Assembly (NCBI RefSeq): GCF_035917455.1
Contig: NZ_CP109078.1
Location: forward strand, 5,192,001-5,256,000
Length of the DNA stretch: 64,000 nucleotides
Reading direction: 5' to 3'
Source: Micromonospora sp. NBC_01796
GTDB taxonomy: Bacteria; Actinomycetota; Actinomycetes; Mycobacteriales; Micromonosporaceae
Part shown: positions 1-64,000 of the stretch, piece after piece
Layout: each line of letters opens with the position of its first letter
Position numbering within the stretch: the first letter of the stretch is position 1
Translations under genes and position numbers: made by a program
Notes under the pieces: generated by a model
Seen by the model: only the letters and a program-made list of their open reading frames with translations
The model's database searches: none
Told to the model about the DNA's origin: nothing

Positions 1-1
1 G

Positions 2-1420
2 ATCGGGATCGGTGGGATCGGGATGAGCGGGGTGGCCCGCCTGCTGCTCACCCGGGGCATTCCGGTCTCCGGCAGCGAGTTGCGGGAGTGGCCGGCGCTG
101 GCCTCCCTGCGGGCCCTCGGCGGCACGATCCACATGAGTCACGAGGCGGCCAACCTCGACGGGGTGGACACGGTGGTCTACTCCACCGCCATCCCGCAGG
201 ACCACCTGGAGATGGTCGAGGCGCGCCGGCGCGGGCTGCGGGTGCTGCACCGGTCGGAGGCGCTGGCCGCGGCGATGACCGGGCACCGGACGATCGCGGT
301 CGCCGGGACCCACGGCAAGACCACCACCACCTCGATGCTCACGCTGATCCTCCAGCAGGCCGGCGAGGATCCGTCGTTCGTGATCGGTGGCGAGATCTCC
401 GAGGCCGGGTCGAACGGCCACCACGGCAGCGGGCAGTACTTCGTCGCCGAGGCCGACGAGAGCGACCGCTCGTTCCTGCTCTACCGGCCGTACGTGTCGA
501 TCATCACGAACATCGACGAGGACCACCTCAACACGTACGGCGACTACGCCGGGCTGGAGGCCGGGTTCGCCGAGTTCGCCCGGCTGACCGACCGGGACGG
601 GTTCGTGGTCACCTGCGCCGACGACCCGGGCACCCACCGGCTGGCCGAGGCGCTGCGCGCGGAGGGTCGGACGGTCTACACGTACGGGCTGGCCGCCGAC
701 GCCGACCTGCGACTGTCCGAGGTGGCCTCCTCGGCCGCCGGTGCGCGTTACCTGGCCACCCTGGACGGCGAGTCGCTGGGCGAGATCCAGCTGCCGATCC
801 CCGGCCGGCACCTCGCCCTGAACAGCGCCGCCGCGGTGCTGACCGCGCTGAAGCTGGGCCTGCCGGTGTCGGCGGCGGTGACCGCCCTCGGCACCTTCCC
901 CGGCGTACGTCGGCGGTTCGAGCGCAAGGGCGTGGTCGACGGGGTGCTGGTCTACGACGAGTACGCCTACCACCCGACCTCGATGACCGCCGCGCTGCAG
1001 ACCCTGCGGGAGGTGGCCGGTGACGGGCGCCTGATCGTGGTCTTCCAGCCGTACCGGGTCTACCGCACCCGCGACCTGCAGGACCAGCTCGCCGCCGCGC
1101 TCGGCATCGCCGACGAGGTGGTGATGCTGGAGGTCTTCGGTCCCGGCGAGGTACGCCAGCCGGGGGAGGGCGCGGCGGCGCTGACCGCGGCCGTACCGCT
1201 GCCGGCGGAGCGGAAGATCTTCCTCGAGTCCTGGGCGGACGTGCCGGCCGAGGTGGTCCGGCGGGCGGGGCGGGGCGACGTGGTGGTGACCATGGGCGCG
1301 CCGCCGATCTCGCTGATGGGCGACGAGCTGCTCGCCGCGCTCGCCGGTGAGCCGGCCGAGGCCGTCCGGGACACGGTCGCGGCCCCCGGCCCGGCCGGAT
1401 CGACTCCAACCGGCGCGTGA
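2..1420 (+). CDS. murC: UDP-N-acetylmuramate--L-alanine ligase MurC, 5' end cut by window
   Basis: MurC adds L-alanine to UDP-MurNAc in the cytoplasm, the first step of peptidoglycan stem-peptide assembly. The reading frame is open from base 2 and begins GIGGIGMSG, the N-terminal nucleotide-binding loop of MurC, so only a few codons are missing and the ATG at 23 is internal. The ATP loop GTHGKTTTT lies near residue 105, ESDRSF near 153 and NIDEDHLNTYGDY near 170, all typical of Mur ligases. The visible part is 472 residues, normal for the family. It overlaps ftsQ by 4 bp (GTGA), as expected in the dcw cluster. Confidence 0.95.
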   Translation: MGIGGIGMSGVARLLLTRGIPVSGSELREWPALASLRALGGTIHMSHEAANLDGVDTVVYSTAIPQDHLEMVEARRRGLRVLHRSEALAAAMTGHRTIAVAGTHGKTTTTSMLTLILQQAGEDPSFVIGGEISEAGSNGHHGSGQYFVAEADESDRSFLLYRPYVSIITNIDEDHLNTYGDYAGLEAGFAEFARLTDRDGFVVTCADDPGTHRLAEALRAEGRTVYTYGLAADADLRLSEVASSAAGARYLATLDGESLGEIQLPIPGRHLALNSAAAVLTALKLGLPVSAAVTALGTFPGVRRRFERKGVVDGVLVYDEYAYHPTSMTAALQTLREVAGDGRLIVVFQPYRVYRTRDLQDQLAAALGIADEVVMLEVFGPGEVRQPGEGAAALTAAVPLPAERKIFLESWADVPAEVVRRAGRGDVVVTMGAPPISLMGDELLAALAGEPAEAVRDTVAAPGPAGSTPTGA

Positions 1421-2259
1421 CGCCGGGTACGCCTCCCCGAGGCCGTCCCGCCGCACCGGGTTCGGGCGCGTCCGCCGGGCCCGGTGCGACCGGCCGGGGC
1501 GGCGCCGAGCGGCGGTGGCGACTGGTCCGGGCGGGTAGTGACGCCGTACCGCCGTCGGCCCGGCGTTTCATGCGCCGGGCCCGGCAGCGCCGGTTGCGTG
1601 CCGCGCTGCCCTGGGCCAGCGTCGGCGCGGTGCTGGTGCTCGCCGCCCTGGTCACCTGGGTCGTCTACGGCACCTCGCTGTTCGGGGTCGGCGAGTTGCG
1701 GGTGACCGGCACCGCCCTGACCACCCCCGAGCAGGTACGCGGTGCGGCCGGGGTGCCGGCCGGGCTGCCGTTGGCCCGGGTGGACCTGGCCGAGGTCCGG
1801 GACCGGGTCGGTGACCTGCCGCCGGTCGAGCGGGTGACCGTGTCCCGGCAGTGGCCGGGCACCCTGCTGGTCGAGGTGGTCGAGCGGACCGCCGTGGCGG
1901 TGGTGCCCCAGGGTCGCCAGTTCGCGGTGGTGGACGGTGCGGGTGTGGTGTTCCGGACGCTGCCGCAGCGGCCGGCCGGGTTGCCGCTGGCCCGGGTCGC
2001 CTCACCGGGGCGCGACGACGCCGCCACCCGGTCGGCGTTGCAGGTGCTGGCCGCGCTGACCCCGCAGTTGCGCGAGCAGCTCGTCGAGGTGGCGGTGGAG
2101 GGTCCGGCGCGGATCGTGGTGAAACTCCGTGGCGACCGGACCGTGGTCTGGGGCGACTCGACCCGCAGCGACGCCAAGGCGACGGTGGCCACCGCGCTGC
2201 TGGGCCGGGACAGCGACACCATCGACGTCAGCTCGCCGGACGTGGTGACCATTCGCTGA
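1417..2259 (+). CDS. ftsQ: Cell division protein FtsQ (POTRA domain)
   Basis: FtsQ is a single-pass divisome protein that bridges early and late division proteins in the membrane. The 280-residue product starts at a GTG overlapping the murC stop (GTGA). It has a long Pro/Ala/Gly and Arg-rich cytoplasmic tail, one membrane segment at about 64-84, a POTRA domain at about 88-157 (starting FGVGELRVTG) and the FtsQ domain after it (PGTLLVEVVERTAVAVV). Its position between murC and ftsZ is the standard actinobacterial order. The basic, low-complexity tail is common in high-GC relatives. Confidence 0.93.
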   Translation: MTPGTPPRGRPAAPGSGASAGPGATGRGGAERRWRLVRAGSDAVPPSARRFMRRARQRRLRAALPWASVGAVLVLAALVTWVVYGTSLFGVGELRVTGTALTTPEQVRGAAGVPAGLPLARVDLAEVRDRVGDLPPVERVTVSRQWPGTLLVEVVERTAVAVVPQGRQFAVVDGAGVVFRTLPQRPAGLPLARVASPGRDDAATRSALQVLAALTPQLREQLVEVAVEGPARIVVKLRGDRTVVWGDSTRSDAKATVATALLGRDSDTIDVSSPDVVTIR

Positions 2260-2421
2260 ACCCGATGGCTGCGCCCCGGTCCGGGGTGCGGGCCGCCGGT
2301 TCCGTTGGGCCACCGGGTTCGTGAGCGCGGTTGACCGATTGTGGACGGGCGTGGCGACACGCCGCGCAGGTCCTTGGTTGACGACGCACGGGCGCTTACG
2401 TTGCCCGGAGAGGATCAGTGG

Positions 2422-2450
2422 TTGACATAACTATAACTCTCTAGTAGAGG
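2422..2450 (+). promoter_or_regulatory. Probable ftsZ promoter
   Basis: In the 297-bp space between ftsQ and ftsZ there is a perfect -35 box TTGACA (2422-2427) in an unusually A/T-rich patch. A -10-like TAGAGG lies 17 bp downstream (2445-2450); TAGTAG at 2442 is a weaker alternative. It is the best sigma-70-type match in this intergenic region and gives ftsZ a promoter separate from the upstream mur genes, as is known in other actinobacteria. The remainder of the gap shows no further gene. Confidence 0.55.
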
Positions 2451-2556
2451 GTGAGGGTTTCCCTTCGCCCGCTCGTACCGGGGGTGGATGTCGACCATGG
2501 TCCAGCCGGGCCGCGTGACGGGCCGGCGCCGCCAATCTCGAAGGGAAAGGACCCCG

Positions 2557-3687
2557 ATGACACCTCCGCACAACTACCTGGCGGTCATCAAGGTCGTCGG
2601 CATCGGTGGCGGCGGCGTCAACGCCGTCAACCGGATGATCGAGGTTGGGCTCAAGGGCGTCGAGTTCATCGCGATCAACACCGACGCCCAGGCCCTGCTG
2701 ATGAGTGACGCCGACGTCAAGCTCGACGTCGGCCGGGAGCTGACCCGGGGGCTCGGCGCGGGCGCCAACCCGGACGTCGGCAAGAACGCCGCCGAGGACC
2801 ACCGCGACGAGATCGAAGAGGTGCTCAAGGGCGCCGACATGGTCTTCGTGACCTGCGGTGAGGGCGGCGGTACGGGCACCGGCGGCGCGCCGGTGGTGGC
2901 GAACATCGCCCGCAAGCTCGGCGCCCTGACCATCGGCGTGGTGACCCGCCCGTTCTCGTTCGAGGGCAAGCGCCGGCAGGTGCAGGCCGAGGCGGGAATA
3001 GAAGAACTCCGCAACCAGTGCGACACCCTGATCGTGATCCCGAACGACCGGCTGCTCGCCCTGGGTGACCGCGGGATCAGCATGATGGACGCCTTCCGTC
3101 AGGCCGACCAGGTGCTGCTCTCCGGTGTGCAGGGCATCACCGACCTGATCACCACCCCCGGTCTGATCAACCTCGACTTCGCCGACGTCAAGAGCGTGAT
3201 GAGCGGCGCCGGCAGTGCGCTCATGGGCATCGGCAGTGCGCGTGGTGACAACCGGGCCGTGGAAGCGGCCGAGGCGGCCATCTCCAGCCCGCTGCTCGAG
3301 CAGAGCATGGACGGCGCGCGGGGCGTACTGCTCTCCATCGCCGGCGGGTCGGACCTCGGTCTGTTCGAGATCAACGACGCGGCCCAGCTCGTCACGGACG
3401 CGGCCCACCCGGATGCCAACATCATCTTCGGTGCGGTCATCGACGACGCGCTCGGCGACGAGGTCCGGGTCACCGTGATCGCGGCCGGGTTCGACGGCGG
3501 TACGCCCTCGTACAAGGCGGCCGAGCCGCCGCGCAAGGTGAGCCAGTCGCAGCCGCAGGCTCAGCCCGCCGTCGCCCACGGTTCGGCGTCGACCACCCAG
3601 AGCACCCCGCCCGCGCCGACCCAGTCGACCCGTCGGGTGCTCTTCGACGACGTCGACGTGCCGGACTTCCTCAAGAACGGTTCCTGA
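2557..3687 (+). CDS. ftsZ: Cell division GTPase FtsZ
   Basis: FtsZ is the tubulin-like GTPase that polymerises into the cytokinetic ring. The start is ATG 2557 because a strong ribosome site AAGGGAAAGG (2541-2550) sits 6 nt before it and the protein then begins [15 protein letters not shown], as in relatives; upstream in-frame starts add an Arg-rich stretch with no homology. The tubulin signature GGGTGTG is at residues 103-109. [10 protein letters not shown] and the T7 loop with [12 protein letters not shown] are intact. The C-terminal partner-binding peptide DVPDFLK ends the 376-residue protein. yggS follows 9 bp downstream. Confidence 0.98.
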
Positions 3688-3696
3688 GCCGGCCCG

Positions 3697-4443
3697 ATGA
3701 ACGCACCAGCCAGCGCGGCGCAGCTCGACCGCCGCGCGCAACTCGCGGCCAGCCTCGCCCGGACCAGGGCCAGGATCGCCGACGCGGCGGAGGCGGCCGG
3801 CCGTACGCGGGATGCGGTCACCATGGTCGCCGTGACCAAGACGTACCCGGCCAGTGACGCAGTGTTGCTGGCCGGGCTCGGTGTCCGGGAGATGGGCGAG
3901 AACCGGGACCAGGAGGCGGCGCCGAAGGCGGCCGAGGTGGCAGCCGCCGGAGTGGACGTTCGCTGGCACTTCGTCGGCCAGCTGCAGCGCAACAAGGCCC
4001 GTTCGGTGGTCACGTACGCCGACCTTGTCCATTCGGTGGACAGCGTCCGTCTGGCGGGCGCGTTGGCCGCTGCCGCGGACCGGCACCGGGACCGTCCCCT
4101 GGACGCGTTGGTGCAGGTCAGCCTCGACGGGGACGCCGACCGGGGCGGGGCACTGCCGGACAGTGTCGACACCGACCGGGGCCTGGCCCCGGTGGCGGCC
4201 GAGATCGCCCGGCACGACGGACTGCGGCTGGCCGGACTGATGGCCGTGGCGCCGCTGGGCTGGGAGCCGGAGCGGGCGTTCGCGCGCCTTGCCGAGGTGG
4301 CGGCCGGTTTCCGGGTCGACCACCCGGACGCGGGGGTGCTCTCGGCCGGCATGAGCGGCGACCTGGAGACGGCGATCACGTACGGCGCGACACATGTGCG
4401 CGTCGGTAGCGCGTTGCTCGGAATGCGTTCCACGCTGCGGTAG
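3697..4443 (+). CDS. YggS/PLPBP family pyridoxal-phosphate homeostasis protein
   Basis: This family binds PLP on a single TIM-barrel fold and controls free PLP and amino-acid balance; no catalytic reaction is established. The product is 248 residues long. The PLP lysine is in VAVTKTYPA near residue 48, and GENRDQEA, WHFVGQLQRNK and the phosphate-binding SAGMSGDLETAI are all present. The start ATG lies 9 bp after ftsZ. Linkage with ftsZ and sepF is standard. In many actinobacteria a pgeF/yfiH-type gene lies between ftsZ and yggS; it is missing here. Confidence 0.9.
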   Translation: MNAPASAAQLDRRAQLAASLARTRARIADAAEAAGRTRDAVTMVAVTKTYPASDAVLLAGLGVREMGENRDQEAAPKAAEVAAAGVDVRWHFVGQLQRNKARSVVTYADLVHSVDSVRLAGALAAAADRHRDRPLDALVQVSLDGDADRGGALPDSVDTDRGLAPVAAEIARHDGLRLAGLMAVAPLGWEPERAFARLAEVAAGFRVDHPDAGVLSAGMSGDLETAITYGATHVRVGSALLGMRSTLR

Positions 4444-4464
4444 CCTGGCAACGGACACCAAACT

Positions 4465-4477
4465 ACAACAGTGTTGT
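4465..4477. promoter_or_regulatory. 13-bp palindrome upstream of sepF
   Basis: ACAACA-G-TGTTGT is a perfect inverted repeat around one central G, about 160 bp before the sepF start and just after yggS. It lies in a short A/T-rich island inside otherwise GC-rich DNA. It could be an operator or part of a sepF promoter; no factor can be named. The rest of the 190-bp gap shows no gene. Confidence 0.3.
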
Positions 4478-4633
4478 TTGAGGCGTACTCACCGCCATCG
4501 GGGGGTTGGGGGGACGACCGGGACACCGGGCGTCGGCGAGCGGTCTCGGACCGGTGGGCACTGCAGTGTTCACGCGCGTGACAGTGGCATGGGCACGGGG
4601 GGCGTGTCGCACGGCGGACGGAGGGGCGCGGCG

Positions 4634-5350
4634 ATGGGTGCACTGCGCAAGGCGGGGGTCTGGCTCGGGCTGGTCGAAGAGGACGACGAGCGGGCCTACG
4701 ACGACGGCTACGACAACAAGGCCGGTTACCGCGGCGACTCGCGTTACCGGCAGAGCCGGTACGCCGAGGAGTTCTCCGACGAGGACGACGAGCCGGACGA
4801 GCCGCCGGCGGTGCCGCGCTCCCGGTCCACGGACCGTGGTGGTCGGCTGTCGGAGCGTGCGGGCACCCGGTCCGGTGATCCGGACCGGTCCGACAGTGAC
4901 CGGTCGGAGCGGGCCGACCGTCCGGAACGGACCGAGCGGGCCAGTGTCCGCTCCATCACCCGACCCAACTCCACCGAGCCGTCCTCCGCGCTGACGTACC
5001 ACACCCGTGACGACCTGGCGCTCGCACCGCAGGTGCAGATGCGCGAGCGGGTGGCGCCGGAGGAGGACCAGCGGTACCAGATCACGACGCTGCACCCCAC
5101 CACATACCGCGAGGCCCGCACCATCGGCGAACACTTCCGAGATGGTGTCCCTGTGATCATCAACCTCACCGAGATGGATGAGGCCGATGCCCGCCGATTG
5201 GTCGATTTCGCCGCCGGGTTGGCCTTCGGGCTGCGCGGTACGATCGAGCGCGTGACCAACCGGGTGTTCCTACTCTCACCGGCTAATGTCCAGGTCACCG
5301 CGGAGGACAAGGCCAAGATCGCTGAGGGTGGGTTTTTCAGCCTGAGTTAG
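4634..5350 (+). CDS. sepF: Cell division protein SepF
   Basis: SepF anchors FtsZ to the membrane; it is essential for division in actinobacteria, which lack FtsA. The 238-residue protein starts MGALRKAGVWLGL, the amphipathic membrane-binding helix. A long charged, disordered linker (DDE-, RSE-rich) follows, then the DUF552 core from about residue 145 (YREARTIGEHFRDGVPVIINL...MDEADARRLVDFAAGL) to the end (FFSLS). The ATG at 4634 is preceded by GGAGGGG and is preferred to upstream in-frame starts, which would place sequence before the amphipathic helix. Confidence 0.95.
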   Translation: MGALRKAGVWLGLVEEDDERAYDDGYDNKAGYRGDSRYRQSRYAEEFSDEDDEPDEPPAVPRSRSTDRGGRLSERAGTRSGDPDRSDSDRSERADRPERTERASVRSITRPNSTEPSSALTYHTRDDLALAPQVQMRERVAPEEDQRYQITTLHPTTYREARTIGEHFRDGVPVIINLTEMDEADARRLVDFAAGLAFGLRGTIERVTNRVFLLSPANVQVTAEDKAKIAEGGFFSLS

Positions 5351-5374
5351 CCCGACCGAGGGATCTCGCCTGCC

Positions 5375-5674
5375 GTGTCTTCGATCCTGTTCCAAGTCCT
5401 GTACCTGATCCTCTACATCTTTTTGCTGGTTCTTTTGGCCCGATTTGTCCTGGGGGCCGTGCTGCAGTACGGCCGCCGGTGGCAACCGGGTCGCGGAGCG
5501 TCGGCAGGACTCGAAACGGTGTGGAGCGTCACTGATCCGCCCCTCAAGGCGTTGAGGCGTGTGATCCCACCGTTGCGAATTGGTACCGTGAGCATCGACC
5601 TGGCCTCCCTTGTGCTCCTGGTTATCCTGTTCGTGCTGATGGAGTTCGTGTTAAGGCCGTTGATCCACGGGTGA
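5375..5674 (+). CDS. YggT family membrane protein
   Basis: A 99-residue integral membrane protein of the YggT/YlmG family, proposed to help arrange division or cell-envelope complexes; the biochemical role is unknown. It has two hydrophobic segments (about 4-28 and 70-95) flanking a loop with the family motif [14 protein letters not shown]. It starts at GTG 5375, 24 bp after sepF, and precedes divIVA, the usual order. The ribosome site is weak, so translation may be coupled to sepF. Confidence 0.88.
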
Positions 5675-5726
5675 ACAGCCTGGTGACCAGCGCGCTACGC
5701 GGCCGCAACTGACCCGAGGAGTTTCG

Positions 5727-6530
5727 ATGCCGCTGACCCCGGCTGACGTACACAACGTCGCCTTCAAGAAGCCGCCGATCGGCAAGCGGGGGTACGACGA
5801 GGAGGAGGTCGACGCCTTCTTGGACGAGGTCGAGCGAGAGCTCGCCCGTCTGATCGAAGAGAACAATGAGCTTCGCGCCCAGGTGGAGCGCGGCGGTCGT
5901 GGCGGCGCTCCAGCCGGCCCGGGTGCCGATCCCCGACTGGCCGCCGAGCTGAACGATGTCAAGGCCCAGCTCGACCGGGTGCAGCGCGACAAGGCGGCGG
6001 CCGAGCAGGCCGCCCGGGCGATGCAGGCCGAGCTGGAGCAGGTGCGTTCGCAGAGTGGCCCGGTCGCGGGCGGCGACGGCGAGCAGCAGGCACTGCGGGT
6101 GCTGATGATGGCGCAGCGTACGGCCGACGACCACGTGTCGGACGCCCGCCGCGAGGCCGACAAGCTGCTCTCCGACGCGCGTTCCAAGGCCGAGGAGGTC
6201 ACCCGCGAGGCGCGGGCCAAGGCCGACGCCCTCGAGCGGGACGCGCGCCAGCGCCACCAGGAGGCCATGGGCGGCCTGGACGCCAAGCGCACCGCGTTGC
6301 AGAAGCACATCGAGGAGCTCAAGCAGTTCGAGCGTGAGTACCGCACCCGGCTCAAGGCGTACCTGGAGAGCCAACTGCGGGACCTCGACGGACGTGGACA
6401 GGGTCTCGAAGCGGAGATGACCCGGACCGACGGCAATCGGTCCGGCGGCGGATCCGCGAGCCTGGCCGCGGCCGGACTGGCCAACTCCTACGGCGGCAGC
6501 CGCTCCGGCGCGCTCGAAGCCGGGCGCTGA
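5727..6530 (+). CDS. divIVA: DivIVA / Wag31 polar growth protein
   Basis: DivIVA (Wag31) marks poles and new septa by sensing membrane curvature and recruits the cell-wall growth machinery. The 267-residue product opens with the lipid-binding domain: [17 protein letters not shown], then [17 protein letters not shown]. Two coiled-coil regions follow (about 30-55 and 75-235), rich in Ala, Glu, Arg and Gln with heptad spacing, and a Gly/Ser-rich tail ends the protein. GAGGAG lies before the ATG. In this group of bacteria the protein is normally essential for apical growth. Confidence 0.96.
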
Positions 6531-6600
6531 CCAAGCTCGTACGGGTCGGCCCGCACCACACGACAACAACAGTTGGAAACGATGCGGCGAGGGGTGAGCC

Positions 6601-7314
6601 GTGATAGTCGGAAGTCTCCTGCTCATCCTCGTCGCGGTCGCGCTGCTCGTGCTCGGGCTGGCCAACGGTTCGAGCGTGCTGCTGATCGCCTCCATCGCGG
6701 CGAGCCTGTTGGCTGCCGTCGCACTGGTGGTGGGCGCCCGCCAGGCGGCCGCCATCCGCAACGGGGGCGGCGACCCCGAGGAGGAGTCCCTCCCGGTGGC
6801 CGGTGGCGAGGGTGTCGGTGAGCCGCACCCTCGCCGGGCCGCGGCCGGCGCTCGCGGCAACGAGTGGCGGCGGTCCGACCGGTTCGACCTCGACGACCCG
6901 GTGACCGGGCTCGACGCACCGGTCGAGGTGCTGGTCCCCCATCAGGGCGGCCAGCGTCACCAGGGTGGGCCCGACCCGATGAGCACCGACGACCCCGGCC
7001 GGCGGCAACCGGCCGAGGGCGCCGGGCCATGGGCCACGGGCCGCACCGAGGCCGGGGCGTCCGACGAGGACCCGTTCCCGGACGAGCCGGCGGAGCAGTA
7101 CGTCGCCCCCGCCGACGCGGCCCGGCTCGCCCGGATGGCCGACGACGTCCTGGTGGTCGACGGCCGGCCGCGTTACCACCTCGCCGACTGCCCGCACCTG
7201 CGGGATCGGGAGACCGAACCACTACCCGTCGGCGAGGCGGTCGAACTCGGCTTCACGCCGTGCGCCGTCTGTGAGCCGAACACCAGGCTGCTCGCCGACA
7301 CCCGCCGCGGCTGA
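6601..7314 (+). CDS. Membrane protein with C-terminal Cys/His motif, function unknown
   Basis: A 237-residue protein starting at GTG 6601 after GAGGGG. It has two membrane segments (about 3-23 and 26-47), a charged disordered middle, and a compact C-terminal module at about 180-232. The module reads YHLADCPHLRD...PLPVGEAVELGFTPCAVCEP, i.e. YHxxxC-x(n)-A-x-x-x-GxxPCxxC. This resembles the metal-binding Ada-like or thermonuclease-associated Cys modules, so zinc binding at the membrane is plausible. The position between divIVA and the DUF167 gene suggests a conserved actinobacterial gene, but I cannot name a function. Confidence 0.75.
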   Translation: MIVGSLLLILVAVALLVLGLANGSSVLLIASIAASLLAAVALVVGARQAAAIRNGGGDPEEESLPVAGGEGVGEPHPRRAAAGARGNEWRRSDRFDLDDPVTGLDAPVEVLVPHQGGQRHQGGPDPMSTDDPGRRQPAEGAGPWATGRTEAGASDEDPFPDEPAEQYVAPADAARLARMADDVLVVDGRPRYHLADCPHLRDRETEPLPVGEAVELGFTPCAVCEPNTRLLADTRRG

Positions 7315-7325
7315 GTGCCGGCACA

Positions 7326-7652
7326 GTGCCCACCGGTGAGGCCGTATCGGCCAGCACGGATCCCGTGACCGTCGCGGTACGGGTCAAGCCCGGTTCCTCG
7401 CGGATCCGGGTCGGCGGGGCCTTCGCGGGCCCGTACGGCTCGGCCCTGGTCATCGCGGTGAACCCGCCGGCCGTCGACGGCCGGGCCACCGAGGCCGCCC
7501 GGCTGGCGCTGGCGCGGGCCCTCCAGGTCCGCCCGGCCGCGGTGCTGCTGCGCTCCGGCGCGGCCAGCCGGGACAAGCTCTTCCTGGTCGAAGGCCCGGC
7601 CGAGGTGCTGGACGCCCGGCTGCGCCGGCTGCGGGACGGGATACCCGAGTGA
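7326..7652 (+). CDS. DUF167 (YggU) family protein
   Basis: A 108-residue small protein of the DUF167/YggU family. The core VAVRVKPGSSR...LVIAVNPPAVDGRATEAARLALA...VLLRSGAASRDKLFLVEGP is characteristic. The biochemical role is unknown; in many bacteria the gene is linked to yggT or yggS, as here within the same cluster. It begins at GTG 7326, 11 bp after the previous gene, and the antiporter gene follows after 22 bp, so all three are probably co-transcribed. Confidence 0.85.
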   Translation: MPTGEAVSASTDPVTVAVRVKPGSSRIRVGGAFAGPYGSALVIAVNPPAVDGRATEAARLALARALQVRPAAVLLRSGAASRDKLFLVEGPAEVLDARLRRLRDGIPE

Positions 7653-7674
7653 GGACCGTCCGCGCGGGGCGCGC

Positions 7675-9177
7675 ATGACGCACGGCCTCGATGTCGCCCT
7701 CCTGGTCGGAGCGGCGGTGCTGCTGATCGCCGTCGGCGCGGTCCGGCTCTCGACCCGGCTCGGTGTGCCCAGCCTCCTGGTCTACCTGGCCATCGGCGTG
7801 GCGATCGGCGAGTCCGGACTCGGCATCCGGTTCGACGACGCCGAACTGACCCGCGTCCTCGGCTTCTGCGCGCTGATCGTGATCATCGCCGAGGGCGGGT
7901 TGACCGCCCGGTGGAGCATGTTGCGACCGGTGCTCGGGGTGTCCGTACTGCTCTCCACCGTCGGGGTGGTGGTCAGCATCGCCGTGGTCGGGGTGGCGGT
8001 GCACCTCCTGCTCGGGCTCGACTGGCGGCTCGCCCTGCTCTACGGGGCGGTGCTCTCCTCCACCGACGCGGCCGCGATCTTCGCCACCCTGCGCCGGCTC
8101 CGGTTGCCGCCCCGGATGGTCGCCACCCTCGAGGCCGAGTCGGGCATGAACGACGCCCCGGTGGTGCTGCTGGTCATCCTGCTCGCCACCCCGGCCCTCG
8201 GCGCCCACCCGTGGTGGTGGGAGGTGCTCCTGGTCGTCTACGAACTGGTCATCGGCTCGGCGATCGGCTTCCTGGTCGGCATCGGCGGGCGGTGGACGCT
8301 GCGCCGGGCCGCGCTGCCGTCCTCCGGTCTCTACCCGATCGCCGCGGTCGGACTGACCGTGCTCGCGTACGGGGCCGGCACCGTCCTGCACGCCTCCGGC
8401 TTCATCGCCGTGTACGTCGCGGGCGTGGTGCTGGGCAACGCCCGCCTCCCGCACCGCCAGTCGATCCTGGGATTCGCCGACGGGCTCGCCTGGCTGGCCC
8501 AGATCGGGCTGTTCGTCCTGCTCGGGCTGCTCGTCTCACCCGGCCGCCTGGGCAACGCGCTGCTGCCGGCCGTGGTCGCCGGGGTGGCCCTGGTCTTCGT
8601 GGCCCGGCCGCTGTCGGTCGCGGTCTCCGCCTCACCGTTCGGTACGAAGCTGCGCGACCAGGTCTTCCTGTCCTGGGCCGGGCTGCGCGGGGCGGTGCCG
8701 ATCGTGCTGGCGACGATCCCGCTCTCCGAACGGATGCCCGGCGCCGACCGGCTCTTCGACGCGGTGTTCGTACTGGTGGTGATCTTCACGGTGGTGCAGA
8801 CCTCGACGCTCGCCCCGGTGGCTCGCTGGCTCGGGGTGGTCGCCCCGGCGGAGGTGTCCGAACTGCGGGTGGAGACGGCCCCGCTGGAGCGGATGGGCGC
8901 GGACCTGCTGCAGTTGGAGATCCCGTCGGGTTCCCGACTCGCCGGGGTGCACATCGACGAACTCCGGCTCCCGGTCGGCGCCTCGGTGACCCTGGTGCTG
9001 CGCGAGGGGAGCGGGTTCGTACCGGCTCCGGACACCCGGTTGAAGGTCGGCGACAGCCTGCTCGTGGTCGCCACCGAGCAGGTCCGGGACGCCGCCGAGA
9101 GCCGGCTGCGGGCGGTCAGCCGACGCGGGCGACTGGCCCGCTGGTTCGGCGAAAGCGGGGACGATCGTGACACATGA
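7675..9177 (+). CDS. Potassium/proton antiporter, CPA1 family with TrkA-C domain
   Basis: The 500-residue product has about 12 hydrophobic segments over residues 5-390. It contains the CPA signature around SSTDAAAIFATLRR and the following EAESGMNDAP, the ion-site region of NhaP-type exchangers. A soluble C-terminal RCK/TrkA-C domain follows at about 400-480 (PLERMGADLLQLEIPSGSRLAGVHIDEL...LKVGDSLLVVAT). The architecture matches bacterial K+/H+ exchangers of the NhaP2/CvrA type, used for K+ extrusion and osmotic or pH adaptation. A role in Na+ transport cannot be excluded from sequence. It is the last gene of the divIVA-side transcription unit. Confidence 0.85.
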   Translation: MTHGLDVALLVGAAVLLIAVGAVRLSTRLGVPSLLVYLAIGVAIGESGLGIRFDDAELTRVLGFCALIVIIAEGGLTARWSMLRPVLGVSVLLSTVGVVVSIAVVGVAVHLLLGLDWRLALLYGAVLSSTDAAAIFATLRRLRLPPRMVATLEAESGMNDAPVVLLVILLATPALGAHPWWWEVLLVVYELVIGSAIGFLVGIGGRWTLRRAALPSSGLYPIAAVGLTVLAYGAGTVLHASGFIAVYVAGVVLGNARLPHRQSILGFADGLAWLAQIGLFVLLGLLVSPGRLGNALLPAVVAGVALVFVARPLSVAVSASPFGTKLRDQVFLSWAGLRGAVPIVLATIPLSERMPGADRLFDAVFVLVVIFTVVQTSTLAPVARWLGVVAPAEVSELRVETAPLERMGADLLQLEIPSGSRLAGVHIDELRLPVGASVTLVLREGSGFVPAPDTRLKVGDSLLVVATEQVRDAAESRLRAVSRRGRLARWFGESGDDRDT

Positions 9178-9245
9178 TCTGCTAGGTTCTTTTTGCCCGG
9201 ATTAGGGATTACTCCGGGCTGAAATGCGTGACATCGGTGCGGCGT

Positions 9246-9274
9246 GTTGTCGGACGTCTGTACGTTCCGTATTC
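9246..9274 (+). promoter_or_regulatory. Candidate promoter upstream of the dksA region
   Basis: TTGTCG (9246-9251) and TATTCT (9269-9274) are separated by exactly 17 bp in an A/T-richer stretch of the 158-bp gap after the antiporter gene. It would drive the small ORF at 9336 and dksA. Confidence 0.4.
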
Positions 9275-9335
9275 TTGCCAACCTCCGGAGTGCGCGGCGG
9301 CCCGCCGCGCGCCCGTTTTGCAACTGGGGGACGCT

Positions 9336-9683
9336 ATGGCCGAGCGGGCGCAAACCGCGGGCGGGGCGGCCCCGGATTCCGGCTCGTCGCCGGTGGATTC
9401 CGGCGCCGAACAGTCGGCGAACACAACGGCAGCGGAGACACCGCGGACGGCTCCGGCCGCCGACGGACCTCCGCCGGCGGTAACACCGGTCACACCGCCC
9501 AGTCCGGCGACCCTGGCGAAATGGGCGGCGGCCAGACGGGCACCGAGGCCGTCGGAGAACGGCGCGACGGCCCCGAACGGCGCGGCCGGATCCCACCTCC
9601 GGGTCGCGGAACAGACGAGTCCAGGCACCGCCGATCGCCGCGGGGAACGCGGCCGAGGGAGCGACGATGGCGAAGCCAGCTGA
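9336..9683 (+). CDS. Low-complexity ORF upstream of and overlapping dksA (possible displaced DksA N-terminus)
   Basis: A 115-residue ORF with its own start context (CTGGGGG 7 nt before ATG 9336) and a candidate promoter upstream. The product is Ala/Pro/Thr/Ser-rich with no recognised domain. Its last 17 bp overlap the dksA ATG in another frame. Codon use looks coding in the first two thirds and then turns Arg-rich, as if the true frame had switched. It may be a separate coupled ORF, or the long N-terminal extension of a DksA protein separated by a frameshift near 9620-9640. I cannot decide between these. Confidence 0.4.
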   Translation: MAERAQTAGGAAPDSGSSPVDSGAEQSANTTAAETPRTAPAADGPPPAVTPVTPPSPATLAKWAAARRAPRPSENGATAPNGAAGSHLRVAEQTSPGTADRRGERGRGSDDGEAS

Positions 9684-10089
9684 CACCAAGACCGCAGCGG
9701 GACGCAAGTCGGCGGAGAAGGCCACCCGCAGCCCCGCGGAGACGGAGAAGATCCGGGCCGCCCTGGCAGCCCGGCGTGACGACTTGCGCGCCGAGTACGA
9801 TCAGACCCTGAGCGAGATTACCGAGCTGCAGCGCGACCGGCTGACCGACTCGGCCGGGGACGACCAGGCCGACACCGGGACCAAGACGTTCGAGCGGGAG
9901 CAGGAGATCTCTCTCGCCAACAGCATCCTGGAGCGGATCACGCAGGTGGAACGGGCGCTGGAGCGGCTCGACGAGGGCGGCTACGGCTGGTGCGAGAAGT
10001 GCGGCAACCCGATCCCGGTGGAGCGGCTCGCCGCGTTCCCGTCCGCCACCCTGTGTGTCTCGTGCAAGCAGTTGGAAGAGCGACGCTGA
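9667..10089 (+). CDS. dksA: TraR/DksA family zinc-finger RNA polymerase-binding protein
   Basis: A 140-residue DksA/TraR-type protein predicted to insert a coiled coil into the RNA polymerase secondary channel and modulate transcription. After a Lys/Ala-rich N-terminus come a coiled coil (about 22-105) with an acidic turn (DSAGDDQADTGT) and a four-Cys zinc finger: CEKC near residue 112 and CVSC near 133. ATG 9667 has GAGGGAG 5-6 nt upstream. Open frame extends upstream only to 9484, so the reported start is the best available. lspA follows after about 100 bp. Confidence 0.9.
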   Translation: MAKPADTKTAAGRKSAEKATRSPAETEKIRAALAARRDDLRAEYDQTLSEITELQRDRLTDSAGDDQADTGTKTFEREQEISLANSILERITQVERALERLDEGGYGWCEKCGNPIPVERLAAFPSATLCVSCKQLEERR

Positions 10090-10193
10090 GCGACCGGCTC
10101 GGCGCGGCGGGCGCAACCCCGCCCGCGCCGGGCCGACGGGACCGCGTCGCCGAAAGGTGAGAGGCAGTCCCGCTGAACGTCGATGGGGAGCAG

Positions 10194-10859
10194 ATGACCG
10201 CAGTACGCCCCGCCGGGCCCGACACCGCCGTACCGAAGGTGGGTGTGGGCCGACGGCGGGCGATCACTATCCTCGTGGCGACCGCGGTCCTGGTCCTCCT
10301 CGCCGACCTCGGCACCAAGCAGTGGGCCCTGTCGGCCCTGACCCCCAGCGAGCCGGTACGGCTGTTCGGCGGCGCGGTCTACCTCACCCTGATCCGCAAC
10401 AGTGGCGCCGCGTTCGGTCTCGGCTCCGAGTACACCTGGGTCTTCCCGCTGGTCACCGTCGCGGTGGTGGGCTGGATCAGCTGGATGGCGACCCGGCTGC
10501 GTTCGCTGCCCTGGGCCATCTCCCTGGGCCTGGTGCTCGCCGGTGCGCTGGGCAACTTCACCGACCGGATCTTCCGGGCACCCGGCCCGTTCCTCGGGCA
10601 CGTGGTCGACATGGTCAGCCTCTTCGACCCGTACGGGCAGACCTGGCCGATCTTCAACCTCGCTGACAGCGCCCTGGTCAGCGGCGTGATCCTGGCGATC
10701 CTGCTCGAACTCACCGGCCGGCAGCGGGACGGCACCCGGGTCCGGAACCGCTCGGCCGGCGCCGACGACGGGACCGACCGGGACGCCTCCACCGAGACCC
10801 GGACGGCACCGGACAACCCGGACGCCGAACCGGGCAGTCGAGATCGGGATGTGCGATGA
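10194..10859 (+). CDS. lspA: Lipoprotein signal peptidase (signal peptidase II)
   Basis: LspA removes signal peptides from diacylglyceryl-prolipoproteins at the cytoplasmic membrane. The 221-residue protein has four hydrophobic segments and both catalytic aspartate motifs: GNFTDRI with Asp near residue 124, and FNLADS with Asp near 157. The NSGAAFG loop before them is also conserved. The C-terminal tail of about 45 residues is charged and disordered. The stop overlaps the next start (ATGA), so rluD is translationally coupled. Its partner lgt is in the same window at 54.7 kb. Confidence 0.95.
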
Positions 10860-11818
10860 CCTCCTCCACGTACGGATCGGGACCGGCCCGCGCGGTCGGC
10901 GACCAGCGGTCGCTGCCGGTGCCCGACGGACTCGACGGGATGCGCCTGGACCAGGCCGTCGCCCGCCTGTTCGGGCTCTCCCGGACCGCCGCCGCCACCC
11001 TCGTCGAAGGCGGTGACGCGCTGGTCGACGGCACCCCCCGCCCCAAGTCCGACAAGGTCAGCGCGGGTTCCTGGCTGGAGGTGACCCTGCCGGCGCCACC
11101 GGTTCCCCCGCAGGTCGTCCCGCAGTCGGTGGACGGCCTCCGGGTGATCTACGCCGACGACGACATCGTCGTGGTGGACAAGCCGGTCGGCGTCGCCGCC
11201 CACCCCAGCCCCGGCTGGACCGGACCGACGGTGATCGGCGGCCTGGCCGGCATCGGCCACACCATCGCCACCAGCGGTGCCGCCGAACGGCAGGGCGTGG
11301 TGCACCGGCTCGACGTGGGCACCACCGGCGTGATGGTGGTGGCCAAGAGCGAGCAGGCGTACAGCGCCCTCAAGCGGGCCTTCAAGGTGCGCGAGGTGGA
11401 GAAGCGCTACCACGCGGTGGTCCAGGGACACCTCGACCCGCTGCGCGGCACCGTGGACGCGCCGATCGACCGGCACCCCACCCACGACTGGCGGTGGGCG
11501 GTGATGGCAGATGGCAAGCCGAGCATCACCCACTACGACACGCTCGAGGCGTTCCCGGCGGCGAGCCTGCTCGACGTACGGCTGGAGACCGGGCGTACGC
11601 ACCAGATCCGGGTGCACCTGTCCGCCCTGCGTCACCCCTGCGTGGGTGACCTGACGTACGGCGCGGATCCGACGCTTTCCGCCAGACTCGGACTGGATCG
11701 GCAGTGGCTGCATGCCCGAGAGCTCAGTTTTCTCCACCCCCGTACGGCCGAAGAGGTTCGCTTCGTCAGCGACTACCCTGACGATCTGAAGAAGGCGCTC
11801 GCCGTACTGCGCGACTGA
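10856..11818 (+). CDS. rluD: RluA/RluD family 23S rRNA pseudouridine synthase
   Basis: Isomerises uridines to pseudouridine in RNA, probably 23S rRNA as in RluD. The 320-residue protein has an N-terminal S4 RNA-binding domain (about 22-80, [23 protein letters not shown]) and the synthase domain. The catalytic motif [16 protein letters not shown] places the nucleophilic Asp near residue 151. The [15 protein letters not shown] motif follows. It is coupled to lspA through an ATGA overlap, a very common pair. The exact uridine target cannot be told from sequence. Confidence 0.92.
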
Positions 11819-11866
11819 GCGTCGAAGCGACCACCATCGACCGTCCGACAAGGGGGAGTGCCGACC

Positions 11867-12946
11867 GTGCGTGCCGGCGACCTGCTGCGTCAGTTGGATC
11901 GACGCCTGCTCCCACCGCTCGCCCGGAGCCTGGCCCGGCTCGGCCAGGGGCCGCTGCGGATGCGGGTGCTCACCACCGCAGCCCTGCTCTCCTCGGTCGC
12001 CGTACTGGTCACCGCGGTCTGGGCGGCGGACCGGGGGCAGGTCGGTGGTGACCCGACGGTCGGCGAGGTGACCCGGGTCGGGGTGATCGAGGGGGAGTCG
12101 ATCCCCGGTTACGTCGAGTCCAGCCGGACCGAGTTGAAGGCGCTGGTCAACACACCGCCGACGGGTCCGGGCGGGCAGACGTACGCGCTGGTCACCTTCG
12201 CGGCGTACCTGGCACCGGACCGGCTGACCCCGATCATCTCGGACGTGTCCGTCTCGGAGGTCTTCGCCCGGGTGCCGCTGCCGCAGACCCAGACGGAACT
12301 CGTCCGCATCCCGGCCATGCGGATCCCGGACGACGTGCTCGCCGGGATGCGGAAGGTCGCCGAGCGCAAGGACCGGGAGGCCGCCGACTACCGGGAGCGC
12401 GCCGCCGGGCTGCCCGCCGACGGCGACCCGGAACTGCGCCGGCTGTACGACACCGGGGCGCAGGTCGCACTCGACGAGGCGACCGCGTACAACGAGCTCT
12501 GTTCGTGTGTCTACGCGGCCATCGTCCGGGCCGCACCGGCGGCGCTGGACCGGATCGCGGACCGGCCCGGGGTACGGGCGGTCGACCCGGCGCCGGAGGT
12601 ACGCCGCCTCGACCGGGCGGTGTTCACCCCGCCGCTGCCCGACCAGCTCGACGTGGCCCACCCACCGGCCGATGCCGGGCTGCCCGTCCCCTCGGCGACC
12701 GCCGGGCCGAGCACCGGCCCGGCCCCGGACCCCGCCACCGGGTCGCCGGTCCCGCCGACGCAGGCCCCGCCGCCGCCGAGTGTGAGTCCGACGACGTTCG
12801 AACCGACCGCCGGTCCGCCGTCGATTTCTCCGACGACCCCGGTCGTCTCGGTGGAACCGTCGTCACCGGTCCCGTCGGCGCCCCCGAGTCTGGTCGACGA
12901 TTACCTGGTGGAGCCCACGGAAGGTGGACTGGTGGCGGCTCGCTGA
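11867..12946 (+). CDS. Membrane-anchored protein of unknown function
   Basis: About 359 residues. One N-terminal membrane segment (residues ~33-53, VLTTAALLSSVAVLVTAVWAA) places the rest outside the cell. A folded part of about 190 residues includes a helical stretch (AGMRKVAERKDREAADYRERA) and a CSC pair, followed by a Pro/Thr/Ser-rich tail. GTG 11867 is chosen because AGGGGG lies about 10 nt upstream; GTG 11858 in the same frame overlaps that site. It follows rluD by about 48 bp. No family is recognised. Confidence 0.75.
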   Translation: MRAGDLLRQLDRRLLPPLARSLARLGQGPLRMRVLTTAALLSSVAVLVTAVWAADRGQVGGDPTVGEVTRVGVIEGESIPGYVESSRTELKALVNTPPTGPGGQTYALVTFAAYLAPDRLTPIISDVSVSEVFARVPLPQTQTELVRIPAMRIPDDVLAGMRKVAERKDREAADYRERAAGLPADGDPELRRLYDTGAQVALDEATAYNELCSCVYAAIVRAAPAALDRIADRPGVRAVDPAPEVRRLDRAVFTPPLPDQLDVAHPPADAGLPVPSATAGPSTGPAPDPATGSPVPPTQAPPPPSVSPTTFEPTAGPPSISPTTPVVSVEPSSPVPSAPPSLVDDYLVEPTEGGLVAAR

Positions 12947-13084
12947 GCGGCGACGGTCGCACCCGCGGGGTCAACGCATTGTCTGGCGAACCGGACACTG
13001 GTGTCGGCCCTCCGGTGTGGCCTTAATAGGGTTTGCCTCATAGCCTTGTCAGGCGGGGCACCGAGGGCGCTGGGAGGGCAAGCC

Positions 13085-14986
13085 GTGGACGGCACCGAGA
13101 CCGGCTGGAGCCGGCCGGCGGAACCAGCACCGCGTTGGCGCGCGTTGCTGGACCGAGCGCGGCTTGGCGGCGGTAGCCGCTCCGCTGAACAACCCGAACC
13201 GGAAGACCGCTGGGTGGAGGACCTTCGGGCCGCCGGCGCGTCCGCGGACCTCGGCGGCCCCCGATCCGGTGGTGGGCAGCAGGACTGGTCGGATGTCGGC
13301 CATCCCGCCGACGTCGGTTACCGTCCGGAGCCGGTGAACCCGGCCGGTCCGGGTTACGGACCGGATCCGGGTGAGTCCCGCTACTCCGTCCTCGACAACG
13401 GCTACCGGCAGGAGCCGGCGCAGCCCGGTGAGTCCCGCTACGCGGCCCTGGAGTCCGAGTACCGCCGGACCCCGATGGAGACCGACTACGGCCGGGCGGA
13501 GCCGGGCTACGGCCGGGCCGAGCCGACCGCCTACGGTCGCCCCGAGCCGGAGTACGGCCGCCCCGACGCGGCCGGTTACGGCCGGGCCGAGCCGGGCTAC
13601 GCCCGCCCGGACGCCGCCGGTTACGCCCGCCCCGAGCCTGACTACGGTCGGGCGGACCCCGCCGGCTACGGCCGCCCGGAGGCTCCCACCTACGGTCGCA
13701 CCGAGCCGGAGTACGGCCGGCCCGACGCGGCCGGTTACGGCCGGGCGGAACCGGGATACGGTCGCGCGGAACCGGCCGCCTACGGCCGCCCCGAGCCGGA
13801 CCACGGTCGCCCGGACGCTCCCGCCTACGGTCGCCCCGAGCCGGACCACGGCCGGGCCGATCCCACCGCGTACGGCCGGGTCGATCCCGGTTATGCCCCG
13901 GCCCGGTCCGGTTCGGTCGGCGCGGCCTCGGTACCGACCGCGGTTCCGCTGCCGACCGCCGGCCCGACGGCCGGACCGCCCCCGATCATCGCGCCGCCCA
14001 TCATCACCCCGGTCGTGCCGCCGGTGCCGGACCCGGTGGCACCCGCACCGGTCTCGGCGGCGGCCCGGGTCGCACCGGTACGCGGTGGTGCCGCCGTCCG
14101 GGGCGCCGCGGCACCCGCGAACGGCAACTCCTACGGCGCCCCCGGCCGGGTCGAGTGGCGGGAGGGCGCACCGGACGCCGAGGTCGACCGCGCGGTCAGC
14201 GTGCTGCGACGCGACCTCGGCACCCCCAGGGTGCTCGCCTTCGCCAACCCGAAGGGCGGGGTGCACAAGACCACCGCGACGGTGCTCGCCGCCGCCACCG
14301 TGGGCAGTGTGCGGGGCCGGGGGGTGCTCGCCTGGGACGACAACGAGCTGCGCGGCACCCTCGGGTTGCGCGCCGGCAGCGCCCGGCACGCCCGTACCAT
14401 CCGGCACCTGATCACCGACCTGGCCGAGGTCGAACTGCGCACCGGTACGGACCTGACCGGGCGGCTCGACGACTACCTGCGGCACGCCTCGGACGGGTCG
14501 TACAACGTGCTGGCGGGCGAGGAGAGCCCCCGGTTCGCGTCCCGACTGGACCAGCAGACCGTACGGCGGGTGCTCGACCTGCTGCGGCGTACCCAGGACG
14601 TGATCTGCGTCGACACCGGCAACAACGTGGAGAGCGTCAACTGGCAGACGGTGATCCAGGCCGCCGACCAGTTGGTGGTCACCACCGTGCCCCGCGAGGA
14701 CGCGGCGTTCGCGGCCGACTGGATGCTCGACCTGCTGCACGAGGTGGGCATGGGTGAACTGGCCGACAACGCGGTCACCCTGGTCTCCTGCCCCACACCG
14801 GGCCGGTCGCCGTTGCAGGCCGACCTGGAACGGCACTTCGCCACGCGTACCCGCGCGGTGGTCGTGGTCCCGTACGACCCGGCGCTGGAGAGCGGTTCGT
14901 CGATCGAGTACGGCAACCTCCAGCACGACACCCGGCAGGCCTGGCTGAAGGCGGCCTCGGTCATGATCGAGCCGTTCGCCCGCTGA
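13085..14986 (+). CDS. ParA/MinD-like ATPase with YGR-repeat N-terminus
   Basis: A 633-residue protein starting at GTG 13085 after GGGAGGG; the upstream in-frame extension has no ribosome site. Residues ~100-270 are about 18 short tandem units of the type YGR-(P/A)-EP or -DP. A Pro-rich linker follows, then a SIMIBI ATPase from about 365. The P-loop is NPKGGVHKTTAT, where a canonical ParA has KGGVGKTT; the second G is H. IRHLITDLAEVE, VICVDTGNN and the switch-like VVTTVPREDAAFAADW support a MinD/ParA relative. The role may be chromosome or protein positioning; partners are not visible. Confidence 0.85.
   Translation: MDGTETGWSRPAEPAPRWRALLDRARLGGGSRSAEQPEPEDRWVEDLRAAGASADLGGPRSGGGQQDWSDVGHPADVGYRPEPVNPAGPGYGPDPGESRYSVLDNGYRQEPAQPGESRYAALESEYRRTPMETDYGRAEPGYGRAEPTAYGRPEPEYGRPDAAGYGRAEPGYARPDAAGYARPEPDYGRADPAGYGRPEAPTYGRTEPEYGRPDAAGYGRAEPGYGRAEPAAYGRPEPDHGRPDAPAYGRPEPDHGRADPTAYGRVDPGYAPARSGSVGAASVPTAVPLPTAGPTAGPPPIIAPPIITPVVPPVPDPVAPAPVSAAARVAPVRGGAAVRGAAAPANGNSYGAPGRVEWREGAPDAEVDRAVSVLRRDLGTPRVLAFANPKGGVHKTTATVLAAATVGSVRGRGVLAWDDNELRGTLGLRAGSARHARTIRHLITDLAEVELRTGTDLTGRLDDYLRHASDGSYNVLAGEESPRFASRLDQQTVRRVLDLLRRTQDVICVDTGNNVESVNWQTVIQAADQLVVTTVPREDAAFAADWMLDLLHEVGMGELADNAVTLVSCPTPGRSPLQADLERHFATRTRAVVVVPYDPALESGSSIEYGNLQHDTRQAWLKAASVMIEPFAR
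13485..13895 (+). repeat. In-frame tandem repeats coding for YGR units
   Basis: Degenerate direct repeats, mostly 21-33 bp long and built on TACGGCCGGGCCGAGCCG-like words, encode 14 YGR, 2 YAR and 2 HGR motifs in the ATPase N-terminus. Synonymous variation keeps the peptide while changing bases, which argues for selection on protein rather than a recent DNA expansion. Confidence 0.85.
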
Positions 14987-15005
14987 GTCCCGGTTCGCCC
15001 GGCCG

Positions 15006-16799
15006 TCACCCGGTACCGGACGGCGCCGGAGCCGGCTGGGAGGCGTCGGCCGGTACGGGCGTGGGGCTGGTCGGGGCCGGTGTGCCGGCGGCGGGTGAGG
15101 TGGACCGGTCGGATCTCCCGCAGTCGTGCAGGCGGCCGTACGCCGAGCAGGTCCCGCCGTGCGGGTACCACTTGGTGTGGGCGATCCAGGCGAAGTAACC
15201 GGTGCTGTTGCGCCGGCTGTCCGGCATGTACTGGTCCGTCATCGCGGAACCGGCCGAGGCGAGCAGCAGCAGCAACGGGATGCAGATGATCCCGAACGGG
15301 ACGCCGGTGCGAGGTGTGGCCGCGGGATCCGGGCGGGCGGCCAGCCGTTCGCGCAGGGCGGTGAGCCCGAACAACAGCCCGAAGCCGGTGAGGATCAGCA
15401 GGCAGTAGAGCAGCACCATGGTCGTACGTGGATAGAGGCGTACGGTCAGGGTCTCCCACTGCTCGCTGGCCAGCCACATCCGCAGCAGCCAGGCGCTGAC
15501 CGCGCAGAGCCCGACCGTGACCACCACGGTCCGGCGCCAGCCGAACCAGAGCGCGAGCCCGAGCCCGACGACGAGCCCGATGGTGAACAGCCCCACCCCA
15601 CCGAGTTCACCCAGCGGTGGCCAGGCCGGTCCGGCGTCGGCCGGTCGGTCGTTGCGCCACATCGCGACGTACGCGGGCTCGGTGTCGGTGTCGAAGTAGA
15701 AGTAGTTGTCGGCGGTCCCGCCGGTGCCGGCGAGCAGTCCCCGCAGGTGCACCCAGGAGACCACCAGCAGGGCGGCGAGTGTCGAGGTGGCGAGCAGCAG
15801 GACCTTCGCCCAGGCCCGTCGCCACGGTGCCAGGAGCAGGAACGCGGCGGCCACCCCGGCGGCGCACCAGACGAACCAGCCGGAGTAGAGCAGGAAGAGC
15901 AGGCCCAGGCCGGTGCCGTAGGCCAGGCCGAGTCCGGCCGTACGCCGCAGGTCGAGCCCGGCGGTCCGGCGGACCGTCTGCAGGTAGCGGACCAGGACCG
16001 GGATCAGCATGACCAGGGTGATCTGCGGGTACGGCTTGACCGGCTCGATGAACGGCAGCATCGCGACCACGCCGATGCCCAGTGCCCAGACCGGGCGCAG
16101 GACCAGCCGCCAGGCGAGGTAGGCGGCCGGGCCGAACAGGGCGGTGCCGACGAGCTGGATCTCCTTGATGGCGAAGGCGTGGGACTGGTCGCTCACCTTC
16201 GCCCAGCCCCGGATCAGCCAGAAGATGGCCGGCGGGTAGTGGTTCGGCACGGTCTCGCCCCGCGTCATCCGGCCGATCCAGTCGAGGATCCAGGCGTAGT
16301 CGCCGCCGCCGGCCCACAGTCCCCACTCGGTGCCGCGCAACGCGACGTCGATGCCCCCGGCCACCAGCCCGGTGGTCAGTCCGGCGATGACCGCGCAGCC
16401 GACGGTGACCGCCCGGCCCCGCCGTGCCGGGTCGAGCAGCCGGTGGGCCAGGACCAGGGCGGTGACCAGCACGATGGCCACCACCGCGAACCGGAACTGG
16501 AGCGCGGCCAGACCGCTGACCTGCCCCTTGCGGTCGAGCGGGTCGACGTCGACGGTGCGGCTCCAGGCCAGGAACGCCACGGCGGTGCCGACGCTGGCGA
16601 CCGCCTCGATCGCGTACCAGGGGAGCCGGCGGGATCCGGCGGCGGCGATGCCGGTGCCGCCGGTGTCGCCCGGCCCGGTGGCCGAGGTCGCCGTGGTGCG
16701 GGTCTCCGGATGGTCCGTACGGACCGTTCCGGTCTGCTCCGGTGGGGCCACGACCTCCTGCCGCGGGTTGGGCACGACCGAGCTGTCGTGGGTTGTCAT
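15006..16799 (-). CDS. GT-C type membrane glycosyltransferase, probably arabinofuranosyltransferase (AftA-like)
   Basis: A 597-residue polytopic membrane protein with 11-13 hydrophobic segments. An acidic loop after the third to fifth segment contains [17 protein letters not shown]...NHYPPAIFW, fitting the GT-C fold of polyprenyl-phosphate-sugar transferases. The DY/NHYPP pattern and the Cys-containing extracytoplasmic C-terminal region recall AftA, which primes arabinan on cell-wall galactan in mycobacteria. Arabinose is a known wall sugar in Micromonosporaceae. The start ATG has GAAGGGGCAGG upstream. The acceptor and sugar donor are inferred, not shown. Confidence 0.6.
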
Positions 16800-17066
16800 C
16801 CCTGCCCCTTCGACGCAACGCTACGGCTTCCTGACGGACTGCTACGGCTGGTTGGAGACGGTATCGCAGTCGGTGGCGAGTGCGGTGGAGGTCAAGGCGG
16901 CGCGGCCGACGGAAGCCGGATGTGTCTCTTCTCAAGGGGCCCGTGTCACCGGTGCCGGGCACCGCGCGAGGCGACTAGGCTTCTCGGTCTGGCGACCCCC
17001 GGACCGGCCACAGCTGGTGCCCCGGGTGGTCCCTGCTGTGCTGACGCTGAGGTGAAGGGGGTCCCG

Positions 17067-20000
17067 GTGTCTGACTCGTTCGTGCACCTGCACACGCACA
17101 CCGAGTATTCGATGCTCGACGGGGCGGCCCGGCTCAAGGAACTCTTCGCCGAGACCAACCGGCTCGGCATGCCCGCGCTCGCCATGACCGACCACGGCAA
17201 CCTGTACGGGGCGTACGACTTCCACAAGCAGGCGACCGCGGCCGGGGTGAAACCGATCGTGGGCCTGGAGGCGTACCTGACGCCCGGCACCGACCGGCGG
17301 GACCGGACCAGGGTGCGGTGGGCCGACGGTGGCGAGAACGACGTCTCCGGTGGTGGCGCCTACACCCACATGACCCTGCTGGCCCAGCACGCGGACGGGC
17401 TGCGCAACCTGTTCGCCCTCGCCTCCCGGTCGAGCCTGGAGGGTTACTTCTACAAGCCGCGCGCCGACCGGGAACTGCTCAACCAGTACGGCAAGGGCAT
17501 CATCGCGACCACCGGGTGCCCGTCGGGTGAGATCCAGACCTGGTTGCGGATCGGGAACTTCGAGAAGGCGTGCGAGTCGGCGGCGGAGTTCCGTGACATC
17601 TTCGGCGCGGACAACTTCTACCTGGAGTTGATGGACCACGGGTTGAACATCGAGACCCGGATCCGCAAGGACCTGATCCGGCTCGGCAAGACCCTCAACC
17701 TGAAGCCGATCGCCACCAACGACCTGCACTACACCCACGCCGCCGACGCCGACGCGCACGAGGTGCTGCTCTGCGTGCAGTCCGGGTCGACGATGGCCGA
17801 CCCGAAGCGGTTCAAGTTCGACGCCCGTGACTTCTACCTGAAGTCGCCGGCCGAGATGCGCGCGATGTGGGACGCCGAGGTGCCGGGCGCCTGCGACAAC
17901 ACCCTGGAGATCGCCGAGAAGATCGGTGACTACAAGGAGGTGTTCGCCTCCCGGAACCTGATGCCGCAGTTCCCGGTGCCGGACGGCGAGACCGAGGAGA
18001 CCTTCCTGCGCAAGGAGGTCATGCGCGGGCTCCAGCGGCGGTTCCCGGGCGGGGTGCCCGAGGACCGGCTGCGCCAGGCCGAGTACGAACTCGGCGTGAT
18101 TCTGAAGATGGGCTTCCCCGGCTACTTCCTGGTCACCGCCGACCTGATCGCGTACGCCAAGCGGGAGCGGATCCGGGTCGGTCCGGGCCGTGGTTCGGCC
18201 GCCGGCGCGCTGATCGCGTACGCGCTGGGGATCACCGAGTTGGACCCGATGGTGCACGGCCTGCTCTTCGAGCGGTTCCTGAACCCGGACCGCATCTCGA
18301 TGCCCGACATCGACATGGACTTCGACGAGCGTCGGCGCGGTGACATGATCCGGTACGCCACGGAGAAGTACGGCGAGGCCCGGGTCGCGCAGATCATCAC
18401 GTACGGCACGATCAAGGCGAAGGCGGCGATCAAGGACGCGGCCCGGGTGCTCGGTTACCCGTTCGCGGTCGGCGACCGGATCACCAAGGCGATGCCCCCG
18501 GCGGTGATGGGCAAGGACATCCCGCTCGGCGGCATCTTCGACAAGGCCCACCCGCGTTACCAGGAGGCGGCCGAGTTCCGGGCGCTGTACGACTCCGACG
18601 GCGAAGTGGCGAAGATCGTCGACACCGCCAAGGGGCTGGAGGGGCTCAAGCGCCAGTGGGGTGTGCACGCGGCCGGGGTGATCCTGTCCCGTGACCCGCT
18701 GGTCGACGTGCTGCCGATCCACAAGCGGGAGCAGGACGGCTCGATCATCACCCAGTGGGACATGGGTGCGTGCGAGACCATCGGCCTGCTGAAGATGGAC
18801 TTCCTCGGCCTGCGCAACCTGACGATCATGGACGACTGCCTGGAGTCGATCAAAGACAACCGGGGCATCGACCTGGTCCTGGAAGACCTGCCGCTGGACG
18901 ACAAGGCGACGTACGCCCTGCTCGGGCGCGGTGACACCCTGGGCGTGTTCCAGTTCGACGGCGGCCCGATGCGGGCCCTGCTGCGGTCCATGGCCCCGGA
19001 CAACTTCGAGGACATCTCCGCCGTCGGCGCGCTCTACCGGCCCGGCCCGATGGGCGCCAACGCCCACAACGAGTACGCCGACCGGAAGAACAAGCGCAAG
19101 CCGGTGGTGCCGATCCACCCCGAGCTGGCCGAGTCCCTGTCCGAGATCCTGGGCGACACCTACGGGCTGATCGTCTACCAGGAGCAGGTCATGGCGATCG
19201 CGCAGAAGGTGGCGGGTTACTCGCTCGGCGCCGCGGACCTGCTCCGCCGGGCGATGGGCAAGAAGAAGAAGGAGATCCTCGACAAGGAGTTCAAGCCGTT
19301 CGCCGCCGGCATGAAGGACAACGGCTACTCCGACGAGGCGATCAAGACCCTCTGGGACATCCTGGTCCCGTTCTCCGACTACGCCTTCAACAAGGCGCAC
19401 AGCGCCGCGTACGGGGTGGTGTCGTACTGGACGGCGTACCTGAAGGCGAACTACCCGGCCGAGTACATGGGCGCGCTGCTCACCTCCGTCGGTGACGACA
19501 AGGACAAGTCCGCCGTCTACCTGGCCGAGTGCCGGCGGATGGGGATCAAGGTCCTGCCGCCGGACGTGAACGAGTCCAACGCCCGGTTCGCCGCGGTCGG
19601 CGAGGACATCCGGTTCGGCCTCGCCGCCGTACGCAACGTCGGCACCAACGTGGTCGAGTCGATCCGCCGCTCCCGCAGGGAGAAGGGCCGGTTCACCGAC
19701 TTCTACGACTACCTGCGCAAGGTCGACGCGGTCGCCTGCAACAAGAAGACCATCGAGTCGCTGATCAAGGCGGGGGCGTTCGACTCGCTCGGGCACACCC
19801 GCCGGGGCCTGCTCGCGGTGCACACCGACGCGATCGACTCCTTCCTCGACCTGAAGCGAAAAGAATCGACGGGTCAATTCGATCTATTCGGCACGGTTTT
19901 CGGCGACGACAACCCAGTGGCCGCTGGCATCTCGGTAACGCCGCAGATCCCGACCAACGAGTGGGACAAGACCGACCTGCTCACCTTCGAACGGGAGATG

Positions 20001-20600
20001 CTCGGCCTGTACGTCTCCGACCATCCGCTCTTCGGGGTCGAGCACGTACTCGCCGCCGCGGCGGACATGTCGATCGCCTCCCTGGCCGAGGAGGGCAACG
20101 TCTCCGACGGGCAGATCATCAACCTCGCCGGCATCCTCTCCGGGGTGCAACGCCGGATCACCAAGCAGGGCCGGGCCTGGGCCTCGGCCACCCTGGAGGA
20201 CCTCGGCGGCGCGGTCGAGGTGCTGTTCTTCCCGAACACGTACGAGGTGGTCGGGCAGTACATCGCCGAGGACGCGATCGTGGTGGTCAAGGGGCGGGTG
20301 GACCGCCGCGACGACCAGCCCCGGCTGATGGCGATGGACATGTCGATGCCGGAGATCACCGCCGCCGACGAGATCAAGCCGGTGGTCCTGGCGTTGCCCC
20401 CGTCGCGGTGCACCCCGCCGCTGGTCGAGCGGCTGCGCGAGGTGCTGACCAGCCATCCCGGTTCGGCCGAGGTGCACGTCAGGCTGGTCAACGGCTCCCG
20501 GGGCACGCTGCTGCGGCTCGGCCGGATGCGGGTGGCCCCGAGCACCGCGCTGATGGCCGACCTCAAGGCACTGCTCGGCCCGAGCGCGGTCGCGGGCTGA
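17067..20600 (+). CDS. dnaE: DNA polymerase III alpha subunit DnaE
   Basis: Replicative DNA polymerase catalytic subunit, 1177 residues. Start GTG 17067 gives [19 protein letters not shown], the usual DnaE1 N-terminus, with GAAGGGGG upstream; the open frame reaches far upstream but is non-coding there. The PHP domain is N-terminal (HLHTHTEYS at ~7-15, MTDHGNLYG). The polymerase core carries the metal Asp pair in PDIDMDFDE near 412 and [11 protein letters not shown] near 375. A helix-hairpin-helix region ([19 protein letters not shown]) and a C-terminal OB fold follow. Confidence 0.97.
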
Positions 20601-20615
20601 CTCGGGCAGCCACGG

Positions 20616-20650
20616 GGCCGTGCGTGGGCCGGACGCCCACGGTCGCGGCC
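20616..20650 (+). terminator. Stem-loop downstream of dnaE
   Basis: CGTGGGC (20623-20629) pairs with GCCCACG (20635-20641) around a 5-nt loop, inside an outer GGCCG/CGGCC pair. It begins 16 bp after the dnaE stop. There is no U-run, usual for actinobacterial terminators. A near copy of the sequence at 20647-20669 makes a short direct repeat. Confidence 0.5.
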
Positions 20651-20850
20651 GTGCGTGGGCCGGGCGCCCCGGCTGCGCGGCCGTTCGCGGCCAGCCGGCG
20701 GACGCACAGGCGGGTGCGGGGGGCCGATCCGGTGGGCGCTGCGGCGGTTCGGATGCGGTTGTCGACCCACGGGCAGCCGCTGGGCGCGCGGATCGGGCAG
20801 TCCACGGATCCGCCGCCCGACGTGGGTGGTGGGCCTGAGAGGATCACGGA

Positions 20851-21777
20851 GTGAGCCCGGCAAAGCCCGATGACCAGCATCCCGCGGACGACCCCAGCGT
20901 CGCCCGGGACGAGAACCGGCGACCCGTGACGGCCGCCCAGGACGGCCCCGACCCGGCCGATCCCCGTACCGCCGCCGGGCCGGCCACGGACGCCGGTGAC
21001 CCGGCCACGGACGCTGGTGGGGCACCGGGCGGCGTACCGGAACAGGCGCCGCGGCCCGTCGGGTCCGCGCCCGAGCCGCCGGGTCCGCCGGTCAACGGCT
21101 ACCCCCTGGTGTACGACCAGCCGGCTCCGGCCCGCCCACGGGCGCCGCTGCGGACCCTGACCGTGGCGGTGGCGACCGTCCTGGTGCTGACCCTGCTCGG
21201 CGCCCCGCTCGGCCTCGCCTGGCGGGCGGTCGCGCCCTCGGTGCCGGTGATCCAGGCCGACGGCGGGGCGGTGCTCGCCCAGCCCCAGCCGGAGGAGTTC
21301 GTTGCCGCCGACGGGTGGTTCAGCCTCTTCGGCCTGGTCTTCGGGCTGCTCGCGGCGCTCGTGGTGTGGTGGGTCCTGCGCCGTTACCGGGGACCGGTGG
21401 GCATGGTGGTGGCCGCCCTCGGTTCGATCGGTGCGGCCGTGGTCGCCTGGCAGGTGGGCCGGCACATCGGGCTCGGCGAGTACCAGCGGATGCTGGAGAC
21501 GGCAGCGGCCGGTACGAGCTTCGGCAAGCCCCCGGACCTGCGGGCCGGTCGGTTCGAGTGGCTGTTCGGCTTCGTCCCCGTGCTCCGGGGCGACCTGCTG
21601 TTGCCGGCGTTCGGCAGCGTGGTGATGTACACCATGCTGGCCGGTTGGTCCCGTTACGCGGGGCTCGGTGCCGAACCCGAACCGGTCGGCCTCAGTTGGG
21701 ACTCGGCGGCACTGCCAGTTCCGCCAGCGGCACCGGAACCGCCCGCACCTGGCGCAGCAGAGCCGCCTCGCGACTGA
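20851..21777 (+). CDS. Integral membrane protein, DUF2567-like
   Basis: A 308-residue protein with a long acidic, Pro/Ala-rich N-terminal tail, membrane segments near residues 105-127, 150-172 and 178-196, and one near 245-262. The pattern [17 protein letters not shown]...[17 protein letters not shown]...[30 protein letters not shown] resembles the actinobacterial DUF2567 family of unknown function. It starts at GTG 20851; GAGGAT lies 6 nt before the start, so it may be leaderless. Its last 86 bp overlap the convergent Lon-domain gene. Confidence 0.7.
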
Positions 21778-22396
21778 GCAGCCGCAACTCCGCGCGGAGC
21801 CGTTCGGCGGTGTCCGGGGTGGCGAGCAGCCGCTGCCGGTCCGCCACGGTGAGCGCGGCGGTCGCCGCCACCAGGTGCGAGAGCACCGTCGGGTCGTCCG
21901 GCAACTGCTCGGTGATCTCCTCCGGGTCGGCCCGGATCAGCCCCAGGTACTGCCGGAACACCGCGAGCACCCGGGGGGCCAGCAGGTCGGCCGCCTCCTC
22001 CTGCCCCGCCGGCTCCGGCAGCCACTCCACCTCGGCGGTCAGGTACGGCGCGGCCCCCTCGTCGACCTCGCTGATCCGGAACCGCCGCCGCCCCACCGTC
22101 ACCAGGTCGAACCGGCCGTCGGACAGCTCGGTGACCTGCCGCACCTCGGCCGTACAGCCGATCTCGTGCAGGGTGACGGCCTCGGCGGGCGTGGCCGGGC
22201 CGACCTGGCCGGGCGCCGGCTGGGTCTCCCAACCGCTGCGGATGGCGACCACGCCGAACTCGCGGGGGGTGCCGTCGGGCAACCCGATCAGGTGCCGGAC
22301 CAGTTCCCGGTAGCGTTCCTCGAAGATGTGCAGCGGGAGGACCAGACCCGGGAAGAGCACCGTCCCGAGCGGGAAGACCGGCAGCCGTGCGTGCAC
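21692..22396 (-). CDS. Lon N-terminal (substrate-binding) domain protein
   Basis: A 234-residue protein made essentially of the LON substrate-binding domain without the ATPase and protease parts. It begins [30 protein letters not shown] and has [16 protein letters not shown] and a helical bundle C-terminus. Such stand-alone LON-domain proteins are widespread in actinobacteria; the function is unknown. The start is GTG with TAGGCT at 22408-22403 exactly 6 nt upstream and no ribosome site, indicating a leaderless mRNA. It is divergent from hisD and overlaps the preceding plus-strand gene tail to tail. Confidence 0.88.
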
Positions 22397-22402
22397 CGGT
22401 CG

Positions 22403-22408
22403 AGCCTA
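22403..22408 (-). promoter_or_regulatory. -10 hexamer for leaderless LON-domain gene
   Basis: TAGGCT on the minus strand, 6 nt before the GTG start at 22396. There is no Shine-Dalgarno sequence between it and the start. Confidence 0.6.
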
Positions 22409-22527
22409 GCCGCTTTTGCCGCGTACGGGTCGCCGCCGAGTTCGAAGAAGTCGTCCCGCAGGCGGTGGTGGCCGGGGTCACCGTCCCGCCCGCTGGGCGT
22501 GCCCGGAGCCCCGGGCACGGCGCCGCC

Positions 22528-22533
22528 TAGACT
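22528..22533 (+). promoter_or_regulatory. -10 hexamer for leaderless hisD
   Basis: TAGACT, followed by 7 nt and the hisD GTG at 22541. No ribosome site is present, so the his operon mRNA probably begins at the start codon. Confidence 0.6.
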
Positions 22534-22540
22534 CGTGGGC

Positions 22541-23875
22541 GTGCTGAATCGGATCGACCTGCGCGGTAGCGCGCGTGACCCCCGGGGGCTGCTGCCCCGT
22601 GCCCAGCTCGACGTCTCGGTCGCGGCGGAGCAGATCCGCCCCATCGTCGAGGCGGTGCACACGGACGGGTTCACCGCGATCCGGGAGGCCACCCATCGAT
22701 TCGACGGCGTACAGCTCGACCAGCTCCGGGTGCCGGCCGAGGCGATCGCCGCCGCCGAGCGGGCGCTCGACCCTGCCGTACGGGCCGCGCTGAACGAGAG
22801 CATCAAGCGGGCCCGCCGGGTCCACGACGAGCAACGGCGTACGGACACCAGCACCGAGGTGGTGCCGGGCGGCACGGTCACCGAGCGCTGGGTCCCGGTC
22901 GACCGGGTCGGTCTCTACGTCCCCGGTGGCCTGGCCATGTACCCGTCGACCGTGGTCATGAACGTGGTGCCCGCACAGGCGGCCGGGGTCCGGTCGCTGG
23001 TGGTGGCGAGCCCGCCGCAGCGGGACAACGGCGGGCTGCCCGACGACCGGGTGCTGGCCGCGTGTGCCCTGCTCGGCGTCGACGAGGTCTACGCCGTCGG
23101 TGGTGCGCAGGCGATCGCGATGCTCGGCTACGGCGCGGACACCGACGCCAGCGGTGCCACCCGGTGCGCGCCGGTCGACATGATCACCGGTCCGGGCAAC
23201 ATCTGGGTCACCGCCGCGAAGCGGCTGCTGCGCGGCGTGGTCGGGATCGACGCCGAGGCCGGTCCGACCGAGATCGCCGTACTGGCCGACGAGACCGCCG
23301 ACGCACGCCACGTCGCGGCCGACCTGATCAGCCAGGCCGAGCACGACCCGCTGGCGGCGAGCGTGCTGGTCACGCCCTCGGTGGCGCTCGCCGACGCGGT
23401 CGAGGAGGAGCTGACCCGTCAGCTCGCCGCGACCAAGCACGTCGAGCGGATCACCGTCGCCCTCTCCGGTGAGCAGAGCGGGGTGGTCCTGGTCGACGAC
23501 CTCGAGGCGGGGCTGCGGGTGGTCGACGCGTACGCGGCCGAGCACCTGGAGGTCCAGACCGTCGACGCCCGGCAGTGGGCGATGCGGGTACGCAACGCCG
23601 GGGCGATCTTCGTCGGCCCGTACGCGCCGGTGTCGCTCGGTGACTACTGCGCCGGGTCCAACCACGTGCTGCCCACCGGCGGCTGCGCCCGGCACTCCTC
23701 CGGGCTGTCGGTCCAGTCCTTCCTGCGCGGCATCCACATCATCGAGTACGACGAGACCGCCCTGCGCGACGTCGCCCCGTACGTGGTGACCCTGGCCGAG
23801 GTGGAGGACCTGCCCGCGCACGGGCAGGCGGTGTCGGCCCGGTTCCCGGACGAGCGGCTGGGGCGGCCGTCGTGA
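22541..23875 (+). CDS. hisD: Histidinol dehydrogenase
   Basis: HisD catalyses the last two steps of histidine synthesis (histidinol to histidine) with NAD+ and zinc. The 444-residue product has the family core [14 protein letters not shown] near 220, [24 protein letters not shown] and the C-terminal [28 protein letters not shown]. The start GTG gives [10 protein letters not shown], the usual N-terminus. It is the first gene of a tightly packed operon, and hisC overlaps it by 4 bp. Confidence 0.97.
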
Positions 23876-24954
23876 CCTCCCTGGACGACCTGCCGCTGCG
23901 GCCGGACCTGCGCGGCCGGTCCCCGTACGGGGCACCGCAGCTGGAGGTCCCGGTACGCCTCAACACCAACGAGAACTCGTACCCGGTGCCGGAGACCGTG
24001 GTGGACGCGATCGGCAAGGCGCTGCACGCGGAGCTGGCCGACCTGAACCGCTACCCGGACCGGGACGCCCTGGCGCTGCGCGCCGACCTGGCCGACTACC
24101 TGGGTCACGGGCTCGGTACGGCCAACCTGTGGGCGGCGAACGGCTCCAACGAGATCCAGCAGCAGTTGCTCCAGGCGTTCGGCGGGCCGGGGCGGACCGC
24201 GCTGGGTTTCACCCCGGCGTACTCGATGCACCCGCTGCTGGCGCTCGGCACCGGGACCACCTGGGTGGACGGGCGGCGCGACGGGGAGTTCGGGCTGACC
24301 GCCGCCGACGCGGTCGCCCAGGTCGAGGCGCACCGCCCGGACCTGGTCCTGCTCTGCTCCCCGAACAACCCGACCGGAACCGCACTCGACCCGGCCGTGG
24401 TCACCGCCGTCCTCGCCGTCGCGCCCGGCATGGTGGTCGTGGACGAGGCGTACGCGGAGTTCGCCCGCCCCGGTACGCCGACCGCGCTGACCCTGCTGCC
24501 CGGCCACCCCCGGCTGGTGGTTACCCGGACCATGAGCAAGGCGTTCGGCTTCGCCGGTGGGCGGCTCGGTTACCTGGCCGCCGACCCGGCGGTGGTCGAC
24601 GCGGTGCAACTCGTCCGGTTGCCGTACCACCTCTCGGCGCTCACCCAGGCCGCCGCCCGGGCCGCGTTGGCGCACCGGGACGCCCTGCTGGCGACCGTGG
24701 ACGCGATCAAGGTGCAGCGGGACCGGATCGTCGACACCCTGCGAGAGCGGGGTCTGCGGGTGGCCGAGAGTGATGCCAACTTCGTCCTGTTCGAGGTCGG
24801 CGGGGACCAGGGCGTGGTGTGGCGTGCCCTGGTCGACCGGGGGGTGCTGGTCCGCGATGTCGGCCTGCCCGGCTGGCTGCGGGTCACCGCCGGTACCCCG
24901 GCCGAGACGGACGCCTTTCTGACCGAGTTGTCGATCGTGCTGGAGTCGCTGTGA
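23872..24954 (+). CDS. hisC: Histidinol-phosphate aminotransferase
   Basis: A class I/II PLP-dependent aminotransferase that makes histidinol phosphate from imidazole-acetol phosphate and glutamate. The 360-residue protein has [35 protein letters not shown] and VVDEAYAEF, with the PLP lysine in [15 protein letters not shown] near residue 223. The start GTG overlaps the hisD stop (GTGA) and the stop overlaps the hisB start. Nine GTAC words fall within about 1 kb of this gene. Confidence 0.96.
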
Positions 24955-25562
24955 GCAGAACCGCCCGGGTCGAGCGGACCACCAACGAGACCAAGGTCCT
25001 GGTCGAGATCGATCTCGACGGCACCGGCCAGGCCGAGATCAGCACCGGGGTCGGTTTCTACGACCACATGCTGCACCAGATCGCCCGGCACGGCGGCTTC
25101 GACCTGACCGTACAGACCGTGGGTGACCTGGAGATCGACGCGCACCACACGGTCGAGGACACCGCCCTGGCGCTCGGCACCGCGTTCGACCGGGCGCTCG
25201 GCGACAAGGCCGGCATCCGGCGGTACGGGTCGGCCACCATCCCGATGGACGAGGTGCTGGTCCGGGCCGCGGTCGACCTCTCCGGTCGGCCGTACGTGGT
25301 GCACGACGAGCCGGCACTGGCGCCGTACATCGGGCCGGTCTACCCGACCAGCCTGACCCGGCACATCTGGGAGTCGTTCGGCCAGTCGGCCAGGATGACC
25401 CTGCACGTGTCGGTGCTCCGGGCGGCCCGCGACGGCGGCCACCCGGACGCGCACCACGTGGTCGAGGCCCAGTTCAAGGCGGTTTCCCGGGCGCTGCGCG
25501 AGGCGGTCACGGTCGAGGCGCGCAACGCCGGGCTGATCCCCAGCACGAAGGGCGCGCTGTAG
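24951..25562 (+). CDS. hisB: Imidazoleglycerol-phosphate dehydratase
   Basis: HisB removes water from IGP in the sixth step of the pathway, using Mn2+. The 203-residue monofunctional form is typical of actinobacteria (no phosphatase domain). The metal-binding His clusters [17 protein letters not shown] and [14 protein letters not shown] are present, as are the second set [16 protein letters not shown] and [17 protein letters not shown]. The start is GTG 24951, overlapping hisC by 4 bp; in-frame sequence upstream belongs to hisC in another frame. Confidence 0.96.
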
Positions 25563-25720
25563 TGGCACCGGTGCTGTTCGTCCTGGCCGGTGTCCTGATC
25601 GGCGGGGTCTGGTCGCTGCACCGGCAGGGGGCCTCGGTCGGCGTGATCTGGTTCGTCGGCCTGCTCGCGCTGCTGGCCACCGCCGGTGGTGTGCTCTGGC
25701 TGCTGCCCGGGGACTCCTGA
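25562..25720 (+). CDS. Small membrane protein in the his operon
   Basis: A 52-residue ORF fitted precisely between hisB and hisH: its GTG shares one base with the hisB stop (TAGTG) and its TGA shares one base with the hisH start (TGATG). It has two hydrophobic stretches (about 2-15 and 26-46) separated by a short basic turn (LHRQGAS) and ends LPGDS. The tight overlaps and membrane character make it a real gene. The role is unknown, and no histidine-pathway function is implied beyond co-transcription. Confidence 0.8.
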   Translation: MAPVLFVLAGVLIGGVWSLHRQGASVGVIWFVGLLALLATAGGVLWLLPGDS

Positions 25721-26340
25721 TGCCCGCCGTGGTGGTGCTCGACTACGGCTCGGGCAACCTCCGGTCCGCGCAGCGCGCCCTGGTCCGGGCCGGTGCGGAC
25801 GTGACGGTCACCGCCGACCTGGACGCCGCCGCAGCCGCCGACGGCCTGGTGGTGCCGGGGGTGGGGGCGTACGCGGCCTGCATGGCGGGGATCGAGGCGC
25901 TCGGTGCCGGCCCGGTGATCGCCGAGCGGGTCGGCGCCGGCCGTCCCGTCCTCGGCATCTGCGTCGGGATGCAGATCCTCTTCGAGTACGGGGAGGAGCA
26001 CGGGGTGGTCAGCAAGGGGCTGGGCCTGCTGCCCGGCGGGGTGACCCGGCTGGCCGCCCAGCGGGTGCCGCACATGGGTTGGAACACGGTCGACCCGGCC
26101 GCCGGTTCGGTTCTCTTCGCCGGGCTGCCCGACGACGCCCGGTTCTACTTCGTGCACTCGTACGCCGCCGCCGACCGGGACGTACTGGCCGGGGCGGGGG
26201 CGCGGGTGACCACCGCGACCCACGGCGGGCGGTTTGTCGCCGGGGTGGAGCGGGGTGTGCTCTCCGCCGCCCAGTTCCACCCGGAGAAGTCCGCCGACAC
26301 CGGGGCGCTCCTGCTCCGCAACTGGCTGGGGACGCTGTGA
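25720..26340 (+). CDS. hisH: Imidazole glycerol phosphate synthase, glutaminase subunit HisH
   Basis: HisH hydrolyses glutamine and passes ammonia to HisF for IGP and AICAR formation. The 206-residue protein is a class I glutamine amidotransferase. It has VVLDYGSGNLRSAQRAL at the N-terminus, nucleophile Cys in GICVGMQIL near residue 83 and the His/Glu dyad in AAQFHPEKS near 187. Its partner hisF is not adjacent but lies 3.2 kb downstream at 29507. Confidence 0.96.
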   Translation: MPAVVVLDYGSGNLRSAQRALVRAGADVTVTADLDAAAAADGLVVPGVGAYAACMAGIEALGAGPVIAERVGAGRPVLGICVGMQILFEYGEEHGVVSKGLGLLPGGVTRLAAQRVPHMGWNTVDPAAGSVLFAGLPDDARFYFVHSYAAADRDVLAGAGARVTTATHGGRFVAGVERGVLSAAQFHPEKSADTGALLLRNWLGTL

Positions 26341-26353
26341 GCGGGATGGGCCG

Positions 26354-26680
26354 GTGAGCAAGGAGCGGGCCCGACGGCGGGCCGTACGCGAGGCCGAGGC
26401 CGAGAAGGCACGGGCGGTACGCGCCCGGCGGGTGGCCCGCCGTCAGTGGCGGCGTACGCTGCTGCGGCGCCTGACCCCGCGGCTGCCGGACCGGCGTACC
26501 GGGCGGATGTTCGCCCGGCGCAGCCGCAGCCAGCGGGCCGGGGTGGCGGTGCTCTCGATCGCGGTGCTCGGTGCGATCTGGTTCCTGGTCGACGACCTGG
26601 GCCTGCGCCTGGGTTTGATCATGTTGCTGCTGCTCGTACTGCCGGCGGTCGTGGTGCTCGCGTTCGGGCGCCGGATCTAG
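26354..26680 (+). CDS. Basic small membrane protein
   Basis: A 108-residue product starting at GTG 26354, 13 bp after hisH. The first ~65 residues are very Arg/Lys/Ala-rich and probably helical (SKERARRRAVREAEAEKARAVRARRVARRQWRR). Two close hydrophobic segments follow (about 69-82 and 86-104), ending GRRI. The topology suggests a membrane hairpin with a cytoplasmic nucleic-acid- or membrane-binding tail. It belongs to the his operon by position; no family is recognised. Confidence 0.75.
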   Translation: MSKERARRRAVREAEAEKARAVRARRVARRQWRRTLLRRLTPRLPDRRTGRMFARRSRSQRAGVAVLSIAVLGAIWFLVDDLGLRLGLIMLLLLVLPAVVVLAFGRRI

Positions 26681-26749
26681 ACCCTTCGTTGTGACCGGGA
26701 ACCACCGGCGGGTCGCCGGAGTCCGGATCACCTAGATACAGGAGACACT

Positions 26750-27472
26750 GTGAGCCTCACCCTGTTTCCGGCCGTCGACGTAGCCGACGGCCGGGCGGTA
26801 CGCCTGGTCCAGGGCGCCGCGGGCAGCGAGACGACGTACGGCGATCCGATGGACGCCGCCCTGGCCTGGCAGCGGGACGGGGCGACCTGGCTGCACCTGG
26901 TCGACCTCGACGCCGCCTTCGGCCGTGGCTCGAACGCGCACCTGCTGGCCGACGTGGTCCGGCGGCTGGACGTGCAGGTGGAACTCTCCGGTGGCATCCG
27001 GGACGACGAGTCGCTGCGGGCGGCGCTCGGCACCGGTGCGGCCCGGGTCAACATCGGCACCGCCGCACTGGAGGATCCGGTCTGGTGCGACCGGGTCCTG
27101 GCCGAGTACGGCGACCGGGTGGCGATCGGCCTGGACGTGCGCGGCCGTACGCTGTCCGCCCGTGGTTGGACCCGCGACGGCGGTGACCTGTTCGAGGTCC
27201 TCGAGCGGTTGGACAAGGCCGGCGCGAGCCGGTACGTGCTGACCGACATCACCAAGGACGGGACCATGCGTGGGCCGAACCTCGACCTGCTGCGTGAGGT
27301 CTGCTCCCGTACCGACGCGCCGGTGATCGCCTCCGGTGGTGTGTCCACTCTGGATGACCTGCGGGCGCTGGCCGCGCTGGAGCCGATCGGGGTGGAGGGT
27401 GTGATCGCCGGCAAGGCGCTCTACTCCGGCGCGTTCACCGTGGCCGAGGCGCTCGCCGTACTGGCCGAGTAG
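26750..27472 (+). CDS. priA: Phosphoribosyl isomerase PriA (HisA/TrpF bifunctional)
   Basis: A 240-residue (beta/alpha)8 barrel that isomerises ProFAR in histidine synthesis. In actinobacteria the same enzyme (PriA) also isomerises phosphoribosyl anthranilate in tryptophan synthesis. The catalytic Asp pair is in FPAVDVADG near residue 9 and DITKDGTM near 167-170. The [10 protein letters not shown] loop carries the Arg and Trp typical of PriA rather than narrow HisA. No trpF is visible among the trp genes here, consistent with dual function. The GTG start has AGGAGA upstream. Confidence 0.92.
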
Positions 27473-27523
27473 GGCCGGGGTCGCCATCCACGCGGATGGC
27501 GGACCGTACCCAGATCAGTTGTG

Positions 27524-27538
27524 CACAATTGAATTGAG
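27524..27538 (+). promoter_or_regulatory. OhrR-type operator overlapping the ohrR promoter
   Basis: CACAATT-G-AATTGAG matches the known OhrR box pattern TACAATT-N-AATTGTA, with a perfect inner repeat CAATT/AATTG. It lies between a -35-like TTGTGC (27519-27524) and the -10 TATCGT (27542-27547), spaced 17 bp, so bound OhrR would block polymerase. The ATG is 7 nt after the -10 with no ribosome site (leaderless). Confidence 0.7.
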
Positions 27539-27554
27539 AGCTATCGTTCACCCC

Positions 27555-28004
27555 ATGGATGTGGACGAACTGGCGCTGGACCAGCAGGTCTGTTTCGCGC
27601 TGTATGCCACCTCCCGTGCCGTCACCGACCTCTACCGGCCGATCCTGGACGAGTTCGGGCTCACCTACCCGCAGTACCTGGTCCTGCTCGTGCTCTGGAA
27701 ACGGCCCGACGACCCACCCACGGTCAAGCAACTCGGCGCCGAACTGCACCTGGACTCGGGCACCCTCTCCCCGCTGCTCAAGCGGCTGGAGCGGGCCGGC
27801 CTGGTTACCCGGCGACGGGCGGCCCGGGACGAACGCCTGGTCGAGATCGAGCTGACCGGCGCCGGACGGGCGCTGCGCCAGCGGGTCGAGCAGGTGCCCC
27901 GGCGGATCGTCCGGGCCACCGGGCTGACCGGGCCGGACCTGGTCGCGCTGCGCGGCACCCTGAACCAGATCACCCAACTGATCCACCAGCAGAAGGAGCA
28001 GTGA
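27555..28004 (+). CDS. ohrR: Organic hydroperoxide sensor OhrR (MarR family)
   Basis: A 149-residue MarR-type repressor. It opens MDVDELALDQQVCFALY, with the peroxide-sensing cysteine at residue 13. YRPILDEFGLTYPQYLVLLVLW is the OhrR signature, and the winged helix (TVKQLGAELHLDSGTLSPLLKRLE) follows. Oxidation of the single reactive Cys releases the repressor from DNA. It controls the ohr gene directly downstream and itself through the operator in its promoter. The start is preceded by a -10 hexamer instead of a ribosome site. Confidence 0.92.
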   Translation: MDVDELALDQQVCFALYATSRAVTDLYRPILDEFGLTYPQYLVLLVLWKRPDDPPTVKQLGAELHLDSGTLSPLLKRLERAGLVTRRRAARDERLVEIELTGAGRALRQRVEQVPRRIVRATGLTGPDLVALRGTLNQITQLIHQQKEQ

Positions 28005-28009
28005 TCACC

Positions 28010-28435
28010 ATGCAGGTGCTCTACACGGCAGAGGCGCAGTCCACCGGCGAGGGCCGGGGCGGCAAGGTGCGGACCAGCGACGGAACGCTGGAGATCGACC
28101 TCGCGGTGCCGAAGGAGATGGGTGGCGAGGGCGGCGGCAGCAACCCCGAACAGCTCTTCGCCGCCGGTTACGCGGCCTGCTTCCACTCCGCGCTCAAACT
28201 GCTCGGGCGCAGGGCGAAGGCCGACGTCACCGGCTCCGTGGTGACCGCCGAGGTGGGCATCGGACGCGGCGAGGGCGCCGGCTTCGGCCTGGCCGTGACC
28301 CTCGTGGTCGACCTGCCCGAGATCGACCGGGCCGCCGCCGAGCAGCTCGTCGAGCAGGCCCACCAGGTCTGCCCCTACTCCAACGCGGTGCGCGGGAACA
28401 TCGAGGTGGACCTGCGGCTCGGGCAGACCCGATGA
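28010..28435 (+). CDS. ohr: Organic hydroperoxide reductase Ohr (OsmC family)
   Basis: Ohr reduces organic and lipid hydroperoxides to alcohols with a thiol cofactor. The product is about 141 residues. The active-site pair is Cys57 in GYAACFHSALK and Cys121 in HQVCPYSNAVRGN; GSNPEQLFAAGYAACF is the family signature. ATG 28010 is preferred because GAAGGAG is 11-12 nt upstream, while the in-frame GTG 28001 is only 2 nt from it. It is co-transcribed with ohrR and overlaps the oxidoreductase gene by 4 bp. Confidence 0.92.
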   Translation: MQVLYTAEAQSTGEGRGGKVRTSDGTLEIDLAVPKEMGGEGGGSNPEQLFAAGYAACFHSALKLLGRRAKADVTGSVVTAEVGIGRGEGAGFGLAVTLVVDLPEIDRAAAEQLVEQAHQVCPYSNAVRGNIEVDLRLGQTR

Positions 28436-29433
28436 GCCGCACCGGCCGGGAGATCCACCTGGCCAGCCGCCCGCACGGCTGGCCCACCCTGGACAACTTC
28501 AACCTGGTCAAGGTCCCGGTGCCGGACCCCGGACCGGGGCAGGTGCTGGTCCGCAACCAGCTCATGTCGGTCGACCCGTACATGCGCGGGCGGATGAACG
28601 ACGTCAAGTCGTACGCGGCGCCGTACGAGCTCGACGCACCGCTGTACGGGGCCGCGATCGGCGAGGTGATCGCCAGCGACACCGACGCGTTCCAGCCCGG
28701 TGACCTGGTGCAGCACAACCTCGGCTGGCGGGAGTACGCCGTACTCGACGCCCGGGGGGCGCACCGGATCGACCCGGAGGTCGCACCGGTGTCGGCGTAC
28801 CTCGGCCCGCTCGGCGGGATCGGGCTGACCGCGTACGCCGGGCTGGTCGACGTCGCCGCGCTCCAGCCGGGCGAGGATGTCTTCGTCTCGGCCGCCGCCG
28901 GTGCGGTCGGCAGCCTCGCCGGCCAGATCGCGAAGCTCAAGGGCGCCGGACGGGTGGTCGGCAGCGCCGGCTCGGCGGAGAAGGTGCAGCGCCTCCTCGC
29001 GCTCGGTTTCGACGCCGCGTTCAACTACCGCGACCAGCCCGTACGGGAGTCGCTGAAGGAGGCCGCGCCGGACGGGATCGACGTCTACTTCGACAACGTC
29101 GGCGGCGACCACCTGGAGGCTGCGCTCTCCTCGCTCCGGCTGCACGGCCGGGTGGCGATCTGCGGCATGATCTCCCAGTACAACGCGACCGAACCGGTGG
29201 CGGGACCGCGCAACCTGGCACTGACCGTGTCGAAGCGGCTCACCCTGCGCGGGTTCCTGATCCACGACCACGTCGGGCTGCGTACGCAGTTCCTCGGCGA
29301 GATGTCCGGTTGGCTGCGCTCCGGGCAGCTCCAGTACGACGAGACCGTGGTCGAGGGCCTGGACAACGCCCCGTCGGCGTTCCTCGGCCTGCTCCGCGGC
29401 GAGAACCTGGGCAAGATGCTGGTACGTCTCTGA
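28432..29433 (+). CDS. NADP-dependent oxidoreductase, zinc-free MDR family
   Basis: A 333-residue medium-chain reductase of the CurA/alkenal-one reductase type. Features in order: the substrate domain with SVDPYMRGRMND near 45, YLGPLGGIGLTAYAGL, the nucleotide motif SAAAGAVGSLAGQIAKLKGAGRVVGSAG near 163, and DVYFDNVGGDHLEAAL. It lacks structural zinc cysteines. It probably reduces reactive enones or aldehydes arising from lipid peroxidation, fitting its ATGA coupling to ohr. The substrate is not determinable. Confidence 0.85.
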   Translation: MSRTGREIHLASRPHGWPTLDNFNLVKVPVPDPGPGQVLVRNQLMSVDPYMRGRMNDVKSYAAPYELDAPLYGAAIGEVIASDTDAFQPGDLVQHNLGWREYAVLDARGAHRIDPEVAPVSAYLGPLGGIGLTAYAGLVDVAALQPGEDVFVSAAAGAVGSLAGQIAKLKGAGRVVGSAGSAEKVQRLLALGFDAAFNYRDQPVRESLKEAAPDGIDVYFDNVGGDHLEAALSSLRLHGRVAICGMISQYNATEPVAGPRNLALTVSKRLTLRGFLIHDHVGLRTQFLGEMSGWLRSGQLQYDETVVEGLDNAPSAFLGLLRGENLGKMLVRL

Positions 29434-29494
29434 CGGTGCCCGTACCCCGGCCGGACCTGACCGCCGCGCGGTCGGTCCGGCCCGGGCGGGCGGT

Positions 29495-29500
29495 TAAGCT
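29495..29500 (+). promoter_or_regulatory. -10 hexamer for leaderless hisF
   Basis: TAAGCT, then 6 nt, then the hisF ATG at 29507. No ribosome site lies between, so hisF has its own leaderless transcript separate from the ohr cassette. Confidence 0.6.
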
Positions 29501-29506
29501 CGACCC

Positions 29507-30277
29507 ATGACCGTGGCGGTGCGCGTGATCCCCTGTCTCGACGTGGACGCCGGGCGGGTGGTCAAGGGGGTCAACTTCCTCGACCTGCGCGATGCCGGCG
29601 ACCCGGTCGAGCTGGCCGCCGCGTACGACCGGGCCGGTGCGGACGAGCTGACCTTCCTCGACGTGACGGCCTCGGTCGACGACCGGGGCACCATGCTCGA
29701 CGTAGTACGCCGTACCGCCGAGTCGGTTTTCATCCCGTTGACGGTCGGCGGCGGCGTACGCAAGGTCGCCGACGTGGACACCCTGCTGCGTGCCGGTGCC
29801 GACAAGGTCGGGGTCAACACCGCCGCGATCGCCCGACCGGAGCTGATCGCCGAGATCGCCGAACGGTTCGGCAGCCAGGTCCTGGTGCTCTCGCTGGACG
29901 TACGCCGGGCACCGGCCGGCACCACCACGCCGAGCGGGTTCGAGGTCACCACCCACGGCGGACGCCGGGGGACCGGGCTGGACGCGGTCGAGTGGGCGCG
30001 GCGGGCCGCCGAGCTGGGCGCCGGGGAGATCCTGCTCAACTCGATGGACGCCGACGGCACCAAGGCCGGGTTCGACCTGGCCCTGATCGGGGCGGTCCGG
30101 CAGGTGGTCGAGGTCCCGGTGGTCGCCAGCGGGGGCGCGGGCGCGGTGACCGACTTCCCCCCGGCGGTCGACGCGGGCGCCGACGCGGTCCTCGCCGCCA
30201 GCGTCTTCCACTTCGGCGAACTCACCATCGCCGACGTCAAGAACGCCCTCCAAACCGCCGGCCACCCCACCCGCTAG
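29507..30277 (+). CDS. hisF: Imidazole glycerol phosphate synthase, cyclase subunit HisF
   Basis: HisF uses ammonia from HisH to form IGP and AICAR from PRFAR. The 256-residue barrel has the catalytic Asp in [16 protein letters not shown] near residue 11 and its partner in [14 protein letters not shown] near 180. Phosphate loops are present ([23 protein letters not shown]). It is separated from hisA by the ohrR-ohr-oxidoreductase cassette. A long inverted repeat follows 30 bp after the stop. Confidence 0.96.
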
Positions 30278-30306
30278 CCCCCGGCCCGTCCGCCCGTCCG
30301 GGGTTC

Positions 30307-30383
30307 CGACGATCTTGCAGTTGTGGTGCCCGAATCGGGGTACTCATCCGGATTTGCGTACCACCACAAGTGCAAGATCGTCG
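30307..30383. repeat. Long inverted repeat between hisF and a convergent gene (probable bidirectional terminator)
   Basis: Arms 30307-30328 and 30362-30383 are 22 bp each and pair with a single mismatch. They begin CGACGATCTTGCA and end TTGTGGTG. The 33-nt loop holds a small CCCGA/TCGGG stem. The arms are A/T-rich compared with the surroundings. The repeat sits exactly between two convergent genes. Confidence 0.8.
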
Positions 30384-30385
30384 GG

Positions 30386-30847
30386 CTATCCGGGGTCGTT
30401 TTCGGGGGAGCGGCGGGGGTGGGGGATGGTGGTGCGGGCGGAGAACTCGAGCACTGCGGCGGCGTGTTCGTCCTCGTGGAGTTCCCAGTCCGTGGCCTCG
30501 CCCGGAGCGGCTCGCCGGCTCAGCACCGCGTGCACCGTCTCGACCGCACTGGCCAGGCCGCCGCGCGGGCGCGTACGCCAGAGGTGTTCGCCGGCCGGGG
30601 TGACCCGGAACCAGCCGTCCGCCACGTTGATCAGCTCGGCACCGGCGAGTCGGCGTACGGCCGCCTCGACCTCGTGCCGGCCGGGGATGGCGTGGTTGAG
30701 GTGGTCAGCGGTGGAGAGGACGTCGGCGAGGCGTACGCCCTCGGGGCGGCGGGTGGTCGCGGACCGTCGGTGTCGCCCGGCGCCTCCGGCGATCACGAGC
30801 GACACGAAGATCCAGGCGTCTGCCCAACGCCACCCCTCATCCCCCAT
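30386..30847 (-). CDS. Conserved small protein, winged-helix-like, function unknown
   Basis: About 153 residues, starting MGDEGWRWADAWIFVSL. A segment LADVLSTADHLNHAIPGRHEVEAAVRRLAGAELINVADGWFRVTPAGEHLWR has the look of a small winged helix (helix-turn-helix plus GWFRVTPAGE wing). The stretch AVETVHAVLSRR is helical. ATG 30847 has CATCAT 6 nt upstream and no ribosome site, so it may be leaderless. An upstream GTG would add 31 residues without clear coding character. It could be a DNA-binding regulator, but this is uncertain. Confidence 0.7.
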   Translation of the reverse strand: MGDEGWRWADAWIFVSLVIAGGAGRHRRSATTRRPEGVRLADVLSTADHLNHAIPGRHEVEAAVRRLAGAELINVADGWFRVTPAGEHLWRTRPRGGLASAVETVHAVLSRRAAPGEATDWELHEDEHAAAVLEFSARTTIPHPRRSPENDPG

Positions 30848-30950
30848 GGGCAAATGATGCCGTGTGATCGCCGTGGAGGGAACCATTGCGGGGACTGTGT
30901 TTCCCGCCTCACCCGCTCCCGAGCCCCGGACCTGCGACAACGAACCCTGT

Positions 30951-31613
30951 CTATGCCGGTCCGGCGGCTGTGGCGGCCGGCTGCCCGGGGGCCGGACCGG
31001 CGGCGGTGGGCGGGATGTGGAACATCGGGATGAACAGGTGGGCGAGCGGCCCGATGGCGAGCGCGTACACGACCGTGCCGACGCCGACCGTGCCGCCGAG
31101 CAGTACGCCGACCGCGAGCACCCCGACCTCGATCACCGTACGGACCAGCCGGATGGAGCGCCCCGGGCGGCGGGCGACAAAGCCGGTCATCAGCCCGTCG
31201 CGGGGACCGGGGCCGAGTCGGGCACCCAGGTAGAGACCGGTGGCCACCCCGTTGAGCAGGATCCCGGCGACCAGGAACCCGATCCGGGCGGCGAGCGCCG
31301 ACGGGGTGGGCAGGACGTACTGCCCGGCGTCGACCACCAGCCCGATCACCACCACGTTGCTGACCGTGCCGATGCCGGGGCGCTGCCGCAGCGGGATCCA
31401 GAGCAGCAGTACCAGGGCGCCGACCACGATGACCACCGTGCCGAAGGAGAGCCCGGTGCGTTCGGCCAGGCCCTGGTGGAAGACGTCCCACGGGTCCAGG
31501 CCGAGCGTCGACTCGAGCATCAGCGCCATGCTGAAGCCGTAGAGGATCAGGCCGGCGAAGAGCTGCACGAGGCGCCGGGTCAGCCGGTCACGGAGGTTGC
31601 CAATCTGGGTCAC
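30951..31613 (-). CDS. YczE/YitT-like integral membrane protein
   Basis: A 220-residue protein with five to six hydrophobic segments: LVQLFAGLILYGFSMALML, FGTVVIVVGALVLLLWIPL, IGFLVAGILLNGVATGLYLG and others. It contains the family motif GLDPWDVFHQGLAERTG and GPGPRDGLMTG (COG2364/YczE). The YczE function is unknown but these genes are repeatedly found beside MocR-type regulators, as here (divergent). GTG 31613 has TAGAGT exactly 7 nt upstream and no ribosome site, a leaderless arrangement. A far longer open frame upstream is antisense to the regulator and was ignored. Confidence 0.85.
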   Translation of the reverse strand: MTQIGNLRDRLTRRLVQLFAGLILYGFSMALMLESTLGLDPWDVFHQGLAERTGLSFGTVVIVVGALVLLLWIPLRQRPGIGTVSNVVVIGLVVDAGQYVLPTPSALAARIGFLVAGILLNGVATGLYLGARLGPGPRDGLMTGFVARRPGRSIRLVRTVIEVGVLAVGVLLGGTVGVGTVVYALAIGPLAHLFIPMFHIPPTAAGPAPGQPAATAAGPA

Positions 31614-31704
31614 GGATGCCACTCTAAGTACCAATTCGAGGGCCGGAAGATAGCCAATTGAGGGTGGGTGGCCATGACGGTGCTGGTACGTGGCACGCAA
31701 TTGG
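31600..31704. promoter_or_regulatory. CCAAT-type direct repeats between yczE and the MocR gene
   Basis: CCAATTCGAGGG (from 31631) and CCAATTGAGGG (from 31654) are direct repeats with starts 23 bp apart, about two helical turns. A partial CCAATCTGGG begins at 31600 and an inverted AATTGG lies at 31699-31704. MocR regulators are known to bind direct repeats, so this is a good operator candidate for the divergent pair. Confidence 0.5.
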
Positions 31705-33134
31705 CTCGCCTGCTGGGTCAGTGGCACTCGTTGCCGGGCCGCCGCCGCAGTCCCGACTACCTCGCCCTCGCCAGTTCCGTACGCGGACTGCTCGCCGACG
31801 GTCGGCTGCCGTTGGGCGTACGACTCCCGGCCGAACGTGAGCTGGCCGAGGCGCTGCTGGTCAGCCGTACCACGGTCACCGCCGCGTACCGGGAGTTGCG
31901 CGAGAGCGGCCACCTCAACAGCCGGCGCGGCGCCGGAAGCTGGACCATGCTCCCCGGTGGACACCGGGTCGCCAGCTCCGGCCTCTGGACCCCGCAGGAC
32001 GACCTCGACATGATCGACCTCGGCTGCGCCGCGCTCGCCGCGCCGGCCCAACTGGTGCCGGCCGCCCGCGCCGCCGCCGAGGACCTGCCCCGCTACCTCG
32101 GCGGCGCCGGTTACCACCCGACCGGCATCGTCGAACTGCGCGAGGCGATCGCCTGCGGTTACACCGATCGCGGACTGCCGACCAGCGCCGAGCAGATCAT
32201 GGTCACCAGTGGCACCCAGCACGCGCTGGATCTGGTGCTGCGGCTGGCCCTGCCGACCGGCGGCAGCGTACTGGTCGAGTCGCCCACCTATCCGAACGCG
32301 CTGGCCGCGCTGGCCGCACGGCGGGCCCGGATCGCCACCCACGGCCTGGCGCCGGGCGGATCCGGGTGGGACGGGGAACTGCTGCTCAGTGCGTTGCGCC
32401 AGAGCCGGCCACGACTGGCCTACCTGATCCCGGAGTTCCAGAACCCGACCGGGCACCTGATGTCGGCCGACCTGCGCGAGCGGGTGGTCGCTGCGGCCCA
32501 CGCCGGTGGCACCGACCTGGTCGTCGACGAGTCCTTCGTGGACCTGCCGCTGACCGACGCCCCGATGCCACCGCCCGTGGCCGTCTTCGACCGGCACTCC
32601 CGGGTGATCTCGATCGGCGGCATGAGCAAGCCGTACTGGGGCGGCCTGCGCATCGGCTGGGTACGCGCCTCGGCACCCCAGGTGCAGCGGCTGGCGGCGG
32701 CCCGGGTCGGTGTCGACATGGCCAGCCCGGTGCTGGACCAACTGGTCGCCGTACGCCTGCTCGCCGACGCCCCGACGATCGTGGCCGCCCGCCGGGCCCA
32801 GTTGGCCGAGCAGCGCGACGCCCTGCTCGCCGTGTTGCGCGAGTCGCTGCCGGACTGGCAGGTCACCGTGCCGCAGGGCGGGGTGACCCTCTGGGCGGAA
32901 CTGGACGGGCCGATCTCCAGCGCCCTGTCCCGGGCCGCCGAGGAGGTCGGCGTACGGCTCGCCCCCGGTCCCCGGTTCGGCCTCGACGGAACCCTCGAAC
33001 GTTTCCTGCGGCTGCCGTTCACCCTGCCGGCCGCGGACCTGGTGGAGGCGGTGCACCGGATCGCGGCGGTCCGCTACGACCTGGACCGCTCGGCCGCCCG
33101 CCCGCAGTGGAGAGAACCCGCCGTCATCGCGTGA
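31674..33134 (+). CDS. MocR-type regulator (GntR HTH fused to PLP aminotransferase)
   Basis: A 486-residue MocR/PdxR-family protein. The N-terminal GntR winged helix spans about 28-90 (LPAERELAEALLVSRTTVTAAYRELRESGHL). An aminotransferase fold I domain follows, with HPTGIVELREAIA, EFQNPTGHLM, VVDESFVDL and the PLP lysine in GGMSKPYWGG near residue 319. ATG 31674 is preferred to GTG 31668 for its spacing from GAGGGTGG. It is divergent from yczE and is the likely regulator of that membrane protein. The effector is unknown, possibly PLP or an amino compound. Confidence 0.88.
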   Translation: MTVLVRGTQLARLLGQWHSLPGRRRSPDYLALASSVRGLLADGRLPLGVRLPAERELAEALLVSRTTVTAAYRELRESGHLNSRRGAGSWTMLPGGHRVASSGLWTPQDDLDMIDLGCAALAAPAQLVPAARAAAEDLPRYLGGAGYHPTGIVELREAIACGYTDRGLPTSAEQIMVTSGTQHALDLVLRLALPTGGSVLVESPTYPNALAALAARRARIATHGLAPGGSGWDGELLLSALRQSRPRLAYLIPEFQNPTGHLMSADLRERVVAAAHAGGTDLVVDESFVDLPLTDAPMPPPVAVFDRHSRVISIGGMSKPYWGGLRIGWVRASAPQVQRLAAARVGVDMASPVLDQLVAVRLLADAPTIVAARRAQLAEQRDALLAVLRESLPDWQVTVPQGGVTLWAELDGPISSALSRAAEEVGVRLAPGPRFGLDGTLERFLRLPFTLPAADLVEAVHRIAAVRYDLDRSAARPQWREPAVIA

Positions 33135-33142
33135 GACCGCGC

Positions 33143-33193
33143 GTCGGGAAGGGCCCCCGTTGTCGGATTCCGAGGCAAGGGGCCCTTCCTGAC
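33143..33193. repeat. GGGCCC-type inverted repeat between convergent genes (probable terminator)
   Basis: Arms 33143-33157 and 33179-33193 pair at 14 of 15 positions, core GGAAGGGCCCC/GGGGCCCTTCC, with a 21-nt loop. It lies between the convergent MocR and acyl-CoA ligase genes. Confidence 0.75.
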
Positions 33194-33227
33194 CCTCGAC
33201 CGGGGGAGCGGCCGAGCGCGGTGGGGA

Positions 33228-35054
33228 TCAGATCTCGGCGAGCGAGCCCTGGTACAACTTGTCGATCTCGTCGGCGAAGTTCGCCTCCACGCCGCGACGC
33301 TTGATCTTCAGCGAGGGGGTCAGCTCCCCGTCCTCGATGGTCAGGTCGCGGGGCAGGATGCTGACCTTCTTGATCGTCTCCCAGCGGTTGAGCTTGCCGT
33401 TCAGCTCCTGCACGAAGCCGTCGACCATGGCGCGTACCTCGGCGGAGCCGACGATCTCGGCGTACGGCTTGCCGGCCAGCGGGCCGCCGACCGCCCAGCC
33501 GGCGATCGCGTCCGGGTCCAGGGTGACCAGCATGACGCAGTAGTTGCGGGCCTGGCCGATCACCAGCGCCTGCGAGGTGTACGGGCACAGCGCCTTGAAC
33601 AGGCCCTCGATGTGCGACGGCGCGATGTACTTGCCGCCGGACGTCTTGACCAGGTCCTTCTTCCGGTCGGTGATCTTCAGGTAGCCCTGCTCGTCGAGCG
33701 TCCCGATGTCACCGGTGCGGAAGAAGCCGTCCTCGGTGAACGCGGCGGCGGTCTCCGCCGGCAGGTTGTGGTAACCGCGCATCACCGGGGCGCCGCGCAG
33801 CAGCACCTCACCGTCGGAGTCGATCTTGCATTCGAGGTCGCCGAGGCGCTGGCCGACCGTACCGATCCTGAGTTTGCCGGGCCGGTTGACGAAGTTGCCG
33901 GCGCTGGTCTCGGTCAGCCCGTACCCCTCCGAGATCGGCAGGTTCGCGGCAGCGAAGAACGCGCCGATCTCCGGGCTCAGCGGGGCGGCCCCGGAGACCA
34001 TCACCCGGATCCGCCCGCCGAGCCGGGCCTGCAACTTGCTGAAGACCAGCTTCTCGGCCAGCCGGTAGCGGAACGCGAGCCCTCCCGGCACCGGTGAGCC
34101 GGCCTGTTCGAGCCGGACCTTCTCCTTGCCGGTACGGACCGCCCAGGCGAAGATCTTCGCCTTGGCCCCACCGCCGGACTGGGCCGTGGTGACGGTCTTG
34201 TTGTAGACCTTCTCGAACACCCGGGGCGCCCCGCACATCAGCGTCGGCCGGACCACGGAGAGCAGGTCGACCAGTTTGTCCACCCGCCCGTCGACGTAGG
34301 TCGGCAGGCCGACGTGGATCACGCCGCAGATCAGCGTCTTGCCGAACGAGTGCGACAGCGGGAGCCAGAGGTACTGCAGGTCGTCCGGCCGGAGCAACTC
34401 GAACTCGGCCTGCCGTACGCCCTCCCAGACCCAACCGGCGTGCAGCAGCTCGACGCCCTTGGGGCGGCCGGTGGTGCCCGAGGTGTAGATCAGGGTGGCC
34501 AGGTCGTCCCCGCCGATCTCCGCCACGATCCGCTCGATCAGCTCGGGGTCCCGGTCGAGTGCCTGCGTACCCCGGATCTCCAGGTCGGCGAGGGTGATCT
34601 GGGGGATGGCGGCGGCCGGGTCGGCCGTGCCGTCGATGAGGACGACGTGGGTCAGCGCGGGCAGGTCCGCCCCCGCGATCTTGCCGGCCTGGGTGGCGTT
34701 CTCCGCGATCAGCACCCGGGAGCCGGAGTCGGCCACGATGAAACTGGCGTCCTGCGGCTCGGTTGTCGGGTAGACCGTGGTGGTCGCGCCACCCGCGCAC
34801 ATGATGCCGAGGTCGGCGACGACCCAGTCGAGCCGGGTGTTGGCCAGGATCGCCACCCGGTCCTCCCGCCCGACGCCGAGTTCGCGCAGGCCGGCGGCGA
34901 CCGCCTTGGCCCGCTGGCCGACCTGTGACCAGGTCAACCAGACCGGGCCGGAGTCGTCCGGGGCGGGGTAACCGAACGCCTGTCGGTCGGGGGTGGCGGT
35001 GACGCGCTGCAGGAACATGTCCGGGACGGACCGGTACGGGAGGTCGAAAGCCAT
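33228..35054 (-). CDS. Long-chain fatty-acid--CoA ligase (FadD15-like)
   Basis: A 608-residue AMP-forming ligase that activates fatty acids to acyl-CoA via an acyl-adenylate. The motifs are YTSGTTGRPKGVEL near residue 190, EGYGLTETSAG near 374, DGFFRTGDIGTLDEQGYLKITDRKKDL near 450 and TSGGKYIAPSHIE. Length and the DRKKDL...GGKYIAP ending match the FadD15/FACS clade used in lipid catabolism and remodelling. The start ATG is preceded by about 35 A/T-rich bases. The gene stands alone between a MocR gene and the divergent protease. Confidence 0.9.
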   Translation of the reverse strand: MAFDLPYRSVPDMFLQRVTATPDRQAFGYPAPDDSGPVWLTWSQVGQRAKAVAAGLRELGVGREDRVAILANTRLDWVVADLGIMCAGGATTTVYPTTEPQDASFIVADSGSRVLIAENATQAGKIAGADLPALTHVVLIDGTADPAAAIPQITLADLEIRGTQALDRDPELIERIVAEIGGDDLATLIYTSGTTGRPKGVELLHAGWVWEGVRQAEFELLRPDDLQYLWLPLSHSFGKTLICGVIHVGLPTYVDGRVDKLVDLLSVVRPTLMCGAPRVFEKVYNKTVTTAQSGGGAKAKIFAWAVRTGKEKVRLEQAGSPVPGGLAFRYRLAEKLVFSKLQARLGGRIRVMVSGAAPLSPEIGAFFAAANLPISEGYGLTETSAGNFVNRPGKLRIGTVGQRLGDLECKIDSDGEVLLRGAPVMRGYHNLPAETAAAFTEDGFFRTGDIGTLDEQGYLKITDRKKDLVKTSGGKYIAPSHIEGLFKALCPYTSQALVIGQARNYCVMLVTLDPDAIAGWAVGGPLAGKPYAEIVGSAEVRAMVDGFVQELNGKLNRWETIKKVSILPRDLTIEDGELTPSLKIKRRGVEANFADEIDKLYQGSLAEI

Positions 35055-35110
35055 GAGGGGGTCAGCCTTCCGAATATGGGTGCGTGACGGGCATCACGTT
35101 AAATGTTGGT

Positions 35111-35122
35111 TACTAGACAGTA
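35111..35122. promoter_or_regulatory. Candidate operator in the fadD upstream region
   Basis: TACT-AGAC-AGTA is an inverted repeat in an A/T-rich stretch about 57-68 bp before the acyl-CoA ligase start. TetR-type regulators of fatty-acid genes in actinobacteria use TACTNNNNAGTA-like sites, so it may be such an operator. No regulator gene is adjacent. Confidence 0.3.
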
Positions 35123-35303
35123 TTGCGTGGGGTCCGGCTCGGCTACCCCCGGAGCGACCGGGGCGCTCAGTAGCCGAAAGGCCGGTACCCCGATGGGCCG
35201 GTCGGTGCGTGATATGAGGATTTCGATATAGAGCGCAGATGATGTTATTACATAGGCTGACCTCGATCGATCCATCTCGGGACGGTCAGGGAGGAGTCGG
35301 AAG

Positions 35304-36533
35304 ATGACACGTGCGGACTTGCGCTACGCGCGCCGGCTGGCGCTCGGAATCTTCGTCGCGGCGGCGACCGCCGCGGTAGCCACCACCACCCCGGCGGCCG
35401 CCGCACCGGCAACCGGCGAGGTACGGCTCGCGGGTAGCCCGAACGCGGTCGCGGGCAGCTACATCGTGGTCCTCAAGGACGGCGCCGTCGGCGCGGCGGC
35501 CGGCACGGCACGGGCCGCCACGGCGGTACCGACCAAGGCCGGCGAACTGGCCGACAAGTACGGCGGCAGCGTCGCCCAGGTGTACGGCACGGCCCTGAAC
35601 GGCTTCGAGGCCCGGCTGAGCGCCAAGGCGGCCCAGCGCCTCGCCGCCCACCCCGACGTCGCGTACGTCGAGCAGGACCAGGTGGTGTCGATCAACGCCA
35701 CCCAGACCAACCCGCCGTCCTGGGGGCTGGACCGCATCGACCAGCGCAACCTGCCGTTGAACCGCTCGTACACGTACCCGAACACCGCCAGCAACGTGCG
35801 GGCGTACATCATCGACACCGGCATCCGCTTCTCGCACAACGACTTCGGCGGCCGGGCCACCAGCGGTTACGACGCGGTCGACGGCGGTTCGGCCGACGAC
35901 TGCAACGGGCACGGCACGCACGTCGCCGGCACCGTCGGCGGCTCCGCGTACGGGGTGGCCAAGGCGGTCCGGCTGGTCGGCGTACGGGTGCTCAACTGCT
36001 CCGGCAGCGGCACCAACGCCGGTGTCATCGCCGGCGTCAACTGGGTCACCCAGAACGCGGTGAAGCCCGCGGTGGCCAACATGAGCCTCGGTGGCGGCGC
36101 CAGCACCGCGCTGGACAACGCGGTCGCCAGCTCGATCAGCTCCGGCGTGACGTACGCCCTGGCGGCCGGCAACTCCAGCGCCAACGCCTGCAACTCGTCG
36201 CCGGCCCGTACCCCCTCGGCGATCACCGTCGGCGCCACCACCAGCACCGACGCCCGCGCGTCGTACTCGAACTACGGCACCTGCCTGGACATCTTCGCGC
36301 CGGGTTCGTCGATCACCTCGGCCTGGTACACCAGTAACACCGCGACCAACAGCATCAGCGGTACGTCGATGGCCTCGCCGCACGTGGCCGGCGCGGCGGC
36401 CCTGGTGCTCTCGACCAACCCGACCTACACCCCGACCCAGGTACGCAACTACCTCTACAACAACGCGACCCAGAACGTGGTCACCAACCCCGGCAGCGGT
36501 TCGCCGAACCGCCTGCTCTTCGTGGTCAACTGA
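35304..36533 (+). CDS. Secreted subtilisin-like serine protease (S8, proteinase K type)
   Basis: A 409-residue pre-pro-protease. Order: signal peptide (residues 1-34, RRLALGIFVAAATAAVA... cut near AAAAPA), inhibitor I9 propeptide (about 48-130, GSYIVVLKDG...HPDVAYVEQDQ) and the mature catalytic domain from about 138 (NPPSWGLDRIDQRNLPLN). The triad is Asp in YIIDTG near 172, His in CNGHGTHVAG near 204 and Ser in SGTSMASPHVAG near 355. SLGGGAS and AAGNSS form the oxyanion and substrate region. It resembles aqualysin and proteinase K enzymes. GGGAGGAG precedes the ATG. Confidence 0.94.
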   Translation: MTRADLRYARRLALGIFVAAATAAVATTTPAAAAPATGEVRLAGSPNAVAGSYIVVLKDGAVGAAAGTARAATAVPTKAGELADKYGGSVAQVYGTALNGFEARLSAKAAQRLAAHPDVAYVEQDQVVSINATQTNPPSWGLDRIDQRNLPLNRSYTYPNTASNVRAYIIDTGIRFSHNDFGGRATSGYDAVDGGSADDCNGHGTHVAGTVGGSAYGVAKAVRLVGVRVLNCSGSGTNAGVIAGVNWVTQNAVKPAVANMSLGGGASTALDNAVASSISSGVTYALAAGNSSANACNSSPARTPSAITVGATTSTDARASYSNYGTCLDIFAPGSSITSAWYTSNTATNSISGTSMASPHVAGAAALVLSTNPTYTPTQVRNYLYNNATQNVVTNPGSGSPNRLLFVVN

Positions 36534-36561
36534 CATCTCCGGTCGACCACCTGAACGACCC

Positions 36562-36604
36562 GGTGCCCGGCCCGGCGTCCCCGAGGGGAGCCGAGCCGGG
36601 CATC
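36562..36604. terminator. Stem-loop between the protease and the PepSY gene
   Basis: GGTGCCCGGCCCGGC (36562-36576) pairs with GCCGAGCCGGGCATC (36590-36604) with two mismatches and a 13-nt loop. It lies between convergent genes and can act in both directions. Confidence 0.6.
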
Positions 36605-36644
36605 GGCTCGTCCAGGTCACCGTGGGCGGTGACGGCGGGACCGC

Positions 36645-37148
36645 TCAGTCGTCGTCCCCGTCGTTGTCGTCATCGCCCCTGTCGTCGTCGTCCGAGTCGG
36701 CCGGCTCGTCCTCGGCCTTCACGATCTCCCCGTTGACCGCGTCGACGTCCACCTCGTACTCGGTCCGGTCCTTGGTGATCTCCACGCTCCAGACCTCCCG
36801 ACCGTGCTCCTGCTCCCGCTCCACCTCGGTGACCTGTCCACCGCCGGAGCGGCCGAGCGCGATCTCGGTGGCCCGGTCGCGCCCGATCTCACCGGTCCCG
36901 GCCGGCGTGCCGCTCGCCGTACCGGTCGGTACGCCGGTGGCGCTCGGCGCCGGGCTGCCGGACAACCCGGTCGACGGCTGCCCGGTCGGGGTCGCGCCGG
37001 GGTCGCCGCTCGGTGTCCCGGTCGGCATGGCGAGCGCGGTCGAGTTCGTCCGGTTGTTGTCCACCCCGGCGGCGGCGGCACCGATCCCGGTGCCCACGAC
37101 GGCGGCGATCGCCCCACCGGTGATCAGGATCAAAGTCTTGCGGTTCAC
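36645..37148 (-). CDS. PepSY domain membrane-anchored protein
   Basis: A 167-residue product beginning at GTG 37148 (MNRKTLILITGGAIAAVVG) because GAGGAGG lies just upstream; an earlier in-frame ATG lacks a site. One N-terminal membrane segment or signal anchor is followed by a Thr/Pro/Gly-rich linker and a PepSY domain from about 100 (IGRDRATEIALGRSGGGQVTEVERE...VWSVEITKDRTEYEVDVDAVNGEIVKAE). A run of Asp ends the protein. PepSY domains are extracytoplasmic and often accompany two-component systems, as here: the kinase and regulator genes lie upstream on the same strand. Confidence 0.88.
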   Translation of the reverse strand: MNRKTLILITGGAIAAVVGTGIGAAAAGVDNNRTNSTALAMPTGTPSGDPGATPTGQPSTGLSGSPAPSATGVPTGTASGTPAGTGEIGRDRATEIALGRSGGGQVTEVEREQEHGREVWSVEITKDRTEYEVDVDAVNGEIVKAEDEPADSDDDDRGDDDNDGDDD

Positions 37149-37250
37149 GGCGAACCTCCTCGAACGGGCTGCGTCGCCCAACTGGCTGTGTCGTCCAGAA
37201 GGTTCGCCCGGCGGGGGATAGCGGCGCGCTGTGTGAGTGCTAAGGCGAGG

Positions 37251-38579
37251 TTAAGGCCGGGGCCCGAGCCCGCGGGACACCGGCGCGGGCCGGGGCGGAC
37301 CCAGTTCGACCGCCACCCGTGCCCCGCCCGTCGGACCGGCGGAGAGCCGGAGCCGACCGCCGCTCACCTCCGCGGCCCGGCGGGCGATGTCCAGGCCGAG
37401 GCCGGTCGAACCGGCGGAACTCGTACCCCGCCGGACCAGTGCCGCCGGATGCACCAGCGCCGCCGGCAGTCCGGGCCCCTCGTCGGCCACCGTGAGCAGG
37501 GCGCCACCGCCCGGTCGAGGAGTGAGACCGACGGCGAAGCCGGTCCCGTCCGGGGTGTGCGCGAAGACGTTGCCGAGCAACGCGTCCACCACCGCGGCCA
37601 GTTCGTCCGGGGGCAGCCCGACCGGCAACGGCCCGTCGACCAGGTCGAGGTCGACCCGGCGGCCGGTGTCCTCGGCCAGCACCGACCAGAACTCCACCCG
37701 GTCCCGGACCACCCGGGCGGCGTCGCAGCCGGCCTCGCCGGCACTCTCGCCCCGCCACCGGGCCTGCCTGATCAGCCCGGTGACCGCCCGTTCCAGCGCG
37801 TCCACCTGGGCGGTGATCCGGCTGGCGTCCTCCGGCCCGGCCAGCGACTCGGACTCCAGCCGGAGCGCGGTCAACGGCGTACGCAACCGGTGCGACAGGT
37901 CCGCCACCTGCTCGCGTTCCTCCCGGAGCAGTTCCTGGATCCGCCCGGCCAGGTGGTTGAGCGCGGTGGCCACGTCCCGCAGTTCCGGCGGTCCGGCCGG
38001 TCGGGCGCGGGCGTCCAGTTCGGCGCGGGCCAGCCGGTGGGAGACCGTGGCGAGTTCGGTGATCGGGACGACCAGGGAGCGGGCCAGCCGGTCGGCGACG
38101 AAGAGGCCGAGCAGGAGCAGCGCGACCCCGAGCCCGGCGAGGACCAACCAGGCCCGGTGGACCCCGCGGACCAGTTCGTCCTCCGGCACGAAGGTACGGA
38201 TCACCGCGACCCCGTCCGGCCGTCCCGCGACGGCGACCAGGATCTCCCGGCCGCTGTCCAGGTCCACGGTCAGGCTCTCGCCCCGCGACGCCAGTCGTAC
38301 CCCGTCGGTCCGGGGTGCCGACGCGCCCAGCACCGTGCCGTCGGGCAGGAAGACGGTGATCGGGCGGCCGGTCGCGGCGGCCGTCTGGGCGGCGCCCCGG
38401 CGCAGTTCGTCCGGGCCGGCGCTGCCGGCCAGCGGGACCAGGCCCTGCACGTCGACGCTGGCCGCCACCACGGCCCGGTCCCGGGCGACCGTACGCAGCA
38501 GCAGTGCCAGCGGCACCAGGAAGGCGAGCAGCACCAGGCACATGGTGGCGGTGACCAGCAGCGCCAGCCGCCGCCTCAC
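37251..38579 (-). CDS. Sensor histidine kinase (HAMP, HisKA, HATPase)
   Basis: A 442-residue kinase. Membrane segment at about 8-28, an extracytoplasmic sensor of about 115 residues, a second segment near 145-165, HAMP (RSLVVPITELATVSHRLARAE), phospho-acceptor His in ADLSHRLRTPLTALRLE near 229, and HATPase boxes N (ALLGNVFAHTPDG) and G (VADEGPGLP). It phosphorylates the adjacent OmpR-type regulator, with which it overlaps by 4 bp. The PepSY gene downstream is probably its target or sensor partner. The signal is unknown; cell-envelope stress is a guess. Confidence 0.92.
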   Translation of the reverse strand: MRRRLALLVTATMCLVLLAFLVPLALLLRTVARDRAVVAASVDVQGLVPLAGSAGPDELRRGAAQTAAATGRPITVFLPDGTVLGASAPRTDGVRLASRGESLTVDLDSGREILVAVAGRPDGVAVIRTFVPEDELVRGVHRAWLVLAGLGVALLLLGLFVADRLARSLVVPITELATVSHRLARAELDARARPAGPPELRDVATALNHLAGRIQELLREEREQVADLSHRLRTPLTALRLESESLAGPEDASRITAQVDALERAVTGLIRQARWRGESAGEAGCDAARVVRDRVEFWSVLAEDTGRRVDLDLVDGPLPVGLPPDELAAVVDALLGNVFAHTPDGTGFAVGLTPRPGGGALLTVADEGPGLPAALVHPAALVRRGTSSAGSTGLGLDIARRAAEVSGGRLRLSAGPTGGARVAVELGPPRPAPVSRGLGPRP

Positions 38580-39268
38580 CGGTCCTCCGGCGGCGCGTCG
38601 AGTCGGATGCCGACCCCGCGTACGGTGTGCAGGTAACGCGGTGCGTCGGCGGTCTCCCCGAGCTTGCGTCGCAGCCAGGACAGGTGCACGTCGACGGTCT
38701 TGTCCGCGCCGCCGTACGGCACCTGCCAGACCTGGGTGAGCAGTTCCCGCTTGCTCACCACCTGACCGGCCCGGCCGGCGAGATAGTGCAGCAGGTCGAA
38801 CTCGCGCGGGGTGAGTTCCACCGGCGTACCGGCGAGGCTGATCTGGCGGGCCGACGGGTCCACGCGCAGGCCGCCGACAACAAGCACGGCGGCTGCTCCC
38901 GGCTGGCCGGCGCCGCGCCGGAGTACCGCGCGGACCCGGGCATCGAGCTGGGCCGCGGTGAACGGCTTGACCACGTAGTCGTCCGCGCCCGCGTCGAGGC
39001 CGCGGACGATCTCGGCCTCGTCGTCGCGCGCGGTCGCGATGATCACCGGTACGGCGGTCACCGCGCGCAGCATCCGCAGCAGTTCCAGTCCGTCCAGATC
39101 GGGCAGGCCGAGGTCGAGCACCACCAGGTCCGGACGGTCCTCCAGCACGGTCTGCAGCCCGGTCATCGCGGTGCCGGCGGCGGCGACCGCGTGACCGCGT
39201 TCGCGCAGGGCACGCAGCAGCGGGGTACGGATCGCCGGATCGTCCTCGATGAGCAGTAGACGGGCCAC
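38576..39268 (-). CDS. OmpR/PhoB-family response regulator
   Basis: A 230-residue regulator. The receiver domain has the acidic pair IEDD and phospho-acceptor Asp52 in VVLDLGLPDLDG, with Lys in VVKPF. The C-terminal winged helix (about 130-225) contains ELTPREFDLLHYLAGRAGQVVSKRELL and DVHLSWLRRKLGE. GTG 39268 gives MARLLLIEDD, the canonical start, and has TAACGT 7 nt upstream with no ribosome site (leaderless). The GTG three codons earlier is the alternative. It is the first gene of the regulator-kinase-PepSY set. Confidence 0.92.
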   Translation of the reverse strand: MARLLLIEDDPAIRTPLLRALRERGHAVAAAGTAMTGLQTVLEDRPDLVVLDLGLPDLDGLELLRMLRAVTAVPVIIATARDDEAEIVRGLDAGADDYVVKPFTAAQLDARVRAVLRRGAGQPGAAAVLVVGGLRVDPSARQISLAGTPVELTPREFDLLHYLAGRAGQVVSKRELLTQVWQVPYGGADKTVDVHLSWLRRKLGETADAPRYLHTVRGVGIRLDAPPEDR

Positions 39269-39275
39269 GCCACGC

Positions 39276-39281
39276 ACGTTA
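39276..39281 (-). promoter_or_regulatory. -10 hexamer for the leaderless response-regulator gene
   Basis: TAACGT on the minus strand, 7 nt before GTG 39268. The divergent gene at 39381 is 100 bp away, so the 39282-39380 region is a shared control region. Confidence 0.5.
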
Positions 39282-39380
39282 TCCGGCCGGTATCCCGAAT
39301 CGCGGGTACGCGGGCCGGCTTTACCGTTCTTTAGGGTCCTCCGGTCCCACTGTTAACGGTCGGCGGGGCATAGTCGGAGG

Positions 39381-39869
39381 ATGGCTCGACGTACCCTGCT
39401 CGCTCTGGCCGGCTGGCTGGTCGCCGCGGCTGCCGCCACGGGCACCGGGCTGGCCGCGGTGGAGCTGATCGGTGCCGAACTCACCGGTCCGGCCGGTGAG
39501 GTGCGCAGCGCCGACGAGGTGGCGCGTGCGCTGGCCGCGCCGGCCCGTACGCCGCTCCCGCCCGGTGACACCGCCGAGGTACCGGCCGCCACGCCGACCG
39601 CCGGTCCGTCCGGATCTGCCGGCCCGACCCCGCCGGCGTCGGACAGGGTGCTCTCCACCCCCGGCGGCACGGTGGTGGCGCAGTGCCGGGGGGACGACGT
39701 GTGGCTGGTCTCCTGGGCGCCGGCACAGGGCTACGCGGCGAGCGAGGTGGAGCGCGGTCCCGACGACGACGCCGAGGTGACCTTCGAGAGTTCCGCCCGG
39801 AAGATCGAGGTACGGGTCCGGTGCGAGGCCGGCCAGCCGGTCGAGTCCTGGAGCCTGGACGACGACTGA
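39381..39869 (+). CDS. Secreted or membrane-anchored small protein, function unknown
   Basis: A 162-residue protein with an N-terminal signal or anchor (RRTLLALAGWLVAAAAATGTGLAAVELIG), a Pro/Thr linker and a compact C-terminal part of about 75 residues. That part contains two Cys (VVAQCRGDDVWLVSW... and EVRVRCEAGQPVE), likely disulfide-bonded outside the cell. ATG 39381 has a CGGAGG ribosome site and a CATAGT hexamer immediately before it. It is divergent from the two-component genes and so could be under their control. No family is assigned. Confidence 0.75.
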   Translation: MARRTLLALAGWLVAAAAATGTGLAAVELIGAELTGPAGEVRSADEVARALAAPARTPLPPGDTAEVPAATPTAGPSGSAGPTPPASDRVLSTPGGTVVAQCRGDDVWLVSWAPAQGYAASEVERGPDDDAEVTFESSARKIEVRVRCEAGQPVESWSLDDD

Positions 39870-39887
39870 CGGCCGGCCCTCACCGGG

Positions 39888-40841
39888 TCAGGCGTATCGG
39901 GTGGCGTTCAGGGACCAGTCGTAGGTGGCCCGGATCCAGTCCCGTCGTCCCGCCACGAACCGGGTGACCGCCGGCTCGGCGCCGTCGAGCACCACCTCCT
40001 CCAACCGGAGGTACGCGTCGAGTCCGTGGTTGAACCGCCCGGCCGCGTCGAGCAGCGCGGTGTGCTCGTCCTGCCCGGTCTCGCGGGCGATCACCAGGGT
40101 CAGGTTGTGCCCGTCCTGTTCCAGCAGCCGCTCCTTGCCGTACGAGAAGACGTCGTTGCACCAGCAGACCAGGTCGGCCGCCCAGCGGTCCAGTTCGGAC
40201 AGTCGCGGGTCGGCGAGCGCCGCCGCCCCCGGCCGGGCGTCCCGGGCGTGGTCGGTCAGCACGAAACTCGGATGTACGGCACCGGTGTGTCGCCGCATCT
40301 GGATGTACTCGCTGATCGCCGGCACCCGGTGGTGCTCCCGGTTCGCGGCCTCCCAGAGCAGGGCGAGCAGGTAGTCGCGGAACCGTGCGGCGAACCGCAC
40401 CAGCAGGTCGGGCCGGTTGTTGTGGCGCAGCCGCCGGCACAGGTCGTGCAGTCCGGCGCCGGTGGGGCCGGCGGCGGCGAGGACCGCCGGTGGCGGCGGC
40501 TCACCGAGCAGGTCGAGTACGTCGAGCAGCCGGCTCACCACCGGCGACAGTCGACCCGGATCGGCACCGAGCCCGTCGTCGTCGCACGCGTCGTCGAAGG
40601 CGAACAGCCAGGTCACCAGGTCGGTGAGCAGGTCGAGCCGATCCGGGTCGGCGTCCGGGCAGGCTCGTCCGGCGAGGTCACCGGCGTTCGCCCGGTCGAG
40701 TCGCCGGGCGGCGTCGGTCGTCACGATCAGGCCGAGTTCGGCCGCCCACCGGGCGGACCGCGCAGCCGACTCGGCGGCGTGCGGGTTGAGGTGCGCCGGA
40801 AACGGCGGCGGGGTGAGTGCCGCCACGGCGAAGGACCGCAT
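39888..40841 (-). CDS. Class I terpene synthase
   Basis: A 317-residue cyclase that ionises a prenyl diphosphate (probably farnesyl, less likely geranyl) with Mg2+. The Asp-rich motif is DDACD at 83-87. The pyrophosphate sensor Arg lies near 184, the second metal motif NDVFSYGKE is at 229-237, and the C-terminal RY pair is at 315-316. All residues expected for activity are present. ATG 40841 follows AGGGGG; upstream in-frame sequence is not coding. No prenyltransferase, P450 or methyltransferase is adjacent, so the product is likely a simple hydrocarbon or alcohol whose identity cannot be read. Confidence 0.9.
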   Translation of the reverse strand: MRSFAVAALTPPPFPAHLNPHAAESAARSARWAAELGLIVTTDAARRLDRANAGDLAGRACPDADPDRLDLLTDLVTWLFAFDDACDDDGLGADPGRLSPVVSRLLDVLDLLGEPPPPAVLAAAGPTGAGLHDLCRRLRHNNRPDLLVRFAARFRDYLLALLWEAANREHHRVPAISEYIQMRRHTGAVHPSFVLTDHARDARPGAAALADPRLSELDRWAADLVCWCNDVFSYGKERLLEQDGHNLTLVIARETGQDEHTALLDAAGRFNHGLDAYLRLEEVVLDGAEPAVTRFVAGRRDWIRATYDWSLNATRYA

Positions 40842-41234
40842 GTTGCCCCCTGTCGCACGGCCTCCAGCGACAGGCGGCGGCGGGGTGGCGAGACGCGCAC
40901 GGCACGCTGGCCACCGTCCTTCTCGGACGGACCGGCCGGACGATCGCGGCCGGGCCACCAGCGGGGGAATGTGCCGGTGAACGCCTCCTGCCCACCCAAC
41001 CGCTCGTGACCCGCCGCATCGGGTCCGCGCCGTTGAAGGTTGACCGAGAGGTGGACCGGACACCACGGGCCGCCGGGCGGCGCGGTGTCCGGGAGAGGTG
41101 CGCGATGAAGCCTACGGGCACGGGGGGCCCAACGGGTGACCGGATCCGGTGCAAGTTGCGCGCGGGCGACGAACCGTCGGCTGGCTGCGGCGGGCGGTAC
41201 CCACCGGGGCGCCCGGCGTACGGAGGCGCGGGGT
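40842..41234. other. Gene-free stretch upstream of the terpene synthase
   Basis: A 393-bp gap between two minus-strand genes. Open frames here lack ribosome sites and have Arg/Pro-rich shadow composition. It should contain the terpene synthase promoter and the 3' region of the upstream gene. I see no clear -35/-10 pair and no strong hairpin. Confidence 0.6.
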
Positions 41235-41864
41235 TCAGTTACCGAGCTTGGTCGTACGCAACCGCTCGGTCAGCGCGTTCGAACCGGTGAGCTGCACCCG
41301 GGCCACCCGCTGCCGGCCCATCAGGAACAGGGCCAGCTCGCTGGGCGCGCCGACCAGGCGTACCGGTTCCCCACCGGCACCGGTGGAGCCCTCGCCGTGG
41401 CCGGGCGCGTGCACGACCACCGCGGCCGGGAACCGGCGCAGTGCCATCCGGGCCATCATCGGCAACTGCTTCCAGACCGCCGCCTGGTGCCCCGGCGACA
41501 GGTCACGGGGCTGCCAGTCCGGCTGGGCCCGGCGTACGTCCTCGTGGTGGACGAGGAACTCCAGACCGTTGGCCAGCTCGTTGACGAGCGGGTTGGTGAT
41601 CAGCCCCCAGCGGGGTGGGCGGCGCAGCCGGGCGATCAGGCCGTCGTACGGCTCGGCGGCCATCTTCTGCAACAGCCGCTCGGTGCGACCGGCCAGCGGG
41701 CGGAACATGATCCCGGCGGCGGCGTCCGGCCGGCGCTCCCGGAGCACCAGGTGGGCGGCCATGTGCCGGGTCTCCCAGCCCTCGTTGATGGTCGGCGCGT
41801 CCGGGCCGAGGGTGAGCAGGAGGTCGGCGAGCGACTGGCGTTCCGAATCGGCGTACCGCGGCAT
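41235..41864 (-). CDS. Mycothiol/DinB-like maleylpyruvate isomerase family protein (TIGR03085-like)
   Basis: A 209-residue protein of the actinobacterial DinB-like superfamily. It starts MPRYADSERQSLADLLLTLGPDAPT, then WETRHMAAHLVLRERRPDAAAGI with the first metal-type His, and NGLEFLVHHEDVRRAQPDW with the others. This pattern matches the TIGR03085 group, thought to be metal-dependent, thiol-using enzymes. ATG 41864 has TACGAT exactly 7 nt upstream and no ribosome site (leaderless). The long upstream open frame is antisense to the ABC exporter and is discounted. The substrate is unknown. Confidence 0.82.
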   Translation of the reverse strand: MPRYADSERQSLADLLLTLGPDAPTINEGWETRHMAAHLVLRERRPDAAAGIMFRPLAGRTERLLQKMAAEPYDGLIARLRRPPRWGLITNPLVNELANGLEFLVHHEDVRRAQPDWQPRDLSPGHQAAVWKQLPMMARMALRRFPAAVVVHAPGHGEGSTGAGGEPVRLVGAPSELALFLMGRQRVARVQLTGSNALTERLRTTKLGN

Positions 41865-42026
41865 GTTGTCGATCGTAGGCGTGATCGGTGCGGGCGGCTC
41901 GGGGGAGGGACGGCCGGGGCGGGTAAGGATTGCTGTGACGGCAGACACAATCGGACCCAGATCGTCACCGACCACCCAGATCGGTAAGGATGGGGTGGAC
42001 AAGCATGGCTTACGGCGGGGGAGCGA

Positions 42027-44084
42027 GTGGCGAACAGGACAAGTCGGGATGTGCTCGGGCGGGGGCTGCGGGTGCTCGGCTGGGCGATCCGGGAGGAACC
42101 CCGGATCTTCGCCGTGGCCGTGAGCGGCAGCGTGCTCTTCGGGCTGGTCACCATCGCCAGCGCGTACGTGGTCGGGGCGATCGTCGGGAACGTGGTGGTC
42201 CCGTCGATCACCGACGGGCGGGCCGACGCCGGGCTGGTCGCGCTCGCCGCCGCCGCCCTGGTCGGGATCAGCCTGTTCAAGGTGCTGGGCGTCTTCGGGC
42301 GCCGGATCGCCGCCGGCTACATGCAGTACCGGCTCCAGGCGACGTACCGGCGCCGGGTCACCCGCCGCTACCTGGACCTGCCGCTGTCCTGGCACCACCG
42401 GCACGCCACCGGAACCCTGCTCTCCAACGCCAACTCCGACGTCGAGGCCACCTGGTACCCGATCGCCCCGCTGCCCTTCGCCGTCGGCACCCTGGTCATG
42501 CTGGTCGCCGCGATCGGGTCGCTGTTCGCCACCGACTGGGTGCTGGCCATGGTCGGCATGGCGATCTTCCCGGCGCTGTTCGCGCTCAACGTCATCTACT
42601 CCCGCCGGATGGCCCCCCGCCAGGCCCGAGCCCAGCAGCTCCGGGCCGAGGTCAGCGCGATCGCGCACGAGAGCTTCGACGGTGCCCTGGTGGTCAAGAC
42701 CATGGGCCGGGAGGCGCAGGAGACCGCCCGGTTCGCCGTACAGGCCGGTGAGCTGCGCGACGCGCTGATCTCGGTCGGCCGGCTGCGCGGCGTCTTCGAC
42801 CCGATGCTCGACACCCTGCCCAGCCTCGGCACCCTGGCCGTCCTGCTGGTCGGGGCGTTCCGGCTGCGCGAGGGCGCGGTCACCGTGACCGAACTGGTCA
42901 GCGTCGCCTTCCTGTTCACCGTGCTGGCCTTCCCCGTACGCGCGATCGGGTGGGTGCTCGCCGAACTGCCGCGCAGCGTCGCCGGCTGGGACCGGGTCCA
43001 GCGGGTCCTCACCGCCACCGGCGACATGCCGTACGGGCAGACCGTGCTGGACCGGCACGACAACGCACCGGCCACCCTCGTCTTCGACCGGGTCGGGTTC
43101 GGCTACGAACCCCCGGACTGGGCCGACTCCGGGCTCGGCGGTCCCACCGGTGCCGCCGATCCGGGCGGCCCGACCGATCCGGCCCGCGCCACCGGCCCCG
43201 CCGACCCCTCCCCGGACGGAGACCTGGTGCCGCCGGAGCGGGTGCGCTCGGCCCGGATCCCGGTGCTGCACGAGGTCTCGTTCACCGTGCCGTCCGGCCG
43301 CACCGTCGCCCTGGTCGGGCCGACCGGCTCCGGCAAGTCGACCATCGTCTCGCTCGCCGTACGGCTGGTCGACCCGCAGTCCGGGACGGTGAGCCTGGAC
43401 GACGTCGACGTACGGTCGCTGACCGCCGGTTCGCTCACCGACACCGTGGCCCTGGTGGCGCAGGTGCCGTTCGTCTTCGACGACACGGTCCGGGCCAACA
43501 TCACCCTCGACCGGCCGGGGATCGACGACGAGGCGGTCTGGGCGGCGCTGCGGCTGGCCGAGGCGGACGGGTTCATCTCCGCCCTGCCGGAGGGGCTGGA
43601 CACGATGGTCGGCGAGCGCGGCACGTCGCTGTCCGGCGGGCAGCGCCAGCGGCTCACCCTGGCCCGCGCGCTGGCCGGACGGCCGCGACTGCTGGTGCTC
43701 GACGACGCGACCAGCGCGGTCGACCCACGGGTCGAGGCGGCGATCCTCGCCGCACTGAGCCGGGGCGGCCCACCGACCGGGGCCGACGGGTCCACCGGCC
43801 CGGCCGCGTCGATCCTGGTGGTGGCGTACCGCCGGGCCACCATCGCCCTGGCCGACGAGGTCATCTACGTCGAGCAGGGTCGGGTGATCGCCCGTGGCAC
43901 GCACCCCGAACTGCTGGCGACCGTGCCGGGCTACGCCGACCTGGTTACCGCCTACGAGAAGGCGGAGGCCGAACGAGAGCGGGAGAAGGCGTACGTGGAC
44001 GAGCCGGTCGACCCCGATCCGCCGACCGGTGCCGGTGCGCGCGGCGTGACGGTCGACGGCGACGTCAGCGAGGTGGTCGCGTGA
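42027..44084 (+). CDS. ABC exporter half-transporter, degenerate NBD subunit
   Basis: A 685-residue type IV ABC half-exporter: six membrane helices (about 20-310), then the nucleotide-binding domain. Walker A GPTGSGKST is near 430 and the signature LSGGQRQR near 535. Walker B ends LLVLDDATSAVD, so the catalytic Glu is Asp, and the H-loop position reads VVAYRRAT, Tyr for His. This NBD should bind ATP but hydrolyse poorly. A disordered Gly/Pro/Asp insert of about 40 residues precedes it. It starts at GTG 42027 after GGGGGAG and is coupled to the next gene by a GTGA overlap. Confidence 0.9.
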   Translation: MANRTSRDVLGRGLRVLGWAIREEPRIFAVAVSGSVLFGLVTIASAYVVGAIVGNVVVPSITDGRADAGLVALAAAALVGISLFKVLGVFGRRIAAGYMQYRLQATYRRRVTRRYLDLPLSWHHRHATGTLLSNANSDVEATWYPIAPLPFAVGTLVMLVAAIGSLFATDWVLAMVGMAIFPALFALNVIYSRRMAPRQARAQQLRAEVSAIAHESFDGALVVKTMGREAQETARFAVQAGELRDALISVGRLRGVFDPMLDTLPSLGTLAVLLVGAFRLREGAVTVTELVSVAFLFTVLAFPVRAIGWVLAELPRSVAGWDRVQRVLTATGDMPYGQTVLDRHDNAPATLVFDRVGFGYEPPDWADSGLGGPTGAADPGGPTDPARATGPADPSPDGDLVPPERVRSARIPVLHEVSFTVPSGRTVALVGPTGSGKSTIVSLAVRLVDPQSGTVSLDDVDVRSLTAGSLTDTVALVAQVPFVFDDTVRANITLDRPGIDDEAVWAALRLAEADGFISALPEGLDTMVGERGTSLSGGQRQRLTLARALAGRPRLLVLDDATSAVDPRVEAAILAALSRGGPPTGADGSTGPAASILVVAYRRATIALADEVIYVEQGRVIARGTHPELLATVPGYADLVTAYEKAEAEREREKAYVDEPVDPDPPTGAGARGVTVDGDVSEVVA

Positions 44085-45880
44085 GCACCGACGCGGCAAC
44101 CGCCATCGGTGGCGGCACCGAACCGACCGAGGGCACCTGGCGTACGCTGCGGCGCGGCCTGGCACTCTCCCCCGAACTGCGTACCGGTCTCGCCGGCACC
44201 CTCGCGTTCGCGCTGGTGTCGATGATCGGGCGGGCTGCCGTACCGGTGGCGATCCAACAGGGCATCGACCGCGGCCTGCGGGCGCCCGGCGGCCCGGACC
44301 TCGGCGTGGTCGGCGTGGTCGTCGCGGTGACCGCCGTGGTCCTGGTGCTGACCACTATCTGCGGTTACCTGATGATGCGCCGGCTGTTCACCGTGAGCGA
44401 GACGGCACTGGCGGGGGTACGCACCCGCGCCTTCCGGCACGTGCACGACCTCTCGATGCTGCACCAGCAGTCGGAGCGGCGCGGCTCGCTCGTCTCCCGG
44501 GTCACCAGCGACGTCGACCAGATCACCCAGTTCCTCCAGTGGGGTGGCGTGATCCTGCTGATCAGCGCCGGCCAGGTGGTGGTGACCGCGATCGTGATGG
44601 CGGTCTACTCCTGGCAGCTCACGCTGGTGGTGTTCGCCGCGTTCATCCCCGCCGTACTGGTCATCCGGGCCTTCCAGAAGCGCCTGGCCAAGGTGTACGG
44701 CGTGGTCCGGCAGCGGATGGGCGCCCTGCTCGGCGCGATCGCGGAGAGTGTCGTCGGTGCCTCGGTGATCCGCGCGTACGGCGTCTCCGGGCGGACCGCG
44801 GCCCGGATCGACGAGGCCATCGACGGGCAGCGCACCGCCCAGCAGAAGGCCATCCGGACCAGCGTGGTCAGCTTCTCCACCGGGGAGATCTCGGCCGGCC
44901 TGGCGCTGGCCGCGGTGGTCGTGCTCGGGGTCCGGCTCGGCGTCGACGGGACGCTCAGCATCGGCCAGCTCACCGCGTTCCTGTTCCTGGTCACGCTCTT
45001 CATCCAGCCGGTGCAGATCGCCACCGAGGTGCTCAACGAGGCGCAGAACGCGGTTGCCGGGTGGCGCCGGGTGCTCGACGTACTCGACCTGGCCCCGGAT
45101 GTGGCCGACCCCGGTGAGCAGGGCGTGGACCTGCCCGAGGGGCCGATCGAGGTACGGTTCGCCGAGATCGGCTTCGCCTATCCGGGCGGCCCGCCGGTCC
45201 TCTCCGACATCACCGTGGACATCCCGGCGAAGAGTCGGGTCGCGGTGGTGGGCGAGACCGGCAGCGGCAAGACCACCTTCGCCAAGCTGCTCACCCGGCT
45301 GATGGACCCCACCACCGGTACGGTGCTGCTCTCCGGCGCCCCGCTGGACCGGGTGCGGTTCTCGTCGCTGCGTTCGCGGGTGGTGATGGTTCCCCAGGAC
45401 GGCTTCCTGTTCGACTCGACCGTGGCGGAGAACGTCCGCTTCGGCCGTCCGGGCTGCTCGGACGAGGAACTGGCGGCCACCTTCGCCGAACTCGGCCTGT
45501 CCGACTGGGTCGACGGGCTGCCCGACGGGCTGCACACCCGGGTCGGCGAGCGCGGCGAGGCGCTGAGCGTGGGGGAGCGGCAGCTCGTCGCCCTGGCGCG
45601 GGCGTACGTGGCCGACCCGGACCTGCTGGTGCTGGACGAGGCGACCAGCGCCGTCGACCCGGCGACCGAGGTACGCCTGCAGCGCACCCTCGACGCCGTC
45701 ACCCGGGGCCGTACCACGGTGGCGATCGCGCACCGCCTCTCCACCGCCCAGGCGGCCGACGAGGTGATCGTGGTCGACCGAGGCCGGATCGTCCAACGCG
45801 GCCCCCACGACGACCTGGTCCTCGACCCCACCTCCACCTACGCCCTCCTCTACGCCTCCTGGCTGGAACAAACCCGCTGA
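44081..45880 (+). CDS. ABC exporter half-transporter, catalytic NBD subunit
   Basis: A 599-residue partner of the preceding subunit. Six membrane helices lie at about 35-330. Walker A GETGSGKTT is near 391, Walker B LLVLDEATSAVD has the catalytic Glu near 519, and the H-loop IAHRLST is intact. The signature is LSVGERQ instead of LSGGQ. The canonical ATP site is thus formed by this Walker region and the partner LSGGQ, and the degenerate site by the reverse pair. Heterodimeric exporters of this kind move drugs, lipids or peptides; the cargo here is unknown. The GTG start overlaps the previous stop. Confidence 0.9.
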   Translation: MSTDAATAIGGGTEPTEGTWRTLRRGLALSPELRTGLAGTLAFALVSMIGRAAVPVAIQQGIDRGLRAPGGPDLGVVGVVVAVTAVVLVLTTICGYLMMRRLFTVSETALAGVRTRAFRHVHDLSMLHQQSERRGSLVSRVTSDVDQITQFLQWGGVILLISAGQVVVTAIVMAVYSWQLTLVVFAAFIPAVLVIRAFQKRLAKVYGVVRQRMGALLGAIAESVVGASVIRAYGVSGRTAARIDEAIDGQRTAQQKAIRTSVVSFSTGEISAGLALAAVVVLGVRLGVDGTLSIGQLTAFLFLVTLFIQPVQIATEVLNEAQNAVAGWRRVLDVLDLAPDVADPGEQGVDLPEGPIEVRFAEIGFAYPGGPPVLSDITVDIPAKSRVAVVGETGSGKTTFAKLLTRLMDPTTGTVLLSGAPLDRVRFSSLRSRVVMVPQDGFLFDSTVAENVRFGRPGCSDEELAATFAELGLSDWVDGLPDGLHTRVGERGEALSVGERQLVALARAYVADPDLLVLDEATSAVDPATEVRLQRTLDAVTRGRTTVAIAHRLSTAQAADEVIVVDRGRIVQRGPHDDLVLDPTSTYALLYASWLEQTR

Positions 45881-45899
45881 CCCGCCCCGGAACAGCGCT

Positions 45900-45955
45900 G
45901 ATCTAGGGCATATGGTGGTGAGTTGATCTTTAGAAGCCACCATATGCCCTAGATC
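45900..45955. repeat. Perfect 19-bp inverted repeat between convergent genes (probable bidirectional terminator)
   Basis: Arms 45900-45918 and 45937-45955 are perfectly complementary (GATCTAGGGCATATGGTGG on the left) with an 18-nt A/T-rich loop. The element is 20 bp from the ABC stop and 18 bp from the rpsD stop. It resembles the hisF element in its GATCT start and TGGTG end. Confidence 0.85.
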
Positions 45956-45973
45956 GACGGTGGGGAGGACGGG

Positions 45974-46582
45974 TCAGCGGGAGTAGAACTCGACCACCAG
46001 CTGTTCGTCGCAGGTGACTGGGATCTCGCGGCGTAGCGGCGGGCGGATGACGGTTACGGTGAGGTCGGTGAGGCTGACCGACAGGTACGGGGCGGTTCGG
46101 TCACCGACGTGCGCACCGGCGGCGGCGAGCTGGAACGGCGGCTTCTGCAGGCTGCGCTCGCGTACCCGGATCGTCTGGCCGGGGCGCAGCCGGTAGGACG
46201 GGCGGTCGACCTTGACCCCGTCCACCGAGAAGTGCCCGTGCGCCACGAGCTGCCGGGCCTGGTAGATGGTGCGGGTCAGCCCGGCCCGGAGCACCACCGC
46301 GTCGAGGCGCCGCTCCAGCAGCGTGACCAGGTTCTCGCCGGTCTTGCCCTCGAGTCGTACGGCGTCGTCGAAGGCCCGCCGGAGCTGGGTCTCGCTGACG
46401 TTGTACTGGTGCCGCAGGCGCTGCTTCTCCAGCAGTCGTACCTGGTAGTCCGAGGTCTTGCGGCGTGAGCGCCCGTGCACGCCCGGCGGGTACGGCCGGC
46501 GCTCGAAGTACTTCACGCACTTGGGGGTGAGCGGGATGCCGAGGGCGCGGGAAATTCGGACCTTGGGTCTTGCCTGGTTCAC
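45974..46582 (-). CDS. rpsD: 30S ribosomal protein S4, stand-alone form
   Basis: A 202-residue S4 protein that nucleates 30S assembly by binding 16S rRNA. It opens MNQARPKVRISRALGIPLTPKCVKYFERRPYPPG, lacks the N-terminal zinc cysteine cluster (one Cys only) and has the S4 RNA-binding domain at about 92-155 (RRLDAVVLRAGLTRTIYQARQLVAHGHFSVDG). It matches the stand-alone Streptomyces-type S4 rather than the form encoded in the rpsM-rpsK-rpsD-rpoA operon. GTG 46582 has a GGGAG ribosome site. Two iron-box-like sites lie upstream in the space shared with the divergent DUF2470 gene. Confidence 0.93.
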   Translation of the reverse strand: MNQARPKVRISRALGIPLTPKCVKYFERRPYPPGVHGRSRRKTSDYQVRLLEKQRLRHQYNVSETQLRRAFDDAVRLEGKTGENLVTLLERRLDAVVLRAGLTRTIYQARQLVAHGHFSVDGVKVDRPSYRLRPGQTIRVRERSLQKPPFQLAAAGAHVGDRTAPYLSVSLTDLTVTVIRPPLRREIPVTCDEQLVVEFYSR

Positions 46583-46601
46583 GTGGACGTCTCCCGGGTT
46601 T

Positions 46602-46635
46602 GTAGGTTAGCCTGCCCTAACTTAGCCCACCCTAA
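46602..46635. promoter_or_regulatory. Tandem DtxR/IdeR-type iron boxes
   Basis: Box 1 (46602-46620), GTAGGTTAGCCTGCCCTAA, matches the IdeR consensus TTAGGTTAGGCTCACCTAA at 15 of 19 positions. Box 2 (46617-46635) matches at 12 of 19 and overlaps box 1. They lie between rpsD (minus) and the DUF2470 gene (plus), 20 bp from the rpsD start and 22 bp from the other. Confidence 0.6.
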
Positions 46636-46657
46636 TTCACCCGCCGGAGGTACGGTC

Positions 46658-47467
46658 ATGCAGCCCAGTCCCGCCGAGGTCGCCCGCACACTGGCGGCCG
46701 GTCGACTCGCCGGCACCGCCTACGTCGCCAACCACCCGGGGCCGCACCGCACCCGGCACGTCACCGACGCGCTCGGTCGGGTGTTGTTGCTGGTCTCGGT
46801 CGTCGACGACCTCGCACTCGCCCTGCGGCCGGAGCCCGGCACCGACGACACCGCGCTGGTGCTCGACGTACGCGACCTGCCGCCGGCCGCCGGCTCGCCG
46901 GCCCTGGGCCGGGTCTGGATCTCGGGCTGGGCCGCACTGCTCGAAGGTGCCGAGGCCCGGCAGGCGGCACTGGACTACGCCGACGTCGACCCGACCGGTG
47001 ACCTGCTCGACGTCGGCGGCCGGTTCGCCCTGTACCGGTTCGAGCCGGCCGAGGTCCGGTTGGAGCGGGACGCCGACACCATCCACATCGACCCGGCCGA
47101 GTACGGCGCCGCCGAACCGGACCCGCTGCACCACCTGGAGCGGGAACTCCTGGAGGACCTGGCCGACCACCACCAGTCGGAGATCGCCGAGTTCGTACTC
47201 CGGCAGCTCGGTGAATCCGCCGCCCGGCACCGGTCCGGGCCGTCGCCGCGCGTGGTCCGGCTCGACCGGTACGGCTTCGTGGTGATGCTCGGCGAACCGG
47301 GTTCCCGCTACCGCGCCCGGCTGGCCTTCCCCCGCCCGGTACGCGACCACGCCGACCTGGTCCAGCTGCTGCACCCGGTCCTCTGGCCGACCCGGCACGC
47401 CCCGATCGCCGGCCTGAGCCCGGCCGAGCCGAACTCGGCCGAAGCGAGCCCGGCCGGACCGAACTAG
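46658..47467 (+). CDS. DUF2470 / HugZ-like protein
   Basis: A 269-residue protein. The N-terminal part (about 1-140) resembles the split-barrel pyridoxamine-oxidase-like fold (ALRPEPGTDDTALVLDVRDLPP...GRVWISGWAALLEGAE). The C-terminal DUF2470 domain (about 150-255) reads PLHHLERELLEDLADHHQSEIAEFVLRQL...VVRLDRYGFVVMLG...ARLAFPRPVRDHADL. DUF2470 with a split barrel is typical of haem-utilisation HugZ proteins. Tandem iron boxes upstream agree with an iron role. Haem degradation itself is not shown. GGAGG precedes the ATG. The stop overlaps the convergent TetR gene (CTAG). Confidence 0.82.
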   Translation: MQPSPAEVARTLAAGRLAGTAYVANHPGPHRTRHVTDALGRVLLLVSVVDDLALALRPEPGTDDTALVLDVRDLPPAAGSPALGRVWISGWAALLEGAEARQAALDYADVDPTGDLLDVGGRFALYRFEPAEVRLERDADTIHIDPAEYGAAEPDPLHHLERELLEDLADHHQSEIAEFVLRQLGESAARHRSGPSPRVVRLDRYGFVVMLGEPGSRYRARLAFPRPVRDHADLVQLLHPVLWPTRHAPIAGLSPAEPNSAEASPAGPN

Positions 47468-48141
47468 ACCACGCCGGTCGCGGGCTCCACGCCCGTCGGC
47501 GGTTGGGCCCCGGTCGCCTGCTCCACATCGGTCGCCGGTTCGAAGACGCCGGTCAGTTCGCCGGTCAGGTAGCGCTGCACGGTCGGGGCGATGGCGGCCA
47601 CGGCGATCTCGGCCGGGGTGTGGGCCAGCGGCTCGATCCTGAGCAGGTACCGGGCCATGGCCAGGCCGACCAGTTGGGAGGCGACCAGGGAGGTGCGCAA
47701 CGGGGCCTCGGCCGGGGACAGGTCCAGCCCGGCCACGACCCGCCGGAGGATCTGGGTGACCACGAAGTCGCGCATCAGCCGGGCGGCCCACTCGTTGCTG
47801 ATCACCGACCGGAGCAGGGCGACGCCGGCCGCACCGGCGGGCGAGTCCCAGATCCGCAGGAAGGTCCGTACCAGTCGTTCGCCGATCCCGTCCGACCCGC
47901 CGGCCACGATCTGCGGCAGCAGCTCGGACGGGTCGAAGGGCACGTTCATCACGGCCAGGAAGAGCTTGTCCTTGGTGCCGAAGTAGTGGTGGACCAGCGC
48001 CGGGTCCACCCCGGCACCGGCCGCTATCGTCCGGATCGACGCACCGTCGATGCCGCGTTCGGCGAACGCGTCCCGGGCCGAGGTGAGGATCGCCTCGCGG
48101 GTGTCGGGATTGCCCGGCCGCCGTCCGGTCCGTCGTGCCAT
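47464..48141 (-). CDS. TetR family transcriptional repressor
   Basis: A 225-residue TetR regulator. The DNA-binding helix-turn-helix spans about 12-60 (TREAILTSARDAFAERGIDGASIRTIAAGAGVDPALVHHYFGTKDKLF), followed by an all-helical ligand domain (residues ~70-200) and a repetitive ATGVEPATG tail. It is the last gene of the ABC-2 exporter unit and probably represses it through the tandem palindromes at 49711-49742. ATG 48141 is preferred to upstream in-frame starts that lie inside the intergenic region and permease gene. Confidence 0.9.
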   Translation of the reverse strand: MARRTGRRPGNPDTREAILTSARDAFAERGIDGASIRTIAAGAGVDPALVHHYFGTKDKLFLAVMNVPFDPSELLPQIVAGGSDGIGERLVRTFLRIWDSPAGAAGVALLRSVISNEWAARLMRDFVVTQILRRVVAGLDLSPAEAPLRTSLVASQLVGLAMARYLLRIEPLAHTPAEIAVAAIAPTVQRYLTGELTGVFEPATDVEQATGAQPPTGVEPATGVV

Positions 48142-48172
48142 CGCCGTCCTTCGTTGTTCCCGTTCCGCGCGG

Positions 48173-48928
48173 TCAGCCGGTCCGGCGCCGCAGGGTGGCG
48201 GCGGCGAGGACCAGGGCCACCAGTACGGCACCGAGCACGACCGCCAGGTCGCGCCACATCGTGCCGGTCGGTTCGGTGTGGGCGCCGACCTGTTGCAGCG
48301 CCTCGACCGCGTACGACAGTGGCAGGACGTCGCTGACCGCCTGGAGCCAGCCGGACATCTGCCCACGACCGACGAACAGACCGCAGAGCAGGATCTGTGG
48401 CAGCACCACGACCGGCATGAACTGTACGGCCTGGAACTCGGTCTGCGCGAAGGCGCTGCAGAGCAGCCCGAGGGCGACCCCGAGCACCGCGTTCACCACC
48501 GCGATCAGGATGACCAGGCCGGCGGCACCGGCGGTGTCCAGATCGAACAGCCAGTACGCCGCCCCGGCAGCCACCCCGGCCTGGATCGCCGCCGCGAGGC
48601 CGAACGCGATGCCGTACCCGAACAGCAGGTCGAGTTTGCCCAGTGGGGTGGTGAGCAGCCGTTCCAGCGTGCCGGAGGTGCGCTCGCGCAGCATCGCGAT
48701 GCTGGTCACCAGGAACATGATCACGAACGGGAAGACGCCGAGCATGATCAGTGCGATCCGGTCGAAGGTGCTCGGCTGGCCGGGCACCGTGGGCTGGTCG
48801 GCGAACATGAAGTAGAGCAGGGCCAGCAGCACGCTCGGCACCACGACCAGCAGCGCTACCGTACGCCGGTCGTGCCGGAGCTGGCGCAGGATTCGCCCGG
48901 TGGTCGCGGCCAGCAGTCTCGGGTTCAT
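48173..48928 (-). CDS. ABC-2 type transporter permease
   Basis: A 251-residue permease with six membrane segments. It starts MNPRLLAATTGRILRQLRHDRRTVALLVVVPSVLLALLYFMF and has the ABC-2 region SIAMLRERTSGTLERLLTTPL. It exports drugs, lipids or polymers with the adjacent ATPase; the cargo is not readable. It overlaps the ATPase gene by ATGA. The larger upstream frame is the ATPase gene in another frame. Confidence 0.9.
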   Translation of the reverse strand: MNPRLLAATTGRILRQLRHDRRTVALLVVVPSVLLALLYFMFADQPTVPGQPSTFDRIALIMLGVFPFVIMFLVTSIAMLRERTSGTLERLLTTPLGKLDLLFGYGIAFGLAAAIQAGVAAGAAYWLFDLDTAGAAGLVILIAVVNAVLGVALGLLCSAFAQTEFQAVQFMPVVVLPQILLCGLFVGRGQMSGWLQAVSDVLPLSYAVEALQQVGAHTEPTGTMWRDLAVVLGAVLVALVLAAATLRRRTG

Positions 48929-49692
48929 CGGGTCACCGTTCCCTCGGTGCCGACCGGGGTCGGCTGCGCCTCGCCGCGTTCCGCCTCGGTGCGTCGGATC
49001 AGCCGGAGGAACGCCTCCTCCAGGTCGTCGGTGCCGGCGCTGGCGCGTACGGCATCGGGGGTGTCGTCGGCGATCAGCCGACCCTCGCGGATCAGCAGGA
49101 GCCGGTCGCAGCGCGCGGCCTCGTCCATGACGTGGCTGGAGACGACCAGGGTGGTGCCGGCGGCGGCCATGGCGTGGAACCGGTCCCACAGCTCGGCCCG
49201 CAGCACCGGGTCCTGACCGACCGTCGGCTCGTCGAGGATGACCAGGTCGGGTTGGCCGACGATGGCGCAGGCCAGCGACGCCCGGCTGCGCTGGCCGCCC
49301 GACAGCGTCCCGACGAGCTGGGTCGCCGCCGGGGCCAGGCCGACGTCGGCGACCGCCTGGTCGGCGTCGGCGGCGGAGCGCCCCTGGAGGGCGGCGAAGT
49401 ACCGGGCGTTCTCCCGGACCGTCAGGTCGGTGTAGACGCTCGGGGCCTGGGTCAGGTAGCCGACCCGGCGGCGCAGCGCGGCGGTGCCGGCCGGCTGACC
49501 GAGCACGGTGACCGTGCCGGAGGTGACGAGCTGTACGCCGACCACGGCCCGCAGCAGGGTGGTCTTGCCGCTGCCGCTCGGTCCGAGCAGCCCGGTGACG
49601 CTGCCCTTGGGTAAAGCGCAGGTCAGGCCGTGCAACACCCGTCGCCTGCCACGGTCGACGACGAGGTCGGTGACCTCGATCGCGGGGTTCAT
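48925..49692 (-). CDS. ABC transporter ATP-binding protein (ABC-2 exporter)
   Basis: A 255-residue ATPase with Walker A GPSGSGKTT near 40, Q-loop, signature LSGGQRSR near 137, Walker B LVILDEPTVGQDP near 160 and H-loop VVSSHVMDEAARCD. It belongs to the DrrA/CcmA-like group of drug and lipid exporters. ATG 49692 has GAGGAGG directly upstream; a further in-frame ATG would start inside the operator. It is the first gene of the ATPase-permease-TetR operon. Confidence 0.92.
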   Translation of the reverse strand: MNPAIEVTDLVVDRGRRRVLHGLTCALPKGSVTGLLGPSGSGKTTLLRAVVGVQLVTSGTVTVLGQPAGTAALRRRVGYLTQAPSVYTDLTVRENARYFAALQGRSAADADQAVADVGLAPAATQLVGTLSGGQRSRASLACAIVGQPDLVILDEPTVGQDPVLRAELWDRFHAMAAAGTTLVVSSHVMDEAARCDRLLLIREGRLIADDTPDAVRASAGTDDLEEAFLRLIRRTEAERGEAQPTPVGTEGTVTR

Positions 49693-49703
49693 CGCGCCTC
49701 CTC

Positions 49704-49742
49704 GAATTAATTCAACGCTTGATGAACTCAACGCTAGTTGAA
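49704..49742 (-). promoter_or_regulatory. Promoter and tandem operator of the ABC-2/TetR operon
   Basis: Two adjoining 16-bp sites, TTCAACGCTTGATGAA (49711-49726) and CTCAACGCTAGTTGAA (49727-49742), are 12/16 identical; the second is an inverted repeat TCAAC-N4-GTTGA. On the minus strand TTGAGT (49731-49726) and TAATTC (49709-49704), spaced 16 bp, could be the -35 and -10, so the operators would cover the promoter. Confidence 0.6.
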
Positions 49743-49806
49743 ATCTTGTCGCCCGGCAATCGCCCCGAAGTCCGGTTCCCGACCCCGGCCGTCACCCGCA
49801 CACCCC

Positions 49807-49837
49807 TTGACTTCGAGCGCACTCGAACTGGGAACCT
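49807..49837 (+). promoter_or_regulatory. MerR-type promoter with operator dyad
   Basis: TTGACT (49807-49812) is followed by the dyad TTCGAG-CGCA-CTCGAA (49812-49827) and a -10-like GAACCT (49832-49837). The 19-bp spacer with the dyad inside is the classic MerR-activated promoter design. The ATG is 6 nt after the -10. Confidence 0.6.
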
Positions 49838-49843
49838 GTATCG

Positions 49844-50230
49844 ATGGACACCCGCCTGGACGAGACGACACTCACCGTCAGCGAGGCCGCCGACCGGGTC
49901 GGTCTCACCGCGTACACGCTGCGCTGGTACGAGCAGGAGGGGCTGGTCGCACCGGTCGGGCGGGACTCCGCCGGACGGCGGCGCTACACCGGGGGCGACG
50001 TCGACTGGCTGATGCTGCTCACCCGGTTGCGCCGCACCGGGATGCCCGTACGCGACATGCGCCGCTACGCCGAGCTGGCCCGGCAGGGCGACCAGACGCT
50101 GGGCGCGCGACGCGAGCTGTTCGAGGCCCACCGGGACCGGGTCCTGGCCCGGATGGCCGAGCTGGAACAGGACCTGGCCGTACTCAACTTCAAGATCGAG
50201 GTGTACGGGCAACTCGAACGGGCCGGTTAG
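49844..50230 (+). CDS. MerR family transcriptional regulator
   Basis: A 128-residue MerR protein. The winged helix occupies about 10-78 ([24 protein letters not shown]...[35 protein letters not shown]), followed by the dimer coiled coil ([32 protein letters not shown]). No Cys is present, so it senses neither metals nor thiols by cysteine. The promoter upstream has a MerR dyad in a 19-bp spacer, suggesting self-control and perhaps control of the divergent ABC-2 operon. No ribosome site is seen; leaderless translation is possible. Confidence 0.9.
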
Positions 50231-50295
50231 CGGCGCCGAGCACTCCGGGCGGTACGGGTGGACGACCCCCGCCCCCGGTGCGGAACAATCGGTTC

Positions 50296-50754
50296 GTGCC
50301 CGTACCCGAGCTGCCGGTAGCCGCCCCACCGGCCACCCCACCCGTCACCCCGACCGCCCCGCGCCCCGGCCCGGCCGGCCCCGCCACCGGTCTCGACCCG
50401 GCGATCGCCGCCCGCCTGCGCCGGGGCGCCGACGGGCTGGTCGCGGCCGTGGTCCGCCAGCACGACTCGGGCGAGGTGCTGATGGTCGCCTGGATGGACG
50501 ACGAGGCGCTGCACCGTACGCTCACCACCGGCCGGGCCACCTACTGGTCGCGCAGCCGCCGCGAGTACTGGGTCAAGGGCGCCACCTCCGGCCACCACCA
50601 GTACGTACGCTCGGTCGCGCTGGACTGCGACGGCGACGCCCTGCTGGTCAGCGTCGACCAGGTCGGTCCCGCCTGCCACACCGGCAACCGGACCTGCTTC
50701 GCCGACGACCTCCCGGTCACCGGCCTGATCGGGACACCGGGGGAGCGGGCATGA
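50296..50754 (+). CDS. hisI: Phosphoribosyl-AMP cyclohydrolase
   Basis: HisI opens the adenine ring of PR-AMP in the third step of histidine synthesis. The 152-residue product has an Ala/Pro-rich N-terminal extension (about 30 residues) and then the core [16 protein letters not shown]...[20 protein letters not shown]. The metal and active-site parts are [30 protein letters not shown] 50296 has AACAAT 6 nt upstream and no ribosome site. The stop overlaps the trpE start by 4 bp, joining his and trp in one transcript. No hisE or hisG is visible. Confidence 0.95.
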
Positions 50755-52310
50755 GTCAGACCACCGGTGCGGTCAGCCCGGACGAGGCGACCTTCGGCGA
50801 CCTGGCCGGCAGCCGGCGGGTGGTGCCGGTGACCCGGCGCCTGCTCGCCGACGGGGAGACCCCGGTCGGGGTCTACCGCAAGCTGGCCGGCGGCCCGGGG
50901 ACCTTCCTGCTGGAGTCCGCCGAACAGGGCGCCGGACCGGGCGGTGCGGCCTGGTCGCGGTACTCGTTCATCGGCGTACGGAGCAGCGCGACCCTGGTCG
51001 AGCGGGACGGCGAGGCGCACTGGCTCGGTACGCCACCGGCCGGGGTGCCGACCTCCGGCGACCCGGTCGCGGCCCTGCGGGAGACCGTCGCCGCCCTCAC
51101 CGGACCGGACACCGACCCGGTGACCGGGCTGCCCCCGCTGACCGGCGGCATGGTCGGCTACCTCGGTTACGACTTCGTCCGCCGGCTGGAACGGCTGCCG
51201 TCGCTCGCCCGCGACGATCTCGGCCTGCCCGAGCTGGGCCTGATGCTCGCCACCGACCTGGTGGTCCTGGACCACTTCGACGGCTCGGCGATCCTGGTCG
51301 CCAACGCGGTGCTGCCCGCACCCGACGAGCCGGACCGGGCCGGGCGGGTGCTGGCCGCGTACCACCAGGCGGTGGGGCGGTTGGACGCGATGACCACCGC
51401 CCTGTCCCGCCCGATCCCGCCGATGATCTCCACCGTGGCGAGCCCGCCCCCCGGCGACGTGCTCTGCAACACCCCGGACGGGGGCTATCCCAAGGCGGTG
51501 GAGGTCGCCAAGGAGGCGATCCGGGCCGGTGAGTGCTTCCAGATCGTGCTCAGTCAACGGTTCGAACGCGACACCAGGGCCGATCCGCTCGACGTCTACC
51601 GGGTGCTGCGCAGCACCAACCCGAGTCCGTACATGTACCTGCTGCGTTTCGACGGGTTCGACATCGTCGGCTCGTCGCCCGAGGCGCACCTGAAGGTGAC
51701 CGCCGCCGAGGGTGGGGCCCGCCGGGCGATGCTGCACCCGATCGCCGGCACCCGCCCGCGCGGCGGTACGCCGGAGGAGGACAACCGGCTCGGCGCCGAA
51801 CTGCTCGCCGACCCCAAGGAGCGCTCCGAGCACGTGATGCTGGTCGACCTCGGCCGCAACGACCTCGGTCGGGTCTGCCGGCCCGGCACGGTCGAGGTGC
51901 CGGAGTTCGCCACCATCGAGCGGTACAGCCATGTCATGCACATCGTCTCGACCGTGGTCGGCACGCTCCGCGCGGACCAGACCGCGTTCGACGCGCTGGC
52001 CGCCACGTTCCCGGCCGGCACCCTTTCCGGTGCCCCGAAGGTACGCGCGATGGAGATCATCGAGGACCTGGAGCCGACCCGGCGCGGGCTCTACGGCGGC
52101 ACCGTCGGCTACTTCGGCTTCGGCGGTGACATGGACATGGCCATCGCCATCCGGACCGCCCTGATCCGGAACGGGCGGGCCTACGTGCAGGCCGGTGCGG
52201 GGATCGTCGCCGACTCCGACCCGCTGGCCGAGGACCTGGAGACCCGGAACAAGGCCGCCGCCGTACTGGCCGCCATCGCCGCCGCCGAGACCCTGCGGCC
52301 GGCCCGATGA
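50751..52310 (+). CDS. trpE: Anthranilate synthase component I
   Basis: TrpE converts chorismate to anthranilate using ammonia supplied by TrpG, the first step of tryptophan synthesis. The 519-residue protein has the N-terminal regulatory region (LLESAEQG, the tryptophan-feedback motif, near 60), [23 protein letters not shown] and the chorismate-binding C-terminal domain ([79 protein letters not shown]). It is translationally coupled to hisI. No trpG is adjacent. Confidence 0.96.
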
Positions 52311-52915
52311 GCGAGCAGCCTCCGTCGACCGGGCCGGCGAATCCGGGTCGCCGGCAGTTGACGTACGCGGTCCTGCTCTGCCTGGCCGGGGCGGGCCTGG
52401 CGCTCTACGCCGCCACCCGGACCTGGTCGGTCGAGATCACCCCTCGGCCGGAGCCGCTGTCGGCGCTGCGGGACGCGCAGACCGGTGGTGGGCTGCTGCC
52501 CTGGCTGCCCGCGCTTGCCCTGGTCGGGCTGGCCTCGGCCGGCGCCCTGCTGGCCACCCGGGGTTTCGGCCGTCGGCTGGTCGGCGGGCTGCTGGTGCTC
52601 GTCGGGCTCGGGGTGGCGGCCGGCGGCGGGTACGGACTGACCGCCCCCGAACGGGGCGAGACGAGCCTGCACTGGCCGGTGCTCTGCGGGCTCGGCGGCC
52701 TGCTGGTCGCCGCGGCCGGGGTGCTCACCGCCGGGCGGGGGCACACCTGGCCGGCGATGGGGGCACGCTACGAGCGGGTACGCCCCGGCGCCCCGGCCAC
52801 CGGCCACGGCGCCTCCGGTGCCGTTGCCACGGGTACGGGCGGCCGGGTCGAGGCCGGCCGGACCGTCGCCGCCTGGGACGCGCTCGACCGGGGCGAGGAC
52901 CCGACGGTCAACTGA
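52307..52915 (+). CDS. Trp biosynthesis-associated membrane protein (TIGR02234-like)
   Basis: A 202-residue protein with four hydrophobic segments (about 16-33, 60-80, 86-106 and 120-140). The loop after segment one has [18 protein letters not shown], and the tail is Gly/Ala-rich and ends [13 protein letters not shown]. The shape and its location directly after trpE match the actinobacterial tryptophan-operon membrane family. The function is unknown; a transporter or sensor role is possible. It is coupled to trpE by an ATGA overlap, and its 3' end overlaps the convergent small gene by 8 bp. Confidence 0.85.
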
Positions 52916-53174
52916 CCGGCGACCCGGCCCGTTCGTCGGCCGGGGCGCTGCGGGGCGCGGTGAGGGCCGCCACCATGGCGCTGACCTCGGCCCGCTGGTG
53001 CGCCCGGTCCCGGTCGGCGCAGATCGCCGCCCAGGCGTTGCCCCGGGCGGTCCGCACCCGCCCGTCGCCGACCACGGCCCGCTCCACCGAGTGCACCACG
53101 CCGATGGCCACGGACGCGACCGCCCGGGGGATGCTGATCAGGTCGATGGTCGAGCCCGGCCCGGTGCTGCTCAT
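52908..53174 (-). CDS. Small conserved-looking protein, HGH-free, unknown
   Basis: An 88-residue product starting MSSTGPGSTIDLISIPRAVASVAIGVVHSVERAV, followed by TARGNAWAAICADRDRAHQRAEVSAMVAAL, a helical stretch. ATG 53174 has GGGGTGG about 5 nt upstream. GC-rich third positions and the clean start support a real gene. No domain is recognised. It lies antisense and tail to tail with the Trp-associated membrane gene. Confidence 0.6.
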   Translation of the reverse strand: MSSTGPGSTIDLISIPRAVASVAIGVVHSVERAVVGDGRVRTARGNAWAAICADRDRAHQRAEVSAMVAALTAPRSAPADERAGSPVS

Positions 53175-53497
53175 GATCCACCCCGCACGATGATCGATCC
53201 GACGGTGTTCGCGGCCATCCCGCGACCAGTCTGCCCGACCCCGATCGTGCCCAGACGGTGTTTCGAACCGGTGACCCGCGGGTCAACTGTGGCCGACGGG
53301 AGCGCTGCCAGCGGCGGATCGGCGGGCTGCGCCGGGCGCCCCGGCATGGTGTGATTACCCGATGACCGTCGATGGTGCCGGTGGCAGTGGGTGATAGCCC
53401 GCTTACCAGAGGTCGGCCATTATGCCCGAGCCCACCTGGTGAGGTGCGCCATACCCCCCGGCTCCGGCCCTACCCCGGCGCCCCCTAGCATCGGCCC
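53175..53497. other. Gene-free stretch upstream of trpC
   Basis: A 323-bp gap. A 54-codon ATG frame at 53190 has no coding character. I looked for a trp leader peptide with tandem Trp codons and an attenuator hairpin and found none. The only clear signal is TAGCAT at 53486-53491, the -10 of trpC. Confidence 0.6.
53486..53491 (+). promoter_or_regulatory. -10 hexamer for leaderless trpC
   Basis: TAGCAT, then 6 nt, then the ATG at 53498. No Shine-Dalgarno sequence lies between. Confidence 0.6.
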
Positions 53498-54388
53498 ATG
53501 ACGCCCGGAGAGGGGAGTCCGTTGGTGACTGCTGAGCATCCGCACGCGGAGGGGGACGGCGCTGGTTCGACCGCGCCCGTCAGCGTGCTCGACGAGATCC
53601 TGGCCGGAGTCCGTGAGGACGTCGCCCGCCGACAGGCGGAGATCCCGCTGGAGCGAATCCGGGAGCTGGCCGCGGCCATGCCCCCACCCCGCGACGCGTA
53701 CGCCGCCCTGCGCCGCCCCGGTGTCGGGGTGATCGCCGAGGTCAAGCGCTCGTCGCCGTCCAAGGGCCAACTCGCCGAGATCGCCGATCCGGCCGAGCTG
53801 GCCGGCGAGTACGCCGGCGGTGGAGCCCGCTGCATCAGCGTGCTCACCGAGGGGCGGTGGTTCGGCGGATCGCTGGCCGACCTCGCCGCGGTCCGGGCGG
53901 CGGTGGACATCCCGGTCCTGCGCAAGGACTTCGTCGTCTCCAGCTACCAGGTGCACGAGGCCCGCGCCCACGGGGCCGACCTGGTGCTGCTGATCGTCGC
54001 CGCACTGGAGCAGAACGCGCTGGTCGGGCTGCTGGAGCGGATCGAGTCGCTCGGCATGACCGCGCTGGTCGAGGTGCACGACGAGGACGAGGCGGACCGG
54101 GCGCTGGACGCCGGTGCCCAGGTCATCGGGGTCAACGCCCGCAACCTGCGCACGCTCGAGGTCGACCGTTCGGTCTTCGAACGGATCGCCCCCGGCCTGC
54201 CGAACAGCGTCGTCAAGATCGCCGAGTCCGGCGTACGGGGACCGCACGACCTGATCCGGTACGCCTCGGCCGGTGCCGACGCGGTGCTGGTCGGAGAGGG
54301 TCTGGTCACCCAGAAGAGCCCCCGCGAGGCGGTCGCCGAGCTGGTCAACGCCGGCAACCACCCGGCCACGCCCCGTCCGGTTCGCTGA
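53498..54388 (+). CDS. trpC: Indole-3-glycerol phosphate synthase
   Basis: TrpC closes the pyrrole ring of CdRP to form indole-3-glycerol phosphate. The 296-residue barrel has the family motif [15 protein letters not shown] near residue 90. It also has [28 protein letters not shown] with the catalytic Lys near 148, [27 protein letters not shown] and KIAESGVRG. The first ~25 residues are a non-conserved extension; an internal GTG at about 53525 would remove nine of them. The leaderless signal favours ATG 53498. Confidence 0.95.
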
Positions 54389-54436
54389 CCCGAGCGCACC
54401 GAACCGGCGACTGCCGCCGGTCACGTACCACCGCTG

Positions 54437-54467
54437 CGGCGGGCCCGTCACTCGTACGGGCCCGCCG
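54437..54467 (+). terminator. Strong stem-loop downstream of trpC
   Basis: CGGCGGGCCCGT (54437-54448) and ACGGGCCCGCCG (54456-54467) pair perfectly over 12 bp with a 7-nt loop, 48 bp after the trpC stop. There is no long U-run, as usual here. Confidence 0.75.
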
Positions 54468-54657
54468 TTGCGCGTGACAGCGGGTCCGCCGTACGCGGTG
54501 ACCCGTCCCGGCGGTTTCCCCGATCACTGACCGGGGCGTCGAGGTGAGCGGGTTCACAGACAAACGCGCACGAGTGTGCATCGCGGGGGACACCCGCGCA
54601 GAAGGCGACCGGCCCGGGGTGCCGCCGGGACCCGGTACGGCGGTACCGTGTGCAATC

Positions 54658-55932
54658 GTGACCCTAGCCTCAGTGTCCCCGCTGGCAGCCCTGCCCAGTC
54701 CGAGCACCGCCGTCTGGCAGCTCGGGCCGATCCCGATCAGGGCCTACGCGCTCTGCATCGTGCTGGGCATCGTCGTCGCCGCGGTGGTGACCGAATACCG
54801 GCTCCGCCAGCGTGGCGTCGCGCCCTGGGCGATCCTGGACGTCGCGGTCTGGGCGGTGCCGTTCGGCATCGTCGGCGCCCGGATCTACCACGTGATCACC
54901 TCGCCGCAGGCGTACTTCGGCTCCGACGGTGACCCGATCCGGGCCCTGTACATCTGGGAGGGCGGCCTCGGCATCTGGGGTGCGGTCGCCGGAGGCGCCG
55001 TCGGCGCCTGGCTCGCCGCCCGCCAGCTCGGCATCCCGCTGACCGTGGTCGCCGACGCGCTCGCCCCCGGCCTGCCACTGGCCCAGGCGGTCGGCCGGCT
55101 CGGCAACTGGTTCAACAACGAGCTCTTCGGGGGCCGGACCACGCTGCCCTGGGGCCTGGAGATCCACCGGATGGACTCCGGCAACCCGGGGCACGCCCTG
55201 CTCGACGAGAACGGCAACCCGATCCTCGAACCGGGCCTCTACCACCCGACCTTCGCCTACGAGGCGCTGTGGAACATCGGCGTCGCCCTCTTCGTCTACC
55301 TGGTCGACCGCAAGCTCAAGCTCGGCCGGGGACGCGCCTTCGCCCTCTACGTGATGGGTTACACCGTCGGCCGGTTCTGGATCGAGATGATGCGTACCGA
55401 CCAGGCCAACGAGATCCTCGGCGTACGACTCAACGTCTGGACCGCCGTGGTCGTCTTCCTCGGCGCGCTGATCTACTTCCTCCGGGTCCGTGGGCCGCAG
55501 GAGTTCCTGGTGCCGATCTACGCCGGCTCCACCACCACCGCACCGACCGACGCCGACGCCGACTCCGACGAGGTCGACGGCGAGACCGGGTCGACCAGCG
55601 ACATCTCCCAGGTCGACCTCTCCCGGCGTACGGTGACGAAGGACCCCAACACCCTGCCCGAGGCGTACCGGGTGGTCACCGAGGAGCAGTACCGGACCTA
55701 CCAGCGCACCGGTGAGCTGCCCGAGCAGGAACACGGCGGGACCGGTGCACCGGACCGGCTCCTGGACGACCTCGACGACCTCGGCGACGACGAGCCGGAC
55801 GACCTCGACGCGAGCACCACCGACGAGGACGACGCGCACGACGACGGCGACGACGACCGGGCCGGTGGTACCGGGCAGGCGCGGGCAGGTGCCGCGCCGC
55901 CGGGATCCGCCACGGACCGCGACAACAGCTGA
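54658..55932 (+). CDS. lgt: Prolipoprotein diacylglyceryl transferase
   Basis: Lgt transfers diacylglycerol from phosphatidylglycerol to the lipobox Cys, the step before LspA. The 424-residue protein has seven membrane segments in the first ~280 residues and the signature GRLGNWFNNELFGG near 150, with IWEGGLGIWGA and HPTFAYE. A C-terminal tail of about 130 residues is very acidic (runs of Asp and Glu), disordered and cytoplasmic or external. GTG 54658 is chosen because the protein then begins close to the first membrane segment. Longer in-frame starts would add an unrelated stretch. Confidence 0.93.
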   Translation: MTLASVSPLAALPSPSTAVWQLGPIPIRAYALCIVLGIVVAAVVTEYRLRQRGVAPWAILDVAVWAVPFGIVGARIYHVITSPQAYFGSDGDPIRALYIWEGGLGIWGAVAGGAVGAWLAARQLGIPLTVVADALAPGLPLAQAVGRLGNWFNNELFGGRTTLPWGLEIHRMDSGNPGHALLDENGNPILEPGLYHPTFAYEALWNIGVALFVYLVDRKLKLGRGRAFALYVMGYTVGRFWIEMMRTDQANEILGVRLNVWTAVVVFLGALIYFLRVRGPQEFLVPIYAGSTTTAPTDADADSDEVDGETGSTSDISQVDLSRRTVTKDPNTLPEAYRVVTEEQYRTYQRTGELPEQEHGGTGAPDRLLDDLDDLGDDEPDDLDASTTDEDDAHDDGDDDRAGGTGQARAGAAPPGSATDRDNS

Positions 55933-55950
55933 GCGGGAGGAACCGCAGCC

Positions 55951-57150
55951 ATGCGTACGGCCGTGGTGGTGGGCGCCGGGATCGGCGGCCTGGCCGTCGC
56001 CGGTGCCCTGGCCCGTTCCGGCTGGCAGGTGACACTCCTCGAACGGGGCGACCGGCTCCGCGCCGAGCGCACCGCGTTGGTGCTCTGGCCCAACGGGGTA
56101 CGGGCGCTGCGCGCGCTCGGCCTCGGTGACGGGCTGGACGCGATCGCCACCGCCCTGCCCGACGTCGGCGTACGCCGACCGGACGGGCACTGGCTGGTCC
56201 AGCCCCGACCGATGATCGACGAGCGGGCACCGGTGGTGGTGCACCGGGAAGACCTGCACGACGCCCTGATCGCCGGCCTCGGTGACCAGGTCGACATCCG
56301 TACCGGGGTGCAGGTCCGCACCGTACGCGCGACGCCGGCCGAGCGGCCGGCGGTCGGCGACGGGCGCACCGAGTTCGAGGCCGACCTGGTGGTGGCCGCC
56401 GACGGGGTGGACAGCGCGGTCCGGCACCGGCTCGCCCCGGAGGCGACCGTGGTCAGTTCGGGCTCGGCGGCCTGGCGGGCGGTGATCCCCTGGTACCGGG
56501 CGCCGAAGCTGCCCGCCGACCGTCCGGTTAACGGCGAGACGCTCGGCGCCGGTTACCGGTTCGTCGCCATCTCGCTCGGTGAGCGGGGCTCGTCCGGCGG
56601 TTCGACCCGGGGCGGCATCTACTGGGTGGCGACCGCCGCGGGCGCGTCCCGCCCCGAGCCGCCCGAGACCCAACTCGCCCTGCTCCGCCGCTGGTACGCC
56701 CACTGGCCGGCGCCGATCGGTGACCTGCTCGCCGCGACCGAGCCGGACGACCTGGTCCAGCAGGAGGTACGCGAGCTGCGCCCGCTGCCGAAGGAGTTCG
56801 CGTACCCGGTCGGCCCCGGCGGGATCGTCCTGCTCGGCGACGCCGCGCACGCGATGCCGCACCACCTCGGCCAGGGCGCCTGCCTGGCGTTCGAGGACGC
56901 CGCGACGCTCCGCTCGGCGGTACGCGACGCGGTGCCCGGCGAGGCGTTGCGGACCGCGGTCGACGCGTACAGCCGGGCCCGGCGCCCCCGTGCGGTCACC
57001 GTCGTACGGCAGACCCGGCGGATGTCGGCGGTGTTGCAGAGCCGGGGCCGGCTGGCCCTGCGTGCCCGTGACGCCGCCCTGGGCACGATCACCCCGCGCC
57101 TGATGGGCAGCGCAGCCACCGCCGCCGCGGCCTGGCGTCCGCCCGCGTAG
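55951..57150 (+). CDS. FAD-dependent monooxygenase (PHBH/UbiH type)
   Basis: A 399-residue class A flavoprotein. The Rossmann fingerprint is VVVGAGIGGLAVAGAL near residue 5. The DG motif is VVAADGVDSAVRHRL near 149, and the GD motif GDAAHAMPHHLGQGACLAFEDA is near 297. It hydroxylates an aromatic or polyketide-like substrate using NAD(P)H and O2; the substrate is unknown. GGAGGAA precedes the ATG, 18 bp after lgt. It is not part of a recognisable pathway here. Confidence 0.88.
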   Translation: MRTAVVVGAGIGGLAVAGALARSGWQVTLLERGDRLRAERTALVLWPNGVRALRALGLGDGLDAIATALPDVGVRRPDGHWLVQPRPMIDERAPVVVHREDLHDALIAGLGDQVDIRTGVQVRTVRATPAERPAVGDGRTEFEADLVVAADGVDSAVRHRLAPEATVVSSGSAAWRAVIPWYRAPKLPADRPVNGETLGAGYRFVAISLGERGSSGGSTRGGIYWVATAAGASRPEPPETQLALLRRWYAHWPAPIGDLLAATEPDDLVQQEVRELRPLPKEFAYPVGPGGIVLLGDAAHAMPHHLGQGACLAFEDAATLRSAVRDAVPGEALRTAVDAYSRARRPRAVTVVRQTRRMSAVLQSRGRLALRARDAALGTITPRLMGSAATAAAAWRPPA

Positions 57151-57174
57151 CCACCGTGGGGGCATCGACGGAAC

Positions 57175-57212
57175 GGTTGCCCCGGCATCCCGGCCTCCGG
57201 GACGGGGCAACC
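57175..57212 (+). terminator. Long stem-loop downstream of the monooxygenase
   Basis: GGTTGCCCCG (57175-57184) pairs with CGGGGCAACC (57203-57212), and inside, TCCCGG pairs with CCGGGA around a 3-nt loop, with a 3-nt bulge between. It lies 24 bp after the stop. The rest of the gap to 57408 shows no gene. Confidence 0.7.
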
Positions 57213-57408
57213 TTCGGGCCCGTCCGGTATGGCACCCTCGGACCGGCGCCCGCCCCGGAGCACGGTGGCTGGCGCGGTGGCTGGTGTCGCGCCGTCCGAG
57301 CGGTGTGCGGATTCGCCCGGTTCGTTGTCCGATCGGGCCGGACGGGGGGATTACCTCCGGGGCGGCCGACGGCGCAGACTACCCGGGACTGAAAGCGAGG
57401 GCTTCCAG

Positions 57409-60400
57409 GTGCGGGGTAGTGTGCCCGTTCAGCAGACCGCCGTTGGGCCGGGACATCGGGCCCGACGCGCGGTGCGGTTGCTCGGGCCCGTCGAGCTGAT
57501 CGGTCCCGACGGTCCGGTCCCGCTCACCGACGAGGTCCGCCGGTTGCTGGGCCTGCTCGCCCTCCGGGTCGGCCAGCCGGTTGCCGCCGCCGACCTGCGC
57601 GGCGTACTCCCGTCCGGGGTGACCCCGGCGACCCAGTCGCTCGACGGTGCCGCCGCCGAACTCGCCGCCGCACTGGACCGGGCCGGTCTGCCCAATGCCG
57701 TCGTGGCCCACCCGATCGGCTACCTGTTGCGCCTGTCGGCCCGTCGGGTCGACGTACAGCGGTTCACCCGGCTGCTCACCCGGGCCCGGCGGCGGATGGC
57801 CGCGGAGCAGTGGGCGGTGGCGTTGCCGCTGTTCGACGCCGCGCTGCGGCTGTGGCGGGTGCCGTTGCACGGTGAGCCGCTCGGCGGCGACGCCCCGCGC
57901 CCGTCCGGCTGGGTGGCCGGCGAGGTGGGTCGCCTGGTGCAGAGCCGGATAGCCGCGATCGAGGAACGGTGGGAGTGTGCCCTGCGGCTCGCCCTCGCCG
58001 CCCAGGCGGCGGCCGGACAGCCCGCGGTGGACCGGGCCTCGGTGATCGACGGGCTGGCCGCCGCCCGTACCGCCGTCGCCGCGGTCGGTGAACTGGAGGC
58101 GGCCCTGGCCCGGCACCCGCTGCGGGTACGGCTGTGGGAACTGCTGCTGGTCGCGGCGGCCGTCGGCAGCGGCCGGCGGTCCGCGGCCCGGGTCGAGGAG
58201 CGGGCCCGGGAGACGTTCCGGGAGCAGTTGGGTGTCGAGCCGGGCGAACGGTTGCGTGCCCTGGCCGCCGCCGCCCAACGTGGTGACCTGGCCCAGCGGT
58301 GGCCCTCGACGCACGGGTCCGACCCCGTGTCCCGGTTGGTCGACCGGGCCAAGTCCCAGGCACCGCTGCCGGTGCCGATGACACCGTTGCTCGGCCGGGA
58401 CGCGCTGCTCGCCGTGGTCAACCAGCGGCTCGCGACGCAGCGCCTGGTCACGTTGACCGGTCCCGGCGGTGCCGGCAAGACCCGGCTCGCGGTGGCGGCG
58501 GCCAGCCGGTTCGGCGCCGCCTGGTTCGTCGACCTCACCGCCGTGGAGAGCCCGGTACGCGTACCGGAGGCGGTCGCCGCCGCCCTCGGCGTACGGGCCG
58601 AGCCGGGGCGGGACGTGGCCGACACCCTGGCCGAGGAGATCGGCTGGACCCCGGCCCTGCTGGTGCTGGACAACTGCGAACACCTGGTCGCCGGGGTGGC
58701 CGAACTGGTCGACCGGTTGCTGCACCGCTGCCCGGGGCTGCTGGTCCTGGCCACCAGCCGGATCCCGCTGCGGTTGCACACGGAGGCGGTGGTGGCGGTG
58801 CCCCCGCTGGCCCTGCCACCCGACGCGACCGGCAACACCATCGCCTCGCTGGCCAACCACCCGGCGACCCGGCTCTTCCTGGACCGGGCCCGGTCGCGGT
58901 CCGGCCGCCCGGTGCCGGAGGCGAGTGCCGACGCGGTCGCCCAGCTCTGTGCCGAACTCGACGGGTTGCCGCTGGCCATCGAACTCGCCGCGGCGCACAC
59001 GTCGGTGCTCGGCGTCGGTGAGATCGTCGCCCGGCTCCGTACCGACCTGCGCCTGCTGGCCAGCCCGGACCCGACCGCGCCGCACCGGCACCGGACGCTC
59101 GCGGCGGCGGTGGAGACCAGCGCCGAGCGGCTCGATCCCGCCGCCCGGGCACTGTTCGAGCGGCTCGCGATCTGCCCCGGCGGCTTCGACGCGGAAACGG
59201 CGCGGGCGATCGCCGGCCCGGACGCGCCGGACGCCCTCGCGGCGCTGGTCGAATCCTCGCTGGTGGTCGCCGCGCCACTGGCCGCGCCGCCACTGCCGGC
59301 CACCCTGCCGTCGGCGGTGGCGTCCCCCACGTCACCCGTGCCGCCACCGACCGTCCACCTGCCACCACCGCCGTGGGCCCCGACCGCTCTGCCCGACCCG
59401 ACCGAGCAGCCGGTCTCCGCCGCGTCGCTGTTCCCGGCGGCGCTGGCGGCGCCCGAGGCGCTGGTCGACGACCCACCGCTCCCGGTCCGGTACCGGATGC
59501 TCGCGCCGATCCGCCGGCACGCGCTGACCCGGCTCAATGCCGGGGTCGGGGAGACGGTCGCCCGTGCCGCCGTGGCCGCGCACTGCCTGGCCCTGGCCGA
59601 GTACGCCGACGCCCGCCTGCGCGGCCCCGAACAGGAGTGGTGGCTGCGCCGGCTACGGGCCGAGGAGGCCAACATGCGGGCCGCGATGGGGTGGCTGTCC
59701 GAGGCCGGCGCGGGCGCCCCGCCGTACGCCGAACTGCGCCTCGCCGCCGCGCTGGCCCGGTACTGCCGGTTGGACGGCCACTACCGCGACGGCCACCGGT
59801 GGCTGGCCGAGGCGTTGCTCCGGCACCCGGACGCACCCGCACCGATGCGCGCCGGAGCGGGTGCGGCGGCGGCGATGCTGGCCATGCTGAGTTGTGACTA
59901 CCCGGCCGCCACCGGGCACGCCGAGGCGGCACTGAGCGCGTACCGGCAGGTGGGCAACCGGGCAGGGGTGGCGCGTGTCCTGCTCACGCTCGGCTCGATC
60001 GCCCGCGAGCAGGCCCGTTACGTCGACTCCACTGTGTACCTGGCGACCGCCGCCGCGACCTTCGCCGAGTACGGGGACGAGTGGGGCGAGGCGCAGACCG
60101 CGCAGCTTCGCGGCTTCACCGCCTGGCTCTCCGGTGACCTGGACCGGGCCGACTCCCGCCTGTGGGTCAGCCGCCGCTGGTACGAGCAGCTCGGCGAGCC
60201 GAGGGCCGAGGCGGAGACGCTGATGAACCTCGGCGCGGTGGCTCTCTACCGGGGCGACACCGACCGGGCGGCGTCACTGCTCGACGTGGCGTTGCGGCGC
60301 TACTCCGTACTCGGGTTTCCCGAGGGGGTGGGTTGGGCGCACAACCTGCGTGGCCTGGTGGAGCTGCGCGGTCGGCGTACCGATCGGGCAGCGGCACACC

Positions 60401-60750
60401 TGTTGACCAGTCTCGCGGCCCATCGCCAGGTCGGCGACCGGTGGCGTACGGCCAGCGTGCTGGAGGCGTTGGCCGAGGTGGCCCGGCTCGACGGTGCTCC
60501 GGGCCGGGGTGCCCGGCTGCTCGGCGCCGCGGCCCGGATCCGGGACGAGATCGGCGCCCCGGTCCCCGCCTGTGAACGCCCCGACACCGAGGCCACCGCC
60601 CGTGCCCTCCGCTCCCAACTCGGCGAGGCCGCCTTCCTCGCGGCCCAGGAGTACGGCCGCGACGCCCCCCTCGACACCCTCCTCGCCACCCCCACACCCA
60701 CCCGCACCGACCGCTCCCAGGGCCGCCACGCCCTCCCCCGAACCGGCTGA
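57409..60750 (+). CDS. AfsR/SARP-family regulator with NB-ARC and TPR domains
   Basis: A 1113-residue signal-transducing activator. Order: OmpR-like winged helix (about 20-100), BTAD (about 105-265, REQLGVEPGERLRALA), STAND ATPase with Walker A LTGPGGAGKTRLA near 352 and Walker B LLVLDNCEHL near 422, a winged helix (about 560-610), a Pro-rich linker, and C-terminal TPR repeats (about 800-1090). GTG 57409 has GCGAGGG nearby and gives an N-terminus close to the DNA-binding domain. Such proteins activate secondary-metabolite or stress genes. No cluster is adjacent, so the targets are unknown. Confidence 0.88.
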   Translation: MRGSVPVQQTAVGPGHRARRAVRLLGPVELIGPDGPVPLTDEVRRLLGLLALRVGQPVAAADLRGVLPSGVTPATQSLDGAAAELAAALDRAGLPNAVVAHPIGYLLRLSARRVDVQRFTRLLTRARRRMAAEQWAVALPLFDAALRLWRVPLHGEPLGGDAPRPSGWVAGEVGRLVQSRIAAIEERWECALRLALAAQAAAGQPAVDRASVIDGLAAARTAVAAVGELEAALARHPLRVRLWELLLVAAAVGSGRRSAARVEERARETFREQLGVEPGERLRALAAAAQRGDLAQRWPSTHGSDPVSRLVDRAKSQAPLPVPMTPLLGRDALLAVVNQRLATQRLVTLTGPGGAGKTRLAVAAASRFGAAWFVDLTAVESPVRVPEAVAAALGVRAEPGRDVADTLAEEIGWTPALLVLDNCEHLVAGVAELVDRLLHRCPGLLVLATSRIPLRLHTEAVVAVPPLALPPDATGNTIASLANHPATRLFLDRARSRSGRPVPEASADAVAQLCAELDGLPLAIELAAAHTSVLGVGEIVARLRTDLRLLASPDPTAPHRHRTLAAAVETSAERLDPAARALFERLAICPGGFDAETARAIAGPDAPDALAALVESSLVVAAPLAAPPLPATLPSAVASPTSPVPPPTVHLPPPPWAPTALPDPTEQPVSAASLFPAALAAPEALVDDPPLPVRYRMLAPIRRHALTRLNAGVGETVARAAVAAHCLALAEYADARLRGPEQEWWLRRLRAEEANMRAAMGWLSEAGAGAPPYAELRLAAALARYCRLDGHYRDGHRWLAEALLRHPDAPAPMRAGAGAAAAMLAMLSCDYPAATGHAEAALSAYRQVGNRAGVARVLLTLGSIAREQARYVDSTVYLATAAATFAEYGDEWGEAQTAQLRGFTAWLSGDLDRADSRLWVSRRWYEQLGEPRAEAETLMNLGAVALYRGDTDRAASLLDVALRRYSVLGFPEGVGWAHNLRGLVELRGRRTDRAAAHLLTSLAAHRQVGDRWRTASVLEALAEVARLDGAPGRGARLLGAAARIRDEIGAPVPACERPDTEATARALRSQLGEAAFLAAQEYGRDAPLDTLLATPTPTRTDRSQGRHALPRTG

Positions 60751-60752
60751 CC

Positions 60753-60838
60753 CTGCTGGGGTGGGTTCGGCCCGCTGTGCCTGCTGGGATGGGGTTGGGC
60801 CCGCCGTGCCTGCTGGGGTGGGGTTGGGCCCGCCGTGC
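60753..60838 (+). repeat. Three tandem 28-29 bp repeats
   Basis: Copies at 60753-60780, 60781-60809 and 60810-60838 (unit starts CTGCTGGG and ends CCGTGC). Copies two and three differ at one base; copy one is more diverged. They start 3 bp after the stop of the AfsR-like gene. Confidence 0.85.
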
Positions 60839-60892
60839 CCGGCGAGCGCCGTCACGCTTGATCCGCTCGCCGGTCACGGCGGGCCCAACCCC
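60820..60892 (+). terminator. Compound hairpin downstream of the AfsR-like gene
   Basis: The tail of the third tandem unit (60820-60837) pairs over 18 bp with an inverted copy (60875-60892). An inner stem GGCGAGCG/CGCTCGCC (60841-60848, 60864-60871) lies in the loop. It can form a long nested stem. Confidence 0.7.
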
Positions 60893-60917
60893 GGGCTCTC
60901 CGGCCCCGCAGATCTGG

Positions 60918-60982
60918 GCGTTGATCATGAAGTTAGCGACACCGCGGAGCTGATTTTTCGTCGCTAACTTCATGATCAACGC
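60918..60982. repeat. Perfect 23-bp inverted repeat between convergent genes
   Basis: Arms 60918-60940 and 60960-60982 are perfectly complementary (beginning GCGTTGATCATGAAG) with a 19-nt loop containing a T-run. The arms are far richer in A/T than the surrounding DNA. It lies between the AfsR-like gene and the convergent GNAT gene. Confidence 0.85.
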
Positions 60983-60984
60983 GT

Positions 60985-61079
60985 TGGGGGCGGGGGCGTT
61001 GGGGAGGGGGCGGCGGGGTGGGGTGGGGCGAGGCGGGGTGGGGTGGGGTGGGGTGGGTTAGGGGGTTACGGGGGTGGGT
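60985..61079 (+). other. G-tract region with potential G-quadruplexes
   Basis: The plus strand carries over a dozen runs of three to five G, including tandem GGGGT units at about 61032-61061. The GNAT stop codon (61058) lies inside this region. On the plus strand it could fold into G-quadruplexes; transcripts of the minus-strand gene would be C-rich. Confidence 0.6.
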
Positions 61080-61903
61080 TCGGCTATGCAGGCGGTGCCT
61101 AGGCGGCGGAAGCCGGCGTGGAGGTAGACGCGGGCTATGTCGTCGCTGCCGGCGGAGAGGAAGACGACCTCGGTTCCGGCTTCCAGGAGGTGTCGGGCCA
61201 GTGCGGCGGTGACGGCGGCGGCCAGGCCGCGGCGGCGGGCGGTGGGGAGGGTGGCGATGCCGGCGATCTCGGCCACGTTGCCGACCCGCATCGCCATGCC
61301 GGCCGAGACCGCGCCCTCGTCGGGTGTCTCCGCCAGCGCGAAAACCCTGGTCCCGGCTTCGACCTGGGCCCGTTCCTCGTCCACCCGCCGGGGTGCCAGG
61401 GAGACCAGGGCGGCGTCGCGGGCGATCGGGCCGGCGTCTCCGGGGGCGGTGCCGGGCACGCCGAACCCGATGGCGGCGACCGCTCGCTGGGTGGCGACGT
61501 CGCGGCCGAAGTCGGGCGAGGTCGGGTCGGCAAACCGCACCGGTACGTCGCCGAGGCTGTCGGCCGGCGGCAGCGCTGCCGGATCCAGCACCATCAGCGG
61601 TGCCTCCAACACGGCCAGCCCGGCCGATCGGGCCACCGGCAGTAGACTCGGGTGGTTCTCGTGCACCCACTCGAACGCCTCGGGTACGCCGAGGGCGCGT
61701 TGCCGTTCACGGACCGCGGTCACGTCGGCGGCGTTCGGGGGCTCGGATGCGCCGGGGCGGGGACGGGCGTAGAACGGCCAACCAGCACCATCTCGGACGA
61801 AGAGCACCAGGCCGCCGTACTCTTCCACGTGAGCTACATCACGCGGCACTCCGTCGTAAAAGTGTTCTAAGCGCTCAAATACCTCACGATGCACCAGGCT
61901 CAC
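61058..61903 (-). CDS. GNAT family N-acetyltransferase
   Basis: A 281-residue protein with a C-terminal GNAT fold (about 175-275). The acetyl-CoA loop reads IATLPTARRRGLAAAVTAALARHLLEAG near 228, followed by VFLSAGSDDIARVYLHAGFRRLG. The N-terminal half (VEEYGGLVLFVRDGAGWPFYARPR...AFEWVHENHPSLLPVARSAGL) is an additional domain common in actinobacterial GNATs. GTG 61903 has TAGTCT exactly 6 nt upstream and no ribosome site. The acceptor is unknown. It is divergent from gltB. Confidence 0.85.
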   Translation of the reverse strand: MSLVHREVFERLEHFYDGVPRDVAHVEEYGGLVLFVRDGAGWPFYARPRPGASEPPNAADVTAVRERQRALGVPEAFEWVHENHPSLLPVARSAGLAVLEAPLMVLDPAALPPADSLGDVPVRFADPTSPDFGRDVATQRAVAAIGFGVPGTAPGDAGPIARDAALVSLAPRRVDEERAQVEAGTRVFALAETPDEGAVSAGMAMRVGNVAEIAGIATLPTARRRGLAAAVTAALARHLLEAGTEVVFLSAGSDDIARVYLHAGFRRLGTACIAEPTPVTP

Positions 61904-61909
61904 CGCGCG

Positions 61910-61915
61910 AGACTA
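61910..61915 (-). promoter_or_regulatory. -10 hexamer for the leaderless GNAT gene
   Basis: TAGTCT on the minus strand, 6 nt before GTG 61903, with no ribosome site between. Confidence 0.6.
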
Positions 61916-62049
61916 CACGTCCCACTCCGTGGAAGTGTGATCAATCCGTACTGGTGGTGCGACGTGGGACCTAACGTAGACTCAAGAAACCTCGCAGGGC
62001 CGACGTCGTCCCGACCCATGATTGAACGTGAGTGACGACAGGAGACCCG

Positions 62050-64000
62050 GTGGTTTTTCCGTACCCTCAGGGACCTCGCCTCTCCTCGCCGCCCGCCTTG
62101 CCGGCGTCGCCGGCCCCGGGTATCGCGAACCTGGCCCGGACCCCCGAAGCGCAAGGGCTGTACGACCCCGCGTACGAGCGTGACGCCTGCGGGGTGGCCT
62201 TCATCGCCGACCTCAACGGACGCCGCTCGCACGACGTGGTGGCCAAGGGGCTCGGCGCGCTGTGCCGGCTCGACCACCGGGGCGCCCGTGGCGCGGAGCA
62301 GAACACCGGCGACGGCGCCGGCATCATGCTCCAGGTACCGGACGGATTCCTCCGCGAGGTGGTCGACTTCCCGCTGCCGCCGGCCGGGCAGTACGCCACC
62401 GGCCTGGTCTTCCTGCCCCGCGAACCGGACGCCGAACAGCGTGCCCGCGCCGTGCTGGAGAAGTACGCCCTGGTCGAGGGCGCGGAGGTCCTCGGCTGGC
62501 GGGACCTGCCGGTCGACGCGACCGACCTGGGCGAGACCGCCCTGGCGGCGCGTCCGCTGATCCGGCAGGTGTTCCTCGCCGCGCGTCGGCTCACCGGTTC
62601 GCCCGCCGGTCCGGCGGGTAGCGCGCTGACCGGGCTCGAACTGGACCGGGTCGCGTTCTGCGTGCGCAAGCAGACCGAGCGGGAGACCGCCGAGCGCGGG
62701 GTGCCGGCGTACTTCCCGTCGCTGTCCGCCCGGACCATGGTCTACAAGGGCATGCTCACCCCGGACCAGTTGCCGGCGTTCTTCCCCGACCTGACCGACG
62801 AGCGGGTGACCAGCGCGATCGCCCTGGTCCACTCCCGGTTCTCCACCAACACCTTCCCGTCGTGGCCGCTGGCGCACCCGTACCGGTTCATCGCCCACAA
62901 TGGAGAGATCAACACCATCCGGGGCAACAAGAACTGGATGAACGCCCGCGAGGCGCTGCTGGCCAGCCCGAAGGTGCCCGGCAACCTCAAGCGGCTGTTC
63001 CCGGTCTGCACCCCCGGCGCCTCCGACTCGGCGAACTTCGACGAGGTCCTCGAACTGCTGCACCTGGCCGGGCGGAGCCTGCCGCACGCGGTCCTGATGA
63101 TGATCCCCGAGGCGTGGGAGAACGACCCGGAGATGGCGCCCGCCGAGCGGGCCTTCTACCGGTTCCACGCCAGCCTGATGGAACCGTGGGACGGGCCGGC
63201 GTCGGTCGCGTTCACCGACGGGACCATGGTCGGCGCGGTCCTCGACCGCAACGGGCTGCGCCCCGGCCGCTGGTGGCAGACCAGCGACGGACTGGTGGTC
63301 CTGGGCAGCGAGGCGGGCGTGCTCGACCTCGACCCGGCGACCGTGGTGGCCAAGGGTCGCCTCCAGCCGGGCCGGATGTTCCTGGTCGACACCGCCGCCG
63401 GCCGGATCGTCCACGACGACGAGATCAAGGCCGGACTCGCCGCCGAGCAGCCGTACGCCGAATGGCTGCACGCCGGGCTGATCGACCTGGCCGACCTGCC
63501 GGCCCGCGAGCACACCGTCTACACCCACGACTCGGTCCAGCGTCGTCAGCAGACCTTCGGTTACACCGAGGAGGAGCTGAAGATCCTGCTCGGGCCGATG
63601 GCGCGTACCGGGGCCGAACCGCTCGGGTCGATGGGCACCGACACCCCGATCTCCCCGCTGAGCACCCGCCCCCGGCTGCTCTACGACTACTTCCACCAGC
63701 TTTTCGCGCAGGTCACGAACCCGCCCCTGGACGCGATCCGCGAGGAACTGGTCACCAGCCTCCAGTCGACCATCGGCCCGGAGGGCAACCTGCTCGACCC
63801 CGGCCCGGCGAGCTGCCGGCAGATCGTGCTCCCGTACCCGGTGCTGGACAACGACGAGCTGGCCAAGCTGCTGGACGTGGACGAGGACGGTGACCTGCCC
63901 GGTTTCAAGGCGGTACGGGTCTCCGGGCTCTACCGCCTGCGCGACGGCGCGGCCGGGATCCGCGCCCGGCTGACCGAGATCTGCCGGCACGTCTCGGAGG
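62050..64000 (+). CDS. gltB: Glutamate synthase large subunit GltB, 3' end cut by window
   Basis: GltB makes glutamate from glutamine and 2-oxoglutarate with the GltD subunit. The visible 650 residues begin at GTG 62050 with AGGAG upstream. A 46-residue propeptide precedes the nucleophile Cys in [13 protein letters not shown] at position 47. The class II amidotransferase domain follows: [58 protein letters not shown]. The central domain then begins ([21 protein letters not shown]). The frame stays open to the window end; the FMN and Fe-S parts are outside. Confidence 0.95.

Follow-up and report, generated by a model that had tools for sequence, protein, structure and literature searches.

A predicted iron box between a cysteine-poor uS4 paralogue and a DUF2470 gene: a candidate iron-dependent exchange of uS4 in Actinomycetia

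Why should a gene encoding a ribosomal protein share its promoter region with sites resembling the operators of iron-dependent repressors? The question is raised by a locus of Micromonospora sp. NBC_01796, a soil actinobacterium with a genome of 8.56 Mb, in which an rpsD gene and a divergently transcribed gene coding for a DUF2470 protein have their start codons only 75 bp apart. The locus lies in the window considered in the present work, i.e., the whole stretch of 64,000 nucleotides that was analysed; its features are listed in Table 1. The preliminary description of this DNA placed two iron-box sites in the gap between the two genes, and both were recovered exactly there; the first, counted at that time as 15/19, keeps its position, its score being recounted as 16/19.

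Table 1. Features of the divergent S4/DUF2470 locus (window coordinates).
Feature	Position	Strand	Remark
Second rpsD, cysteine-poor (C-) uS4 paralogue	45974..46582	-	202 aa; GTG start (46582)
Divergent promoter region common to both genes	46583..46657	.	75 bp; gap between start codons
Iron box 1 (DtxR/IdeR/DmdR type), GTAGGTTAGCCTGCCCTAA	46602..46620	.	16/19 to consensus
Iron box 2, CTAACTTAGCCCACCCTAA	46617..46635	.	14/19 to consensus
DUF2470/HugZ-fold haem-binding-protein relative	46658..47467	+	269 aa; ATG start (46658)

At the opposite end of the rpsD gene, where it converges with an ABC-transporter gene, a perfect inverted repeat (45903-45952) with CTAGGGCATATGGTGG arms of at least 16 bp lies between the two gene ends. 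These arms are the sole two occurrences of that sequence in the window at up to two mismatches, and the repeat looks like a putative bidirectional terminator of the two genes.

The sites were scored against TTAGGTTAGSCTAACCTAA, a 19-bp palindrome that we take to be the DtxR/IdeR consensus. Box 1 is the only place in the 64 kb with up to three mismatches to this sequence (mean 0.00 in 100 shuffles), and box 2 is offset from it by 15 bp, with an overlap of 4 bp. When the window was modelled as an order-1 Markov chain, 20 simulations yielded on average 0.25 sites of 13/19 per 64 kb, and a score of 14/19 or more was never reached. Probing the whole genome at up to three mismatches retrieved nine matches versus none for a reversed-pattern control; the nine represent eight distinct sites, since two of them are one site read in two registers. 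A chance origin of the box was rejected, the expected count being near zero in the shuffles, in the Markov model, and in the control. Moreover, all seven of the other distinct sites adjoin iron-uptake-type genes, in six regions, which indicates that the consensus marks genes of this type in this genome. They include FecCD permeases (one with a substrate-binding protein), siderophore-interacting proteins, and an HtaA protein (two sites); another boxed gene encodes a class-III aminotransferase (L009), presumably with a siderophore role. The genome harbors one DtxR-family regulator (PF02742, E 2.1e-26). According to these sequence data, the iron box is almost certainly a DtxR/IdeR-type operator.

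A search for Zur boxes with a Zur consensus gave a best score of 10/15 in 36 S4 upstream regions. Control of the S4 paralogue by Zur was rejected on the basis of this result and of the available passages of PMC3087516, which report no Zur site near S4 paralogues.

The gene had been described as a plain ribosomal S4 gene. Its identity as S4 holds, as both the S4 N-terminal and the S4 domains are present and the protein reaches the NCBIfam rpsD cut-offs; what had been missed is that it is a second copy, another rpsD gene being located at C1:2010388-2011011. The product of the latter, 47% identical to the window S4, carries a CxxC...CxxxxC motif at its N terminus (C9, C12, C26, C31) and is referred to as the C+ form. 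The window S4 begins with VNQARPKVRISRALGIPLTPKCVKYFERRPYPPG; the ligand cysteines are gone, and one cysteine (C22) is found in the N-terminal region. The possibility that the window S4 is the sole S4 of the genome was rejected, since the C+ copy exists.

Among the 77 C+ S4 loci, the four-cysteine motif occurs in all 74 that were readable, and in all 74 the S11 motif lies on the same strand. The S11 motif adjoins the C+ copy, and the second S4 copy, without metal ligands, lies outside the ribosomal operon. Furthermore, the C+ S4 can be aligned from end to end with an S4 chain of 209 residues (1fka/1hnw group), which is presumably that of Thermus, with all four cysteines in register. An Fe4S4 cluster has been reported for Thermus uS4, in the available part of PMC10450194. 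By analogy, C9, C12, C26, and C31 of the C+ S4 probably hold an Fe-S cluster as well. The preliminary description had regarded iron control of a ribosomal protein as unexpected; this appears less so once the window S4 is recognised as the C- paralogue of a four-cysteine S4.

The sequence of the divergent protein matches Pfam DUF2470 with an E value of 0.0012 at residues 164-236, the score of 19.8 falling just under the curated cut-off of 22, so that membership is borderline by sequence alone. Its predicted structure (pLDDT 91.8) matches At3g03890 (6m0a), MSMEG_6519 (5bnc), and the glutamyl-tRNA-reductase-binding protein (4n7r) over about 250 columns, and, more weakly, Helicobacter pylori HugZ (3gas; E about 2e-4). 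A PNPOx-like split barrel and a DUF2470 domain can thus be recognised in the model through the structure match; the likeness to 5bnc, 6m0a, and 4n7r concerns the predicted fold, the identity with them being only about 17-22%. At five other loci (L105, L111, L117, L128, and L129) the divergent neighbour of S4 is a short DUF2470/HugZ-type protein of 146-159 aa, probably consisting of one domain only.

The distribution of the arrangement was checked in two main samples. The order-wide one comprises 61 genomes, 15 of which harbor an S4 at least 60% identical to that of the window; the class-wide one comprises 295 genomes, with 107 C- S4 places among the matches listed (best 10 candidates per genome). 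The main table embeds 95 loci from both samples and takes 83 of the 107 places (80 fetched, plus G000, G015, and G028). For each locus we scored the presence of a C+ copy in the genome, of an adjacent divergent DUF2470-like gene (by an iterated HMM), and of a box, by which we mean a site scoring 15/19 or better and lying no more than 250 bp upstream of the C- S4. Copy number was rechecked with the C+ S4 as a query in 80 genomes and in G004 and G010. L141, whose upstream region is incomplete, G328, and the other named loci, which were counted apart, stand outside this table; the same holds for the controls L146-L150, the main-type S4 of Amycolatopsis/Allokutzneria, whose best score is 9/19.

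In the class and order samples, the box was found upstream of the C- S4 in all 46 two-S4 genomes with an intact C- copy; these come from more than ten families, and their second S4 is in every case at least 71% identical to the C+ S4 of the window genome. In terms of the 95-locus table, a box was present at 44/44 two-S4 loci with an adjacent DUF2470-like gene, at both two-S4 loci without it, and at 16/16 single-S4 loci with it; none of the 33 single-S4 loci without a DUF2470-like gene is boxed. Taken by neighbour, 60/60 loci of the table with an adjacent DUF2470-like gene carry the box. Of the remaining 24 listed places, whose single-S4 state rests on the best 10 candidates per genome with no C+ query, one (L353) combines a 16/19 box with a DUF2470-like neighbour and 23 have neither, eight of the latter keeping remnants of 13-14/19. 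One genome of the class sample, G328, stands outside these counts: besides its C+ S4 it retains no more than a fragment of the C- form, at a locus that has no box (best 11/19).

A further set of 80 named genomes was inspected, including Micromonospora, Actinoplanes and relatives, Catenuloplanes, Dactylosporangium, Asanoa, Kineosporia, Klenkia, Modestobacter, Actinocorallia, Frankia, and others, Salinispora being absent from it. A box of at least 15/19 was detected at 73 of 74 testable C- loci, L100 having 13/19. The C+ copy was retrieved from 45 of the 50 genomes tested for it; the other five comprise three Kineosporia and one Sporichthya MAG, each with a single C- S4, and Amycolatopsis, the control with a main-type S4. 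A motif-free count points the same way: the 8-mer CTAACCTA occurs in 20/36 two-S4 upstream regions versus 0/32 boxless single-S4 regions, and the highest count reached by any 8-mer in 50 mononucleotide shuffles was five. Conservation in relatives had been proposed as a check on the boxes; with L100 as the only exception, all the sampled gene pairs keep one of at least 15/19.

As for the DUF2470 side, iron control of this gene had been considered reasonable, and this is well supported both by the boxed loci just described and by IdeR/DmdR1-like sites at related DUF2470 genes. As far as the available passages go, IdeR-dependent control is published for Rv3839, a DUF2470 gene of Mycobacterium tuberculosis (PMC13258150), and in Streptomyces griseus one such gene has a DmdR1-like motif before it (PMC8914203). 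The DUF2470 gene is, in all probability, under iron control.

Whether control is shared by the two genes or concerns one side had been left as a choice, and the informative cases are those in which no DUF2470-like gene adjoins S4. Three two-S4 lineages of this kind keep a box before S4. In Catelliglobosispora koreensis (L125), the upstream flank contains a TetR-type gene (58% identical) and two transporter genes (64% and 73%), as in the window, and the downstream flank an ABC exporter 73% identical to that of the window; the window DUF2470 protein, used as a query, did not retrieve any match at this locus. A tandem box (15/19 and 13/19) lies before S4 and overlaps the end of the TetR-type gene, and the C+ S4 was found in the same genome (G375). 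Judging from this gene order, Catelliglobosispora looks like a natural deletion of the DUF2470 gene. At L206 (G341) the order is a tRNA-Met gene, an 18/19 box, and S4; at L210 (G061) a 130-aa frame, not retrieved by the DUF2470-type HMM, occupies the divergent position. The permanence of the box with S4 at L125, L206, and L210 favours shared over one-sided control.

Tandem boxes, defined by a second site of at least 13/19 at 15, 16, or 20 bp, occur at 23/46 two-S4 loci versus 0/16 boxed single-S4 loci (Fisher p 0.00018, ignoring the kinship of the loci). The contrast is found in family f28 (12/12 two-S4 versus 0/5 boxed single-S4 loci) and not in genus g52, which we infer to be Streptomyces (0/5 versus 0/8); thus, the tandem signal is clade-limited. 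Taken together, the sequence data make it likely that the C- S4 is under the control of the iron box.

Single-S4 genomes deserve a separate consideration. In the 95-locus table, 33 of 49 single-S4 loci are without a box and 16 keep one, all with a DUF2470-like neighbour; these 16 boxes start about 36-76 bp upstream of S4, and L353 represents one more such case. An overlooked C+ copy in the 16 genomes was rejected on the basis of the C+ query and of the alignment of the alpha operon. The latter was aligned in ten single-S4 genomes (nine boxed, one boxless): the S11-side and rpoA-side pieces are 21-176 bp apart, and S4 is missing in 10/10, whereas in the two-S4 control G290 the alpha operon is intact. 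An alpha operon running from S11 to rpoA without S4 implies that the C+ gene is really gone in the ten aligned genomes. The idea that the box is tied purely to the two-S4 state was rejected as too simple, since 16 single-S4 genomes keep it.

An only S4 must be made at any iron level; hence, the box cannot act as a strict off-switch in these 16 genomes. They illustrate that S4 can be made under iron-rich conditions even with a box beside its gene; another S4 promoter may be used there, or the box may act on the DUF2470 gene only. On a tree of the C- S4 proteins (95 rows), considering independent pairs on well-supported branches, gain or loss of the box goes with DUF2470 in six of seven pairs (p 0.031) and with the presence of C+ in a median of three of five (p 0.25); the opposite direction was never observed, either for DUF2470 or for C+.

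In single-S4 genomes such as G297, G147, and G004, the stretch from S11 to rpoA lacks rpsD, and a C- S4 located elsewhere is the only copy found. From gene order and the S4 tree, it appears that the core rpsD is displaced by a once-accessory C- paralogue in several branches. Decaying remnants of 12-14/19 lie before the only S4, with no adjacent DUF2470-like gene, at L191, L200, L202, L228, and L229 (family f28) and at L361-L368.

In a sample of 396 genomes of the phylum, two S4 matches were retrieved from six genomes outside the class. Stretches were read from five of these six (G515 being outside), and only G719 harbors a box of at least 15/19. In G452, for which 5% contamination is listed, no box was found at the C- one of the two S4 matches (best 10/19), and the stretches read from G511, G534, and G610 contain no box of at least 13/19. 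G511 possesses two very similar S4 genes (L348, L349), neither of them with an iron box, whose cysteine pattern (HRTCRRVGEPLCGRPNCPSNKRPYPPG / HRMCRR...) is unusual. In G719 (G719:C1, L350; about 1392-1411 and 1486-2106), S4 retains the C+ framework, yet each of the four ligand cysteines is replaced; a 15/19 box lies about 75 bp upstream, and the divergent gene is unrelated, with no DUF2470 neighbour. An independent origin of the same S4 switch in another class is possible, and we regard it as a lead only.

On the whole, it seems rather probable from these sequence comparisons that the tandem DtxR/IdeR-type (DmdR) operator represses an iron-sparing pair made up of the C- S4 and the DUF2470 protein. 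When iron is sufficient, the iron-loaded repressor would sit on the boxes, keeping both genes silent or low, and ribosomes would be built with the main C+ S4, whose four cysteines would hold an Fe-S cluster. Under iron starvation, the repressor would leave the boxes and the C- S4 would be produced and take the place of the C+ form in the ribosome; needing no cluster, it would allow ribosome assembly to continue without iron expense. The DUF2470 protein, for its part, would handle or limit haem, so that the pair would save iron both in haem and in the ribosome. By analogy with Thermus, the replacement of an Fe-S S4 by the C- S4 in iron-starved ribosomes is plausible and, on balance, somewhat probable.

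The boxes might instead control the DUF2470 gene only, the S4 paralogue merely sharing the gap and being expressed independently of iron. This would account for the box at all 60 loci with an adjacent DUF2470-like gene, 16 of them single-S4, for the six of seven independent pairs in which box and DUF2470 change together, and for what the available passages report on Rv3839 (PMC13258150) and S. griseus (PMC8914203). It fits less well with the box kept before S4 at L125, L206, and L210, although these are few cases (three) in which adjacency alone was scored, with the lack of boxes at single-S4 loci without DUF2470 (0/33, plus 0/23 further), and with the confinement of tandem boxes to two-S4 loci. 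Furthermore, neither start codon of the window locus lies more than 40 bp from an end of box 1, so that a bound repressor should affect both genes. Control of the DUF2470 gene alone thus appears rather unlikely, while still deserving attention.

A different role for the C- S4, as a backup for zinc, oxidative, or cold stress, with zinc bound at the cysteine site of the C+ form, is improbable. Chen et al. (2009) do assign zinc to the C+ site and regard the Salinispora C- paralogues as part of a zinc economy (PMC3087516, available passages); against this, the same passages report no Zur site near S4 paralogues and the best score obtained here was 10/15, versus iron boxes in 46/46 genomes, and the Thermus site is reported as Fe4S4 in the part of PMC10450194 at hand. 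That the boxes are chance or relict sequences without function is extremely improbable. Relict boxes do exist, as the remnants of 12-14/19 at some single-S4 loci (L191, L200, L202, L228, and L229, with eight more of 13-14/19) indicate; however, the expected count is near zero, the boxes occur in 46/46 two-S4 genomes of more than ten families, and the same consensus marks iron-uptake-type genes elsewhere in the genome.

The iron-responsive S4 pair proposed here resembles the Zur-controlled C-/C+ pairs of Streptomyces, Mycobacterium, and Bacillus (S14, S18, L28, L31, L33, and others; PMC3087516, available passages), in which, as here, a ligand-free paralogue lies outside the ribosomal operon and has a metal-repressor operator. 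Unlike those pairs, the window locus has an iron box, an S4 site reported as Fe4S4 in Thermus, and a haem-related DUF2470-like partner. The C- S4 of Salinispora and Frankia, two genera whose C+ S4 is encoded within the alpha operon (PMC3087516, same passages), represents the same arrangement, and the Frankia loci L144 and L145 are boxed in our data. In those passages, Chen, Roberts, and Luthey-Schulten (2009) described the C+ and C- S4 forms; they looked for Zur sites, detected none in the vicinity of the S4 paralogues, and did not settle how these are controlled. Their study lists C- paralogues also in Clostridia, Planctomycetes, and Deltaproteobacteria; the word "iron" has no occurrence in the main text of PMC3087516. 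The Rv3839-Rv3840 operon of M. tuberculosis contains a DUF2470 gene induced by low iron via IdeR and linked to haem economy (PMC13258150, available part); its neighbours, Rv3840 and bfrB, differ from those of the window locus, and "ribosom" does not occur in that source.

No link of iron to paralogues of S4 or of other ribosomal proteins was found in the literature searched, a body that does not include subscription papers and preprints. S4 is not named in the main-text passages available for two DmdR1 papers (PMC12161575, PMC7174319), and the passages at hand of PMC12186496 discuss S4 mutations and not iron. In Corynebacterium diphtheriae, the main rpsD lies inside a predicted DtxR operon (PMC524172, available part); this is the alpha-operon gene and no paralogue. 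Zinc cases of ribosomal-protein switches are listed in the passages seen of PMC3087516.

What was already known are the C+ and C- forms of S4 and the zinc/Zur switches; what would be new is iron in place of zinc in a metal-responsive ribosomal-protein pair. To our knowledge, the metal-dependent ribosomal-protein switches known so far all answer to zinc. An IdeR-type exchange of an Fe-S uS4 for a cluster-free uS4 encoded in a divergon with a haem-economy gene, widespread in Actinomycetia and perhaps arisen a second time in another class, with the "zinc" site of S4 being physiologically an iron site, is in our opinion favoured by a narrow balance of probability.

The assembly of the 30S subunit requires S4 for its start, and accuracy too is affected by this protein; for this reason, iron-starved actinomycetes, antibiotic producers included, might translate with altered ribosomes. 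If the proposed exchange is true, the ribosomal Fe-S cluster would be a regulated iron expense and the cysteine site of bacterial S4 would be an iron site in vivo; this, in turn, would answer the question raised in 2009 of how the actinobacterial C- S4 paralogues are controlled.
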